Below the pieces are notes generated by a model that was given only the letters and a program-made list of their open reading frames with translations, was not told where the DNA came from and did not search any database. DNA of 64,000 bases, from assembly GCF_026210795.1 (NCBI RefSeq), contig NC_089441.1:3968001-4032000 (forward strand), written 5' to 3'. Both the position numbers and the translations under genes were made by a program. Positions 1-64,000 of the stretch are shown piece after piece (position 1 is the stretch's first letter; the number at the start of each line of letters is the position of its first letter). This stretch comes from Rhizophagus irregularis. Taxonomy: Eukaryota > Glomeromycota > Glomeromycetes > Glomerales > Glomeraceae.

Positions 1-1730
1 CTATCAAAAAATGCTTTAAACAATCCCCTTAATTAAAAAATTCAAAAAATAATTTCCCTAAACAAACTCTTAGAAAATTCTCAATTAAAAAATGCCCTAA
101 ATGATCCTTTTAATTAAAAAATTCTCGAAAAACTATTTTCCAAACAAATTCTTAGAAAATTCTTTATCAAAAATGTTCCAAACATTCCCTTTAGCTAAAA
201 AATTCTCAAAAACAATCTCTCCAAACGAATCATTAGAAAATTCTCTATCAAAAATACCCTAAGCGATCCCCTTAATTAAAAAATACAAAAAATAATTTTC
301 CTAAACGAACTCTTAGAAATTTTTTTATCAAATGATACCTTCAGTTAAAAAATTCTCAAAAAATAATTTTTCCAAATAAACTCTTAGAAAATTCTCTATC
401 AAAAAAATTCTCTATCAAAAAATGTTCCAATGGTCCCTTTGGTTAAAAAATTCTCAAAAATAATCTCTCCAAACAAATCATTAGAAAATTCTCTATCAAA
501 AAATGCCCTAAATGAACCTTTTAATTAAAAAATTCTCAAAAAACCATTTCCCAAACGAACTCTTAGAAAATTCTCTATCAAAAAATGTTCCAAACATTCC
601 CTTTAATTAAAAAATTCTCAAAAATAATCTCTCCAAACAAATCCTTAGAAAATTTTCTATCAAAAAATGCCTTAAACAATTCCTTTAATTAAAAAATTCA
701 AAAAATAATTTCTCTAAACAAACTTTTAGAAAATTTTTAATCAAAAAATACCCTAAATGATCCCCTTAATTAAAAAATTCAAAAAATAATTTCCCTAATG
801 AACTCTTAAAAAATTCTCAATTAAGAAATGCCATAAATGATCCTTTTAGTTAAAAAATTCTCAAAAAACCATTTCCCAAACAAATTCTTAGAAAATTCTC
901 TATCAAAAATGTTCCAAATGTTCCTTTTAATTAAAAAATTCTTAAAAACAATCTCTCCAAACGAATCATTAGAAAATTCTCTATCAAAAATATCCTAAGC
1001 AATCCCTTTAATTAAAAAATACAAAAAATAATTTTTCTAAATGAACTCTTAGAAATTTCTCTATCAAATGATACTACCTTCAGTTAAAAAATTCTCAAAA
1101 AATATTTTTTCCAAACAAACTCTTAGAAAATTCTCTATCAAAAAAATTCTCTATCAAAAAATATTCTAACGGTCCCTTTGGTTAAAAAATTCTCAAAAAT
1201 AATCTCCCTAAACGAACTCTTAGAAAATTCTCAATCAAAAAATGCCCTAAACGATTCCCTTAATTAAAAAATTCAAAAAATAATTTCCCTAAACGAACTC
1301 TTAGAAAATTCTCAATCAAAAAATACCCAAATGATCCTTTTAATTAAAAAATTCTCAAAAAACCATTTCCCAAATGAATTCTTAGATTCTCTATCAAAAA
1401 TGTTCCAAACGTTCCCTTTAGTTAAAAAATTCTCAAAAACAATCTCTCCAAACGAATCCTTAGAAAATTCTAAAATACCTTAAACAATCCCTCTAATTGA
1501 AAAATACAAAAAATAATTTCCCTAAACAAACCCTTAGAAAATTCTCTATCAAAAAATGTTCCAAATGGTCTCTTTAGTTAAAAAATTCTCAAAAATAATC
1601 TTTCCAAACAAATCTTTAGAAAATTTTCTATCAAAAATGCTCTAAATGATCCCCTTAGTTAAAAAAATAATTTTTCCAAACGGACTCTTAAAAAATTTCT
1701 CAAAAAAATCTATCTAAAAGTTTCTTAAAT
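1..1730. repeat. 82-bp AT-rich minisatellite
   Basis: About twenty diverged head-to-tail units, each with the words cttagaaaattctc, tcaaaaaatgcc and aattaaaaaattc. The word cttagaaaattc recurs about 82 bp apart (for example near 69 and 150). Units differ by point changes and small indels, so the array is old. No reading frame persists through it. It starts before the window and probably belongs to an element whose right end is near 2061. Confidence 0.85.
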
Positions 1731-1839
1731 AAAATTCCTATTAAATATTATTCAAATGGACTTTTAAAATTTCTTAGAAAATTATTTATAAAAGTTATCT
1801 AAAAAATGAATTTAAATAAAAAATTTTAGTTGAAATGGA

Positions 1840-2061
1840 TTATATATAATACAGTACATTGTACAAAATAAAAAACTTACGTATTAAAATTTACATATCA
1901 GGTATCTGATATGTGTAAGATAGATCAATGCCCGATATACAATATCAGTGACTAATAGCTTAACTATCAGGTACCTGATATGTAAAAATACCCGATATTT
2001 ATCTGATTAGCTACTGATATATAGGTATCCAATATGTATCCGATAGAATTGATTTTGACTA
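1840..2061. mobile_element. Candidate right end of an off-window element
   Basis: This stretch is dense in the words TATCAGGTAC, ACCTGATA and CCGATAT in both orientations, including palindromes at about 1899-1917 and 1964-1981. It resembles the subterminal repeats of the hAT elements further right. The sequence ends ...GATTTTGACTA at 2061, which would be a plausible hAT end (TAGTCAAAATC inward). The partner end lies outside the window, so no target duplication can be checked. Confidence 0.35.
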
Positions 2062-2163
2062 GTGTACTTTTAAATAATTAAGACTCAGTAAATTAATAAA
2101 ATTGGCTTAGTTAAAATTAGTTTAGCTACCAAAATTAGTTTAGCATATACTTGTATCCGAAAT

Positions 2164-2165
<2 letters not shown>

Positions 2166-2215
<50 letters not shown>
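2166..2215. repeat. Poly-T tract of about 50 bases
   Basis: An uninterrupted T run between the off-window element and the large hAT element. It could be the poly-A tail of a minus-strand retroposon or simple slippage; no retroelement body is visible next to it. Confidence 0.9.
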
Positions 2216-2218
<3 letters not shown>

Positions 2219-2340
2219 AAGGTAGTGCAATTTGTGAGTTTATTAATTATATGTGAGAATATAAAAACATCTGTTATATAACTAATTTATTAAAACTCCA
2301 AACCAGTTTCCTATTCATAAGATTGCTCCTGTGCCCTACC

Positions 2341-2505
2341 TAGTATTCCGAACAGATCGGATCAGACTGGATTTTAATCAAATCTGATCTGATCCGAATT
2401 CGAATCAAATAAAATCAGATTCGATCTGATCTGATCCGAATCCCAACTGATTTGATTTGATCTGATCCGGATCTGATCTGGATCCGAATCAGTTTTCATA
2501 ATTAA
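2341..2505. repeat. Left subterminal repeats of hAT-1
   Basis: Dense overlapping words GATCTGATC, GATCCGAAT and AATCTGATC in both orientations. The right end carries the same words. In hAT elements such arrays are usually transposase binding sites. Confidence 0.8.
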
Positions 2506-2514
2506 ATCAAATAA

Positions 2515-2810
2515 AAAAGTCTTTCGCAACATTTTTTTTTAATATAGTTATAAGACGTTGCGAAATGACTTTTTATTGACAAATTATCAAATAAAAAACA
2601 TTTTTCGCAACGTTTTTATTAATACAGTTAAAAACCATTGCGAAAACGATTTTTATCGGTAAATTATCAAATAAAAATGTTTCGCAACGTTTCTCATTAA
2701 TACAGTTAAAAAACGTTGCGAAAGACGTTTTTTTATTAAATAAATATCTTTTCGCTACTTTCTTTACTAACACGGTTAAAAACCGTTGGGAAAGCATTTT
2801 TTTGTTAATG
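2515..2810. repeat. GTTGCGAAA hairpin repeats, left copy
   Basis: Four to five units in which TTTCGCAACG and CGTTGCGAAA alternate as inverted repeats separated by AT-rich loops. The same motif forms the much larger array at 11530-12890 near the other end of hAT-1, so the two flanks are related. Confidence 0.8.
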
Positions 2811-2819
2811 TATAAATAA

Positions 2820-4350
2820 AAATGTTAAAAAAACGGTGTTATATTGTAAAAAAGATGACATTTCAGCATCTTTTCATATTATTTTATGAAAAAAAGATGC
2901 CGAAACAGCATCTTTTTCATTTTTTTTACAAAAAGATGCCGAAATGGCATCTTTTCATATTGTTTCATAAAAAGAGATGCCATTCGGCATCTTTTCGTAT
3001 TATCTTATGAAAAAGATGTCAAAACGGCATTTTTTTAATTTTTTTTTATCAAAAAAGATGCCGTTCCGGCATCTTTTCGTATTATTTTATGAAAAAAATG
3101 CCGAAATGGCATTTTTTTCATTTTTTTTATCAAAAAAGATGCTGTTTAAAAAAGATGCTGAAACAGCATCTTTTTGTATTATTTCATGAAAAGAGATGCC
3201 GAAATGGCATTTTTTCGTATTATTTTGGCGAAAAAAAGATTTATAAAACAGCATTTTTTCATTTTTTTTATCAAAAAAGATGCCGAAATGGCGTCTTTTC
3301 GTATTATTTTATAAAAAAAGATGCCAAAATGGCATCTCTTTCATTTTTTTTTATCAAAAAAGATGCTGTTTCAGCATCTTTTCGTATTATTTTATCAAAA
3401 AAGATCCATTTCGCATCTTTTTCATTTTTTTATCAAAAAAGATGCTTCGTTTCGGCATCTTTTCGTATTATTTCATGAAAAAAGATGCTGAAACAGCATC
3501 TTTTCGTATTATTTCATGAAAAGAGATGCTGTTCAGCATCTTTTCGTATTATTTTATGAAAAAGATGCCAAAACGGCATTTTTTTTATCAAAAAAAATGC
3601 TGTTTTGGCATCTTTTCGTATTATTTTATCAAAAAAAATGCTGTTTTGGCATCTTTTCGTATTATTTTATCAAAAAAATGCCATTTCGCATCTTTTTCAT
3701 TTTTTTATCAAAAAAATGCCATTTCGCATCTTTTTCATTTTTTTATCAAAAAAATGCCATTTCGCATCTTTTTCATTTTTTTATCAAAAAAGATGCCGTT
3801 TCGGCATCTTTTCGTATTATTTCATAAAAAGAGATGTCAAAACGGCATCTTTTTGTATTATTTCATAAAAAGAGATGCTGTTCGGCATCTTTTCGTATTA
3901 TTTTATGAAAAAGATGCCGAAACGGCATTTTTTTATCAAAAAAGATGCCGAAACGGCATTTTTTTTTTATCAAAAAAGATGCGAAACGGCATTTTTTTTA
4001 TCAAAAAAGATGCTGAAACGCATTTTTTTATCAAAAAAGATGCTGAAACGGCGTCTTTTCGTATTATTTCATGAAAAGAGATGCCATTTCAACATCTTTT
4101 CGTATTATTTTATAAAAAAAATGCTGAAACAGCATCTCTTTCATTTTTTTTTATTAAAAAAGATGCTGTTTCGGCATCTTTTCGTATTATTTTATGAAAA
4201 AAGATGCCATTTCACATCTTTTTCATTTTTTTTATCAAAAAAGATGCTGTTTCGGCATTTTTTCATATCATTTTATGAAAAAAGATGCCGTTTTTTGGCG
4301 TCTTTTTCATTTTTTTTATCAAAAAAGCACCGAATCAGCGTTTTTTCATA
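2820..4350. repeat. Array of GATGCCG...CGGCATC hairpins
   Basis: About 25-30 units of roughly 50-60 bp. Each contains an inverted repeat such as GATGCCGAAACGGCATC followed by tttcgtattattt and a short A-rich spacer. Variants change both arms together: GATGCTG/CAGCATC, GATGCCA/TGGCATC, and GATGCCG/CGGCATC with loops AAA or TTT. The apparent open frames here come from low stop density in A/T-biased repeats and are not genes. Confidence 0.9.
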
Positions 4351-4527
4351 AAATTCTGATTTAATCTTTTAATTTATTGATGGTCAATTAACAAGTCTGC
4401 TTGACTTTACACATTATGTTTCATTTAAACTTTATTTATAATTAAATCTATTTACAAATGAATTAAACCTATTTATAATAATAGAGATATTATCAAAGAT
4501 AAAATAAGAAATATTAAAATTATTAAA

Positions 4528-6859
4528 CTAACTACTGTTAAACAATGATAATGACCACCACGACCTTAAACATAAACACATTCTTATAGTTTTCCCAACC
4601 AACCGGTTTCTTTTATCAGTAATCAAATTTTTTCCTGATGAAAAAACTTGCTCGCGGTACACTTGCTGGCTGGGATTGATAAAAAATCACGTGCCATTTT
4701 AGCAAGGCTTGGAAATTGTTGCTCATTATTCTTCCACCATTCAAGTGGATCTTCGTTTCCATCAAGCTGGGGTAAAGAAAGATATATTTGGTATTCATCA
4801 GCAGAACTTTCCACACGACGACGTTTGAATACACGGGACATTACGACTTTTCTTTATTAGGAGTTTCAGTTTGATCAGATTGAATAGTGATTTATTATAC
4901 ATACTTAAAAACCTAAAAATTTAATAAAATTATAAAATTAGTATATATAATTGTAAATAATATAAATAATTAGTAAAATACTAACTTTTGTTGAATATCA
5001 TTTATTAATTCATCTCCCCATTCATTATCCTTATAATATTGTAATTTCAATCTTGGATCCAAAATAGTAGAAATTAAATATGAATAATTTATCTTGTTGT
5101 AATACTCCAGCAATTTTAATCTGCATATTTTCGCAGCATTTTTTATAATTTGACTCCATTCATTCTCATTGTTGTTGCCACTATTAGCTTCAGATTCATC
5201 ATCTACATCTTCAATAACTTCCTCATTTTCATCTCCAATAACATTTACATCTCCAATAACATTTTCAACATGATCAATAAGAATATTATATAAATGAATA
5301 GTAGCAGAAAGTGTTGGATAAGTAAATCCAGACATTATAGTTGTTACTTCTTTAAATAAAAATAAAAAATCCTTAATTTTTTCAAGTTCAGCCCATTGAT
5401 TCTTTGTAAGTAAATATTTTTTAAGATCACGATCATTAAGTGTAACAGAATCAATGGCCTAATTATATAATTAAAATTAATAAATAATTGAAATTATTAA
5501 AAACTTAATATTTACAAAAATCAACTTACAATTTTTAATTGTAATGATCTTGAAATCATTTCGTAAGTGGAATTCCACCTCGTAGGTACGTCAGGTATAA
5601 GTGTTAAATCCTTTAATTGATTATTTTTACATGCCATTTTTAATTTTTCACGACGTAAAGAAGATGCACGAATTCTATTAACAAGATCTCTAAGCTGTAA
5701 GATATAATAATTTTATTAGTATTAAAAAAAGAATTTATAAAATAATAAATAAGTTAAATAATAATTTTACCTTAGAAATTTCACTTTCCAATTGGGTCAA
5801 TGCTGCTTGAACACTTAAATTAATGGACATGGGCAAAACACCTAAAATGATTATCATTTTTATCAAAAGAAATTCTTTTTTCTATTGCCCAATTAGTTAA
5901 TAAATGAATGAATACTGCATTATTTGACATATTATCTAATGTAATGCCCATTAACTATAAATATTAAATATTGGTAAATTTGATAATTAATTAAATTAAA
6001 ATCAGAATAAACTAATAAAAAATAAAAATACTTTTTTTTCCATTAAAAAATACTCTAAACCTGTTACAAATGTTTCTTTTAAATTTTGCCCAGTATGTGA
6101 ATCAAACATTTCAAGAAAATCCAACAGTATATGTTGTAATTTCCAGTCCTTATCAATAAAATGTGCAGTTATTGATAAAAATGATTTGACTGAAGGACTG
6201 GTCCAGCAGTCAATTGTAAATGAAATTTTTCTTGGAATATTTAACAAAATATTTTGAACTTTTTCTCTGTCAGTTCTATAAAAATTCGAAATATGAGATT
6301 TAATTGTGTCAGCACTGGGAATTTTCGCAGTGGGGTGTAATGAATGTATAAAATTGATAAATTCTGGCTCCTCAGCAATTGTAAATGCATGTTGTTTAAT
6401 AACAATCCATTTTACCAGATTATTTATCATTTCATTATGATCATATGACCACTAAATAATAATACAATTATCTATTAATAAATAAAATTTATGAAATAAA
6501 AATAAAATAAGAAGTTATTTTTACCTTTGGTGCTTTTAACATTTCTAAAACATTTACTCCAGTTGACTGAGTTTCTTGCTGTATAGAATGAACATTTTTT
6601 AAATGTTTTGTTATATTCGTAGTACTACCCCCAGAACATATATAAGTTTTGCTGCAATAAGTACAGGTAGCTTTCTTTTATTATATTTAAAATTTTCATC
6701 TTTTTCGAAATGGCTCCATACAAAACTGCCTTGATTATTTTGAGCATTTTCTAACGATTCTAAATTACTTAATCTTCTTGCTGGTGTTGCCGGTAGGGAC
6801 GCATCAATTTCATCCTCAGAATTATGACAACTTCCTTCATTGTTGTCTTCTGCGTCCAT
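4528..6859 (-). pseudogene. Decayed hAT transposase (BED finger, RNase H-like core, hAT C-terminal domain)
   Basis: Read on the minus strand from an acidic leader (MDAEDNNEGS). A BED zinc finger follows (VWSHF..., then CTYC...HLKNVH), with a frameshift near 6675. Next come the hAT core blocks TIDCWTS and WKLQHILLDF at about 6100-6220, then TLDNMSNN near 5935. The motif HFRCFAHV near 5830 is followed by a one-base shift. After that are RWNSTYEM near 5570, LDPRLKLQYY near 5050, DPLEWWK near 4740 and the C-terminal ARDFLSIP block. The final VFSSGKNLITDKR block is reachable only after another frameshift and ends at a stop at 4528. Several short introns with GT...AG ends separate the blocks. At least three frameshifts make it non-functional. 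It is the only protein-coding relic of hAT-1. Confidence 0.88.
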
Positions 6860-6950
6860 AGTTAGTTTACAAAAAAAATAAACCGAAAATCTTTAAAAAA
6901 AATTTTTTGGTGCTACATATGTTGGTTGATAAACATCATGATTATCAACT

Positions 6951-7014
6951 TAGTGTTCCAAACGGATCAAATCAGATGAATCTGATTTTGACTCGAATCC
7001 ATTATTTAAAAAAT
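6951..7014 (+). repeat. Internal end-like sequence of hAT-1
   Basis: TAGTGTTCCAAACGGATC followed by AATCAGATGAATCTGATTTTGACTCGAATCC-type words repeats the design of the outer ends (TAGTATTCCGAAC plus GATC-rich words), but points right. It may be a remnant of an older insertion or an internal duplication of the terminus. It is cut at 7018 by the nested element. Confidence 0.5.
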
Positions 7015-7199
7015 GTTCACAGGTCGAACAGATGTCATTGTCGCAAAATTTGCCTGGAATTTTTCTGGCAAATTGAGAATTATCCCGGTAAATTGGGGTA
7101 AATTGTGTTACAATTTTGGGATAATGGAGGACTTACAATTTGGCAAATTTTGTCAAAATGGCGGAATTCCTACAGAATTCCTAATTCAAATGTTGAGAA

Positions 7200-7760
7200 A
7201 TTTTTCAGTAAATTATCATTAATTGTGGGAAATTTTAGGTAAATTTTTAGTAATTTTATGTAAATTGTAGTGAATTTAGTCAAATTTTTAGTAATTTTAT
7301 GTAAACGTAATGTGAATTTAGTCAAATTTTTAGTAATTTTATATAAACGTAATGCAAATTGTGGTGAATTTAGTCAAATTTTTAGTAATTTTATGTAAAC
7401 GTATTGTAAATTGTGTAAATTTTAGGCAAATTTTTAGTAATTTTATGTAAACGTAATGCAAATTGTAGTGAATTTAGTCAAATTTTTAGTAATTTTATGT
7501 AAACGTAATGCAAATTGTGGTGAATTTAGTCAAATTTTTAGTAATTTTATGCAAACGTAATGCAAATTGTGGTGAATTTAGTCAAATTTTTAGTAATTTT
7601 ATGCAAACGTAATGCAAATTGTGGTAAATTGTAGTGTATTTTTAGTAATGTTATATAAATTGTTGAAAATTTAGGTGAATTTTTCAGCAATGTTGTGCAA
7701 ACGTAATACAAATTGTGGAAAATTGTGGTGAATTTTGCATTTTTTCGGTAAATGTTAGCT
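7200..7760. repeat. 52-bp minisatellite
   Basis: Tandem units built on gtgaatttagtcaaa, tttttagtaatttta and gtaatgcaaattg, with a period of 52 bp in the best-preserved central units. Diverged at both edges. Confidence 0.85.
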
Positions 7761-8149
7761 AAACTTTTGATAATTTAGTGAAATTTAGGATAATTTTGGA
7801 CAATTGAGTGAAAAATGTTTTACTGATTTTGTACAATTGAGTGTAAACAGTATAAACACAACATTTTCGGAGACAATTTAGTGAAATTTTGCAATAATTT
7901 CAGACAATTGAGTGAAATTTTGCAATAATTTCGGACAATTGAGTGAAATTTATTTAGTAATAATTTTAAACAATTTAGTGCAAATACCATGACAATTTAA
8001 AACACTGGTTTAATAATTTTACATAATTTATTACAATATTATTTATTAACAAATGCACAATTATTATTTAACGATGAGAATCAGATATCCAATGATCCAT
8101 GGGTAATCCGCACATCTAATTCATTCATGTATCTCCGATGCCAAAGTAG

Positions 8150-9860
8150 AAGCTGGTGAAAACCTACAAAAAAGAAAGTAAAGAAACGTTAGTTAACGTT
8201 TCTTAAAAAAAAATTAATAAAAATTAAGTTTCACAACCAATGTTGCGAAACTCACCGGTTCGTTTTGATTTCTATTATCCAAACGTCCGGAACCTACAAA
8301 AAGTAAAAAAGAAACGTTAGGTAATAATGTTTCTTTTAAAAAAAAAGAACAAAAATTAAGTTTCACAATGTAACATTGCGAAACTTACCGGTCGTTTCAT
8401 TCATTCTAACGTCTGGAACCTACAAAAAGTAAAAAAGAAACGTTAGTTAACGTTTCTTTTAATAAAAAAAAAACAAAAATTAAGTTTCGCAATGTAACAT
8501 TGCGAAACTTACCGGTCGTCTCATTCATTCTAACGTCTGGAACCTACAAAAAGTAAAAAAGAAACGTTAATATAAACGTTTCTTTTAATAAAAAAAAAAC
8601 AAAAATTAAGTTTCGCAATGTAACATTGCGAAACTTACCGGTCGTCTCATTCATTCTAACGTCCGGAACCTACAAAAAGTAAAAAAGAAACGTTAATATA
8701 AACGTTTCTTTTAATAAAAAAAAAACAAAAATTAAGTTTCGCAATGTAACATTGCGAAACTTACCGTCATTTCATTCATTCTAACGTCCGAACCTACAAA
8801 AAGTAAAAAGAAACGTTAGTTAACGTTTCTTTTAATAAAAAAACAAAAATTAAGTTTCGCAATGTAACACTACGTTACACAAGTCGTTTTATTCATTCTA
8901 ACGTCAGCTACAAAAAGTAAAAAAGAAATGTTAATATAAGCGTTTTAAAAAAAAAAGAGTAAAAATTAAGTTTCGCAACACAATGTTGCGAAACTTACCA
9001 GTTCGTTTCGATTTCCATTATCTAAACGTCCGGAACCTACAAAAATTAAAAGAAAGAAACGTTTAGTATCATTTCTTTAAAAAAAATTAATAAAATTGTT
9101 TCGCAACACAATGTTGCGAAACTTACCGGTTCATTTCGAAGTTCATTATCCAAACGTCCAGAATCTACAAAAATTAAAAGAAAGAAACATTTAGTATCGT
9201 TTCTTTAAAAAAAAATAATTAAAAAAATAAGTTTCGCAATACAATATTGCGAAACTCACCGGTTCGTTTCGATTTCTATTATCCAAACGTCCGGAACCTA
9301 CAAAAAGTAAAAGAAATGTACGTTAGTATCGTTTCTTTAAAAAAAAATATAATTAAAATTAAGTTTCGCAACAATTGTTGCGAAACTTACCGGTTCGTTT
9401 CGAGTTTCAAACGTCCGGAACCTACAAAAAAAAGAAAGAAACGTTAGTTAACGTTTCTTTTAATAAAAAAATTAATAAATTAAGTTTCGCAACGATTCAT
9501 TGCGAAACTCACTGGTTCGTTTCATCCAAACGTCTGGAACCAACAAAAGAAGGAAAGAAACGTTAGTTAACGTTTCTTTTAATAAAAAAAAATTTTTTAA
9601 AAAAGAAAATATTACCTTCCTCGCAAAGCAGGTCGTAATTTCGTCCGGCGTTCTACAAAAGAAGAAAGGAAACGTTAGAAACGTTTCCTAAAAAAAATTA
9701 AAAAAAAGTAAGTTTCGAACACGAAACTTACCATTTCACTTTCCGAAGTTGAAGACCTACACAAAAGAAAAATAGGAAACGTTAGAAACGTTTCCTTACA
9801 AAAAAGAATTAAAAAAAATTTTTTTTAAAAAAAAGTTTCGAAGCGAACGCTTCGAAACTT
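8150..9860 (-). repeat. Tandem micro-exon/intron array (about 14 units of 120-128 bp)
   Basis: Read on the minus strand, every unit has: a pyrimidine-rich stretch ending tttttgtag; a 31- or 38-base exon-like block starting GTTCCGGACGTT and ending ACCG; a perfect donor GTAAGTTT; a 13-bp hairpin starting at the donor (AAGTTTCGCAATG / CATTGCGAAACTT); a T-rich stretch; and a second hairpin GAAACGTTAACTAACGTTTC whose loop holds the branch-point consensus CTAAC about 24 bases before the next AG. Acceptors lie near plus-strand 8293, 8421, 8543, 8670, 8793, 8908, 9034, 9160, 9295, 9420, 9537, 9652 and 9755. Exon blocks are not multiples of three, so a spliced product would probably be non-coding or frame-rotating. 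Splicing is inferred from signals only. Confidence 0.8.
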
Positions 9861-9879
9861 ACCATTGTTTTTCTGAAAG

Positions 9880-10140
9880 ACGGTTTCGGGAAAGGGAAAG
9901 GGAATGGGGAAGGAGTGGGGATCAAAAGAAAAGGAAAAGGGCGGAGGGGAGAAGGGGAGAAAAAGAGCGAAAGTGAAGGTGAGAGAAAGAGGGAAGGAGA
10001 AAAAAGAGGGAAGGTGAAGGTGAGAGAAAGAGGAAAGGTGAAGGTGAAAGAAAGAGGGAAGGGGAAGGAAAAAAGAGGGAAGGGGAAGGTGAGAGAAAGG
10101 GGAAGGAGAAGGGCGAAAGAAAGGAGAGGTAAAGGCCGTG
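9880..10140. repeat. Homopurine/homopyrimidine tract
   Basis: About 260 bases almost purely of G and A on the plus strand, built from ggaagg, gagaaag and ggtgaa words. It lies directly upstream (in minus-strand sense) of the micro-exon array, after an exon-like block ending ACAAT|GGTAAG. The open frame rich in K, R, G and E here is a product of base composition. Confidence 0.85.
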
Positions 10141-10190
10141 AAAAAAAAAAAAAATTAAGCTTTTGCTAAAAAAGCTTAATTTTTTTTTTC
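10141..10190. repeat. Strong foldback with poly-A and poly-T arms
   Basis: TTAAGCTTTT / AAAAGCTTAA at about 10154-10180 with a short loop, extended by A14 on the left and T10 on the right. On either strand it has the shape of a hairpin followed by a U-run. Confidence 0.75.
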
Positions 10191-10197
10191 GTTATAC

Positions 10198-10266
10198 GCA
10201 GCTGAAGCTGCGGTAATTATTAAGTAATATCACGTGACGCACGTGATATATAATTTTATATAAATA
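10198..10266 (+). promoter_or_regulatory. Promoter-like module: CACGTG palindrome plus TATA box
   Basis: A small CAGCTGAAGCTGCGG foldback is followed by the palindrome ATATCACGTGACGCACGTG (10227-10249), which contains two E-box/CACGTG sites, and a TATATAAATA box at 10257-10266 reading rightwards. The same order (CACGTG, then a TATA box about 20 bp on) recurs in copy 2 of this element family at 62772-62802. It lies between the leftward micro-exon array and the rightward repeats. Confidence 0.5.
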
Positions 10267-10379
10267 GGGGCTTTCCCCCGCCCCGGAATTTTTTTTTTTA
10301 TTTTAATAATTTTAAATAGATGTATATATATGCTTATATATACATATATATATATCTATTAACTAATACTTTACGAAAA

Positions 10380-10500
10380 GCTCCTCCTCTGTAAACAGGT
10401 AGAGGCCATAAAGTACCTATAGGGGGAGAGCCATTGCTGCTCCCTCCGCCTGTTTATAGTGACAAAAAGAGGGAGTCTTCAGTAGTAAGGTTTAGTACTA
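10380..10500 (+). other. GC-rich foldback, possible structured RNA
   Basis: An island of unusual composition downstream of the TATA-like box. TAAACAGG (10392-10399) can pair with CCTGTTTA (10449-10456). Inside that, GGGGGAG (10422-10428) pairs with CTCCCTC (10440-10446) using one G-U pair. A further GGGAG at 10470 could compete for the same partner. No known RNA family is recognised. Confidence 0.4.
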
Positions 10501-10679
10501 AATTAAACATCACAACACATCGTGTTGATACATTGTTTATATTAACAATGTGATTTAATGTTAAATAATTCATTTAGAATATAAATATTATAAATTTAAT
10601 AATGTTCGTAATTTACAAATAAATAAAAATAAAAATTAACAATTTTAATGTAATTAAGTGTAATGCTACGTTATCCAGT

Positions 10680-11460
10680 GTAATTGTAGTATTTTTTTTG
10701 TGTTTTTTAGCGCAATTCCGCATTTTTTAGTGCAATTCCACATTTTCTAGCATAATGTTACATTTTCCAGTATAACGCGAAATTTTCTAAAAAATGTGAT
10801 AATTGTGATGCTTTTTAGTGTAATTTGGTGAAATGCTACATTTTCCAGTGTAATGCCATATTATTGAGCATTTTCAAAAAAAAAATGTAACATTTTAACA
10901 TTCTGACGAAAGTGAAACATTTGACCAAAAAAACATAAAATTTGCTGAAAATATGCAACATTTGACAAAAAATATAGAATTTTCATAAAAAAATGCACAA
11001 TTTGCTAGAAAATTGGAATATTTGACAAAATTTGATTTTAATTGACAATGTTATAACAATTTTATGAAATGTTGTTACAATGATATCACATTGGAGATAA
11101 AATGTGGCATTTTCATAAAAATGCACCATTTGCAAGAAAATTGGAATATTTGACAAAAAAAAAGCAAAATTAGATTTTAATTGACAATGTTATAACAATG
11201 TTATGAAATGTTGTTACAATAATATTACATTGGTGACAAAATGCGGAATTTTCATAAAAATGCACCATTTGACAAAAAAAAGCAAAATTTGATTTAATTG
11301 ACAATGTTATAACAATGTTACGAAATGTTACATTTGAGGTGTAATGTAGCATTTTCCCAAAATTTCATAAGATTTGTTAAATCGGACAATGTTGTAACAA
11401 TGCTATTCCAAAAAATTGCTCAGCGTAATGTAGCATTTTCCACAATTTCCCAACATTTTC
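10680..11460. repeat. Right subterminal repeats of the nested element
   Basis: Loosely tandem words acattttccagtgtaatg and tgacaaaatgcaacattt, then a diverged repeat of about 120 bp containing TTGACAATGTTATAACAATG at about 11040, 11175 and 11300. No gene is seen. Confidence 0.65.
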
Positions 11461-11529
11461 CAGGAAAATGGGGAATTTGCATTTTTTGAATTTTGGACAA
11501 TGGTGCCCCTTCGACCTGTAGTTACATAA

Positions 11530-12890
11530 CGTTTTTTATTTCAATTTAACGAATAAAAAACCATTTCGCAACGGTTTTTTAATCATTTAATAAAAAACGT
11601 TGAGAAACATTTTTTATTTCAATTTAACGAAAAAAAAACCATTTCACAACGGTTTTTTAATCATTTTAATAAAAAACGTTGTGAAACGTTTTTTATTTCA
11701 ATTTAATGAAAAAAAAACCGTTGCGAAACGGGTTTTTAATCATTTTAATAAAAAACGTTGCAAAACGTTTTTTATTCCAATTTAACGAATAAAAAAAACT
11801 GTTTCGCAACGGTTTTTAATATTTTAATAAAAAAACGTTTGCGAAATGTTTTTTTATTCAATTTAATGAAAAAAACCATTTCGCAACAGTTTTTTAATCA
11901 TTTTAATAAAAAACGTTGCAAACCATTTTTTATTCCAATTTAACGAATAAAAAAAACCGTTTTGCAACAGTTTTTAATATTTTAATAAAAAAACGTTTGC
12001 GAAACATTTTTTTATTCAATTTAATGAAAAAAAACTGTTTCGCAACGGTTTTTAATTATTTTAATAAAAAAACGTTGCAAAACGTTTTTTTATTTCAATT
12101 TAATGAAAAAAACCATTTCGCAACAGTTTTTCAATTATTTTAATAAAAAATGTTGCGAAACGTTTTTTATTTCAATTTTTAATGAAAAAAAAAACCGTTT
12201 TGCAACGGTTTTTTAATATTTTAATAAAAAAATGTTTGCGAAACATTTTTTTATTGCAATTTAATGAAAAAAAAAACCATTTCGCAACGGTTTTTTAATA
12301 TTTCAATAAAAAAACGTTGCGAAACATTTTTTTATTTCAATTTAATGAAAAAAAAACCATTTTGCAACGGTTTTTTAATATTTTGATAAAAAAATGTTGC
12401 GAAACGTTTTTTTATTTCAATTTAATGAAAAAAAACCGTTTTGCAACGGTTTTTTAATATTTTAATAAAAAAACATTTCGCAACGGTTTTTTAATATTTT
12501 AATAAAAAAATGTTGCGCAACGGTTTTTTAATATTTTAATAAAAAAATGTTGCGCAACGGTTTTTTAATATTTTAATAAAAAAATGTTGCGAAACGTTTT
12601 TTTATTTCAATTTAATGAAAAAAAAACTGTTTCGCAACGTTTTTTTAATATTTTAATAAAAAAACGTTGTGAAACATTTTTTTATTTCAATTTAATGAAA
12701 AAAAACTGTTTCACAACGGTTTTTTAATATTTTAATAAAAAAATGTTTGCAAAACGTTTTTTTATTTCAATTTAATGAAAAAAAAACAAAAACATTGCGA
12801 AACATTTTTTTATTTCAATTTAATGTAAAAAAAACCGTTTCAATTATTTTAATAAAAACGTTGCGAAACATTTTTTAACAATTAACTTAA
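11530..12890. repeat. GTTGCGAAAC hairpin array, right copy
   Basis: More than 20 units with the pattern aacgttgcgaaacg-tttttt-atttcaatttaatga-aaaaaaccgtttcgcaacgg-ttttttaat, each arm self-complementary, giving alternating hairpins. It matches the smaller array at 2515-2810 near the other end of hAT-1. The apparent short open frames are artefacts of the repeat. Confidence 0.88.
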
Positions 12891-12954
12891 CAATTCGCAA
12901 CATTTTCAATTTAATAACAGGGCATTTTTTCATCTTATTTTTATAAAAAAAGGC

Positions 12955-13129
12955 TTTTTGGATCTGATCCGATTTGTATGAATTGTTGATCCGATTTGAT
13001 TCGATCCGAATCGGATCAAATTTTTTTGATTCAGATCAGATCACAGATCATAAAATCTATGATTCGATCTGATCTGTCTCAGATCAGATTCGCGGATACG
13101 GATCGGATCAGATTTTTTTTGGAACATTA
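12955..13129. repeat. Right subterminal repeats of hAT-1
   Basis: GATCTGATC, GATCCGATT and GATCAGATC words in both orientations, ending ...TTTTTTTTGGAACATTA at 13129, followed by the duplication GCCCTACC. Confidence 0.8.
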
Positions 13130-13390
13130 GCCCTACCATTACCTTGTAAAATTCGCCTATATCCTTCAATAGTAACTATTGAATTATATAGGATCACTAT
13201 TTCATAAGGCTTTATCCAAAATTATTTTAGTATTATGGAAATACATAATTATGTAATTATTAAGTAATTCATTAGAAAAACTCCATATTCCGTAATTAAT
13301 TTTGTATTATGAAAATATTTGGCCAGAATTACTCTTAATTTTGGCCAAATTATATTTAAAAACTTTAATAAATAATAACTCGGCATTCAG

Positions 13391-13790
13391 TAATCCGTTT
13401 TGGATAATTTTACTACCACCATTCGATTCGTTTTGATGAGACGAATTGAATGGTAGTAAATTCATTCAAATCCAATCACTAGATCGTGCTCTGATATCAA
13501 TAATCATTAAAGTTTTATAGTAACTTAGCTCTATCAATATTAATGCTATAGAGATGAAATACTTACCATTGGATTCGTCTCAGCGAGACGAATCTAACGG
13601 TGGCAAATTCGTTCAAATTCAATTACTAGATCGTTCTCCAATGTCAATAATCAATAAACATTTATAGTAATTTAGCTCCGTTAATATTAATGATAGAGAG
13701 ATGAAATATATACCATTAGATTCGTCTCAGTGCGATGAATCAAATGGTGGTAAATTCATTCAAATCCAATCACTAGATCACATGAAATTT
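13391..13790. repeat. Three tandem units of about 146 bp with a palindromic core
   Basis: Units near 13422, 13565 and 13712 share ACCATT-GATTCGTCTC...GAGACGAAT, then AATCCAATCACTAGATC and GAGATGAAATA. The core GATTCGTCTC/GAGACGAATC is an inverted repeat. Parts resemble blocks at 23605-23700 and 45080-45200. Confidence 0.8.
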
Positions 13791-13899
13791 GTAATTTCAC
13801 ACTGTTGCACAAATTTTAATATAATTACAGAATTACGTTAATTACGATTTCGTAATTTTAGATTTCGGATTTGCCAATTAAATTTTGGAAACAACTATA

Positions 13900-14005
13900 C
13901 CCGTAATTAATTAAGTAACTCGTAATTAATTAAGTAACCTGTAATTAATTAAGTAACCCATAATTAATTAAGTAACTCGTAACTAATTAAGTAATTCATA
14001 ATTAT
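13900..14005. repeat. 20-bp minisatellite (GTAATTAATTAAGTAAC)
   Basis: Five to six units of about 20 bp containing taattaattaagtaac, varying in the two or three bases between units. No gene is seen nearby. Confidence 0.9.
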
Positions 14006-14431
14006 ATTTACATAATGTAATTTCAGAATACGAAATTTAAAAAACAATTACTGATACAACTATAGTTTAGCACAGTTACTTTTTACACCGATTAGTTGAT
14101 AATCTATTTACAAAAGTTTAAACATTAAAAAAAGCCATTTTTATAAAATCTTTAGTCAAGTAAGACAAAAGAATTTTTTTTCCTTTGGTTAATTTTGACC
14201 TCTGAAATGGTCAAAATAATCAAAATTAATTTCGATTTTGAATTATGGACAGTTGAAATTAATATTACATGTGACTTATCAATTTGATTTACCGATCAAT
14301 AATCAATTTTTTATTAAAAAAATAGGTTATAAAAACTGTTATTCATTTTATTTTTTTAAAAAAAAAAACTTTTTTTTTTCGTCCAAACGGTCTTATTATA
14401 CCGTTAAATTTTTTATTTTATTTTTTTTTTA

Positions 14432-14930
14432 GGTACGGCTTTTGGACTTGGAATTCGTAAAATGATAAGTTACAGAAAGAGGTGTTGTATTAATAATTCT
14501 TTTAATATAAGAACGTTAACTTCTTTTCTTTTCTTTTTTGTAGAAACAAATCTTTCAGCACACGGCTTCTTGAGATAATATGAGAAAAGGGAGGGTTTTT
14601 CAATACAAAAACTACAAAAACGTTAACTAGTGTTCTTTTCTTTTCTTTTTTTGTAGGGACAGACTGGCTTCTAATGTTTGAAGGTAATCAAAATAATTTT
14701 TTTTTTATAATTATTTAACAAAATGTTACTAACATTTCGATTCTTTTTTTTTAGATTTGAAAGGTCTGGACTTGAAATGTGTGCAAGTATATGTTGACGA
14801 GAATTGGGAAGTAATTTTTTTTAATATATAGAAGAAATGTACTAATATTTCTACTATTTTCTTTAGGTTGCTGGACTCATTAGACGAATCTGGGGATAAC
14901 TAGGTTTTGGTTGCTTGTTGGACATTCTGA
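14432..14930 (+). other. Intron-rich, micro-exon-like locus without a long ORF
   Basis: Successive acceptor signals (poly-T then TAG or TTAG) end at about 14431, 14543, 14654, 14754 and 14866. Donor-like GT sites follow at 14456 (GTAAAA), 14682 (GTAATC) and 14811 (GTAATT). The best delimited exon-like blocks are 14655-14681 and 14755-14810, and several blocks share TGGACTTG or TGGACTC. Before most acceptors lies a hairpin containing the branch point: AAATGTTACTAACATTT near 14722-14738, AGAAATGTACTAATATTTCT near 14832-14851, and AACGTTAACTAGTGTT near 14620. This is the design of the array at 8150-9860, on the other strand and diverged. No open frame joins the blocks. It may be a non-coding relic of a related element. 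Confidence 0.45.
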
Positions 14931-15261
14931 AGCGGTAATTATGTATGAAGGGTAGGAAGGATAAAACTTAATGATAAAGTAAAATAGTAGACTTGATAAT
15001 TGCTTATAATAGAAGTCTGAATAACGGAAAGGGTCAGACGGAAGTGAAATTAATTAACAAATAAATGAAGTTAAAAAAATGTGTGCCGTGTATGTACCAG
15101 TAATTATAATTTATTAATTAAATTAGATTTTAAATTAAATTAAATCAATAAATAAATAAAAATTGAATAAATAAATAAATAAAAAATAAATAAAAATATT
15201 CTACATGATTATGTTAATTATAAATACAATTATACAAATTATACGATAGTAAAACAAAATA

Positions 15262-15460
15262 GTAGTTCGAGCTCAGCTTAGCTCAAGCCAAAATTTATTA
15301 AAGCTCGACTCAGCTTATTTGTTTCGAGCTAAGAATTATTATAGCTTAACGAGCTGAGCCATAAGAAATTTGTAACTCGAACAGTTTAGGCTCGCATTTT
15401 TGAGTTTTTTCGAGTCGCAAATCTTAGCTCACTCAAATCAGTCAGCCTATCGTGAACTTT
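15262..15460. repeat. GAGCTCAGCTTAGCTC-type repeat cluster
   Basis: Overlapping words cgagctcagcttagctc, gagctgagcc and cttagctcactc in both orientations, starting just after AGTAGTTC and ending near GTGAACTTTAC. The density of one short word in both orientations resembles a hAT subterminal region or a short MITE. No duplication could be confirmed. Confidence 0.45.
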
Positions 15461-15948
15461 ACTTGGAACTGTTTTTTTATTTTTTTTTTATAGTTTATAA
15501 AAAAAAATATTTAGAAAGCAAAAAATCTTTCAATAAAAAAATAATTCTAAATATTAATAATGATAATTTAGCGAAATTAAATTATATATTGATTAGTTGT
15601 TTAATTATAATATATTTAATATTTATTATTAATTATTTTTCAGTTAATTTTTTTTCATTAAATTATTAAATATTCTGGATTTTTGTAAAATTTTTCTTCT
15701 TTTTTAATAAATTAACTTTATAATATTTTTTTCCCTTTTTTTCTGAAACTCCTTCTACTAATTTCTAAGTTAAAGATAAATATTTTGGGAGAGGCCTTAA
15801 AAGTTTTTTTTATATATTTTTAACATTTTTCTTATGTAGGAATGGGTTTTAATCGATTTTAATCAGTACTGCGCCACATAATTGATGATTGGCAAATTCT
15901 GCAAATCAGCGGATATAACATTATATTATATTATATTTACTCTAAAAG

Positions 15949-16131
15949 TAGGGTTCTTTAAAATCAAATCAAATATAAAATTAATTTAAATTTATCAAAT
16001 CAAATTAAATTCAAATTAAATTTAAATCAAATATCAAATATTTGTCAAATTGACCAATTAAATTAAAGAATTTTCAAATCAAATCAAATTCAAATTAAAT
16101 GTCAAATGTCAAATCAAATTGTAAAATCCTA
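15949..16131. mobile_element. hAT-like MITE, 183 bp
   Basis: The ends are TAGGGTTCTTTAAAATC (left) and TAGGATTTTACAATTTG (right, inward). The interior consists almost entirely of tcaaat/atttga words. The flanking octamers TCTAAAAG and CTTAAAAA match at only five of eight positions, so the target duplication is weak. Confidence 0.55.
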
Positions 16132-17300
16132 CTTAAAAATATGACTTATAACTTGTATCTGAAATCCTATATACATATTTTATTAGTAATATATTATATT
16201 AGATCTTTTAAAATTTAAATTTTACTTTTAATATACTTTTAACATTTTCTTATCTCTTAATAAACCATAAGCAATTGCAGGCAAATTTGCCGCAATTTTA
16301 CCAAATTTCAGCTCTTATCTAATTTTATGAAAAATAAAGCAATTTTAATAAAATTTTTTTTCAAAATAGTTTAAATTATATATTGTGCAGCAATTATTAT
16401 CATTTATTAATTATATATTAGAAAATCGAAAATTACCTATTGGCCAAAAGTTGTATTTTAAGATAATTACAAAATTTTAAAAAACTTTGTACTCAACTTT
16501 GACGATTTCATTGATAATTAATTGTAGCTATATAAAAGCTTAATAGAATATGTAGAATTTGGTATGAGAAACAACTTTTGTTAATATGATTTTTGATGTT
16601 TAAAAGTAGGATTTTGACTTTATATAAAACCTTAATAAAATTTTATTATGCATTTTAATTATATATTTATAAAAATTGATTTTTTTTATTTCTATTTGTT
16701 TATTATAATGCAAAATTTTTATAATGAAAATAAAAAGTTATAATAAATATTCAAATAGAGAAAAAATATGGTAAGAAAAGTTTAGATTTTATTATATAAA
16801 AATTCTGATACTATTTTTGCGAGTTAATTTCTCATCCAATTTTAATGATCAACTGCATATCTAACTCATACAATTTATGGCCAGAATGTAGATCAATTTG
16901 ACTGCAAAATTATGTGATGATCTGGCCAAAATTAAAGAATTTTTTATAGCATCATTTATTCTAATTTAGAAATTGTGAGCAAATTTGCCCGCAAAACAGT
17001 TTAAGAAATAGTTTTTGTATTTTATATATTACATAAAATAATTTTAGCATAATAAAACTTGTAAATAATTAAATAATTTGAAAGCTATAACTAAAATAAT
17101 TAAAGCAATTAAAAAATATTAATTATTTTAATATATTAATTCGTGATCTGTCTCTAAATTAGTGAAAACTACTAATAAATTTCGGAGAACTGGTTTTATA
17201 AATTAATTATCCCTTAAATAGCTTTTGAGCTGATTTGCCCAGATTTTTTTTAAGAGTTATCTAATAATGTTTCAAGTATATTGAATGATAAATTTGCACC
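16132..17300. other. Intergenic, AT-rich
   Basis: No coding region or clear element recognised. The words ttggccaa and ctggccaaaattaa recur here and at 13320, 22430 and 31850, possibly relics of an old dispersed repeat. Confidence 0.5.
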
Positions 17301-17770
17301 ATCAGATATTAATATAACAAGTTTGATCAATATATACTTGCCATTTAAGGGGCACAGTTAAAGCGGAGCTAATGTGACTCAGAAAATTTTCTGGATTTCC
17401 CAATGTGGTACATGCAGTAAAATATTTACCCATGGCGCCCAGCTGGCTCAACATTGAGCTGTGGCTGAGCTTGGAAGGTCTTTCGTAAATGTGGCGAGTA
17501 CTGGCACGAGCTACACAGTCGTGAAGGACTGGCCCTGCCACACCACAGCGACATTGTTGTGACAGCTGGGCCACTGTGAGTAAATATTTTCCCGCTATGT
17601 GCTGTCAGAAGAATCCAGTACAAAATTTTTTGAGCCATTGCAGCCCTGCTCCACTTTAGCCATGCTTTATTTAAGATTACGTTATTATACAAATTGGCGA
17701 TATTGCCTAAAAAGTAACCAGCCAAATTTGTATTACAACCCAGCTGAAAAATAGGGGGAATCAAGATCCA
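17300..17770. other. GC-richer island of unknown nature
   Basis: About 470 bases near half GC in an otherwise roughly 20-25% GC region. Two overlapping minus-strand frames (17302-17574 and 17426-17764) are open but share no recognisable domain. They overlap each other, which argues against both being genes. The words cagctggctcaacattgagctgtggctgag form short inverted repeats. It could be a degraded gene, a transferred fragment or a SINE-like sequence. Confidence 0.35.
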
Positions 17771-18311
17771 TCAAAAAATTTTTGCATTGAACGATTAGTT
17801 AAATTCAATACAAGAGTGGGACAATCACAAAATTGATATTTTTTTATTAAAATATTATTTATATGCTGGTAAATAATTTATTTAAAGGTTATAAACAAGA
17901 AAAAACAAAAAAAAAAGTTTATTTCTATTAAACACAGGTTGTCTAACTTATCATACTATATTTTGCGGTGTATCTAGTAATTTGAATAGTTGATACTTTT
18001 GGAATGTCAGTTCTTCTAAACAAGTTCATTTCACATTTCCTGCATCTGAATTTCCCACTAAATTAATTTGCAAAATAATTCCCCAAAATGTGTTAGTAGA
18101 TTTCACTGGTTTGGAGACGGATCACGAATTAAATATTAAAATTATTAAATAATAAATAAATCTCATATTACATTTCATTTCTATCTTTGAACTTTACATG
18201 AAATTTTATAAACTATTTCTTTATCTTTACCCAAGTTGAATTTTTGATTTTAATCCTTTATTTGATGGTATGATCATAAAACCATTTCCATTTATCCTTC
18301 TATTTTAGTAC

Positions 18312-18425
18312 TTACTTCTACTTCAAGTGAAAGGTTATTTGGTGATTCTGAAAATTTATTACAGCAAAAGAATGTGAAATCCTGATAAATTATCTTAAAG
18401 AAAAATGCATCATTATACGGTATTA
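18312..18425 (+). pseudogene. Relic of a hAT transposase C-terminal domain
   Basis: The plus strand reads STSSERLFGDSENLL followed, after a stop, by IILKKNAS. This resembles the conserved hAT dimerisation segment (S/T-S-x-ERLFS-x-A-N-L, then FLKxN). The stop within the block and the lack of other recognisable domains upstream make it a fossil. Confidence 0.6.
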
Positions 18426-18429
18426 GATA

Positions 18430-19100
18430 TTTGCGGATTTTAATGCGATCTGTTGGTTATTTACGTGTAATTCACAAATCACTTATTAGGTTATATAATA
18501 ATCATCTGGATTATTTTTTTTAGCCGACGGGCAAATAATCCGGTTAAAAAATGCGGTTATAAAGGTTATAAAGGAATCTTCGCTATAAAGGTGGGAATGC
18601 CATCATAGTCACCGAAGCGAAAAAAAGATGACAATCAAGGAATCGTGCTGTAATCCATCAAAAAAGAACTTACAAAAACGCAGAATTGCATGGAAACGTA
18701 ATGTACGGGATTGTCAACAAGTTAAAATTCCCTATTCACATTCTTGTGTATATTCCTTTTGAATAAGATATCATGTTAACGGGGAATTTATAATATCTGT
18801 GATTGGGTGATAATCAAACTGACTCCAACAATAACAGTGAAGGGAAGGTGAATGTATTATTAAGTTTGTTGTCACGCATCACTATTTTATACTTACTCGA
18901 ATTCTAACATCATTAAATCTTATCTAAGAACTTTCTTAAGCAGATTAAAGTATTGTTCAATAGTAAGATCAAAACATGCATATAAAAACAGACGAATAAG
19001 ATAGGAAATAGTGTTAGGATAGAAAATTCAAAATGTGCTTTGAAACAAAGCCAGAGCCAAGTTTTTTTTCAGTTATTTTACAAAAATAATAAAATAGTAC
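18430..19100. other. Intergenic, nothing recognised
   Basis: No long ORF. A block at 18520-18620 has an aaaggttataaagg direct repeat and a somewhat higher GC content but no recognisable boundaries. Confidence 0.4.
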
Positions 19101-19101
19101 G

Positions 19102-19518
19102 CTAATCATTATAACTTATTTCCTCAAGTATTTTCACGGTAGACAAACTAGAGATGTTCAGTCGGTCCTGTGGTCTTTGATCGGTCCTGATGGTCTTTAG
19201 AAAATTTTCGGAAAAGTGATAAGGCTGTGCTCCCATTTTTTGTGGCACAACAGAACTGGTTAAAGACCGAAAAGTGGTAAGTTTTGGTCTCAATCTAACC
19301 ACCCAATTCAGAACTAGGCAGATTTTTATTTTACCAAAACCAGTATTTGTTGCTTTTTTCGCCTCCGCTAATCTTAAAAAAGAAGTATAAAGGCCGAATT
19401 TTGACATTTGTTGGTCTTTAGCCATACTTGCTGCGTCCCAAAAATTCAAGGGTGCATTCCTTATAACTTTCCAAGACCGACTAACCATCTCTAAGACAAA
19501 CGACAAACTATTTTCCAA
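19102..19518 (-). CDS. Hypothetical 138-residue ORF
   Basis: Open frame beginning MENSLSFVLEMVSRSW, with no recognised domain, signal peptide or membrane segment. It contains two partial internal repeats rich in K, T and R. At DNA level the region carries repeated words ggtctttgatcggtcctgatggtcttt, which suggests repeat-derived sequence rather than a gene. It is longer than expected by chance at this base composition but has no other support. It could be a lineage-specific small protein or part of an unrecognised transposon; I favour the latter slightly. Confidence 0.2.
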   Translation of the reverse strand: MENSLSFVLEMVSRSWKVIRNAPLNFWDAASMAKDQQMSKFGLYTSFLRLAEAKKATNTGFGKIKICLVLNWVVRLRPKLTTFRSLTSSVVPQKMGAQPYHFSENFLKTIRTDQRPQDRLNISSLSTVKILEEISYND

Positions 19519-19664
19519 TGAATTGAAAACAATATAGTTTTTATTAGTAATTATAAAAAAATAAATAAATTATGCAGTTGATTACATTTGTATTGTGAAT
19601 AGCAGATTCAGCTCCACATTATAGTGATGAGAAATTTACATGTGAGAGTTTTTTTGTTGAAATA

Positions 19665-19779
19665 CAGTTCAACCAGTACTGATTACAATACCATTTGTAT
19701 AGCGAATTACAATTAATAAATTAGTTTTTTTAATTTTAATTCGCTATACAAAAAGCTTTGACATAGTAAGGTTGAACTG
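19665..19779. mobile_element. Tc1/mariner-type MITE, 115 bp
   Basis: Inverted ends CAGTTCAACC, flanked by TA on both sides (19663-19664 and 19780-19781). A second inverted repeat inside (TTTGTATAGCGAATT / AATTCGCTATACAAA) lets the whole element fold into a hairpin. It lies just downstream of the gene at 19847-20629 and may supply part of its 3' untranslated region. Confidence 0.85.
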
Positions 19780-19846
19780 TATGAAATTTGGGAAAGGGAA
19801 TCACAATGTGTGCAGAAAAACTGCTGAAGTTGAAACCAAAAAAATT

Positions 19847-20629
19847 TTAATCTCTGTCATCTCGGTCCCAACTATCTAAAGCATCAAAGGCTTTTCTAAA
19901 AGAATCTTTGAAATCATTTAGACCCTCTGGAAATGACGTTTCAAATTTTTCTCTCATTTCCTCCGGATCTAGTCGTTCTCCTTGATGAAACTCGGCATTG
20001 CTCTTTTTCTTCAAAATCATCATCAACTCGATGTCTTCAACAGTCATATTAATTTCTTGTAAAAAATTTCGCAACTTTGAAATATATTCTTCTTCATTTT
20101 GCTTAAAATTTACTTTGTTGGTTCTAAGCTTTCTATTGATAGCAGCTTTCACTTTAGCCCATACGTCGGTACCCAATCTTGCTTTAACTGCTTCAAAAAA
20201 TTCGGAGATAAAATCTCTGTAAACGGATAAAGCTTCCATATTTTCCAACTTCTTTATAACTTCTTCTAAAAGAACCAAAATATCATTGGTTGATTTTTTA
20301 TGTTGTTCTATTATCTTACTAACATTCTCTGTGCTTTCGTCTAGTTCCACCCAATTCTCTGAAATTTTACATTTATCCCAATCTTCAATGTTATCCCACA
20401 TCAATTTTTTAATGTCTTCTTGCAAAGAAAGTTTATTTTTTAACAAACACCCTAGTTTTGAATTATTATGCTTAAAGTCGTTCAACCTTGAAGTATACAT
20501 ATTTAAAGAGTTTGAATTTGTACCAGATTGTATAAGCCTATTTAATGGCGTGAGTTTTTGTTTTGGACTATCGCAAATGAATATGACCACGTAAAATACT
20601 ATTGTTAGAATCATATGGTAATTTGCCAA
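19847..20629 (-). CDS. Orphan protein with putative N-terminal signal peptide, 260 aa
   Basis: The first 20 or so residues (MANYHMILTIVFYVVIFICD) form a hydrophobic stretch typical of a signal peptide, with SPKQ as a possible cleavage region. The rest is charged and predicted largely helical, with heptad-like segments around 95-125 (NVSKIIEQHKKSTNDILVLL) and a conserved block KLRNFLQEINMTVEDIEL near 185-205. The C-terminus is acidic (DALDSWDRDDRD). No known domain is recognised. A paralogue at 30449-31003 aligns over the C-terminal 180 residues with many identities, so this is a small family. A secreted helical protein in a mycorrhizal-type fungus is an effector candidate, but this is inference. 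Met6 is an alternative start that keeps the hydrophobic leader. A possible TATA box lies about 105 bp upstream. Confidence 0.7.
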   Translation of the reverse strand: MANYHMILTIVFYVVIFICDSPKQKLTPLNRLIQSGTNSNSLNMYTSRLNDFKHNNSKLGCLLKNKLSLQEDIKKLMWDNIEDWDKCKISENWVELDESTENVSKIIEQHKKSTNDILVLLEEVIKKLENMEALSVYRDFISEFFEAVKARLGTDVWAKVKAAINRKLRTNKVNFKQNEEEYISKLRNFLQEINMTVEDIELMMILKKKSNAEFHQGERLDPEEMREKFETSFPEGLNDFKDSFRKAFDALDSWDRDDRD

Positions 20630-20639
20630 TTGCCATAGT

Positions 20640-20830
20640 AATACTAGTATCGGGCTTTGCTCACATGACTGACATCATACCCATCGCAGATCGCATTTCA
20701 ATTTTGTGGGCGCGGTTTGTGTCGATCTTCACCATATAAGGAACATGTGACATTTAAGTGTCACTTATCACGTGCAGCCACGAAGTTCAAAACATTAAGG
20801 GAGCGTGTAGTCACGTGATTTATAATAAGA
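20640..20830 (-). promoter_or_regulatory. Putative promoter region of the orphan secreted-protein gene
   Basis: A GC-richer stretch directly upstream of the start codon. It has a TTATATGG TATA-like box on the minus strand near 20735 and two CACGTG sites (near 20770 and 20814). This is suggestive only. Confidence 0.35.
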
Positions 20831-21571
20831 CTATCAATGGCGCAAAAATTTAAAATATGAAGCTCAAGAACAAAAGTACTTTAGTTTGAATAATTGTATT
20901 ATTTTATTATTATTTTTGTAACATGTGAAAACATAACTATAGAATACAAATATATTAAATTAATTAATAATAAAATGCTTTTTGTTAAAAAAATAATATT
21001 ATGTCTAGTAGAGAGATTCTAAACTTTCACTAAGCGATTCACAACCTTTTTGGAACTTCTTTTGATATTTTCTCCAAAATATAATATTTGAGTCTAAATA
21101 AAAACTATACCTGGTAAACTTTTGTCAGGTTCCAAAAGGTAAGAAAATAATATATTTTTTTTAATATTTAGTAATTTATTAGATATGGATGTTCTGAATA
21201 GCACAAAAAAATTTTTGCACCATGATAATCAATTAAAAGTCACGTAATTACACTCTTTCCTTAAGTATCTAAAAGGCAAAAATTACCTTCTTGACTCTTC
21301 TCGCATTACTTTCTTGACCCAGTCAAAATATACATGATTATGTATGACAAAAATGTTCCTTTCTTGACCTGAAATGTGATATGTGATAAACAAAAAAGAA
21401 ATATTTTATTTTTTATTTATATTTAACAAAAATAGCATGCAATTTATCTGTCTTTTGCGAGTTGTGAAGCATGGTCAATATTTTTTTATTTCTATAATAT
21501 TGATAAAATTAAAATAATTTTATTTTATTTATAAAAGATAGCTGATAAATAGATTACATTTAAGAGAAATA
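20831..21571. other. Intergenic, AT-rich
   Basis: No gene seen. At 21295-21370 and 21915-21990 short segments are inverted relatives of each other (tcttgacc...gtcaaga; acaaaaatgttcct/aggaacattttt-like), bracketing the MITE at 21572. This may be a larger foldback element of about 700 bp. Confidence 0.35.
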
Positions 21572-21742
21572 CAGTTAAACTTTGATATAGCGAACTCTTG
21601 ATATAATGAATTTTTCAGACAACTATAATAAATTTCCCTTGTTATAACAAATTAACCAATTAAATCTCTTAAAATCTTCACTATAGTCTTATAGTGAAGT
21701 TAAGATCTGGACCCTAGGGTTCGTTATAACAAAAGTTGACTG
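21572..21742. mobile_element. Tc1/mariner (pogo-like) MITE, 171 bp
   Basis: TA-flanked (21570-21571 and 21743-21744). The left end is CAGTTAAACTTTGATATAGC and the right end, inward, CAGTCAACTTTTGTTATAAC. The ends resemble those of the pogo element at 25702-27886, which could have mobilised it. Confidence 0.85.
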
Positions 21743-22285
21743 TATATTAATTAGGTAATAAATACTAGCATAAAACTAAATATTAAAATAAAAAAAATAA
21801 TAAATTATTTTGACATTAATCATTAATAATAAAAAAATTTAATCTCTTTGTGTATATTTCTTGAAAAATTATGAAAATAAGAAAAATAATAACGTATTAA
21901 TATTTTTTTACAGATCAAGAAAAGAACATTTTTGTCATATATAATTATGCATTTTTAATCAAGTCAAGAAAGTAATACCAGGAGGATCAAAAAAGTAATT
22001 TTTGCATCTGAGGGATTTAGTTTTTTTTTAGTGTCAAAAATTTATTTATCATCCTGTGACACAAAAAACTATGCTCACAAAACTGGGTACTCGCAGATTA
22101 GAGTTATAGTTCAGTCATGTTCATGACCAATAGGAATTAATATTCTTATGGACAAGATATAAAAAAATTCTGGAACACAGAAACTCAAACACATGATCAT
22201 TTTTCTGAAAAATTTTTTATATACAATGATATTAGATCATATTTCATTTATTTTGATATAAATATAATAAATCTGACATTTAATA

Positions 22286-23336
22286 TGGTGCGTACAGTCT
22301 AAAGCTACCACTTTTTTATTTTTTGGCCAAATTTTTATAAAATCACGTAAACAAATTTCATTGGTCAATATTTACTTATCATATATATATATAGGTGGGT
22401 TTTTAGAATAAAATACCAATTGTTTAGCTAGAATTAATATTAATTCTGGCTAAAATGATTTATAAATTCATATTATCAGAAAGAATCTGTTATTTTATTA
22501 TATATAAAATTGTGATACCCATTAAATTTTTTCTATATTCATTAAGAATAATAAACATATATTTAATTTGTTTTAAAAAAGAATAAAGTTTAAACATAAA
22601 TAATTTCCATTCAGTTATTTTAAACAAAAATATTTTTATATTAATTCTTAATTTAAGACAGTTTATAAATTTTGGCCTGCATTATATTAGTATTAAACTG
22701 GCCAAATTTAGGATTGTGAAAATTACGTACTTACGTTACATAAGTTACGATACATGTAAATTACACTGTAAGTTACATCAACCCCTTGTAACTTACAAAT
22801 ATTATAATATATGATTAATTCCTATTGGTCATATTATGTGATCAAACTTTTCCAAATTAACGCATGAAATAAAATAATTTATCAACTTTATTTATTTTCT
22901 CGAGAAATTACATTTTAACAATTATTTTTTAAAATTAATCATTAATTTTAGAAATTGGAATAATTTTACTTACTAAAAATATTATTTCCTAATTATTCCG
23001 ATATCAGATATTATTTCCGAAACCTCCCAATGTAATTTACATGTAACTTACAAACTTAAAATGTAACTTACATCAAAATTTTTTAAGATACTGTAATTTT
23101 ACAACCCTAACCAAATTCCTTCAAATTTATTCAAAACATAGTAAAATAACCAAAATTAAAACTTATATATCTTATGCTATAGTAATTCAATTTGAAAAAA
23201 CTTTCTGTTATATAAAAGTATACTGTTTAAACTACAATATTACAGAAAGTTTTTTTAAAAAATATTGATTAAATTTTTTTTTCTATTCATTTGAAATCAC
23301 ATAATAAAAAGTGGTGGCTTTAGACTGTATGCACCA
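22286..23336. mobile_element. TA-flanked mariner-like non-autonomous element, 1,051 bp
   Basis: Long, nearly perfect inverted ends begin TGGTGCGTACAGTCTAAAGC, continue through CACTTTTTAT and are flanked by TA (22284-22285 and 23337-23338). No transposase is present. A hAT MITE is nested inside at 22709-23109, so the element was originally about 640 bp. Confidence 0.85.
22709..23109. mobile_element. Nested hAT MITE, 401 bp
   Basis: The ends are TAGGATTGTGAAAATTAC and, inward from the right, TAGGGTTGTAAAATTAC. Flanking octamers GCCAAATT (22701-22708) and ACCAAATT (23110-23117) match at seven of eight positions. The interior is rich in GTAACTTAC/GTAAGTTAC words. It sits inside the mariner-like element, so it is the younger insertion. 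Confidence 0.85.
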
Positions 23337-23512
23337 TATGAAAATATGTATAATTGGTAAATAATCCATTGAATTCTTTGAAAATTTCATTATCAATACC
23401 TTTTATAATTTTTTATATTATAAAAAACAGAGAATTTTTAAAAATTTTTATTAGTAATAATAAATTTCAATAATAATAATAAAAATTTTTTAATCTTTGT
23501 CTATCCTATTTC

Positions 23513-23788
23513 TAGTGTTCTACACGAATCGATTCATGACACGATATGACCCTGATTGTTCCTAAATAATAAAAACGTATTTCACGAATAACTTTTAATT
23601 TAGCAGTCCGATTTTGATGATCTTTTTTTATTTTGATCAGAGTAACGAGACCTATCAATTAAAAAAATGATTATTAAAATTGGATCACTAGATCCTGAGA
23701 TAATAATTTTTGAAGGTTAAATCGAGTCTGAATCAAGTCTGAATCAAATTGAATTTCAGAGAAGAAATTTGATTCGTGTAGAATACTA
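23513..23788. mobile_element. hAT MITE, 276 bp
   Basis: The ends are TAGTGTTCTACACGAATC and, inward from the right, TAGTATTCTACACGAATC. Flanking octamers CCTATTTC (23505-23512) and CCTATTCC (23789-23796) match at seven of eight positions. The interior carries a block (23605-23700) also seen at 13390-13510 and 45080-45200. Confidence 0.88.
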
Positions 23789-23799
23789 CCTATTCCTAA

Positions 23800-25690
23800 A
23801 AAATAATACATATATTAATAAGATTTTTTTAATAGAATTTTGCTAACTTGCTCCTTTAGGTTAAATAATTTGGATTAAATCCTCTCAATGTCAGACAAAA
23901 ATTTTAACATCCATTTTCCAGATAGGACATTTGCCTGACATCACTTACATTAGTTTTAATGCTAGTTAAAGTTGTTAAAAAAGTGTTCTGTTAGAAAATC
24001 ATCTTCCTATAAAAAATTTTTATCTGAATATTTCCATTATTTTTCTGTGTCTTCCATAAAAATTTTGTGAAAATGATATATTCATGGATATCTGTGTTAG
24101 CGAGATGAAAATTTCTATGATTTAAGACTATAAATTCCATTAAAATGATACATTCACAAAAAAAACATGAAAAGATAAAATACAGATCAGATTTTTTACA
24201 AGATTTGTTGGAAAATCATAGTATAACCAAATCCTCTCTTTCCTTTCTAAAATTTATATTTATATGATTTTTTACAAATGCAAAGAAATTTTTTTTTAAT
24301 CAAATTTCAATTTTTATCAGAAGTAAAATTTTTTTTTTAGATTTGTATAATATTATATGATATAAATTGACTAATAAGAATGCATTATTTCAAGATATTA
24401 TAAATAAAATATGTAATAAAATATTACAATTTTTTTTTTTTAATGATTTATATATATCATACAAACAAATTATCATAAGCTATATTCACCCAGTAGGATG
24501 CAATCATTAAAATATTACAATTAAGTTTACTTAATATTTATAATAAATTTGAATTTATAATATAAGTATTTTATATTAAAAAAATAAAAATAAATTTTTT
24601 ATAACTTTTGTTTTATTAATAAAAATAAATATATTTACTATGATATAGAAAAAATTTCCTTTTCTTAATATTTATTAGAATTAAAAATTAGGATTAGAGT
24701 TAGATTAAAAGTTAAATTAAAATTAAAATACTTGAATAATGGATAATATATATATATATATTTTTTTTTCTTTTTTTCTGCAGCGCATTTGCAGTTTTAT
24801 TAAAGTAAAAAAATAAAGAAAATACATACAAAGTAAAATTCTCTAATAACTACTCTAATATAATTAAACTACAAACCATAAAAATTTTTTATTTATTGAT
24901 AAAAAAAAAATTGGAGAAAATATGAGAAGGAAATTTTTTTAGTTTAGGTTTCCACTTAATAATATAACCATAAATTCTAATTTTGGTATAACCTGAATGT
25001 CATATAGTAAGACAAGAAATTACACAATTTATAAACAAAAAAATAAACTATTTTTGGATATGTTGTACAGTTAATCATCGCTACACAAATATTTTTACAT
25101 TTTAAAAATAGACAACTAAAAATAATAAATAATAAATTTCTAAACTAGGTAATTTTTTTTATTTTTTATACTCGTCATACTGGTAGTACCCCACGTGTGC
25201 ATTGTTAAGTGATCGTTTGATTCTGTAAGTAGACTTCATTTAGTAACAGGTCATCTTATTGTAAAGACGCTTTATCTTTAATGTAGTAATCAACGAACCC
25301 AATGGATAATATATTATTTAAACATTATTTATTAATAATATTATAAATTTGTTTTTATCTAATCTAATTATTTTTTAAATATTCATCAAATATTCATTAA
25401 TATTCAGAATTTAATGGATTTTTCAGATAATGAATAATGATCAGATCAGATAAATGAATAATAGATATTTTTAAATTGGAATACTAATAAAGTGAAGTAT
25501 AAAGAATGGCCAAAATATATTTATAGTATATGGCTTTATTACTATTAGTAAGTATAGTTCACATATTTTTCAATCTACTTTTTATTTCTCTTATATATTA
25601 TTATAATCTCTTGTCTTTATTTTTAAGTAAATAATATAAGTTTCATTTTTAAAAAGCAGAATGAAAAAAAGTTAGCTTAACTCTGGTTAA
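23800..25690. other. Intergenic, extremely AT-rich
   Basis: No gene seen. A TA microsatellite lies at about 24748-24764. A possible hAT-type right end (...TTGGAATACTA) is at 25498, preceded by ATGAATAATG words, with a weak partner near 25284. The flanking octamers do not match, so it is not called as an element. Confidence 0.4.
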
Positions 25691-25701
25691 TATTAAGAAT
25701 A

Positions 25702-27886
25702 CAGTCGCCACTGGTTATAACGAACCTGTTTGTACTGAAAACTTGTTATAGTGAACTAAGTTTTACGGAACCAATTTTTTTATAATAAACTACATTGGAT
25801 ATAATGAAATCACATAATAAATTGCTATATACCGCATCCGAACTCATTATAGCTAGCCCAAATATATTAGCTGCATATTTAGTATACCGAACTGTCACGT
25901 GACTTATATGGGATAATATAAAAGATGATCGCGTCACCATTACACGTAAATACTTTTTCCAATTTCTGTTAGTCTGAATCGGATAAATTTCTTCAAAAGT
26001 TCTGATAATACTGACAAAGAGAAAAGGAGTTAGTCTTTCTGCTAAACAAAAGCACGAAATCTGTGAAATGAAAGAGAAAGACCCAACACTTTAAAATGTA
26101 GAACTTGCGCAAAAATATAATGTTGGGAAGTCTACAATTACTGACATTTTAAGAGAAAGTGACCGTTGGCTTACAATTACAGAAAGCCAAGAGAATACTA
26201 AAAAATTTCGCAGACCAAAATAAAAAAAGGCAGCAACTGGAAGGTGCACTTGGTTTATGGGTTGACAACGCACTTAATCTAAACAAGATATTGATGGTAA
26301 TATCTTAAAGGTAAAGGCAAGCTATTTTGCCGAACAGTTTTCAATAAGAAGATTTTATCATTCAGAGGGTTGGTTAGGTGGCTTTAAAAAACGGCATGGT
26401 TTGCGTCGAATTTAAAAAGCAAGGTGAAGCTGAAAGTGCTCCTTCAGCTGAATCGATAGAAAGAGATCATTTTGCTTTACAACAGCTCTTGCACGCCTAC
26501 CCTGAAGACATTTGGAATGGTGATGAAACTGGCCTATTCTGGAAGATGGAACCTTCTAGAGTTTTGGCACGTAATTATCTATCGGGGCAAAAAGAGAAAT
26601 CCTGTGTTACAATATTTTGTGCAACAAATGCAACCGCCAGTGGAAAATGACGCTAATATTTATTCGCAAATACAAAACTCAATCGTGTTATGAAAAACAT
26701 TAATTATAAAAACCTTCCAGTTTATTACTTTTGGAATAAAAAAGCATGGATGCAAGTTAGCATTTTTAATGAAGTTCTTCTTAAACTCAATGAAATAATG
26801 AGATGAAAAAGACAAAAAATAATTTTTTTAATTGACAATGCACCAGTACATCTTATTTAGATGAAACTCGAGAAAAGTTGGATAGTATAGATGTGAAATT
26901 TCTTCCACCAAATACTACCACTAAACTTCAGCCTTGTGATGCGGGGATCATTCATTCATTTAAGTGTCATTACAAACGCCTTTTCATTCAGAATAGGATT
27001 GATGCGATATACGATGCATAAGTGAGACGGTATCGTGAAGTTAACTTGCGATTATACCATTTATGACGCTCTACAGAATGCGGCTGAAGCATGGTCAATA
27101 GTATCTTCTCAAACGATTTCAAACTGTTGGAAGAAAACGGGTATTCTTCCACCAAGTATTAACGAAACTGGAGAATTTCCTAATAATGATTCAGCATTTT
27201 CTGATGATAGGTATGCAAAATTATATAATATAATTTTTTTAAAATTAACATTAACTTCTATTTTTCTTAGTTTTGATATGGATATTGATGAACTTGAAGC
27301 GTTAATTTCCCAGCTTCCAAATAGTGATCTTAATGCGTATGAATACCTTCATGTTGAGGATGATGCCGGAAGGTGAGGCTTACAGATTTTGAAATAGTTG
27401 ATACTATACGAAATGCAGATAAGGAAGAGGAAGATATGATGGATGAGACTGAATTTACACCTATATCGGAAAAAGTGAGTCCAATAGATGCAGAAAAGGC
27501 TATAGATAAAACTATAAAATTTTTGTATGAACAGGGACCGGAATTTGGTGATGTAAATGAAGAGTTAAGAAAATTACATAAAAAAGTAAAACTTTTAGTT
27601 GTAAATAATCTTAAACAGCTTGATCTTCATTACTTCCAATATAATAATAATAATGTTTAAATAGCTGGTTAATAATTATAGTCGTTAATAAAATAATATT
27701 GTAGTACATCGCGCATTTTATTAACTTTAATTTAAATATAATGGTCTATACAGTAAAAGCTAAAACTATTGGATAAAATTTATATACCGAACAGTTCAGT
27801 ATATAACATAAATATTATATATCGAATTCGTTATATACCGAACCAAATCTCTTGGAACGGCTGGTTCGTTATATCCAGTGGCGACT
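25702..27886 (+). mobile_element. pogo/Tigger-type DNA transposon, decayed
   Basis: TA-flanked (25700-25701 and 27887-27888) with inverted ends CAGTCGCCACTGGTTATAAC (left) and CAGTGGCGACTG's complement on the right, continuing into CGAACC. It encodes a broken pogo-family transposase on the plus strand. The ends are well preserved compared with the coding region. Confidence 0.93.
25990..27660 (+). pseudogene. Broken pogo/Tigger transposase (HTH plus DDE)
   Basis: The N-terminal helix-turn-helix is readable at about 26025-26230 (LSAKQKHEICEMKEKDPTL, then VELAQKYNVGKSTITDIL) with an in-frame stop between. The DDE region starts at 26378: EDIWNGDETGLFWKMEPSRV holds the first catalytic Asp (NGDETGLF). 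LIDNAPVHL near 26835 holds the second. LPPNTTTKLQPCDAGIIHSF near 26905-26965 holds the third, an Asp as usual for pogo. The C-terminal segment WKKTGILPPS (27130-27160) is followed by an acidic tail with a frameshift near 27375. Several stops and frameshifts make it inactive. A possible intron with a TTAG acceptor occurs at 27210-27271. Confidence 0.9.
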
Positions 27887-28329
27887 GTATCTATATTAAA
27901 ACTTACTTAATGGATATTATGCTTATATTATTATATATTTTTTAATACTTTCTTTAAATTTTTATATGAAGAGAAGGCCTTTTTCTTTTTCTTGTATTTT
28001 TTAGCAAAACTTTACAAGTTTTTTTTATTAGCTTATCAGATATATATTTCTTATTTTTTAAACTTTTTCTCAAAGAAGTTATGACCATTAACTTCTTACA
28101 TTTCTAAAATTTTAATAGCTATTTTGCTAAGTTCTAAATCCTGACTCTTTAAAAATTGATAAGATTATTTTATTTATATTTTTAATAATTTCATTCACTA
28201 GTAAAATTATTTTATATTCAGCATAATAGTAAAGATAGAAGTAGTTAAAGTATAAAATGTACTAAGATATAGTGATTTTATAGAAATATTTGGCTTAAAT
28301 AAAAAATAGTGTTACATTCTAAAGTGAGT

Positions 28330-28833
28330 AAAAATTTATTTCTGAAAAAAAATAAGTATTAATATATTGTTATTTTGTCAACAATTAAAACCACTGAAAA
28401 ATTTTAATATTTTAACAGATTAACTAGAGTTTAACTTAATAAGAAAGTCTTAAATTAACTACAAATAATTATGTGAAATAATGTTAAATATTCAGTTAAA
28501 GAAAAATAGGTTTTTATTAAAATAATGTAAGACTTTAAATATGATAAAAAATATAGATAATTTTTTGTTCACAAAAAATTATAAAAATTTATTTCTGAAA
28601 AAAAATAAGTATTAATATATTGTTATTTTGTCAACAATTAAAACCACTGAAAAATTTTAATATTTTAACAGATTAACTAGAGTTTAACTTAATAAGAAAG
28701 TCTTAAATTAACTACAAATAATTATGTGAAATAATGTTAAATATTCAGTTAAAGAAAAATAGGTTTTTATTAAAATAATGTAAGACTTTAAATATGATAA
28801 AAAATATAGATAATTTTTTGTTCACAAAATTAA
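28330..28833. repeat. Nearly perfect 252-bp tandem duplication
   Basis: The block starting aaaatttatttctgaaaaaa is repeated head to tail with a 252-bp offset (for example aataagtatt at 28351 and 28603). I see almost no differences between copies over about 245 bp. It is either a very recent duplication or an assembly artefact. Confidence 0.93.
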
Positions 28834-30440
28834 TTATCTTGAATTATACTACTGGAAATAATGCTCTTTTTATATAATTTAAATATTACAATACAATTCT
28901 TAACTACTGAACTATCTATCCCTTTAACTGAGTAAAATCCTAATATTATTTATAATAAAATTTAAAAATGAAAATAATTGATAAAATAAATAAAAGATGA
29001 TCAAATGTATTTACTAATTAATAACAACTGGTGGTTTAGTTAGGTTTATAGAAAAATAAAAAATATTATTAACTATGTTATAATTGATCTAGCAACAGTA
29101 TAATTAATCTTATTCTGGATTTATATTCACTAAATTTGAAAGGAAAAGAAAATGGAAATAGAAAAGAAAAACCAGTATAATTTAAATCAATAGATACAGT
29201 TGCTTCCAAAAAAAATGCAACATCCTATATCAATATAATTTTTATTATATAAATATTTTATTTTTTTTTTATATAAATTTAAATGTAACTTTTTTATATA
29301 TTTGTAAAATTCCAATAATTATCATAAATTTATATTATAAAAATTATAATATAAAAGTACAATTTATTTTTACAATAAAAATTTGATCTATAATTTATAT
29401 AAACTATTAATCAAGAGATATTTAATAAAGGTATATATATATCTTATTAGAATTTAAGAATTATGCATTTATATAATTCTGATCAATTTATATGTTAATA
29501 TTATATTATACATTTATATTGGATATTAAGAAACTTCTTAATTAAGTATTTGAATATTAATTTATATAAATTAATTTATTTAATATTTTCAAAGATTTCA
29601 ATTTATTTGAAATTAACTTATATATTCAAAGAATATTATATTTTATTTAAGATAAATTCCTATTAAATATAATATTATAATAATAAGCCATTTAAATTTC
29701 AAAATTCATTTTATATAATTCCAACTATTATAAGAAGGTTCTTAAAAATTTTTACTATCAGATTTTTTTATCACCAGTTTTTCAATTATTAATTCTGGAA
29801 TCTTTAGTGTTTAATTTTATAGTTAATACAGTAAAAAATATAGAATACAAAAAATAAAATAGATTACCAGAATTATTGGATTATTTATTTTTGATTTATC
29901 ATTTTAAATCATCTCTTTATAATAATATTCAGGTTTAAGATGATAAGACTGGAGTAGGAATCACTTGATCAGGAAATTTTATTTCATTGCATTTGTGCTA
30001 ATAAATAGATATACGTATGGCAGAATTACCTTCCTCTATAATTTTTTTCACTGACATTTCAAATGTACCATTTTTTTTCAATTGAATCTAATATTATTAT
30101 AAAAGTGATATATCAATTATTATTCTAATTGTTGGTCATACATGAGACAAATTCCATTTTATTTTTTTTTAAAAAAAGTAATATTGTAGTTTAATTTGTT
30201 TATATAGTAGATGAATTTCTTTTATAAAAAAAAAAAATATCTATTATTCGCGTTTATTCATTTCTATTAGATCTTGTATTTATTTTATTGTAAATTTCTA
30301 GATTATATAGTATAAAGATGAAAGGAAATCATAAGCGTACACAGAAAAAAAAATGTGAAATATGCTGAAAGACGAATTATATAGCAGTAAGTTGAAACCA
30401 CTTTAAGGGTATGATTTGAATGTTTATTAATATCTACTTT
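28834..30440. other. Intergenic, very AT-rich
   Basis: No coding sequence, repeat array or element ends recognised. Confidence 0.6.
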
Positions 30441-30448
30441 ATCTCATC

Positions 30449-31003
30449 TTAATTTCGATCCCAATTATCTAAAGCATCAAAAACCTTTCTCATGGAATCT
30501 TTGAAGTCTTTCAGATCCTCCGGAAATAACGTTTCAAATTTTTCTTTTAATTCTTTCGGTTCTAGTCGTTCTCTTTTATGAAACTCGGCGTTATTCTTTT
30601 TCTTCAAAATCATCAACAACTCGATGTCTTCAACAGTCATATTAATTTCTTGTAAAAAATTTCGCAACTTTGAAATATATTCTTCTTCATCTCGTTTAAA
30701 ATCTACTTTTCTGTTTCTGAGTTTTCTATTAATAGCAGCTCTCACTTTAGCCCATACGTTGGCACCTAATCTTGCTTCAACTTCTACAAAAAAATCGGAG
30801 ATAAAATTTTTGTAAAAGGATAAAGCTGATAAAGCTTCCATATTTTCAAACTTTTTTAAACCTTCTTCTAAAAGAATCACAATATCATTTGTGGCTGTTT
30901 TATGTTCTTCTATGATCCTACATATGTTTCCTGTGTTATCGTCTAGTTCCGCCCAATTTTTTCTACATTTATCCCAACCAACATCATCAATGTTATCCCA
31001 CAT
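30449..31003 (-). pseudogene. N-terminally broken paralogue of the orphan secreted protein, 184 aa
   Basis: Aligns with residues of about 76-258 of the protein at 19847-20629. The block KLRNFLQEINMTVEDIEL is identical, and the ends (DALDNWDRN versus DALDSWDRDDRD) and AINRKLR are shared. The frame opens at MWDNIDD. The DNA upstream (to about 31080) still resembles the paralogue's codons for SKLGCLLKNKLSLQED but is out of frame, with a stop a few codons before the Met. The signal peptide therefore appears to have been lost through a frameshift rather than lying in another exon. The remaining frame is intact, so a shorter cytosolic product or a sequencing error cannot be excluded. It has a two- to three-residue insertion (EALSALSFY) relative to the paralogue. 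Confidence 0.65.
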
Positions 31004-31080
31004 CTCTTTTTTTATGTCTTTGAGAGTTTGTTAAAAAAGAAGATTTTTTTACATCAAGTTTTGAAATATGTTCGAAGTAA

Positions 31081-32770
31081 CGTCATATAAGATTTTGTTT
31101 TATACAATTATGGTATAACTCGACCATAATGCACATGGCATCCTACTGATACAGTAAATACTCATTGTGATTTTCTGTATGAGTCATTAGATCGGTTAAA
31201 CCAGTGATTCAGACTGTGAAAATAAATCCGAAATGACGTATTCTTATAAATTATTAACTATTTTTTTTATAGAACTTTGTGCTTTTGACGAGGGTGAGAA
31301 AATGTCTATAACTCCAATAATTGGTGATCGTAAAGGGTTTTCACGTTTTATGTTGCTGATATTTATATAAATATTGTTAAAGCTTCACTAGATCTCTGGT
31401 TATCCCTTATATACCCTGGAATGATTGATGGAAAAACAAGCATTATTTGTTGCAGTAAATCTGACAAGGGGAACACCAGTTTAGTCGAGTGTAAGAGTTG
31501 ATTGATTACGGTGATACTTATAAACTAATCGTCTTTCTTGTAACATATACCAAGAGTTAGTATCGGCATACACATTAAGGTATTAAGACAAAAAATGGGG
31601 TTATCCAAAAAAAAACAATTCACCAAATTAATTGATAAGTGGATGAAAATTTTAAAAAAGTTCCCGATTGTAATTAATTAGATTGCATTATTTGCAAATG
31701 AACTTATTCTTTCGCATAAATGATAATTAAAAAATTTTTACTTTTTTACTTGTATTTTAATTTGTTAATTGGATTTATAGTAACGGGATTTAAAATAAAT
31801 GGAACAGAAGATTGAAAAGTCCAAATTTTTAATTTTGATCATATGACATAATTCTGGCCAAAATTAAAATTGGATAAACATTTGTGAAAGTAACGTGAAT
31901 GTTAAGTAGATTATTATATTTCAAAAATATTTGTTGCACTACAATTTATAGCACATTCTTTAATTGTTATAGCAACTGAATATATTCAAACAGCTTTTAG
32001 TATCGAACAATCATATCAAACATCGAGATTATACGTTGAATATGCAGTAACTATCATAAATACTAGAGTAAAGTAGCTAAGTTTGGATCTGGATTTAAAA
32101 AAATACACGTGAGTTCACGTTTTTATAATAATATGACTAGCCAAAATCATACTATTGATTGCGTGTAATATAGAACTTCGTGTATAAGCGCACCAATCAG
32201 GTTGGAAAAAAAATAATATGTATCACATTACATAAACAATTAGAAGAATACTGATGTGGTGATTGAAAAGGAACACGCACCAAATCATTATATTTTGAAT
32301 ATCTTTTTTTTTTGAATGCCACATCTACGTAACTCCGGAACCCTTGGATCCAATGCACCATACAATTTAGTTGTCAAAATTTCCCTATCCTATGAAAGAT
32401 AAGTACATGGTTTATCTCACATGTAATCAACATCGCAGACACCGTGATCTCGTATCACCGATTTAAAGCTAGTTTTTAATATAGGCGAAATCACGAAATC
32501 TTTATTAATTTAGTCAAGTTAGAGTTAATTACAATATAAATTCTTTGACACGCGAATTTTATTAATTAAGAAAAAAAGGATAAGCTTTTGTATTCATTTA
32601 AACACGTATAAATATCATATGAAATTTTTTTAAAAAATTGATTTATCACGACATATTGTCTTATTTTTTCATAGAGATTACGTTGTTGTTGAAATTATTA
32701 CCTTAAATAATCCAATTTTATATTATGTTTACCGTTCAAGTTTAGAATAATATAATCAAACAAAATTTTT
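31081..32770. other. Intergenic
   Basis: No gene recognised. It contains another ctggccaaaattaa word (31855), and the 5' end of the F-box gene's pyrimidine-rich leader begins at its right edge. Confidence 0.5.
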
Positions 32771-32785
32771 TAAATATGATTAGTA

Positions 32786-32985
32786 AACTTTTTTTTTCTT
32801 TTTCTTTTTTTTCTTCTTTCGATTTCTTTTCTTTTTTGTTGACATTCCTCCTACTGACACAAATTTTCTTTCGATTTCTTTTCTTTTCTTTTCTTTTTGA
32901 CATTCCTCCTACTGATCTCCTACCGATCTCCTTACCGATCTCCTACACAAATAAATCTATTATAAATCTCCTAAAAAGCAATATA
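32786..32985 (+). promoter_or_regulatory. Pyrimidine-rich leader of the F-box gene
   Basis: Long TTTCTTTTC runs and an imperfect repeat of cttttgacattcctcctactga and gatctcctaccg. In-frame translation from an upstream ATG at 32776 gives only S/F/L-rich sequence, so I read this as promoter or 5' untranslated DNA. Confidence 0.5.
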
Positions 32986-34290
32986 ATGTCAAAACTTAAT
33001 AAAGATATTCTTACTATAATATTTTATGAAATATTTTATGAATATGATTATAATTCACTCTTTTCATGTTTATTAGTAAATAAATATTGGTGTGAAACAG
33101 TAATACCAATATTATGGAGAAATCCATGGCGTTATCAAATGAAAGATTATCAAAAGAAATCATTATTTAATACTATTATAACATTTTTATCAGATGAATC
33201 AAAAGAATTTTTAAAAAATCAAAATATTATGATACCTTTTAAAAGAAAATCAAAAAAGAAAAAATTGATATTTTTTGATTATTTAAAATATTGTAAATCC
33301 ATGATTAATTATAATCTTTATGATATTATTAATTATAATTATAATATTATAAATAATAATGATAATAATAACAATAACAACAATAATAATAATTTAATGA
33401 ATGATTATTATAGATATATTTTACAAGAAGAAATTTATAGACTTTTGATTTATAAATGTCCACCATTAAAATATCTTGATATAACATTCATACAACAACA
33501 AATTGATTTATTTCCTGATTCTAAAAATTGGCTTTCAGAAATTTTAGAATTAAGATGTAATGGAGACATTGAACCTCATTATTTTCAAGGATTAGCAAAA
33601 TTTTCTCAAAATATAGAAAAAATTATTATTAATTCAATTAGAGACGATAATTATGGATTGGCAAAATTAATTGAAGTTCAAAAGAATTTAAAATATTTTA
33701 AAATTATAAGAGATGCGGATGTGGATTCAAGAAAGGATACATTTATGACAATCAATCATGGATTAATAAAACATACAAAATCTTTAATAGAATTTAAAGC
33801 AATTTTTGAAGGTATATTATTTTTACCAAATCTTTTACCAAAAATGGTAAATTTACGAAAATTGAAATTATTTGTTAGAGAACTTGATCAAAGATATGAA
33901 GATCAATTAAAAATTTCAAGTTATCCAAATCTTGAAATTCTTCATATAAAAAATATTTCGATTAATACTTTGATAAATTTAATTGAAAAGACTAAAGGTA
34001 ATTTAAAAGAAATTTGGGTTGATGAATATAAATTAAGTGATAATATTGAAAGATTGATTCGAATAATTTATGAAAATTGTTCTAAACTTGAAATATTATC
34101 TATCATTCTTTATAATCATGATTTTATAGAATTTGAAAAATTACTTCATTCTTGTCTTTATTTAAAAGTATTATATATTAAAGTATTAAGTATTGATGGG
34201 AATGAGGAAGAAGATAGAAATATTTTATCAGAAATTTTAAAAGATTCTGCACCGATTTGTTTAAACAACATAACATTTTTAGAATGTTAA
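32986..34290 (+). CDS. F-box protein with leucine-rich C-terminal part, 434 aa
   Basis: Start chosen at MSKLNKDILTIIFYEI, which matches the usual beginning of the large F-box family of these fungi. Residues 3-45 form the F-box (LNKDILTIIFYEIF...LFSCLLVNKYWCETVIPILW), which in known family members binds Skp1 within an SCF ubiquitin ligase. It is followed by WRNPW and a basic stretch (KRKSKKKK). A polyasparagine tract lies near residue 120-135, encoded by an AAT/AAC microsatellite. From about 150 to the end are irregular leucine-rich repeats (PPLKYLDI, LRKLKLFV, YPNLEILHI, CSKLEILSI, CLYLKVLYI) that would recognise a substrate. A single uninterrupted exon. The upstream frame extension to 32776 is pyrimidine-rich leader and is not included. 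The substrate is unknown. Confidence 0.92.
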   Translation: MSKLNKDILTIIFYEIFYEYDYNSLFSCLLVNKYWCETVIPILWRNPWRYQMKDYQKKSLFNTIITFLSDESKEFLKNQNIMIPFKRKSKKKKLIFFDYLKYCKSMINYNLYDIINYNYNIINNNDNNNNNNNNNNLMNDYYRYILQEEIYRLLIYKCPPLKYLDITFIQQQIDLFPDSKNWLSEILELRCNGDIEPHYFQGLAKFSQNIEKIIINSIRDDNYGLAKLIEVQKNLKYFKIIRDADVDSRKDTFMTINHGLIKHTKSLIEFKAIFEGILFLPNLLPKMVNLRKLKLFVRELDQRYEDQLKISSYPNLEILHIKNISINTLINLIEKTKGNLKEIWVDEYKLSDNIERLIRIIYENCSKLEILSIILYNHDFIEFEKLLHSCLYLKVLYIKVLSIDGNEEEDRNILSEILKDSAPICLNNITFLEC

Positions 34291-34299
34291 ATTTGGTGG

Positions 34300-34460
34300 C
34301 GATATAGGCGATAATGGCGATAATGGCGATAAGATCAAATTTTGTGCGATAATTATCAAATTTCATAATTATCAAATTTTGTGCGATAATTATCGATAAT
34401 ATCAGATTTCCTAGCGATAATTATCGATAATATCAAATTTCCTAGCGATAATTATCTTTT
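34300..34460. repeat. GATAATGGC / GCGATAATTATCGATAATATC repeats
   Basis: Begins as a 9-bp repeat (gcgataatg), then three units of about 40 bp containing the palindrome GATAATTATC. It overlaps the 3' flank of the F-box gene. The small minus-strand frame here is a shadow of the repeat. Confidence 0.85.
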
Positions 34461-35019
34461 ATCATGTGATTTTTATATTCTAGGGATACTATTTTCTCAG
34501 TTTCTCAAATTTGGTTATTTTTCGAGCCAATCAATTTTTTTTTTAGCCACACTTTTGAACTTGTCATCGTGTTATCAAATTATCAAGTTGGCGTAAGTTG
34601 TTTGACATAAATTAAAAATTCGTAGTTGGTGACACTGCAGTTTTATATTCTAAAAAAAAAAAATTATTTATCAATTTTTATTCGTTAAAAATAAAAATAT
34701 CCAATAATATTTTTAAACGGGTTTATATTTCCTTATAAAATTTTCTATATAAAGATTAAAAGGGAAAATTTTCTTTGTTTCTGTGACATATTTCACATAT
34801 TCATACATCATATTACGGAATATTGATTATTACTCCGATAATTATCAATAGATCCCTATGTGGTCTAATTCATTTTTATTCTATTCATTCATGTAAGGTT
34901 AATTTTTTACTGGCGCGAATTTTTTTTTACTAAAATATTATTCTGTAAATGTTAAATAAAATGCAAATGTTTTAAATGTTTTTATCTCTGTAAATGTTAA
35001 TAAAGAAAAATATATATAA

Positions 35020-35165
35020 TGTATAATTTATTATGAATGAATAATATATAATAATGTATAATAATTTTATAATGTATAATGTATAATGTATAATGAATGT
35101 AATGTATAATGTATAATGAATGTATAATGTATAATGAATGTATAATGTATAATGTATAATTAATG
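35020..35165. repeat. TATAATG(AATG) minisatellite
   Basis: Short units aatgtataatg with interspersed aatgaatg. The minus-strand frame with YTLYI repeats is an artefact of it. Confidence 0.9.
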
Positions 35166-35289
35166 AAAAATTGTAAAATTGAAAATTCATATATTTTACA
35201 TATTTTTATTCCTGACTTGACATACTGTATAAATTATTTGTAAGGTAATGCCCATGAGGCTGACTAGTTGAGAGAACAAAGAAAAAAAT

Positions 35290-35440
35290 TCTTGGCACCG
35301 AAAAGAAAGTATTAGAAAGTATTGCATTAAAAGAAATTTGCACTAGAAAAGTATTGCATTAAAAAAAAAGAAAAAAAAAAGTTTTGCATTATTTGCATTA
35401 TTTGCATTATTTGCATCAAAGAAGATTTGCATTAAAAAGA
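35290..35440. repeat. TTTGCATTA short repeats
   Basis: Repeated ttgcattaaaag and tttgcatta words, four of the latter directly in tandem near 35380-35415. Confidence 0.8.
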
Positions 35441-35449
35441 GAAAAAAAA

Positions 35450-37200
35450 AACCAAATATATTTCATTATAATTTTCCAAAAAAAAAAATAAAAAACAAAT
35501 TTCAAACAAATTTTAAAACAAAGAAATATAATTAATTACTAAATGAATTTATTCTTATTATTTTGACTAAAAAAATATTTTTTTCTATTATTTGTTTCTA
35601 TTTACTAATGTTTCAGCCCGGGATGATAATCCATTAAGCCATCAGGATGTGATAATCCCATTTTAGAATAAAGAGACAATAAGACAATAGCGGAATAATG
35701 ACGGATCTCTAACGGATCAACCCGGGGGTAAGGAATTTATGATTTTTAAATTACTAAAATTATGTAAATTATGAAAGAAGGTCATATGAAAGAAATTTTA
35801 TGTGGAAACTATGTGATCATGCGATATCGGATTATAATCATTATAATCATTATAACGGTTCAGGAAAACTATTACCAAAGGAGTAAATTTGATGATTGTT
35901 TACATAAACAAAATTTCGGCACAGCAAACAAATAAAAGGGCTTGGAAACGTTTAACCGGTTACAAGAAGGGTACAGTCCGAATTAATTATTTTTTGTGAT
36001 ACCCTGTAAAATTTTGACAATAATAATTTTTTTTTTCCCTTGAAAAAAAAAATTTTTATTTTAATAAATTTAGAATGGGTATAATATTTTTTTTAAAAAA
36101 AATAAAAAAATGTCAATTTAAAATCAATTAAAAACAAACCTAAATAGTATTTTCTTTTTATTCTTTATTTAATTTAAAAAATATTTCTTTTTTATAATAA
36201 ATTATAGAAATTCTTTTTAAGAAATTTCAATCTTGTCTTTCAAATTTCGGTCATAATAAAAAAGCAGTACCATCAAAATATTTTAATCAATTGACAGTTG
36301 AAAAAATAATTATATAATATAAATATATATGCTATAAAAAAAATGTTGTGCTTTCGAAATGAAAGACGTGCGACTTAAAGATGTGTCGGATATTAATTAA
36401 CGCATTCCGATATACACATGAATAAAAAAGAATTTCTAATCTTTTATTCTTTTTTTTTTTATTTTCAATCATGCCTTAAACTGTTTCGACACATCTTATG
36501 CAGTTACATGATAAAATCTTTCTAAATAAGTGTATATTTTTTGAATAAGTAAAAATAAGTAAAAATAAGTACAAATTTATCATTTTTCACATTTTTCACA
36601 TTTTTCACATTTCACATTTTTTCAATTATGCAATTCCTTACATGACGTTTTATTTGTACAACCAACGCTTTTCTCATCATTGTCTCATCAGATCACGCGA
36701 CAATTTTTGTGACACCGTGCGGGTTTTTTTCAAAAAAAGATCGTTTCGTACTTTCGTTACATTCTTCCTTTCAATGAATGAATTTTAATTATAACATTAA
36801 CAGGTTAATTGATATTATTAAAAAAAAAAGTAGTCAAACCATTATAATTTTACACAATGTAATCAATTTATTATAAATATTTATTTTATTTGTCTGTATC
36901 ACTATTATAATTTCTCGTACAGAAAGATAGGGATGTACGGATCACTCGGATCATGCTTAAAAAGAAATTGGATAATCTTTATTTATGATATTTTTAACAT
37001 TGTAAATATTGTAAATATTGTAAATATTTCAAAAACAACAATTAACACAAATTTTTTTAACATGAATGATTTTTTTGTTTATTTGAAAAAAACTACGGAA
37101 AAAAATTGTAATTTACAAAAATAAATACGGTTTTATATAAGTTATATAAGTTATATATAATAAAAAAAAGAAAAAAAAGAAATTCTATATGCTATATATA
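35450..37200. other. Intergenic
   Basis: No gene recognised. A small frame at 36933-37124 is created by a gtaaatatt repeat. Inverted segments around 36370-36500 (gacgtgcg...gtgtcgg / cgacacatc) suggest a short foldback. A TTTTTCACA repeat lies at 36580-36620. Confidence 0.45.
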
Positions 37201-37223
37201 TAAATTCAAATGTTATATGCTAT

Positions 37224-38309
37224 TTATAAATCTGTAATTGCCCAACCAATAACAGGGGAAACGATTATTTCATCATTTTCTAAATGAATTTCTTGCTTTG
37301 TACCAAAAAAACCTGAAACTATTTTAATATTAGGAGAATTATTTGAATCAACAAATGGAATTGAAATTTTACCGTCAGGAATATCAAGTACTTTAATACA
37401 ATTACCATCTAAAGGTTTATTACCTTTAGCATACGGAAAAAAAGCGGGTATCCAGCCCGTTAATGTAACATTATTACCTTTTAAATCTATATTATTATCA
37501 CCTTCTTGACCAAAATTTATCTCAGTAGCTATAGTATTCCAAAAATTTAAATCAATATCACCTTTATAAGTTGAAATGAATTGATTAAGTACAGGTTCTA
37601 ATCTATCTAACCAAAAATCTAAATCTAAAGATAACTTTTTTAATGTAATGACTTTTTCTTGAATTTTTAACCAATCATCTAATGTACCGTCAAGAGTTAT
37701 TTTATGAATACCACATATATCTGAAGAATTTTTAATGGTTTCATAAGTTGAATTAGAATGAACGGAATTCAATAATACTAAATCACTTGAAATTTTACTA
37801 GAATTTGTACTAGTAGAAAAATTACAAGATAATAAATCTTTTATAGTAATAAGTTCTTTCATTGCAAGGTTTAATCTACCAAATAATTTAATCCAATGAT
37901 TTTCCTCATTATCATATAATAAATCTCCTCCATAGATTTCCACCCTTTTTTGACCTTGATGATTTACAATAATCGGTCTATATTTTTCCGAATTATTATT
38001 AATATGTTGAGAAATTCCTTGAGCGATAATTAACCATACGTCATCTGGTTTTAGAAATAAATGTTGATTTGATGAATAAGCTTGTAATATTGCTGCTGCA
38101 AATCCATTTGTACAATGAGAAGCGGATATAACTTTAGTCGGCAAATTTCCTGATTCGAAATCCGTCCATAATGCATGGATTTTTCTATTATTAAATTCTA
38201 CCGTTAGTTTATCTTGGATTAATGTATGCTCAACCAGTTCATTTACTTGTTTACGATATTCGTTAAGTATTTGAGTACTACGATAATTTGTTCTAACAGA
38301 AGAAGGCAT
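37224..38309 (-). CDS. DUF4419 domain protein, 361 aa
   Basis: Contains the hallmarks of the DUF4419 family. SHCTNGFAAAILQAYSSNQHL lies near residue 63-83. DDVWLIIAQGISQHINNNSEKYR at about 88-110 is the family's conserved 'DDxWLxIxxQ' region. GIHKITLDGTLDDWLKI at about 200-216 is followed by DLDFWLDRLEPVLNQFI and DLNFWNTIATE. Near the end is GNNVTLTGWIPAFFPYAKG (the family's SGWI-x-AFF block). No signal peptide or membrane segment. Single exon; the start at MPSSVRTNY is the first Met after A/T-rich leader DNA and gives the expected full length. The function of the family is unknown. It is transcribed toward the F-box gene and away from the kinase gene on its right, so the two may share the intergenic region 38310-39361. 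Confidence 0.92.
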   Translation of the reverse strand: MPSSVRTNYRSTQILNEYRKQVNELVEHTLIQDKLTVEFNNRKIHALWTDFESGNLPTKVISASHCTNGFAAAILQAYSSNQHLFLKPDDVWLIIAQGISQHINNNSEKYRPIIVNHQGQKRVEIYGGDLLYDNEENHWIKLFGRLNLAMKELITIKDLLSCNFSTSTNSSKISSDLVLLNSVHSNSTYETIKNSSDICGIHKITLDGTLDDWLKIQEKVITLKKLSLDLDFWLDRLEPVLNQFISTYKGDIDLNFWNTIATEINFGQEGDNNIDLKGNNVTLTGWIPAFFPYAKGNKPLDGNCIKVLDIPDGKISIPFVDSNNSPNIKIVSGFFGTKQEIHLENDEIIVSPVIGWAITDL

Positions 38310-39361
38310 GTTTATTTATTATTATTTTATTTTTTATTTTTTTTTGTTTGATAGAAAAAAATTTTATTAAAGAATAAATTAAAAAAAAAAAAAAAGACAA
38401 CCGTTTCTTTAATATTCAAATGATTTGGCCATTTTTATATTAAAGCGTGAGTGACCATTCTTAAAGAAGCTAATTTACGTAACTTTTGTATGCACCACTT
38501 GCATCAAATTTTAGTGGAAATCTTTGTTCTCTTAAAAATTAACATATGACACGCACCTGACACTTGATTTTTTTTTTTTAAATGAACCTAGATTAAGGCA
38601 GGGTTCTTGATCGCTATTACTTATTTGATTATATTATTGTTTTAATTAAATATATCCATTAATAACTAATAATGTTATCATATACTGACTTCTAATAACC
38701 GTCATACTTGAAAGTTTATCTCAATTAAAGTTTACTTTTATATCTAAAGGATTAGTCGGTAAAATTAATTCCGGTTTTTTTTTCACATTTTTTTAAAAAA
38801 AAATTAATTCCGGTTTTTTTTTTCAATTTTCAATTTTTTTGATAAGTATATCAAATTTGTCATATTGTACTTTATATTGTGATTAGGTAAAAAAAAAAAA
38901 TTTTCTACGGCAAATTTCGATTTTGACGAATTTAGTAATTATTATAGTTATTGTTAAGTTCATTAGTCATTAGACTCATTAGTCATTAGTTCGGTTTAAA
39001 AATAACCCCGAATACAGTATAATAATGAACATATATATTATTTATATATTTACACAGTACACTATATTTTTTTGTTTTTGATACACAACTTTGACCAATC
39101 GTAATTCATAATCATCAAAGTCTTTTTTTATATTAGAATAAAATATGTATATTATTACCATTATCTAACTAGTGCTTTTTTGGAGCAATTATAAATATAT
39201 TCCTCGGTTCCCTCCCTCTTCCCAGAATAAATTTTTTTTTACCTACACCCCAAAAAATCATATAAAAAAACGTATAAAAAAACGTATAAAAAATCAAAAA
39301 AAAAGACTGAACCATTTTTATTATTTTTATAAAATTAATATATAAAACAAAAAAATAAAGA
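38310..39361. promoter_or_regulatory. Shared intergenic region between the divergent DUF4419 and kinase genes
   Basis: About 1 kb of AT-rich DNA with poly-A/T tracts, two copies of aaattaattccggtttttttttca (38770-38830) and a cattagtcattag repeat near 38970. No precise promoter element can be assigned. Confidence 0.4.
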
Positions 39362-40987
39362 ATGGATTTAAATAGACTTGCCGCTCTTGGATGTTGTTCT
39401 TGGTATTTTAATAACAAATCAAAAGTATTTATCTTCATAATCATATCATTATCTTCTTTTTTTCTTTCATAAATTAAAATTTTATTAATCTTTTCTCATC
39501 CTCTTTTCTTCCTCTTTGCTTTTTCTATTTTAGAAATCTTCCGATAAAAGAGAATTATCACAACAACAATCACAACAATCGAATTCATTAAAAGATTTAA
39601 AAGTACGTCGTAAACAATACGGTATATGTTTAAAATGTGGAGATACTTTAACAGATTATAAATATTGTCAATCATGTTCTTCTAATGAATTTCAATCAAA
39701 ATTCAAAAGTTGGACAAGTGGTAATGAATACATTGATGATTTTATACAACGTTCTCAATTAACCGCAATAAATAATCAATCTTATTTATTATGGATACCT
39801 TACGATGATTTAATTGATATAAAATATTTGGCGAATGGTGGTTTCACTTCAGTTTATTCTGGTACTTGGGATCATTTTGAAACCGGTGAAATGGTTGATA
39901 TCGTTCTAAAACGTTTACATAATGGTCAAATTTCTAATCCAGAATTTTTAAAAGAACAAGTTTCAATTCTTTTATATGGTGCAGTAAATAATGGTAATAT
40001 CGTTAGATGTTATGGTTTCACTAAACATCCTACTGAAGGTTATATGTTGGTATTAGAATGTGCTCAAGATGGTGATTTAAGAAGTTATCTTCGTAAACAA
40101 TCTTCTACTTTATTATGGTCCGATAAATTATTGATTCTTAGAGAGATTTCAAAATCAATTGATTTACTTCATAATTATGAATTTGTTCATGGTGATTTAC
40201 ATACAGGAAATGTATTAAAAAAGCAAACTTTATCATCTCGTATTAAGAAGAAAAAATCTAATTATCGTAATACTAGGGAAATAATTCTTGATATACCTTT
40301 ATGTTTTGATCCTAATAATCCAATCACTGTTAATCCATATGGTGTTATACCTTATGTTGCTCCTGAAGTATTTGAAAAAGGTTATTATACCAAATCATCT
40401 GATATTTATAGTTTTGGTATGATAATGTGGGAATTATCTACGGATCAAGCTCCTTTCTTTGAATATAGTAATGATAAAGCTTTAGTCGATGATATACGTA
40501 ATAATATTCGTCCTGAAATTGATGATCAACAAATTCCTAAATGTGTTGTTGATTTAATACAAAGATGTTGGGATTCCGATCCGTTTAATAGACCTTCTGC
40601 CAAATCGATTACAAGTATAATTGATGAATGGATTTGGATTTTATCCGCTACAAAAATTAGATTATCAAATAAATCTAAGGATGTATTAAATCAATTTTCT
40701 TCTGCTAATAATACTACAAAGAAGAAAGTTAAACGTCAATCAAAACTACCTCTTTCACTTTCTCGTACTCCTACATTGCTTAGAAATAATAATTATTATA
40801 GTAAACCTTTGAGCAAATATTTAACCAGAATTGATGTCGAAAAATCAGCTAATGCTTCATCATTTTCTTCTACAGAATCTGTTAACACTAGTAAGTATTA
40901 TTCTAGATTTTCTTTTAAATGATTTGAAATTTTTTGGAAAGAATTCACCGACACCTTTTTTCTTTTTTTTTAGTTACATATCAATAA
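39362..40987 (+). CDS. Protein kinase-like protein with degenerate DFG (possible pseudokinase)
   Basis: Gene model from splice signals. Exon 1, 39362-39424, encodes MDLNRLAALGCCSWYFNNKS plus K. The intron (39425-39533) has donor GTATTT and acceptor TTTTAG. Exon 2 runs from 39534. It encodes a Q-rich linker, a Cx2C...Cx2C zinc-ribbon-like leader (CLKCGDTLTDYKYCQSC) and TSGNEYIDDFIQRSQL, both typical of this fungal kinase family. The kinase domain has glycine loop ANGGFTSVYSG, Lys in IVLKRL, catalytic loop HGDLHTGN, APE motif YVAPEVF and DIYSFGMIMWE. The Arg of HRD is Gly, and at the DFG position the sequence reads LDIPLCF, so the Gly is missing. A GTAAGT donor at 40891 and poly-T/TAG acceptor ending at 40973 give a short last exon ending at 40987. 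Without that splice the stop is at 40922. Role unknown. Confidence 0.85.
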
Positions 40988-41039
40988 CAAAAGGATTATT
41001 ATTTATAAATAATAATAATTTTGGCTCTTGGATGATATC

Positions 41040-41215
41040 ACGATATCACTCATGGCACTTATAGCATTTATGGCACTTGTGGCACTTGTGGCGCTTATGG
41101 CCTAATTCAAAAAAAAACCTCACTTCCCTTCCAATATATTAATTTATTACCCTTCCAATATATTACTACCCTTCCAATATATTACTACCCTTTTCAATCA
41201 TATCACCTTACATTT
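41040..41215. repeat. Short tandem repeats downstream of the kinase gene
   Basis: First a 9-10-bp repeat of tggcacttg/tggcgctta (41050-41100). Then acccttccaatatattact is repeated three to four times (41125-41195). Confidence 0.85.
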
Positions 41216-43735
41216 TTTTATATACAATATCAAAATTTTATAAAAAAAAAAAAAAATTTTTTTACAAATTAACAAACAATTTCATAATACCCTTATTATT
41301 TTACTACCCTGTTATTTTACTACCCTTTTTTTATAACATTATTAAAAAAAAAATTTACTTATTAATTTGTTTCGTCGGGAAGGGAGATTTTTTTACACAT
41401 AAAAACATTTAACCCCTTGTCAGAATCCCGAAGTGATTTAGAATAAGGAGAATAAAAGTGGATTCATTCTGAGGATATTAAAAAGTTATTAAAGTAGATA
41501 AATGATTAGAGATTGTTTATTTACTTCTGTTTCATTCTTACCGTTTTGTATTATTACTTACAATTCCACTTAGCTAAAAATTAATTTTTTTTTCTTTTTT
41601 TTTCTTTTTTTCTAAAATTGTGTAAATATCTTTTTTTTTTTTTTTTTTGTTTAGTTACTGGCTTTTTTCTTTTTGTAAAAATTAATAATTAAAAAAAAAA
41701 AATATTTTTTTGCCAGTTAAATTAATATGACGTAAACTATTTGAATGTGCTGTATTTTTTTTGATGTGACGAAGTAAATTTAGTGGTTAATTCATTAATT
41801 CATAGTAAAAAAAATTGATGTACTGATGTACTGATTTGATGATGTACTTTTACGATTAACAATACTGCGTCATTTACGTCATATAGCGAAAAAAAAAGAT
41901 AATCAGTTCACATTTTTAACTTTTATTTTAACTTTAGATGGTAAAACGCGTGTAATAGTTAATAGCTAATTTATTTATTTTATTTATTTTATTTTTGATA
42001 ATCTTTATTTATTCTTTAAACTTAAAAATCATTACTAATTATATAATCTTATAATAGGTCATTATTCTTTTTTACTTAATAAAATAATAAATAATATAAT
42101 AATAATTAATTAATTCATCGGTGATGTGGAGAAAATTTAATCCTCTCTTTTTTTTTTCTTTTTTGATTTTTTTTTTTTTTTTTAAATTCCATTTAACAAT
42201 GGACCGGACAACTTTCGGTCCGTGAAAATCTGTAAATGTTCGGGTTTTTTGATAGCGCGGATCATATTTCGGATTTCGGCAAATGCTTAATCCGGTTTAA
42301 TTTTAAACTTCATACTAGTTTCAGTTTCGGCTTTTTAATATTATAAATACACTATTAAACCGGATAAATCCATATTCCATACATGCTTTCGATTTTTTTT
42401 TCTTCATATGATAATTATGAAAATAGTAAGTTCACAAGTGGGTCACTGTATTTTATTTCGAAAATTCGAAATGATTATTTATTGCATATTTTATGTTGAA
42501 TATAGTTTTGTATTGAAATTGTGTACTACTCTTGAATATTAATATGGTTTAATTTATTATTATTGTAAAAAACTTATTATTGTAAAAAAATAAAGTTAAA
42601 ATTATAGGTAAAATATTTCAACTAGTTATATAATCTTATAGAAATTCTCCAAAAATATTTAACGCGTATAGTCAAAAGAGAAAGTTATATCACGTGATGA
42701 CTTACTTATCAATTAGGCAATTACAATAATTTTAATAATTTTCTTGAAAAATCAATAAGCCATACACGTCTGTTCGCGGTGAAAAAGAAGGATGGCCTTT
42801 TGGTGTATTATCTTGGTTTTAGAATTAGGAACAAGGACAATTTTTGTAAATTACGTACAGTAGTTATTGTATTAGCGCATAAAGGACGTACAGTTACTAT
42901 ACAATGAAACAAAATATAGTTATATTTTATTATGAACTTCTAATTGTATCTTAATTCATTCTCTAATTAAAATAATAGTACTGTTACTACTGTATATAGT
43001 ACTGCATATAAAAAAACGTGATTACAGATTACGAAACAATACTGTTTATAACTGTGTTTCGTATTTATATCATAATTTATTATCATCATTTATTATTATC
43101 ATTTATTATTATCACCGTATTCAGAATAAGAAGAGTAAAAAAGAAAAATAAAAATAGTTTCAGCTTTAAAATTCAAAATAAATGTGATCATATGTTTTAA
43201 TTTTATTTTAATATAATACGGGGTGTACCAATTTTTCTATTAACAAGCTGGTATTAGTAAGTATAAAGTTTGAGATGTATAATTTTTAATAAATGAGATT
43301 AAATGCTAATATTATTTCATTCAACCCAAAAGGAATGCCATGAAATGTGTTAAATTTGTTTTATATTTGTGTTCATACATAAAAAATATGTCTAAAAAAA
43401 ATGCCATTTTATCTGATTTAAATAAATCTGTCACATAAATAAATCTGCATTTTATTTATGATATGGATATGTGAACATAAGTTTTTTAAGGATATAATTT
43501 TTGAATACTCATTATATTAAATCAAACTCCTGTATCAAGTATATATTTATTTATGAAATATTCATTTTTTATATCAAAACAGGGTACTATATGAACAATA
43601 CCATGTATAAACTCTATAGCTACAAAGTTATATAATTTTATCAATTTTAAGTAAAGACATTTATATAAATATGGGTTTCTTTTAGATTTGAAATTATACT
43701 ATTGAATTAATGCAAGATTTAGCAGTGAGTCTGTT
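41216..43735. other. Intergenic
   Basis: No gene recognised. A GC-richer patch at 42200-42370 includes the foldback GGACCGGAC...TTTCGGTCC and cggtttaa words, possibly an old element end. Another patch is at 42700-42850. The small frame at 43018-43200 has no support. Confidence 0.45.
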
Positions 43736-43739
43736 AATA

Positions 43740-43923
43740 CAGTCAGCCCTCTCTATAGTCATCCTAGATATAGTCACATCCCTCCTTATAAGTACATTTA
43801 CATTGGCCCAAGTTACTAATAAGCTTATTAAAAAAAACCCTCTTTAGTCACACTATATAGTATTTTTATAATCACACCAATTTTTTTAGTTCTGAAGAAG
43901 GTGACTATATAGAAGGTTGACTG
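43740..43923. mobile_element. pogo/Tigger-type MITE, 184 bp
   Basis: TA-flanked (43738-43739 and 43924-43925). The ends are CAGTCAGCCCTCTCTATAGT and, inward from the right, CAGTCAACCTTCTATATAGT. The interior keeps atatagtcac words in both orientations. No coding capacity. Confidence 0.9.
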
Positions 43924-43925
43924 TA

Positions 43926-44995
43926 CTTTTGCTAACAATAAAGTTTATAAATAATAAATATTTATTATTACTTTTATAAATAAATTATTACACAAAATCA
44001 CAAATTGACAAAATACCTGTCTATAATAAATCCTTTGTCTGATATATAATCATTTAATTCTTCAGAATTCATTAAAATAGATATATTGCTAAACTATGCT
44101 TTATTATGATACCTGTTTGTGATATGTATTATAGCAGTATTACTAATCTATAGACTGTATATTTATTTAGATTTTGCCAATAGTAATTGTGAAACTGTTA
44201 AATAAATTTAGATAACATATAAAATATAAATTTACCAAAACTAATCTGCATTTAAATCTTTTCTTTTTCATTAAAAAATATATCTGACATCCTGTAAAAA
44301 TACTATTTAAAAAATAACAAAAGCATAATAGAATAAAATTTGAAACTTTATTATTAATATCATTATAAACTGTTTCCTTAATAAATCAAAAGAATTATTA
44401 TTAGAAAATACAGTTTAAAAACTAATTTATTTTAAAAATTTGATGTTTAATTATTTAGATTATTGTAAAAAAACTTCTATTTATAAAACTATTAATCTAA
44501 TTTTGATATTAAAAAATTTAAAAGAAAAAGCAATTAAATTATTTAGTAAAATTTTAGATGTTATTTAAATAATTTAATTGAATTGAAATAGATTTATAAA
44601 ATGAAGTTATACTTAAATTATTTAAAATTTTTACTTTTAAAAAAAGTTTAGTATTTTAGAATTTATTTGATTCAAAATTAATAATAATAATAATACTTTT
44701 AATAATATTAAATCTGTATAATAATTTTATTATTTAAAATAAAAGAAATTTTGAAAAAAATTCATATTTTAATAATAATCTTTATTTTTAATATTAAAGT
44801 TGGTCATATTATTATTGTAAATAGATATTATAATAACTGATATATAATAAATTTTGTAAAATAATATTATTTATAATATTATTAATATTTAAGACATAGT
44901 AATACCAATTTTATTATATAATATTTATATTAACTATGGCTATTGATTAACTAAATGGCTAAAGTAGTAATTAATTTATTAATAAAGGACCCCAG
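43926..44995. other. Intergenic, AT-rich
   Basis: Nothing recognised beyond low-complexity AAT/TAA stretches. Confidence 0.55.
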
Positions 44996-44999
44996 ACAT

Positions 45000-45270
45000 C
45001 TCTTATAAAACTCACAACTGACTTTTTGCCAAAAAAGACCCAATTTGCTCTTTTTTTTATTTTCAGTTTTTTGTGATTATCTTGGCATTCAGTATTCCGA
45101 TTCATGCAGATTTTTTTTTATTTTGTAGAGCTTGATGAGGGCTACAAAACAAAAAATGTTCACATAAATTGGACCACTGGATACTGAGATAATTGCAAAA
45201 AATGTGATTTTTTTTTAAAAAAATTTAGGCCAATTTGCTAAAAAGTTACTCTCTGAGTTGTATATGTAAT
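45000..45270. mobile_element. Probable MITE sharing a dispersed block
   Basis: The left side (CTCACAACTGACTTTTTGCC) and the inverted right side (ACTCAGAGAGTAACTTTTTAGC) are imperfect inverted repeats about 250 bp apart. The middle carries GGCATTCAGTATTCCGATT and TTGGACCACTGGATACTGAG, related to blocks at 13390-13510 and 23605-23700. Exact ends and target duplication are unclear. Confidence 0.45.
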
Positions 45271-45274
45271 ATCC

Positions 45275-46605
45275 AGAATCCTATTAATAATTCTACTTTA
45301 TATTTTATTTACCTTGTGTAATAAAACTTTATTTTTATGAAATAAGTCAAATTAAATTTATAAAAATTATTGTTATCTGATGATTGTAATATTAAAAAAT
45401 CCATTAAAAATGGATAAATATATGCTAAACATAAATAAATTGAAGGCTTTATAAATATTAGTTAGTATTAGCTATATAATTTAATATATTTTATTTCTAA
45501 TTAAAAAAGTATTAAAGTATATTAGAAATAATAATAATGAATTAATAATCTGATTTTTATTTATTAATTTAGTTGATTTAAATAAGACAGAAGGATTCAA
45601 TTTCGAAAAATACTATAATAAATTAAATAAAATTGATAATTATATTAAGTATATATTTAAAATAATATATAAGTATTAAAATAATTCTTTAATTATTGTT
45701 ATAACAAACTATAGAGATATAAAGAATATTAATATAGAAAAAAAATGTATTTATAGAATCAAAAGGACTCAGCTTACTTATAATAAAGATTACTATAAAA
45801 AATTAACCTTTTACTAATGATTTTTACTTTATTTTTTTCTTAAATTCTATTGGTTAATTAATTAAAAAGAAAAAAATTATAATAGTGTAATATAAAATTT
45901 TCTTTATAAGATAATCTATTTTATTAAATAAGTAAAATTTTAAATCAAATAATAAATTACAAAGAATAATAGTAATTTTTATATATAAATAATAAAGAAT
46001 TTTTCTAACTATAATGATTACTAGTGACTGAAATTATGACAATCGACTAGCATTAAAAAAATATAGTACTAGTAAAAATTGATAATTCTGGCTAATAACA
46101 GCAATGATTATCTTTAATGATTTAAAGTAAAAACCAATAATAAATTTGTTATAAAATTCCATTAAGATTTTTTATTTAATAAAATATTAACTAAAAGTTT
46201 TAAAACTAATTAATATATATTTTTAAACATATATTATTAAATTTTCAAAAAAAAACTAATTTAAAAAAATATAAAATATTTTGCAAATTAGGATTAACAG
46301 CTACATTAAATTTTTCAAATTTTAAAAAAAATTTCAATTTTTTTCATTTTTAATGCTAAATAACTTAATAGGATCAAATTTTTAAAATTTGTATAATTAA
46401 TGTTAAATAAATATCCTAATATATATAAAATGTTTATTTTCAGATTATTAAAATAGTATTTTGCTGAATATAAGTGTATTATTAAGCAATAGATTAGCAA
46501 TTAAATTTATTGTATATGTTTTATGTAAGCACAGGATTTCGCTTACTATTAAGATATGTTACTGGTGAAAATTTTACTTTTATATAAAACTTTACCTTAG
46601 GATTT
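45275..46605. other. Intergenic, extremely AT-rich
   Basis: No coding region or element ends recognised. The frame at 46315-46500 is a composition artefact. Confidence 0.55.
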
Positions 46606-46613
46606 ACTTAAAT

Positions 46614-46750
46614 TAGAGCTCCGAACGGGTCAGGTAAAGTCAGGTAATTGACTTAATCCGACCTGTCTCATTTTTTTCGGATCGGGTTAAGTGTCAACCC
46701 GAATATAAAAATAACTTCGACCTGACCCGATCCAACCTGACCTGATTTTT
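46614..46750. repeat. Left subterminal repeats of hAT-2
   Basis: Repeated GGTCAGGT, CGGGTTAAG, CAACCCG and ACCTGACC words in both orientations; the same words occupy 57825-57964. Confidence 0.9.
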
Positions 46751-46812
46751 ATTAAAAAAATTTTTTTTTTGACTTACTGTTATTATATTTTATGTTGTAT
46801 TTTATTACTAAA

Positions 46813-47012
46813 NNNNNNNNNNNNNNNNNNNNNNNNNNNNNNNNNNNNNNNNNNNNNNNNNNNNNNNNNNNNNNNNNNNNNNNNNNNNNNNNNNNNNNNN
46901 NNNNNNNNNNNNNNNNNNNNNNNNNNNNNNNNNNNNNNNNNNNNNNNNNNNNNNNNNNNNNNNNNNNNNNNNNNNNNNNNNNNNNNNNNNNNNNNNNNNN
47001 NNNNNNNNNNNN
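46813..47012. other. Assembly gap of exactly 200 Ns
   Basis: A run of 200 ambiguous bases. The round length suggests a placeholder, so the true distance is unknown. It falls at the edge of a repeat array, a likely cause of the break. Confidence 0.99.
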
Positions 47013-47450
47013 GCATTTGTTTTTATTTCCTCAACTGACATAATTATTACTAAGAAAGTTTCTTTGCTTGGTTTAGAATAATGAGTAATTATGCGAATTG
47101 TACGAAAAAATTTCCTGGTTTAGAATAATGAGTAATTATGCGATTTATCCTTATGTTCACGTGCATTTGTTTTTATTTCCTCGTCTGACATAATTATTAC
47201 TAAGAAAGTTTCTTTTCCTGGTTTAGAATAATGAGTAATTATGCGAATTTATCCGCATGTTCATGTGTATATGTTTTTATTTCCTCAACTGACATAATTA
47301 TTACTAAGAGAGTTTCTGCGGTTCTGCTTAATGACTGGTACGAAAATTTGCATGATGTAATTATTGAATATTCGAAAGTTTCTGTTAATGACTGGTACGA
47401 AAAATTGCTTGATTTGGGTTTAAAGAGTTTTTTTTTTCATAAATAATGGT
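47013..47450. repeat. Repeat array upstream of cargo copy A
   Basis: Units of about 100 bp with tttcctcaactgacataatt, attactaagaaagtttct and ggtttagaataatgagtaat. The same units precede cargo copy B at 49440-50190, so the array and gene were duplicated together. Confidence 0.85.
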
Positions 47451-47519
47451 CAATTTTTTTCCTTCAGAAATATTTTTTTCTTAAATTGTAAGAAATCCCA
47501 CTTTTTCAAAAGTATCATT

Positions 47520-48787
47520 ATGGAATCAGAAATTGAGAGAGTCCTCTCGTAAGAAAATTGAGGAATTGCTAATCGAAGGGAATCATAAGCGCAGTGATGA
47601 AGCCAAAGCCGAAGCAGAAACAACAGCAGTAAAACCAACATCAACACCAACGAAACCATTAATGACGAAGTTAGCGTTCTTAAACTAAGAGATGGCTTCC
47701 TGCAAATTCAAAAATTGAAGGTATTCGCAAATATTTAAGAAATTAATAAAATTATCTTGTAATTAATATTTATTGTAATTATGGTAGATCGATTAACAAA
47801 GATTGAAAATAAAATCGATACTTTAAGTAAAGAAATACACGAGTTTAAATCCGAGTTAAAAACTTTACTTTCTGATAAAATAAATTTGTCATCAAGCGTT
47901 AAAGAATCATTCATAGCGGTAGGAATATCTTTGAAATATTTAGTTTTATTATTTATTTACATTCTAATTATTTTGAATTTCGACTAATTTTAGGATGTTG
48001 TGAAAAATGTTTCGAAATTATTAATAAAAGTATCAATTTACCCAACAAAAGATGAATGTTATGGAGCGGTTGAAGGATATTTAATACTGAACCATGCGAG
48101 GTTTTTTTCTCTAATTTTACTGAAGACGATTGGATCGCGTATTATAACGAGAATATACATAAACAAGTAAGTCCTTATTCGATAACAAAATGTTTAATAA
48201 AATAAAATAAAATATTAAGTATTAACTTTCTTCGTAAAGTTAACAAAACAAGTACGGTCCATAAGAAGAACATTGTCTTCGAAATCAATGGAGGCTATTT
48301 TTTCTATATTCGGATCCCGTTTACCACCTATAAACACAAATGCCGGGCCGTCTGAAGTAGCAAAATGGAAGAGAAAATCTGAAGTTAAAGATTGTTTTGA
48401 AGGCCTGTTCAAAAAAATGAATCCCAAAGACAAAAATTCTTCGATTGTTTTAGCAAGCGTTATTGACAGAGTCCTCCAAGGTGGCAATTCTAATGCAGAA
48501 CTTGCATATGTTCTTGCGACCTGCTCAACAATTTTGAACCCACATCATGACGAAATAATGTTGAAAAAGAATATCATGAAACAAAAAGTTAAAAAATTTT
48601 TAGTAAGTTTGTAATTTTGTAGTAGTATTTAATAAAATATCATTTCATGGCTAATCAATCATATTATTCTTTAAAGGAAAAAATCAATAATCAAACGGCC
48701 ATAAAATATTCTGATTTTGAAGATAATAACTATGAGGAAGAAGAAGGTGGAAATGAAACTGAAGATGATGAAGAAGATGATGTATAA
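47520..48787 (+). pseudogene. Cargo gene copy A: multi-exon, coiled-coil-type protein, frameshifted
   Basis: Exons inferred from GT...AG signals that keep phase: 47520-47720, 47788-47918, 47994-48176, 48240-48602 and 48677-48787. The protein begins MES and has a basic, S/R-rich segment, then a heptad-rich stretch (DRLTKIENKIDTLSKEIHEF). DVVKNVSKLLIKVSIYPTKD comes next, and exon 4 contains IFSIFGSRLPPINTNAGPS. The C-terminus is acidic (EEEEGGNETEDDEEDDV). Relative to copy B, exon 1 has a 5-base loss soon after the Met, and exon 3 gains two bases near 48101. Both shift the frame, so it is probably a pseudogene. No known domain is recognised. It is encoded opposite to the transposase, inside hAT-2, so it looks like captured or co-evolved cargo. 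Confidence 0.7.
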
Positions 48788-48789
48788 TA

Positions 48790-49430
48790 AGGTGAATTTT
48801 ATATGCATAAGATAATTATATATATGTTTATTTGTTTTAATAAATTTATTATTTTTTTTATTGGTTTGGTAGGACTGGTGAATATATTAATAATATAACA
48901 AATATTACGAATTAGTAATTGATATGTACAATTTCAAAAAAAAAAATGCCCCCACTCTTCTAAATTTTATAAATTACATTTATTTGATAATCATTTAAAA
49001 GAGCATCTCCTTCAAAAAACAAATCAATAAATTTTACGTTTTTGCGATTAATTTGTATATAAAATTTTATTAATTTGAGTTTTCTCATTTGGCTGATAAC
49101 TGTTAAACAAATAAAAGAATTTTTATACATGAAACACAAAAAATTATTTTGAATTTGATCGTAATTTTGTTAAAATTCATAGTTACAATTGATTCGTAAA
49201 TTGTTCTATTTTTTATTGGTTAGACTGGAGTTCATTGTCTGATCGGTCACACCAACTAATATCAAAAATGCTGATCAAACAACCCCGACTAATATATAAT
49301 GAGTTTGAATTTTATTTCACTCAGGAGTGGTATCATTAGATTTTTTATTCTGTGTATGCATGCTTATGTTCGAAATTATACAAATTTTTTATCGTGCAAG
49401 AAAAACTTTAATGTTTATTTGTTTCCATGT
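48790..49430. other. Spacer between the cargo duplicates
   Basis: No gene. Parts (48960-49160) reappear in shortened form after copy B (51490-51700), so this is the 3' flank of the duplicated unit. Confidence 0.6.
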
Positions 49431-49439
49431 AAGATACGA

Positions 49440-50190
49440 CTGACATAATTATTACTACTAAGATGCGAAGGTTTCTGCAGTTCCTGCGAATTCTACTTTA
49501 ATGACTTGTACGAAAAATTGCTTGGTTTAGTATAATGAGTAAGTATCGAAATCATGCGAATTTCTCCATAATAATAAAACTCATGTTCGCGTGTTTATGT
49601 TTTATTTCCATATATGATATAACAATGATATAATTATTAAATATTCGAAGGTTCGAGGTTCCTGCGGATTCTACTTTAATGACTTGTATGAAAAATTGCT
49701 TGGTTTAGTATAATGAGTAAGTATCGAAATCATGCGGTTCTATCCATAATAATAACAAGGAAAAAACTCATGTTCACGCGTAATTATTTATTTTTATATA
49801 AAGTGATATAATTATTGAATATTCGAAGGTTTCTGCGGTTACTGCTTTAATGACTGGTACGCCTGGTTTAGAATAATGAGTAAGTAATCGAAATTATCCT
49901 TATGTTCACGTGCGTGTTTTTATTTCCTCAACTGACATAATTATTACTAAGAAAGTTTTTTTGCTTGGTTTAGAATAATGAGTAATTATGCGAATTGTAC
50001 GAAAAAATTTCCTGGTTTAGAATAATGAGTAATTATGCGATTTATCCTTATGTTCACGCGCATTTGTTTTTATTTCCTCGACTGACATAATTATTACTAA
50101 GAAAGTTTCTGCGGTTCTGCTTAATGACTGGTACGAAAATTTGCATGATGTAATTATTGAGTATTCGAAAGTTTCTGTTAATGACTGGTA
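49440..50190. repeat. Repeat array upstream of cargo copy B
   Basis: Units of about 100-130 bp with gtttctgcggttcctgc, tttaatgacttgtacgaaaa and ggtttagtataatgagtaag. Longer than the array before copy A, though the latter is cut by the assembly gap. Confidence 0.85.
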
Positions 50191-50304
50191 CGAAAAATTG
50201 TTAAAAGAGTTTTTTTTTTTCATAAATAATGGTCAATTTTTTTTCTTCAGAAATATTTTTTTTTTCTTAAATTGTAAGAAATCCCATTTTTCAAAAGTAT
50301 CATT

Positions 50305-51476
50305 ATGGAATCAGGAAATAAATTGAGAGAATCCTCTCGTAAGAAAATTGAGGAATTGCTAATCGAAGGGAATCACAAGCGCAGTGATAGAAGCCGAAGC
50401 CGAAGCAGAAACAACAACAGTAAAACCAACATCAACACCAGCGAAACCATCAATGACGAAGTTAACGTTCTTCAGACTAAGAGATGGCTTCCTGTAAATT
50501 CAAAAATTGAAGGTATTCGCAAATATTTAAGAAATTAATAAAATTATCTTGTAATTAATATTTATTGTAATTATGGTAGATCGATTAACAAAGATTGAAA
50601 ATAAAATCGATACTTTAAGTAAAGAAATACACGATTTTAAATCCGAATTAAAAAATTTACTTTCTGATAAAATAAATTTGTCATCAAGCGTTAAAGAATC
50701 ATTCATAGTGGTAGGAATATCTTTGAAATATTTAATTTTATTATTTATTTACGTTCTAATTATTTTGATTGAAGGATATTTAGTACTGAACCATGCGAGT
50801 TTTTTCTCTAATTTTACTGAAGACGATTGGATCACGTATTACAACGAGAATATACATAAACAAGTAAGTCCTTATTCGATAACAAAATGTTTAATAAAAT
50901 AAAATAAAATATTAAGTATTAACTTTCTTTGTAAAGTTAACAAAACAAGTACGGTCCGTAAGAGGAACATTGTCCTCGAAATCAAGGGAGGCTATTTTTT
51001 CTATATTCGGATCCCGTTTACCACCTATAAACACAAATGCCGGGCCGTCTGAAGTAGCAAAGTGGGAGAGAAAACCCGAAGTTAAAGATTGTTTTGAAGG
51101 CCTGTTCAAAAAAATGAATCCAAGGACAAAAATTCTTCGATTGTTTTAGCAAGCGTTATTGACAGAGCCCTCCAAAATGACCATTCTAATGCAGAACTTG
51201 CATATGTTCTTGCGATCTGCTCAACAATTTTAAACCCAAATCATGACGAAATAAGGTGTAAAAAGAATATCATGAAACAAAAAGTTAAAAAATTTTTAGT
51301 AAGTTTGTAATTTTGTAGTAGCATTTAATAAAATATCATTTCATGGCTAATCATATTATTCTTTAAAGAAAAAAATCAACAGTCAAACGGGCATAAGATA
51401 TTCCGATTTTGAAGATAATAGCTATGAGGAAGAAGAAAGCGGAAATGAAACTGAAGATGAAGATGATGATGTATAA
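50305..51476 (+). pseudogene. Cargo gene copy B: same family, different lesions
   Basis: Offset about 2.79 kb from copy A. Exon 1 is intact (MESGNKLRESSRKKIEELL...RSRSRSRNNNSK). The following coiled-coil exon is also intact (DRLTKIENKIDTLSKEIHDF). About 95 bp covering the end of intron 2 and the start of exon 3 are deleted. The remaining intron reads in frame and adds a hydrophobic stretch (SLKYLILLFIYVLIILI) before EGYLVLNHASFFSNFTEDDW. In exon 4 a single-base loss after MNP near 51120 shifts the frame to an early stop. The last exon (EEEESGNETEDEDDDV) remains recognisable. The two copies are thus broken at different places. Function unknown. Confidence 0.7.
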
Positions 51477-52129
51477 TAAGGTGAATTTTATTGTATGCGT
51501 AAGATATTTTTTTTATTGGTGTGGCAGGACTGGTGAATTTTATGTTTTTGCGATTAATTTGTATATAAAATTTATTAATTTGAGTTTTTCTCATTTGGCT
51601 GATAACTGTTAAACAAATAAAAGAATTTTTATCCATGAAACACAAAATTATTTTGAATTTGATCGCACAAAATTTATCAATTTTGTTAAAATTCATTTTT
51701 TTGTTCCTCTTTCGCAATATTTGGAAAGTTAAATTTATTTCTATCAAGTCTGATGCTGAGTGCCGACCATAAGAAATTATAAATTTGTGAAAAGTGTTAC
51801 AAATTAACCTCTAGTTATTTGTTATATTATTTATATAGTATATATTATCAACACGTCATGCATATTTCTCTTAATTTTATATTTATCATGCAAGAATTTT
51901 TTTTTAATAGTCGAGGTCAGAATTCTTTAGGACTCTACCAAAATCATATAATTTGACTCACAGATTACGAATTAATTTTATAAATCTAGTAAATTTGATA
52001 AATTAACCTATTATGGCATATACATGCGTTCATGTGATCATCTAAAAATAGCTAAACACGAATTAAATAAACAAACTTAATATTCTCTATACGCTCTATT
52101 TTGCAAGGACCGCTCATTGTACATTTGCG

Positions 52130-53400
52130 TAGCAGAAGACTAGCAGAAGTATCATGGAAAGTATTTATATATATTCATAGGCTTTATGAATATTTATAAT
52201 ATTAATAAATTATACATGAAAAAGCTTTGCAACAGCTGCTGGAAAAATGAACGCGTACTTTCAATATAGTAGAAGTATGGAAGTTATTTATATTTCATAA
52301 TTTCATTAATATTCGTAGGTTTACGACTATTTCATAATATTAATAATTGTTCATGGAAAGTTTTGCGTACAATATAATGGTAAAGGTATGGAAAGTATTT
52401 ATACTCCATAATTTAACTATTTTATACAATATTAATAATTATAACTGTTGGTCTAACTTTTGAACTTATAAAGTAAAAATAAAATTAACGCGTGCTCTCA
52501 ATGTAGTAGTGTAGAAGGAATGGAAGGTATTTGTACTTTGTAATTTCGTTAATGTGTTTACGTCTTTTTTATAAAAAATATTAATAATCACGCATAATGA
52601 ACTGTTGGTTTAACTTTTTGAACTTGTAGAAATAAAGTTAACACGTGCTTTCAATGTAGTAGTGTAGAAGGAATGGAAGGTATTTGTACTTTATAATTTC
52701 GTTAATGTTCGTATGTTTACGTCTTTTTTATAAAATATTAATAATCGCATAAAATGACAACTGTTGGCCCAATTATTGAACTTGAATATTCGTTGATGCA
52801 GAAATGAATTTAACGCTCTCAACGTAGTAGTGTAGAAGGAATGGAAGGTATGTACTTCACGATTTCGTTAATGTTCGTATGTTTACGTCTTTTTTATAAA
52901 AAATATTAATAATCACGCATATTGAAACTGTTGGTTTAACCTTTTGAACTTGTAGAAATAAAGTTAACGCGTGCTCCCAACGTAATAGTGTAGAAGGGAT
53001 GGAAGGTATGTATTCCTTAATTTCGTTAATGTTCGTATGTTTACGACTTTTTAATAATAATCACAACTGTTTGGTCCAACTTTTTGAACTTGTAATGTTT
53101 GTTTGATGTAGAGATGAATTTAACGCATGTTCTCAACGTAATAGTGTAGAAGGAGTGGAAGGTATGTACCTCACAATTTCGTTAATGTTCGTAAGTTTAC
53201 TTTTTTTTATAAAAAATATTAATAATCACGCATAATGATAACTGTTGGTCTAACTTTTGATCTTGTAATATTCGTTGATGCAGAAATGAATTTAACGCAT
53301 GCTATCAACGTAGCAGTGTAAAAGGACTGAAGGTATGTACTTCATAATTTCGTTAATGTTCGTACGACTTTATTACAATTATGTTTATAGGTTAAGTTTT
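52130..53400 (+). repeat. Second micro-exon/intron tandem array (about 9 units of 110-165 bp)
   Basis: Read on the plus strand, the better-preserved units contain an acceptor (tttgaacttgtag or gttgatgcag). After it comes an exon-like block of about 45-50 bases starting AAATRAAKTTAAC and ending GTAGAAGGAATGGAAG, then a donor GTATGTAC or GTATTTGT. The intron-like part contains atttcgttaatgttcgtatg and a tataaaatattaataatc stretch. Donors fall near 52549, 52680, 52847, 53007, 53163 and 53332. A final acceptor (taatcgcag, near 53505) leads into a K/E-rich block to about 53600. Exon blocks contain stops in some frames, so the product is uncertain. Confidence 0.7.
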
Positions 53401-53759
53401 AATAACAATTTGTCTTTACAACACATCCTTTTGATATTAACAAATAATGTTATCCAAATGACTTTTATTTTATAATATCAGATATAGCAAAATATTAATC
53501 GCAGATGAAATAGAAGTGAAGTTGAAAAAGAAAAAGTCAAAGAACGAAAGTCAAATAAATGAAGATGAGCGACAAATAAGATTAAAAAAATTCTATTGAC
53601 GAGATTGAACGCAATATTATGATAGTTTTAAATACAAATTATTTATTGTAGCTATATTTCGAATAAAAATACAAAAATTACATAAATTTATAAAATATTA
53701 CGTGTAAGTTACAGTGAAAAATGTTATTTTGTAATTACATATATTAATCACTTGAATTT

Positions 53760-54380
53760 GTGAAAAAAGTTCGCGAAATAATAATATTTTGGAAAAGTTT
53801 CGAAATATTGTACCGTAAACCTGCGAAATTCTGCGATGTAAAATTACGAAATGTTATACTTTCGGAAAAGTTTCGAAATATTATACCGTAAACCTACGAA
53901 ATTCTGCGATGTAAAATTACGAAATATTATACCTTCAGAAAAGTTTCGAAATATTATACCGTAAACCTACGAAATCCTACGACGTAAAATTACGAAATAT
54001 TACATTTTCGAAAAGTTTCGAAATATTGCACCCGTAAACCTACGAAAATCCTACGACGTAAAATTACGAAATATTACACTTTCGTAAAGTTTCGAAATAT
54101 TGCACCCGTAAACCTACGAAAATCCCACGACGTAAAATTACGAAATATTACACTTTCGAAAAGTTTCGAAATATTGCACCGTAAATCTAAGAAATTCTAC
54201 GATGTAAAATTTACATACATGGCAATATTACACTGTAATTCTACGAAATATTACGCGTAAACTTACGAAATATTGCGTTGAAATTACGAAATATTACTGT
54301 TGCGTAATTTTTCGAAGGTCATGTAAATTTACGGAGTATTTCGCAGGCGTAAATTTTCGTAATATTACGCCGTATTCAAT
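53760..54380. repeat. ACGAAATATTACACTTTCG minisatellite, about 82 bp
   Basis: Seven to eight units with gtttcgaaatattgcacc, gtaaacctacgaaattc and tacgacgtaaaattacgaa; the last units are shorter and diverged. TTTCGAAA palindromes recur in each. No gene. Confidence 0.88.
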
Positions 54381-54611
54381 TTGCAGATGTAATAACGAAG
54401 TTTTTTTGCAAGTTGCAACTGATAAAAATAAAGATTTTATATTTTTATTTAATTACTTAAAAGAGCTGTTTTTATATATAAACGGTAATGTGCTAGGTTT
54501 CAAAATTAACAATACAGTTATTTATAAAACCTGCCGGGATATGTAGTAATTACAACATTAATGCAATATGACGATTTATTAGTAAGTTTTGGCGTACTGC
54601 GTACATATATA

Positions 54612-57600
54612 TTATTCTACTCTATCGTTTTTTATCCAGTTTTTCAGACACATACATGCTTGAATAGTTTCTCGTCCTAAACTAGAACGTCTCTTTGTAA
54701 TTAGGTCGGTTCCTCCAGAAAATATTTTTTCTACAGGTACACTCGTACCTAAAAAGTTCAAAAATTATATTAAATAAAATAAAAAAATTATAAGTTATAA
54801 AATCAAACAAATTCACACCTGGAATCGCTAAAAAATCTCTTGCCATGTTCGCAAGATGTGGATAGGTTGCTTCATGTGTCTATAATGCAAATATAATTAG
54901 ATGTCAGTATAATATTTATTGGAATTATTAGAATTTTTTTATAACTTACTTTCCACCACTGTAGTGGATCAGTTTTAAATGCCACTGCAGGTTTTCGGAG
55001 ATATTCTTCCAGCTCATCTTCATCCTTATCATTGTTATCCAATTCAAACATACAGAAAAATCATTCCTGACAGATTCAACTAAACTATCAGTATTTTGAA
55101 AAGTATTTTTGTAATTATTGTTGTATGTTTCTTTAATAATTTTTAAAGAAGCATCAATATATTCTTGTTCCCATTTTTGTTGGGTATAATATTTTAATTT
55201 TATTCGCGGATCAAGGACTAAAAAATTACAGATGCATAAAATTTAAACAATTTAAATTTTATACAATATTATAAAGATAGTAAAATACAAAAATTTATAA
55301 ATTACTCGTTGCTATTGGATAAATGTATGAATCATCCGTCCTGGCATAATATTCCTTGAGTTTTTCGTACTCCATTCTTATTGCACTACGAACTTCCAGA
55401 ATTGGGCAGTAACTTGTATTTTGTTCATCTAAAAGATTTTCTATATGTTCTAATAAGGCATTATACACAGGAATTGATGCCGAAAGCGTAATGAATTTTG
55501 ATTGAGACATGTATTCAGTAGCATCTTGGAAAATCTAAATTATAAAATTATACTTAATTTAATTGAAATAAGTGATGATAAATTTAATAATTAATAAATA
55601 TTACTTTAAGTACTCGGCATAATTCTTCTATAATTTTCCATTCATCCGATAAGATGGAAAAATCATTTAGCTCTCGGTCAATAGCTGCAATATTATCAAG
55701 AGGCTGTATAAATGTAATACTAGGTAAATAAATTAATACATTATATCTAGTATATACTGTATTTATATATGTTTATTTAAATAGTTTTACCACTTGAAGT
55801 TCAAGAGCGCGTTTTAACATTAGGTACGTTGAATTCCATCTCGTCTTAACATCTAAAATAAGGTTTAATTCTTTAATATTTTGACTATTGCATTGGCGAA
55901 AAAATCTTTCACGGCGCTGTGGTGAAGCTCGGATTTTTACAATAAGCTTTCTTAGCTAAATAAAAATTAATAATAAATATTTTTATTTTAGAATAATATT
56001 AAAAAATATTAGTGTTTTATTCTTACCTTAGGTATTATTTTATTTGTAAAAAGATTTGTATTATTCAAAATATCATCTAAAATTATATCTTCATCTTGTA
56101 GTTCTCCCGCTTTGATATATTTTAGTATCTCTTGAACTGCAAGGTTCATCACATGAGCGATACATCTGACATGATTTCGCTTATGATGGAATTCAATGTG
56201 ATTTTTGATGCACGTCTTTTCAAATTCCTTAAGAAAGGTATTGTTATTAGCGGCATTGTCCGTTGTTATTCCAAGGGTCTAAATTAAGTGTATTATAGTA
56301 TCATCATTAGTATTTTTATTTTGTCTTTATAATACATTATATATATTAATATATACTTAACCTTTGTGAATATTTTTTTCTCTTCAAGGCATTTTAAAAA
56401 TGCATTTGCCAGATTTTCGCCTGAATGAGAACCCCTCTAAATAAACAAAATCAAGAAGAATATCTCTAAGTTTCCAGTTAGCATCAATATAATGGCATGT
56501 TATGCCGAGAAATCCAAGAATATTAGGAGAGGTCCAAGCATCCAACGCAAAACTTATTTTTCCTGGAACGTTCTTCAATTTTAAGAGGTAAGTAAATTAA
56601 TTTAATTATATGATAATAATAAATTAAAATTTATAAATTCTTTACTAACCTGTAATAAATTTTGAATTTTTGTTTGATAATTTTTAAAAATTTTTAAAAT
56701 ATCATTTTTAACCGTATCTGCAGTCGGAATACGTGCTGATAGATTACAAATATTAATCAAATAACCAAACTCGGGAGATTCAACAGTGGTAAATGGCAGA
56801 TCATCTGCAGCGATCCATGTAGCAAGTTTTTCCCGAAAAATCTCATTTGTAAATATCTATAAATAGGTTTAATTAATGAATAAATTATTACTTTAAAAAT
56901 AAAATAAATAAATTATACTTACTAATCGTTGATTATTTTCACGTAGAAAATTATTCATCAATTCTACTTGCTTTATAGTAGGAGGATCAATTTTGTTTGG
57001 ATGTAACTTAAGATGGCGATTTAAATTACCTGTTGAGCTCCCTTTCGCCCATATTATATTTACCGCCACTGTTAAATAATATATTATATAAATTATAAAG
57101 GAATTTTTTAACTGTATTGAAATATAAAAATTCTTTACCTGCAATATCGGCATTTTGCCCATATTATGCCCTTTTCATCTTTAAACTTATCAAAATGATT
57201 CCACACATTACTTCCTTTTTTATTTTCGTCCAATGTGCTTAAAACTGATTCATCAGCTTTATTTTCGTCTTGAATATTTTGTTCTTCTTCATTTCTACGC
57301 AGTTCTTCATTTATACGCAGTTCTTCTTCATTTATATGTGGTTCTTCTTCATTTATATGTGGTTCTTCTTCATTTATATGTGGTTCTTCTTCATTTATAT
57401 GTAGTTCTTCTTCATTTATACGTAATTCTTCTTCATTTATACATGATTCTTCTTCATTTATATGTGGTACTTCATTTATATCTTTTTCACTTAATATTTC
57501 TTCTTGAAGTAATATCTCATCTTCTTGAAATAACACTTCATCCTCTTCTTGATCAAATAACATTTTTTCTTTACGCGAACACTTTGATTTATGAATATTA

Positions 57601-57644
57601 TTATTTTTAAACTCTTTATTGTTTTTACGTTTTTCTTTAAACAT
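54612..57644 (-). pseudogene. hAT transposase of hAT-2, multi-exon, nearly complete
   Basis: Minus-strand gene starting MFKEKRKNNKEF. The leader holds a 7-residue acidic repeat (INEEELH and variants). A BED zinc finger follows (SNVWNHFDKF, CRYC, STGNLNRHLKLH), split by an intron. Core blocks in order: FALDAWTSPNILGFLGITCH (first catalytic Asp), TLGITTDNAANN (second), HVRCIAHVMNLAVQ, RWNSTYLMLKRA, ASIPVYNALLEHIENLLDE, DPRIKLKYY, DPLQWWK, ANMARDFLAIP. The last exon holds SVPVEKIFSGGTDLITKRRS and ends DRVE-stop at 54612. Short introns with good GT...AG ends separate about ten exons. I see two single-base frameshifts, near 56440 (after DFVYLEG) and near 55047 (before MFELDNND). It is probably inactive unless these are sequencing errors. 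It starts about 320 bp from the right end of hAT-2, the usual arrangement. Confidence 0.88.
57290..57480 (-). repeat. 21-bp in-frame coding minisatellite
   Basis: About nine copies of a 21-bp unit (cttcttcatttatatgtggtt and variants) encode the seven-residue acidic repeat INEEEPH near the transposase N-terminus. The period is a multiple of three, so copy-number change keeps the frame. Confidence 0.92.
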
Positions 57645-57824
57645 TTTATATTTTATGAAGTAAAAAAAGAAAAATTTTTTTTACAAAAAAAAGGATTTTC
57701 ATAGATTTATAACAAACAATTGATAATCAATTTACTAATTTGGTTCAATTATTCCGATCAACAGGTTTATTTATTTAATAAATATTTTACATTTAAACGT
57801 AATAATAATTTAATATATGTGACC

Positions 57825-57964
57825 CGAATCTGACCCGGATAGACTCAGTTAGATTAAAAAATTTACCTGACCCGATATCAGGTTAATAATTTGTCAACCT
57901 GACCTGAAAATTTCAGGTCAACCTGACGGGTCACCCGGGTTGACCTGACCCGTTCGGAGCTCTA
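57825..57964. repeat. Right subterminal repeats and terminus of hAT-2
   Basis: CTGACCCG, GGTCAACCTGAC and CCCGGGTTGACCTG words, ending in the perfect inverted terminus before the duplication ACTTAAAT. Confidence 0.9.
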
Positions 57965-58020
57965 ACTTAAATTATATTTGTTAATTATTAATTAAAAAGG
58001 AATAAAATTATAATAATATA

Positions 58021-58190
58021 ACTAAGATTGCCTGCCGAAACTCATTTGGCCCAATGCCAGAAGTAAAAACTATTTACATAGTGCCGAAACTGCTGAAACG
58101 TCAAAACGCCGAAACCTGCCGAAATGCCGAAACTTGCCAAAACGCTGATACCTGCCGATATGCCAATACCTGCCGAAATACTATAATGCG
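58021..58190. repeat. CTGCCGAAAYGCCGAAAC repeats
   Basis: Short units of cctgccgaaa and atgccgaaac in one orientation, resembling a subterminal region, but no inverted end or duplication was found. Confidence 0.7.
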
Positions 58191-58619
58191 CAGTATAATT
58201 TAAAATAAATTTATTTTTATTGTCAAATTATCAAATTGTACGAAATTACATTTGACAAGAAATTATTAATTTATAATTATAGAAATAATTATTTATTTTT
58301 ATTTCACAAAGTGAACGAAATTAAAAAGACTTAAAACTAAAACCAAAAGTAATTCAAAAACTGAAAACCGAACAACTATAAGCGCGATGTCAACTTTGTG
58401 GTAAAATGGGAAATGGAGGAGTTCTCGAAGCTCACCAAAGTATAAAGGATATCTGAGTTTTTACTTTATCAAAATGGATACTATACCGTCTATACGTAAA
58501 TTCTGTCAGGTATAGAATGTTGTATTTATATAAAAGTCCGTCGCTGTTAATTTATAATTTATAAATATATATTAAAAAAAAATTATTTATCGCAAATTTT
58601 GATTTATTAAAGTAAAAAT
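58191..58619. other. Intergenic, downstream of the interrupted acidic-protein exon
   Basis: No ORF recognised. It probably includes the 3' untranslated region of the minus-strand gene that ends at 58620. Confidence 0.45.
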
Positions 58620-58849
58620 TTATTCATCTTCATAGTTTTCAACGTCTTCATTGATGAATTTGTCCAATAACTCCTCTACGTCATAATCATAATTTCCTCT
58701 TCCATCGCTTTCTTGTTCTTCGTCATTACCATCATCTGTATTGATATGTTCGTATTCTTCTTCAGAATCATCCAAAATATCATCTGGAATCTCCCCAACT
58801 TCTTCAATTACTAATTTGTGTGATAAATCAACAAATTTATCGATCCATA
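58620..58849 (-). pseudogene. C-terminal part of an acidic protein, separated by a transposon insertion
   Basis: The minus strand reads WIDKFVDLSHKLVIEEVGEI, then a strongly acidic tail (PDDILDDSEEEYEHINTDD ... VENYEDE) and a stop at 58620-58622. It continues in frame from the segment at 63874-64000 once the element at 58850-63873 and one copy of its 3-bp duplication are removed (junction IVLIEHI-WIDKF). The family is not recognised; acidic tails like this occur at the C-termini of pogo-type transposases and of ordinary nuclear proteins. The insertion would truncate the protein unless the element is spliced out, and no suitable splice pair at its edges was seen. Confidence 0.7.
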
Positions 58850-58861
58850 CACAGGTCGAAA

Positions 58862-59520
58862 TATGAAAAATCAGTCACCAATCGGTCATATGACTGATTG
58901 GTGACTGATTGGTTACCTATTAGTGACCGATTCTTTCAATCTGTTACCTATCAGTCACCAACCAGGCATAGATTGTCAATCAGTCACCAATCGGTCATAT
59001 GACCGATTGGTGACTGATTGATTGCCGATTTGTTTACAATATTTGATTTACATATTAAAGTTAAAAAATTAGCATTATAGTCTTATAAAGCAAGTTAAAT
59101 TATACTTAATCTGAACTTTTGAGTTTATTTTGATAAATATATTAAGTTTATTATTGACAATCAGTCATCAATCAGTCACCAATCTGACATAACCGATTGG
59201 TGACTGATTGGTTACTGATTGGTTTACAATATCTGATTTTTATATTAAAGTCAAAAAATTAGTATTATAGCTTTATAAAGCAAGTCAAGTTATGCTTAAT
59301 CTGAGCTTTTGAGTTTGTTTTGATAAATATATTAAATTTACTATTGACAATCAGTCGCAATCGGTCACCAATCTGACTTAACCGATTGGTGACTGATTTG
59401 TTACTGATTGGTTTGCAATATCTGATAGTTTTCAAGAATTCAGGATTTTTATTTATTCTTTAATATGAAAATCGGCTACCAAATGAATAGCCAATTAGTG
59501 ACTGATTGGCTTAAAAAAAC
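58862..59520. repeat. Left subterminal repeats of copy 2
   Basis: Dense ATCAGTCACCAATCGGTCA words in both orientations, including a palindrome at about 58988-59009 (CAATCGGTCATATGACCGAT...). About 200-bp units repeat at 58970, 59155 and 59340 with gcaagttaa and gataaatatattaa spacers. Confidence 0.9.
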
Positions 59521-59791
59521 ATTCATTTAATAAAGATAAACGGCATTCTGATTTACAAATTTTTTAATTGTAAATATTGAGAAAAAAAATTATTTCCGGA
59601 TCGTATTATTCGTCCAAAAACCTGTTCGTAGTCGGTAAATTGATAAGTCAAATAGTTAGCAATCGGGTAGCAATCGGTTAACAATATTGCTGATCAACTT
59701 CTTTTCCTGCAATTTGTGTCACTCTGAATTGAGTGAGATGTGATCCGTAATCTAGATCATTATTTGATTTGAAAAAAAAAAATTCTTTTTT

Positions 59792-59896
59792 ATGGACGAA
59801 AAAAATTGCCAGACTTTGAGAATTGAGGTAAGGGAAGGCTGAGTGAGGGAGAAGGTTTTTCTTTTTTTTTAAAATATATTTTTTTCTTTTTTGTAG
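59792..59896 (+). other. Candidate first exon and intron before the 63-bp array
   Basis: A short open block starting at an ATG (MDEKNCQTLRIE) ends at donor GTAAGG (59829). The acceptor ctttttttcttttttgtag ends at 59896, leading directly into the array in the same phase (CCYGKSSYGISDRKF). Splice signals are good, but no expression evidence exists. Confidence 0.35.
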
Positions 59897-62570
59897 TGTT
59901 GCTATGGGAAGAGTTCGTATGGGATATCTGATAGAAAATTTTTTTTTCAGAAATTTCCTAAGATTTGTATAGGATATTTTTGATAAATAGAGATTTTTTT
60001 TTTTTTTTTTTTTTTTTTTGATTTCTACGCGTTTGTATGGGAAGAGTTCGTATGGAATATTTTGAAAGATTTTCTAAGAGTTTGTACAGAAAGAATTTGT
60101 ATGAGATTCTTTGATAGAAAATTTTTTAAGAGATTTTCTAAGAGTTCATATGGGAAGGGTTCGTATAGGATATCTGAGAGAAAATTTTTTTAAGAGATTT
60201 TCTAAGAGGTCGTATGGGAAGGGTTCGTATGGGATATCTGATAGAAAATATTTTAAGAGTTTTTCTAAGAGTTCATATGGAAAGGGTTCGTATGGGATAT
60301 CGATAGAAAATTTTTTTAAGAGACAAGAGTTCATATGGGAAGGGTTCGTATGGGATATCTGATAGAAAATTTTTTTGAGAAATTTCCTAAGATTCGTATA
60401 GGATATTTTGATAAATAGAGATTTTTTTTTTTTTGAGATTTCCACGTGTTTGTATGGAAAGAGTTCGTATGGAATATTTTGATAAAGATTTTCTAAGAGT
60501 TTGTATAGAAAGAATTCGTATGAGATTCTTTGATAGAAAATTTTTAAAAGATTTTCTAAGAGTTCGTATGGGAAGGGTTCGTATGGGATATCGATAAAAA
60601 AATTTTTTTGAGATTTTCTAAGAATCTATGTAAAGATCATCAAAATCGGAAAATTTTTCGTGATACTAATGCAGCATACAGTATAAAAAAGGATTGATAA
60701 AAAAAAATTAAAAAAAATTTTTTTCTCTGTTAATTTCAAATATGGTAATATATTTCTCTCTTTTTCGACTTTCTTATTTGACCAATTTATTTTAACTATA
60801 CATTAGATTCGTAGATTCATATGGGAAGAATTCGTATAAGATTCTTTGATAGAAAATTTTTTTTAAGAAATTTTCTAAGAGGTCGTATGGGAAGGGTTCG
60901 TATGGGATATCCGATAGAAAATATTTTTAAGAGTTTTTAAGAGTTCGTATGGGAAGGGTTCGTATGGGATATCGATAGAAAATTTTTTAAGAGATTTTAA
61001 GAGTTCATATGGAAAGGGTTCGTATGGGATATCTGATAGAAAATTTTTTTGAGAAATTTCCTAAGATTCGTATAGGATATTTTGATAAATAGAGATTTTT
61101 TTTTTTTTGAGATTTCCACGTGTTTGTATGGAAAGAGTTCGTATAGAATATTTTGATAAAGATTTTCTAAGAGTTTGTATAGGAAGAATTCGTATGAGAT
61201 TCTTTGATAGAAAATTTTTTAAGAGATTTTCTAAGAGTTCGTATGGGAAGGGTTCGTATGGGATATCTGAAAGAAAATTTTTTTGAGATTTTCTAAGAAC
61301 TATGTAAAGATCATCAAAAATCGGAAAATTTTTCGTGATACTAATGCAGCATACAGTATAAAAAAGGATTGATAAAAAAAAAATTAAAAAAATTTTTTCT
61401 CTGTTAATTTCAAATATGGTAATATATTTCTCTCTTTTTCACTTTCTTATTTGACCAATTTATTTTAACTATACACTAGATTCGTAGATTCATATGGGAA
61501 GAATTCGTATGAGATTTTTTGATAGAAAATTTTTTTAAGAGATTTTCTAAGAGGTTGTATGGGAAGGGTTCGTATGAAATATCTGATAGAAAATATTTTT
61601 AAGAGTTTTTCTAAGAGTTCATATGGGAAGGGTTCGTATGGGATATCTGACAGAAAATTTTTTTAAGAGATTTTCTAAGAGTTCATATGGGAAGGGTTCG
61701 TATGGGATATCTGATAGAAATTTTTTTGAGAAATTTTCTGAGATTCGTATAGGATATGTTGATAAATAGAGATTTTTTTTTTTTTTTGAGATTTCCACGT
61801 GTTTGTATGGAAAGAGTTCGTATGGAATATTTTGATAAAGATTTTCTAAGAGTTTGTATAGGAAGAATTCGTATGAGATTCTTTGATAGAAAATTTTTTT
61901 AAGAGATTTTCTAATAGTTCATATGGGAAGGGTTCGTATGGGATATCTGATAGAAAATTTTTTTTGGGAAATTTTCTAAGATTCGTATAGGATATTTTTG
62001 ATAAATAGAGATTTTTTTTTTTTTGAGATTTCTACGTGTTTGTATGGGAAGAGTTCATATGGAATATTTTGATAAAGATTTTCTAAGAGTTGTATAGGAA
62101 GAATTCGTATGAGATTCTTTGATAGAAAATTTTTTAAGAGATTTTCTAAGAGTTCGTATGGGATATCTGATAGAAAATTTTTTTTGAGAAATTTCCTAAG
62201 ATTCGTATAGGATATTTTTGATAAATAGAGTTTTTTTTTTTGAGATTTCTACGTGTTTGTATGGGAAGAGTTCGTATGGAATATTTTGATAAAGATTTTC
62301 TAAGAGTTTGTATAGGAAGAATTCGTATGAGATTCCTTGATAGAAAATTTTTTAAGAGATTTTCTAAGAGTTCATATAGGAAGGGTTCGTATGGGATATC
62401 TTTGATTGATAGAGATTTCTTTTTTGTAAAATTTTTTAGGGTGTTTTTGATGGAAATTTTTTTTTTTTTTAAGATTTTCTAAGATTCGTATAGGAAATAG
62501 AGAATTTTTTTTTGAAATTTTATAAGAATTTGTATGAGATATTTTTAATAGAGAATTTTTTAGAATTCGT
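59897..62570 (+). repeat. 63-bp repeat array with higher-order structure
   Basis: The basic unit of about 63 bp contains ttttctaagagttcgtatgg, gaagggttcgtatgggatatc and tgatagaaaattttt. Blocks of such units recur as a higher-order repeat of about 670 bp, marked by the non-repeat segment atcatcaaaatcggaaaatt...accaatttattttaac at about 60633-60825 and 61303-61495. In one frame the unit encodes a Ser/Tyr/Gly-rich repeat (SSYGKGSYGISDRKF) and stays open through several units. The minus-strand frames are shadows. Confidence 0.88.
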
Positions 62571-62764
62571 AACATTAATTAAAAAACAATATACTTTTTA
62601 TTAAATTTACATAAAATAAATTAAACAATTTTAAAAAAATTTAGGTCTCCGAAAGTCTAAGGTAAATTTTAATACAAATTTAAAAGTGAGAGACGGTAAA
62701 AATTGAAATTTTTTCTGGAGATGCGATATTTATCTATTATTAACCAATTAAAATTCGGTCTGAT

Positions 62765-62802
62765 CTTTATGCACGTGACCTGATCTTAACATGCATATAA
62801 AT
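62765..62802 (+). promoter_or_regulatory. CACGTG plus TATA module of copy 2
   Basis: CACGTG at 62772-62777 is followed by TATAAAT at 62796-62802, reading rightwards. The order and spacing resemble the module at 10227-10266 in copy 1. A pyrimidine-rich stretch follows (62840-62890). Confidence 0.45.
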
Positions 62803-62809
62803 TACCAAA

Positions 62810-63370
62810 CTCGAGTTTGTTTATTTTTCAAAAAATATACACGCTCTTTCTTTTCTGTTTGTTTTTTTCTTATTCTCTTTACATTTTACAGGTATATTAA
62901 TTATTGTATTTTTGTCATTAAATTTATTGTACTGACTATATTTTATTTTATAATATTAACTTTATCACTTTTTAATATTACTAATGTAATGTTATATTTC
63001 TTTATTTTTACTAACATCATCATGTATTTTTCTTTTTTTTTATATATTTTATTAAACTCTTCATAATACTAACTGTATTTATTATTTATTTGTACTTTAC
63101 TACGATTACTAACTTTTTATATTTACTCTTTACTATTTATTAAATATTACTAACTTTATCAGTTATATACTAACATCTGTTTTTAAAAAAGATTATGAAT
63201 GGTTTTTATTTTAAATATTAATTATTTATGTTTATTTACACTACTTATTAATATAAATAAATAAAGACACTATGTATTTTATTGTTTGTAGAGTTTATAA
63301 TTTTAATAAATATTATTATGTGCTGTAATAAATTTTATTATTGGTTATATGATTACTACTAGAAAATTTT
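62810..63370. other. AT-rich interior of copy 2
   Basis: A hydrophobic open frame at 62791-63066 reflects T-rich composition and repeated tactaac/ttatttt words. No gene is called. Confidence 0.5.
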
Positions 63371-63374
63371 ACCA

Positions 63375-63560
63375 ATTGGTTATTTGACCATAAATTGACC
63401 TATAAATTGACCATAAATTGACCATAAAATTGACCATAAAATTGACCATAAATTGACCATAAATTGACCATAAATTGACCATAAATTGACCATAAATTGA
63501 CCATTAATTGACCATTAATTTACCATTGATCGACTATAAATTGACCATCGATTGACCATA
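63375..63560. repeat. ATAAATTGACC array
   Basis: About 15 units of an 11-12-bp repeat (ccataaattga), perfect in the middle (63440-63500) and degenerate at the edges. Confidence 0.93.
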
Positions 63561-63564
63561 AAAT

Positions 63565-63873
63565 TAACTATTATTCATCACCAATTGGTCACCAATTGGT
63601 CACCAATCTGTCACCAATCTGTCACCAATCGGTTACCAATCTGTCATAAATCTGTCACCAATCGGTTACCAATCTGTCATAAATCTGTCACCTATCTGTC
63701 AACAATCAGGCAGCCTGATAGGTGACTGATTGGTGTCAGATTTTGGCGGAAATCAGGTATCAATCGGGCAGCCCGATTGGTATCAGATTGGTAAAATCAG
63801 GCATCAATCAGGTATCAATCAGGCACTCGATTGGTGACTAATTGGTGACTGATTTGACACTTTTCGACCTGTG
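63565..63873. repeat. Right subterminal repeats of copy 2
   Basis: ACCAATCTGTC and CACCAATTGGT words on the left half, then inverted GATTGGTGACTG and CAGGCATCAATC words, ending in TTTTCGACCTGTG. Confidence 0.9.
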
Positions 63874-64000
63874 ATATATGTTCTATTAAGACAATACAAT
63901 TATCTGGAGGAATTGTAATTTGATTAGGTAAACTTTCATTCAATAAAACATCACATTCATCATCATCATCATTAGTTTCTGCTAGAGCCTCCGCAATCTG
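63874..64000 (-). pseudogene. Upstream part of the interrupted acidic-protein exon (runs off the window)
   Basis: The minus strand reads QIAEALAETNDDDDECDVLL from the window edge, then NESLPNQITIPPDNCIVLIE, and is then cut by the element. The frame continues at 58849 leftwards after removal of the insertion. No family recognised; the start lies outside the window. Confidence 0.7.

Follow-up and report, generated by a model that had tools for sequence, protein, structure and literature searches.

A tandem array of micro-exon blocks and intron-like spacers with two predicted hairpins, carried by a CACTA-like element of Rhizophagus irregularis

The minus strand of a 64,000-nucleotide stretch of the Rhizophagus irregularis genome (NC_089441.1, positions 3,968,001 to 4,032,000; hereafter the window) contains a tandem repeat whose unit resembles one very short exon followed by one intron, and this raises the question of whether such a repeat is a gene built of spliced modules, and what carries and multiplies it. 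The origin and multiplication of introns and very short exons is an old question, often studied on old, blurred cases. The array probably forms the main part of a micro-exon gene that lies in a non-autonomous DNA transposon of CACTA-like type and grew as units of one exon and one structured intron were duplicated in tandem. The parts of the locus, in the direction of the array, are as follows.

9867..10145, minus strand: pyrimidine-rich tract, 89% C/T, before the first exon; putative promoter or 5' leader
9863..9865, minus strand: ATG closing the first exon (AAACAATG then GTAAGT); ATG at the same place in 32 of 40 parsed loci
8164..9862, minus strand: array of 14 intron-like spacers and 13 micro-exon blocks (from sequence, repeat search and intron parse)
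9541..9615, minus strand: degenerate unit with donor GTAATA and acceptor TTG; 3' border set by eye
8794..8876, minus strand: degenerate unit, acceptor retained and donor lost; 5' border set by eye
8420..8512, minus strand: example intron of 93 nt; the GTAAGT donor opens hairpin 1, CTAAC lies in hairpin 2, and the acceptor is TTTTTGTAG
8030..8163, minus strand: last exon; AATAAA occurs at 8047 and at 8032; putative 3' end

Fourteen intron-like spacers of 75-106 nt follow one another from 9862 to 8164. Their donors read GTRAGTTTCG in 12 of 14 cases and GTAATA in one, and one donor is lost; the acceptor is TAG in 13 and TTG in one. All 14 contain a branch-like word (CTAAC in nine, TTAAC in three, CTAAA in two), which stands 22-26 nt from the spacer end in every case. 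The array begins at an exact donor (AATG/GTAAGT at 9862) and ends at an exact acceptor at 8164, while the borders of the two damaged spacers (9615-9541 and 8876-8794) were set by eye, the intron parser having extended the former to 9534 and missed the latter altogether. The 13 blocks between the spacers measure 25, 37, 28, 31, 38, 38, 38, ~31, 29, 31, 31, 31 and 38 nt, the ~31-nt block being the one that adjoins the lost donor. Tandem Repeats Finder reports periods of 126, 128, 119 and 250, and the head-to-tail arrangement of units of tens to some hundred base pairs makes the array a minisatellite. All 12 minus-strand occurrences of the word GT[AG]AGTTTCG in the whole window fall within the array, as does its single plus-strand occurrence; the acceptor word TTTTTGTAG occurs 14 times on the minus strand (11 within the array) and three times on the plus strand (none within it). 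Rfam at gathering scores gave no match within the window. A preliminary description of this locus had proposed a repeat unit of one micro-exon plus one intron, in about 14 units with donor, acceptor and branch point; the spacers, blocks and signal words bear this out for a unit with an intron-like spacer. Its block length of 31 or 38 bases stands for the 8 of 13 blocks that are cleanly bounded at those lengths, and fails for those of 25, 37, 28, ~31 and 29 nt. The palindromes in the spacers and the location of the array in a terminal inverted repeat (TIR) element of its own, described below, were absent from that description.

Three further parts of the window are recorded here as separate observations. 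A second array at 52460-53340 on the plus strand has exon-like blocks of ~50 nt (AAATGAATTTAACGC...GGAATGGAAG) and intron-like spacers of ~103-122 nt running from GTATGT or GTATTT to TAG or CAG; its sequence is unlike that of the main array, and it has no two clear hairpins. At 28329-28829 two 253-bp copies stand in tandem with 100% matches, either duplicated very recently or produced by the assembly. A DUF4419 domain and a protein kinase domain are encoded in open frames at 37224-38309 (minus strand) and 39828-40922 (plus strand).

The preliminary description had spoken of a family of copies, and this family extends across the genome. With 501 bases of the array as the query, a DNA search identified at least 40 loci, a number that is a floor because 40 of 316 candidates were scored. 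From these 40 loci, the window included, we parsed 467 introns, of which 450 are 70-112 nt and 439 are 75-108 nt long; the branch A lies 20-28 nt before the intron end in 276 of 315 introns. A donor-hairpin pattern has 76 matches in the genome and a looser version 481 exact matches, with none for the control in either case. Pyrimidine tracts resembling that of the window are found at four loci (L032, L051, L052 and L055), and a last exon related to that of the window at L031. The copies fall into sets with different block lengths: 6 of 10 copies of one set have a fixed series of 38, 33, 41, a 179-nt stretch holding a further intron, 21, 32, 28 and 41 nt, followed downstream by a second array of 42-nt blocks, and others, like that of the window, have runs of 31 and 38 nt. 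A later version of the parser merges some units and missplits the 42-nt blocks. Eight loci beyond the 40, found with the 76-match donor-hairpin pattern, were also inspected. In seven of them unit follows unit, in several cases with different blocks and hairpin arms and with the order of signals unchanged; the eighth (L052) is an array start whose first donor hairpin is followed by other sequence, and no locus among the eight shows a lone intron within an ordinary gene. Several families have a common signal order with different arm sequences.

Further arrangements were seen at individual loci. A micro-exon array with GTAAAGTTTCGA donors, TTTTTGCAG acceptors and different exon blocks lies on the minus strand of L042 at ~6960-8660. 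At L032, the 42-nt blocks (5590-6400) have, by eye, a hairpin over the exon/intron border with the donor in its loop, and a polypurine stretch just upstream of these blocks is a possible pairing partner for the pyrimidine tract found where the gene begins, also as judged by eye.

Existing annotation offers an independent view of the splice sites. Protein searches with joined blocks retrieved 18 database proteins, all with Rhizophagus irregularis in the part of the name displayed. All 13 proteins that were compared contain an exact stretch across at least one parsed junction and 12 of them across at least two, with a maximum of five. One of them (P0005, RIR_jg40944.t1) agrees with the window copy along 31 residues and across three or more junctions, and another of the 18 (P0014) has a GLOIN_2v name. 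According to the accessible text of the source, the RIR gene models were made by AUGUSTUS with intron hints from RNA-seq (PMC6123716). Annotation of strain DAOM 197198 has drawn on poly(A) Nanopore and stranded Illumina RNA (PMC10234402, PMC6123716), and small RNAs of ~24 nt are described for the species (PMC10234402). Some models, P0005 among them, retain part of an intron or omit blocks, as if picked for an open frame, and the models may be largely ab initio. As predictions, some with intron pieces or skipped blocks, they are independent calls of the same splice sites and not proof. Splicing of the array introns is a prediction for which these gene models speak. The matches suggest that some 'hypothetical proteins' in the R. 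irregularis annotation are gene models over transposon micro-exon arrays.

The same proteins bear on the possibility that the blocks are coding repeats of a short protein, with the exons joined in changing combinations by splicing. That short proteins spanning the junctions are present in public databases fits this explanation, as does the reading frame of the blocks themselves. Among 49 distinct 31-mers, one frame has a stop in seven (open in 42) compared with 43 and 39 in the other two frames, and the non-CpG variation falls mostly on third positions of the open frame; a coding ancestry is possible on these grounds. In the 55 distinct 38-mers two frames are open (stops in 11 and 6) and the third is stopped in all 55. 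The 42-nt blocks of one subfamily are a multiple of three and can be read as 14-residue repeats. However, 31 and 38 nt are not multiples of three, so that runs of like units rotate or break any frame, and one-base length differences are frequent among the copies. In 32 of 40 loci an ATG directly precedes the first called intron, and allowing any of the first three introns raises this to 39, yet the frame that it opens is no longer than the others: over 39 copies its median length is 11 codons, the two remaining frames reach 25 and 7, and no conserved open frame from the first-exon ATG was found in these copies. We regard a present-day repeat protein as possible and somewhat unlikely, and continue with a gene whose product would be mostly non-coding.

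The preliminary description had argued that donor and acceptor words stay intact while spacers and exon blocks drift, as would be expected if splicing were selected. We compared the variability of splice sites with that of spacers, column by column, in five copy sets comprising 24 loci. Per-pair differences are 0.12-0.26 in CpG columns and 0.01-0.04 in other columns, a several-fold to more than ten-fold contrast that is somewhat inflated by our definition of a CpG column as one in which any copy has CG. The argument from drifting exons is confounded, because the exon blocks are CpG-rich while the donor word is without CpG. With CpG excluded and bases matched, variability is lower at the donor than in the spacer (P 0.01) and in the micro-exon (P 0.03), and lower in hairpin 1 than in the micro-exon (P 0.01); the acceptor and branch words of recent copies, with CpG excluded, do not differ in variability from the spacers. 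The part of the argument that holds is a mild conservation of the donor; acceptor and branch words are no less variable than the spacer, and the drift of the exons is largely CpG decay. Copies evolve nearly freely once inserted, and the evidence for selection lies in the sameness of the signals between subfamilies and not within recent copies. The excess of differences at CpG columns of the array copies fits the expectation from cytosine methylation of transposons.

The spacers hold a second layer of order. An inverted-repeat search of the window showed that they contain palindromes, and the units typically have the order donor, hairpin 1, spacer, hairpin 2 at the branch point, pyrimidines, YAG and micro-exon. 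Hairpin 1 opens at the donor (AAGTTTCGCAA...TTGCGAAACTT) and hairpin 2 surrounds the branch word (AAAGAAACGTTA AC TAACGTTTCTTT). Compared with mononucleotide shuffles, predicted folding has a median z of -5.95 for introns of type A, -5.57 for type B, -3.29 for unassigned introns and -0.81 for type C, in samples of at most 25 unique introns per type; type C is barely below its shuffles, and its hairpin spans the exon/intron border, as seen by eye, and was cut off.

We aligned 44 divergent introns, chosen by a parser that demands splice words, and counted pairing in each hairpin. In hairpin 1, 97.4% of cells are paired and 6 of 13 pairs have double changes; in hairpin 2, 89.1% of cells are paired, with double changes at 5 of 10 pairs, a result that leans on our own choice of structure, since RNAalifold alone returned hairpin 1 only and we drew hairpin 2 manually on the alignment before counting its pairs. 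Over both hairpins 93.7% of cells are paired, compared with 38-53% when the 3' side is slid by 1-3 columns. When the 3' letters were shuffled among introns 88.2% of cells still paired, because the arms resemble each other across introns; the observed 11 of 23 pairs with double changes compares with a mean of 7.4 in these shuffles, and 6 of 500 shuffles reach 11. Compensatory changes are thus present in both predicted hairpins of the aligned introns. Hairpin 1 has an RNA-like excess of wobble pairs, with G-U over C-A in 201 versus 72 cells and 51 versus 27 distinct contexts; hairpin 2 displays the reverse (97 versus 188 cells, 26 versus 33 distinct contexts). An intron with donor and branch point each on its own stem leads to the prediction of structure-assisted splicing in an AT-rich genome.

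A bolder reading of these structures is that splicing itself is the cargo of the transposon, in that self-folding modular introns would ensure efficient processing and let the element evade host RNA surveillance or RNA interference. As splicing would remove each module, their number could then vary freely, and if this were true the modules would represent a standing supply of new host introns and micro-exons. We hold this to be a long shot, and keep to the micro-exon gene.

Palindromes may also be kept for reasons that have nothing to do with RNA, and the array could be a palindromic satellite that is maintained for a function of the DNA itself, such as the binding of a transposase, with the splice words incidental. 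The window does contain other palindromic satellites (2493-4350 and 11528-12900) with a TTTCGCAA word that resembles hairpin 1, the covariation of the arms could come from palindromes alone, and hairpin 2 is without RNA-like wobble excess. To set against this, 40 loci were scanned with a strand-symmetric donor-palindrome pattern and the bases just beyond each arm were inspected, a procedure free of the requirement for splice words on which the parsed intron counts rest. GT stands beside the donor-side palindrome in 341 of 358 distinct contexts in the sense direction and in 11 of 358 at the mirror position; no more than 36 nt beyond the hairpin 2 pattern, pyrimidines and then YAG are present in 388 of 692 cases in sense orientation and in 0 of 634 in mirror orientation, with the loci oriented beforehand by donor-word count and the counts non-independent because the copies are related. 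A palindrome maintained for its own sake would not give one-sided GT and YAG, which argues against a purely DNA-level reading. GT donor, branch word near YAG and restriction to a single strand are the marks of a spliceosomal intron, and the spacers show all three; the branch distance suits introns, hairpin 1 prefers wobble pairs, and the several families have different arms in a common signal order. We judge a DNA-level satellite to be very unlikely. The satellites at 2493-4350 and 11528-12900 flank a hAT transposase; those with TTTCGCAACG are mutually inverted, and their core word is like hairpin 1.

The micro-exon gene that we favour has a carrier with boundaries of its own, and the features that define it are listed here.

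7018..11520, no strand: CACTA-like TIR element of 4,503 bp that carries the array (ends TACAGGTCGAAG / GTTCGACCTGTG; genome-wide end patterns; empty site)
7015..7017, no strand: target site duplication GTT (AAC on the array strand), low side
11521..11523, no strand: target site duplication GTT (AAC on the array strand), high side
11510..11520, no strand: terminal inverted repeat at the 5' end relative to the array gene; first base T, not C
7018..7028, no strand: terminal inverted repeat at the 3' end relative to the array gene
7198..7736, no strand: minisatellite within the element, 3' side (Tandem Repeats Finder)
10909..11292, no strand: minisatellite within the element, 5' side (Tandem Repeats Finder)
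4616..6859, minus strand: hAT transposase gene of the host element, outside the array element (PF14372 and PF05699 in 2 of 4 pieces)

Homology among copies of the array loci ends abruptly at CACAGGTCGAA and TTCGACCTGTG. We compared 20 long stretches, six of which are without one or both ends and were left out; among the remaining 14 copies with both ends in reach, 13 have CACAGG...CCTGTG termini, the window copy having T for the first C, and 12 have matching 3-bp target duplications, the exceptions being L035 and L037. These duplications (CAT, TAG, ATA, TTA, AAT, TCT, TTT and AAC) are mainly AT-rich and without fixed sequence. When the flanks of the window element are joined at one AAC, they run unbroken through other hAT copies: all 214 query bases match at 97% at C1:2817600, 205 bases at 98% on C11 and 212 bases at 97% on C5, and there are three weaker matches. 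The array is part of a TIR element of its own that inserted into an older hAT element, and is not part of the hAT element. CAC...GTG ends, a 3-bp duplication, internal repeats near both ends and size classes with shared ends are traits of CACTA elements. The element starts with CAC and ends with GTG as a family and makes 3-bp duplications without fixed sequence, and by this structure, ends and target duplication, we place it as CACTA-like.

Because the hAT transposase lies downstream on the same strand, with the array ~1.3 kb upstream of its start, the array might be taken for the 5' leader of the transposase mRNA, a scarcely credible origin that we reject given the element's own ends, target duplication and empty site in array-less hAT copies, and given that, within the stretches covered, this transposase lies downstream in array orientation in none of 19 other 10-kb loci (partial or reversed matches occur in L045 and L048).

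Across the genome there are at least 74 left and 80 right family ends with at most two mismatches, and none with reversed-pattern controls. Ends within 13 kb of each other give 56 pairings, two of which share a right end. Forty are of up to 6.4 kb, and 33 of these contain a listed array locus; 16 are of 7.0-9.5 kb, and six of these contain one. Of 62 array loci, a hand-made list from the array search and the donor-hairpin pattern search, 38 lie inside a pairing. Among the donor-hairpin matches listed, which cover C1 to part of C5, matches are present in three of seven small array-less pairings and in neither of the two large array-less pairings of that range. Among the matches listed, no transposase was found within the 56 paired elements: none of 150 PF02992 (Transposase_21) matches, listed from a larger number, and none of 123 listed PF18759 (Plavaka) matches start inside them. 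One PF02992 match, on the same strand, is located ~3.1 kb inward from an unpaired left end (C1:4394603). Ten elements of 8.0-9.1 kb (e.g. C5:2548067-2556034) have both family ends and no listed array loci, and are possible candidates for autonomous partners. In a curation of R. irregularis transposable elements, the available text states that large TIR elements were retained only with a transposon-domain match, and short transposase-less elements only up to 1 kb (PMC11075540); under these rules, as far as that text describes them, an array-type element of 4-6 kb would miss both classes.

Taken together, these observations suggest how a micro-exon gene in a CACTA-like element might work. Transcription would begin at the pyrimidine-rich tract, each intron would be removed singly by the spliceosome, and the hairpins, whose role we infer along with any benefit to the element, may shorten the path linking donor, branch and acceptor. 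The joined micro-exons would form a short, mostly non-coding RNA with its end near 8030. Unequal exchange would add and remove units, and the 31- and 38-nt units of the window subfamily may have multiplied thus; since each unit has full splice signals and leaves ~30 nt, its gain or loss would have little effect on the transcript. Single copies decay afterwards, largely at CpG. The two damaged units in the window copy count against this reading.

The family is suited to the study of such changes. Many copies, some of them recent (e.g. 97% alike), vary in the number and order of similar exon-plus-intron units, and with fixed ends, datable insertions and differing units the gain and loss of intron modules can be traced stepwise. 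If reads confirm splicing, this would be a new testbed for intron and exon multiplication.

The element shares CAC...GTG ends, the 3-bp duplication, repeats inside the ends and size classes with shared ends with the CACTA / EnSpm (CMC) elements; it differs from them in having no transposase that we could find and an interior consisting of a micro-exon array. We know of no CACTA element with such an interior. Micro-exon genes, for example those of schistosomes, have very short exons that are mostly multiples of three and coding. The array also has mostly very short exons; these are mostly not multiples of three, and they are transposon-borne. The preliminary description knew of no transposon family organised in this way. 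Our literature search, whose coverage left out most subscription papers, found no description of micro-exon–intron arrays in transposons, which agrees with it for the internal array, whereas the ends and target duplication are of an ordinary CACTA-like kind; what appears to be new, as far as that literature search can tell, is the array.

Two groups of tandem-repeat genes were considered and set aside: the SP7-like effectors, in the accessible text, have one conserved intron ahead of the first repeat and not tandem micro-exons (PMC11333574), and tandem-repeat cell-surface genes are described with one or two introns, unlike the array (PMC8786786). Fungal introner-like elements (PMC4457414) and introners (PMC9860276) are, like the array introns, families of related short introns, and stable secondary structure has been reported for the former, as cited in PMC8469720. 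By the portions of these papers available, introners sit singly in unrelated host genes, whereas in the array family the whole element is mobile and introns multiply in tandem with an exon. The internally symmetrical stwintrons of Hypoxylaceae (PMC8469720) are likewise proliferated fungal introns with inverted repeats that are genuine on one strand only; as the available part of that account has it, they have one long inverted repeat over the ends and no target duplication, in contrast to the two separate hairpins of the array introns. Intron gain by tandem duplication (PMC4974935), again going by the accessible text, is alike in that tandem duplication yields new introns; in the array family, by comparison, the exon-plus-intron unit is repeated up to about ten times per gene, over tens of transposon copies.
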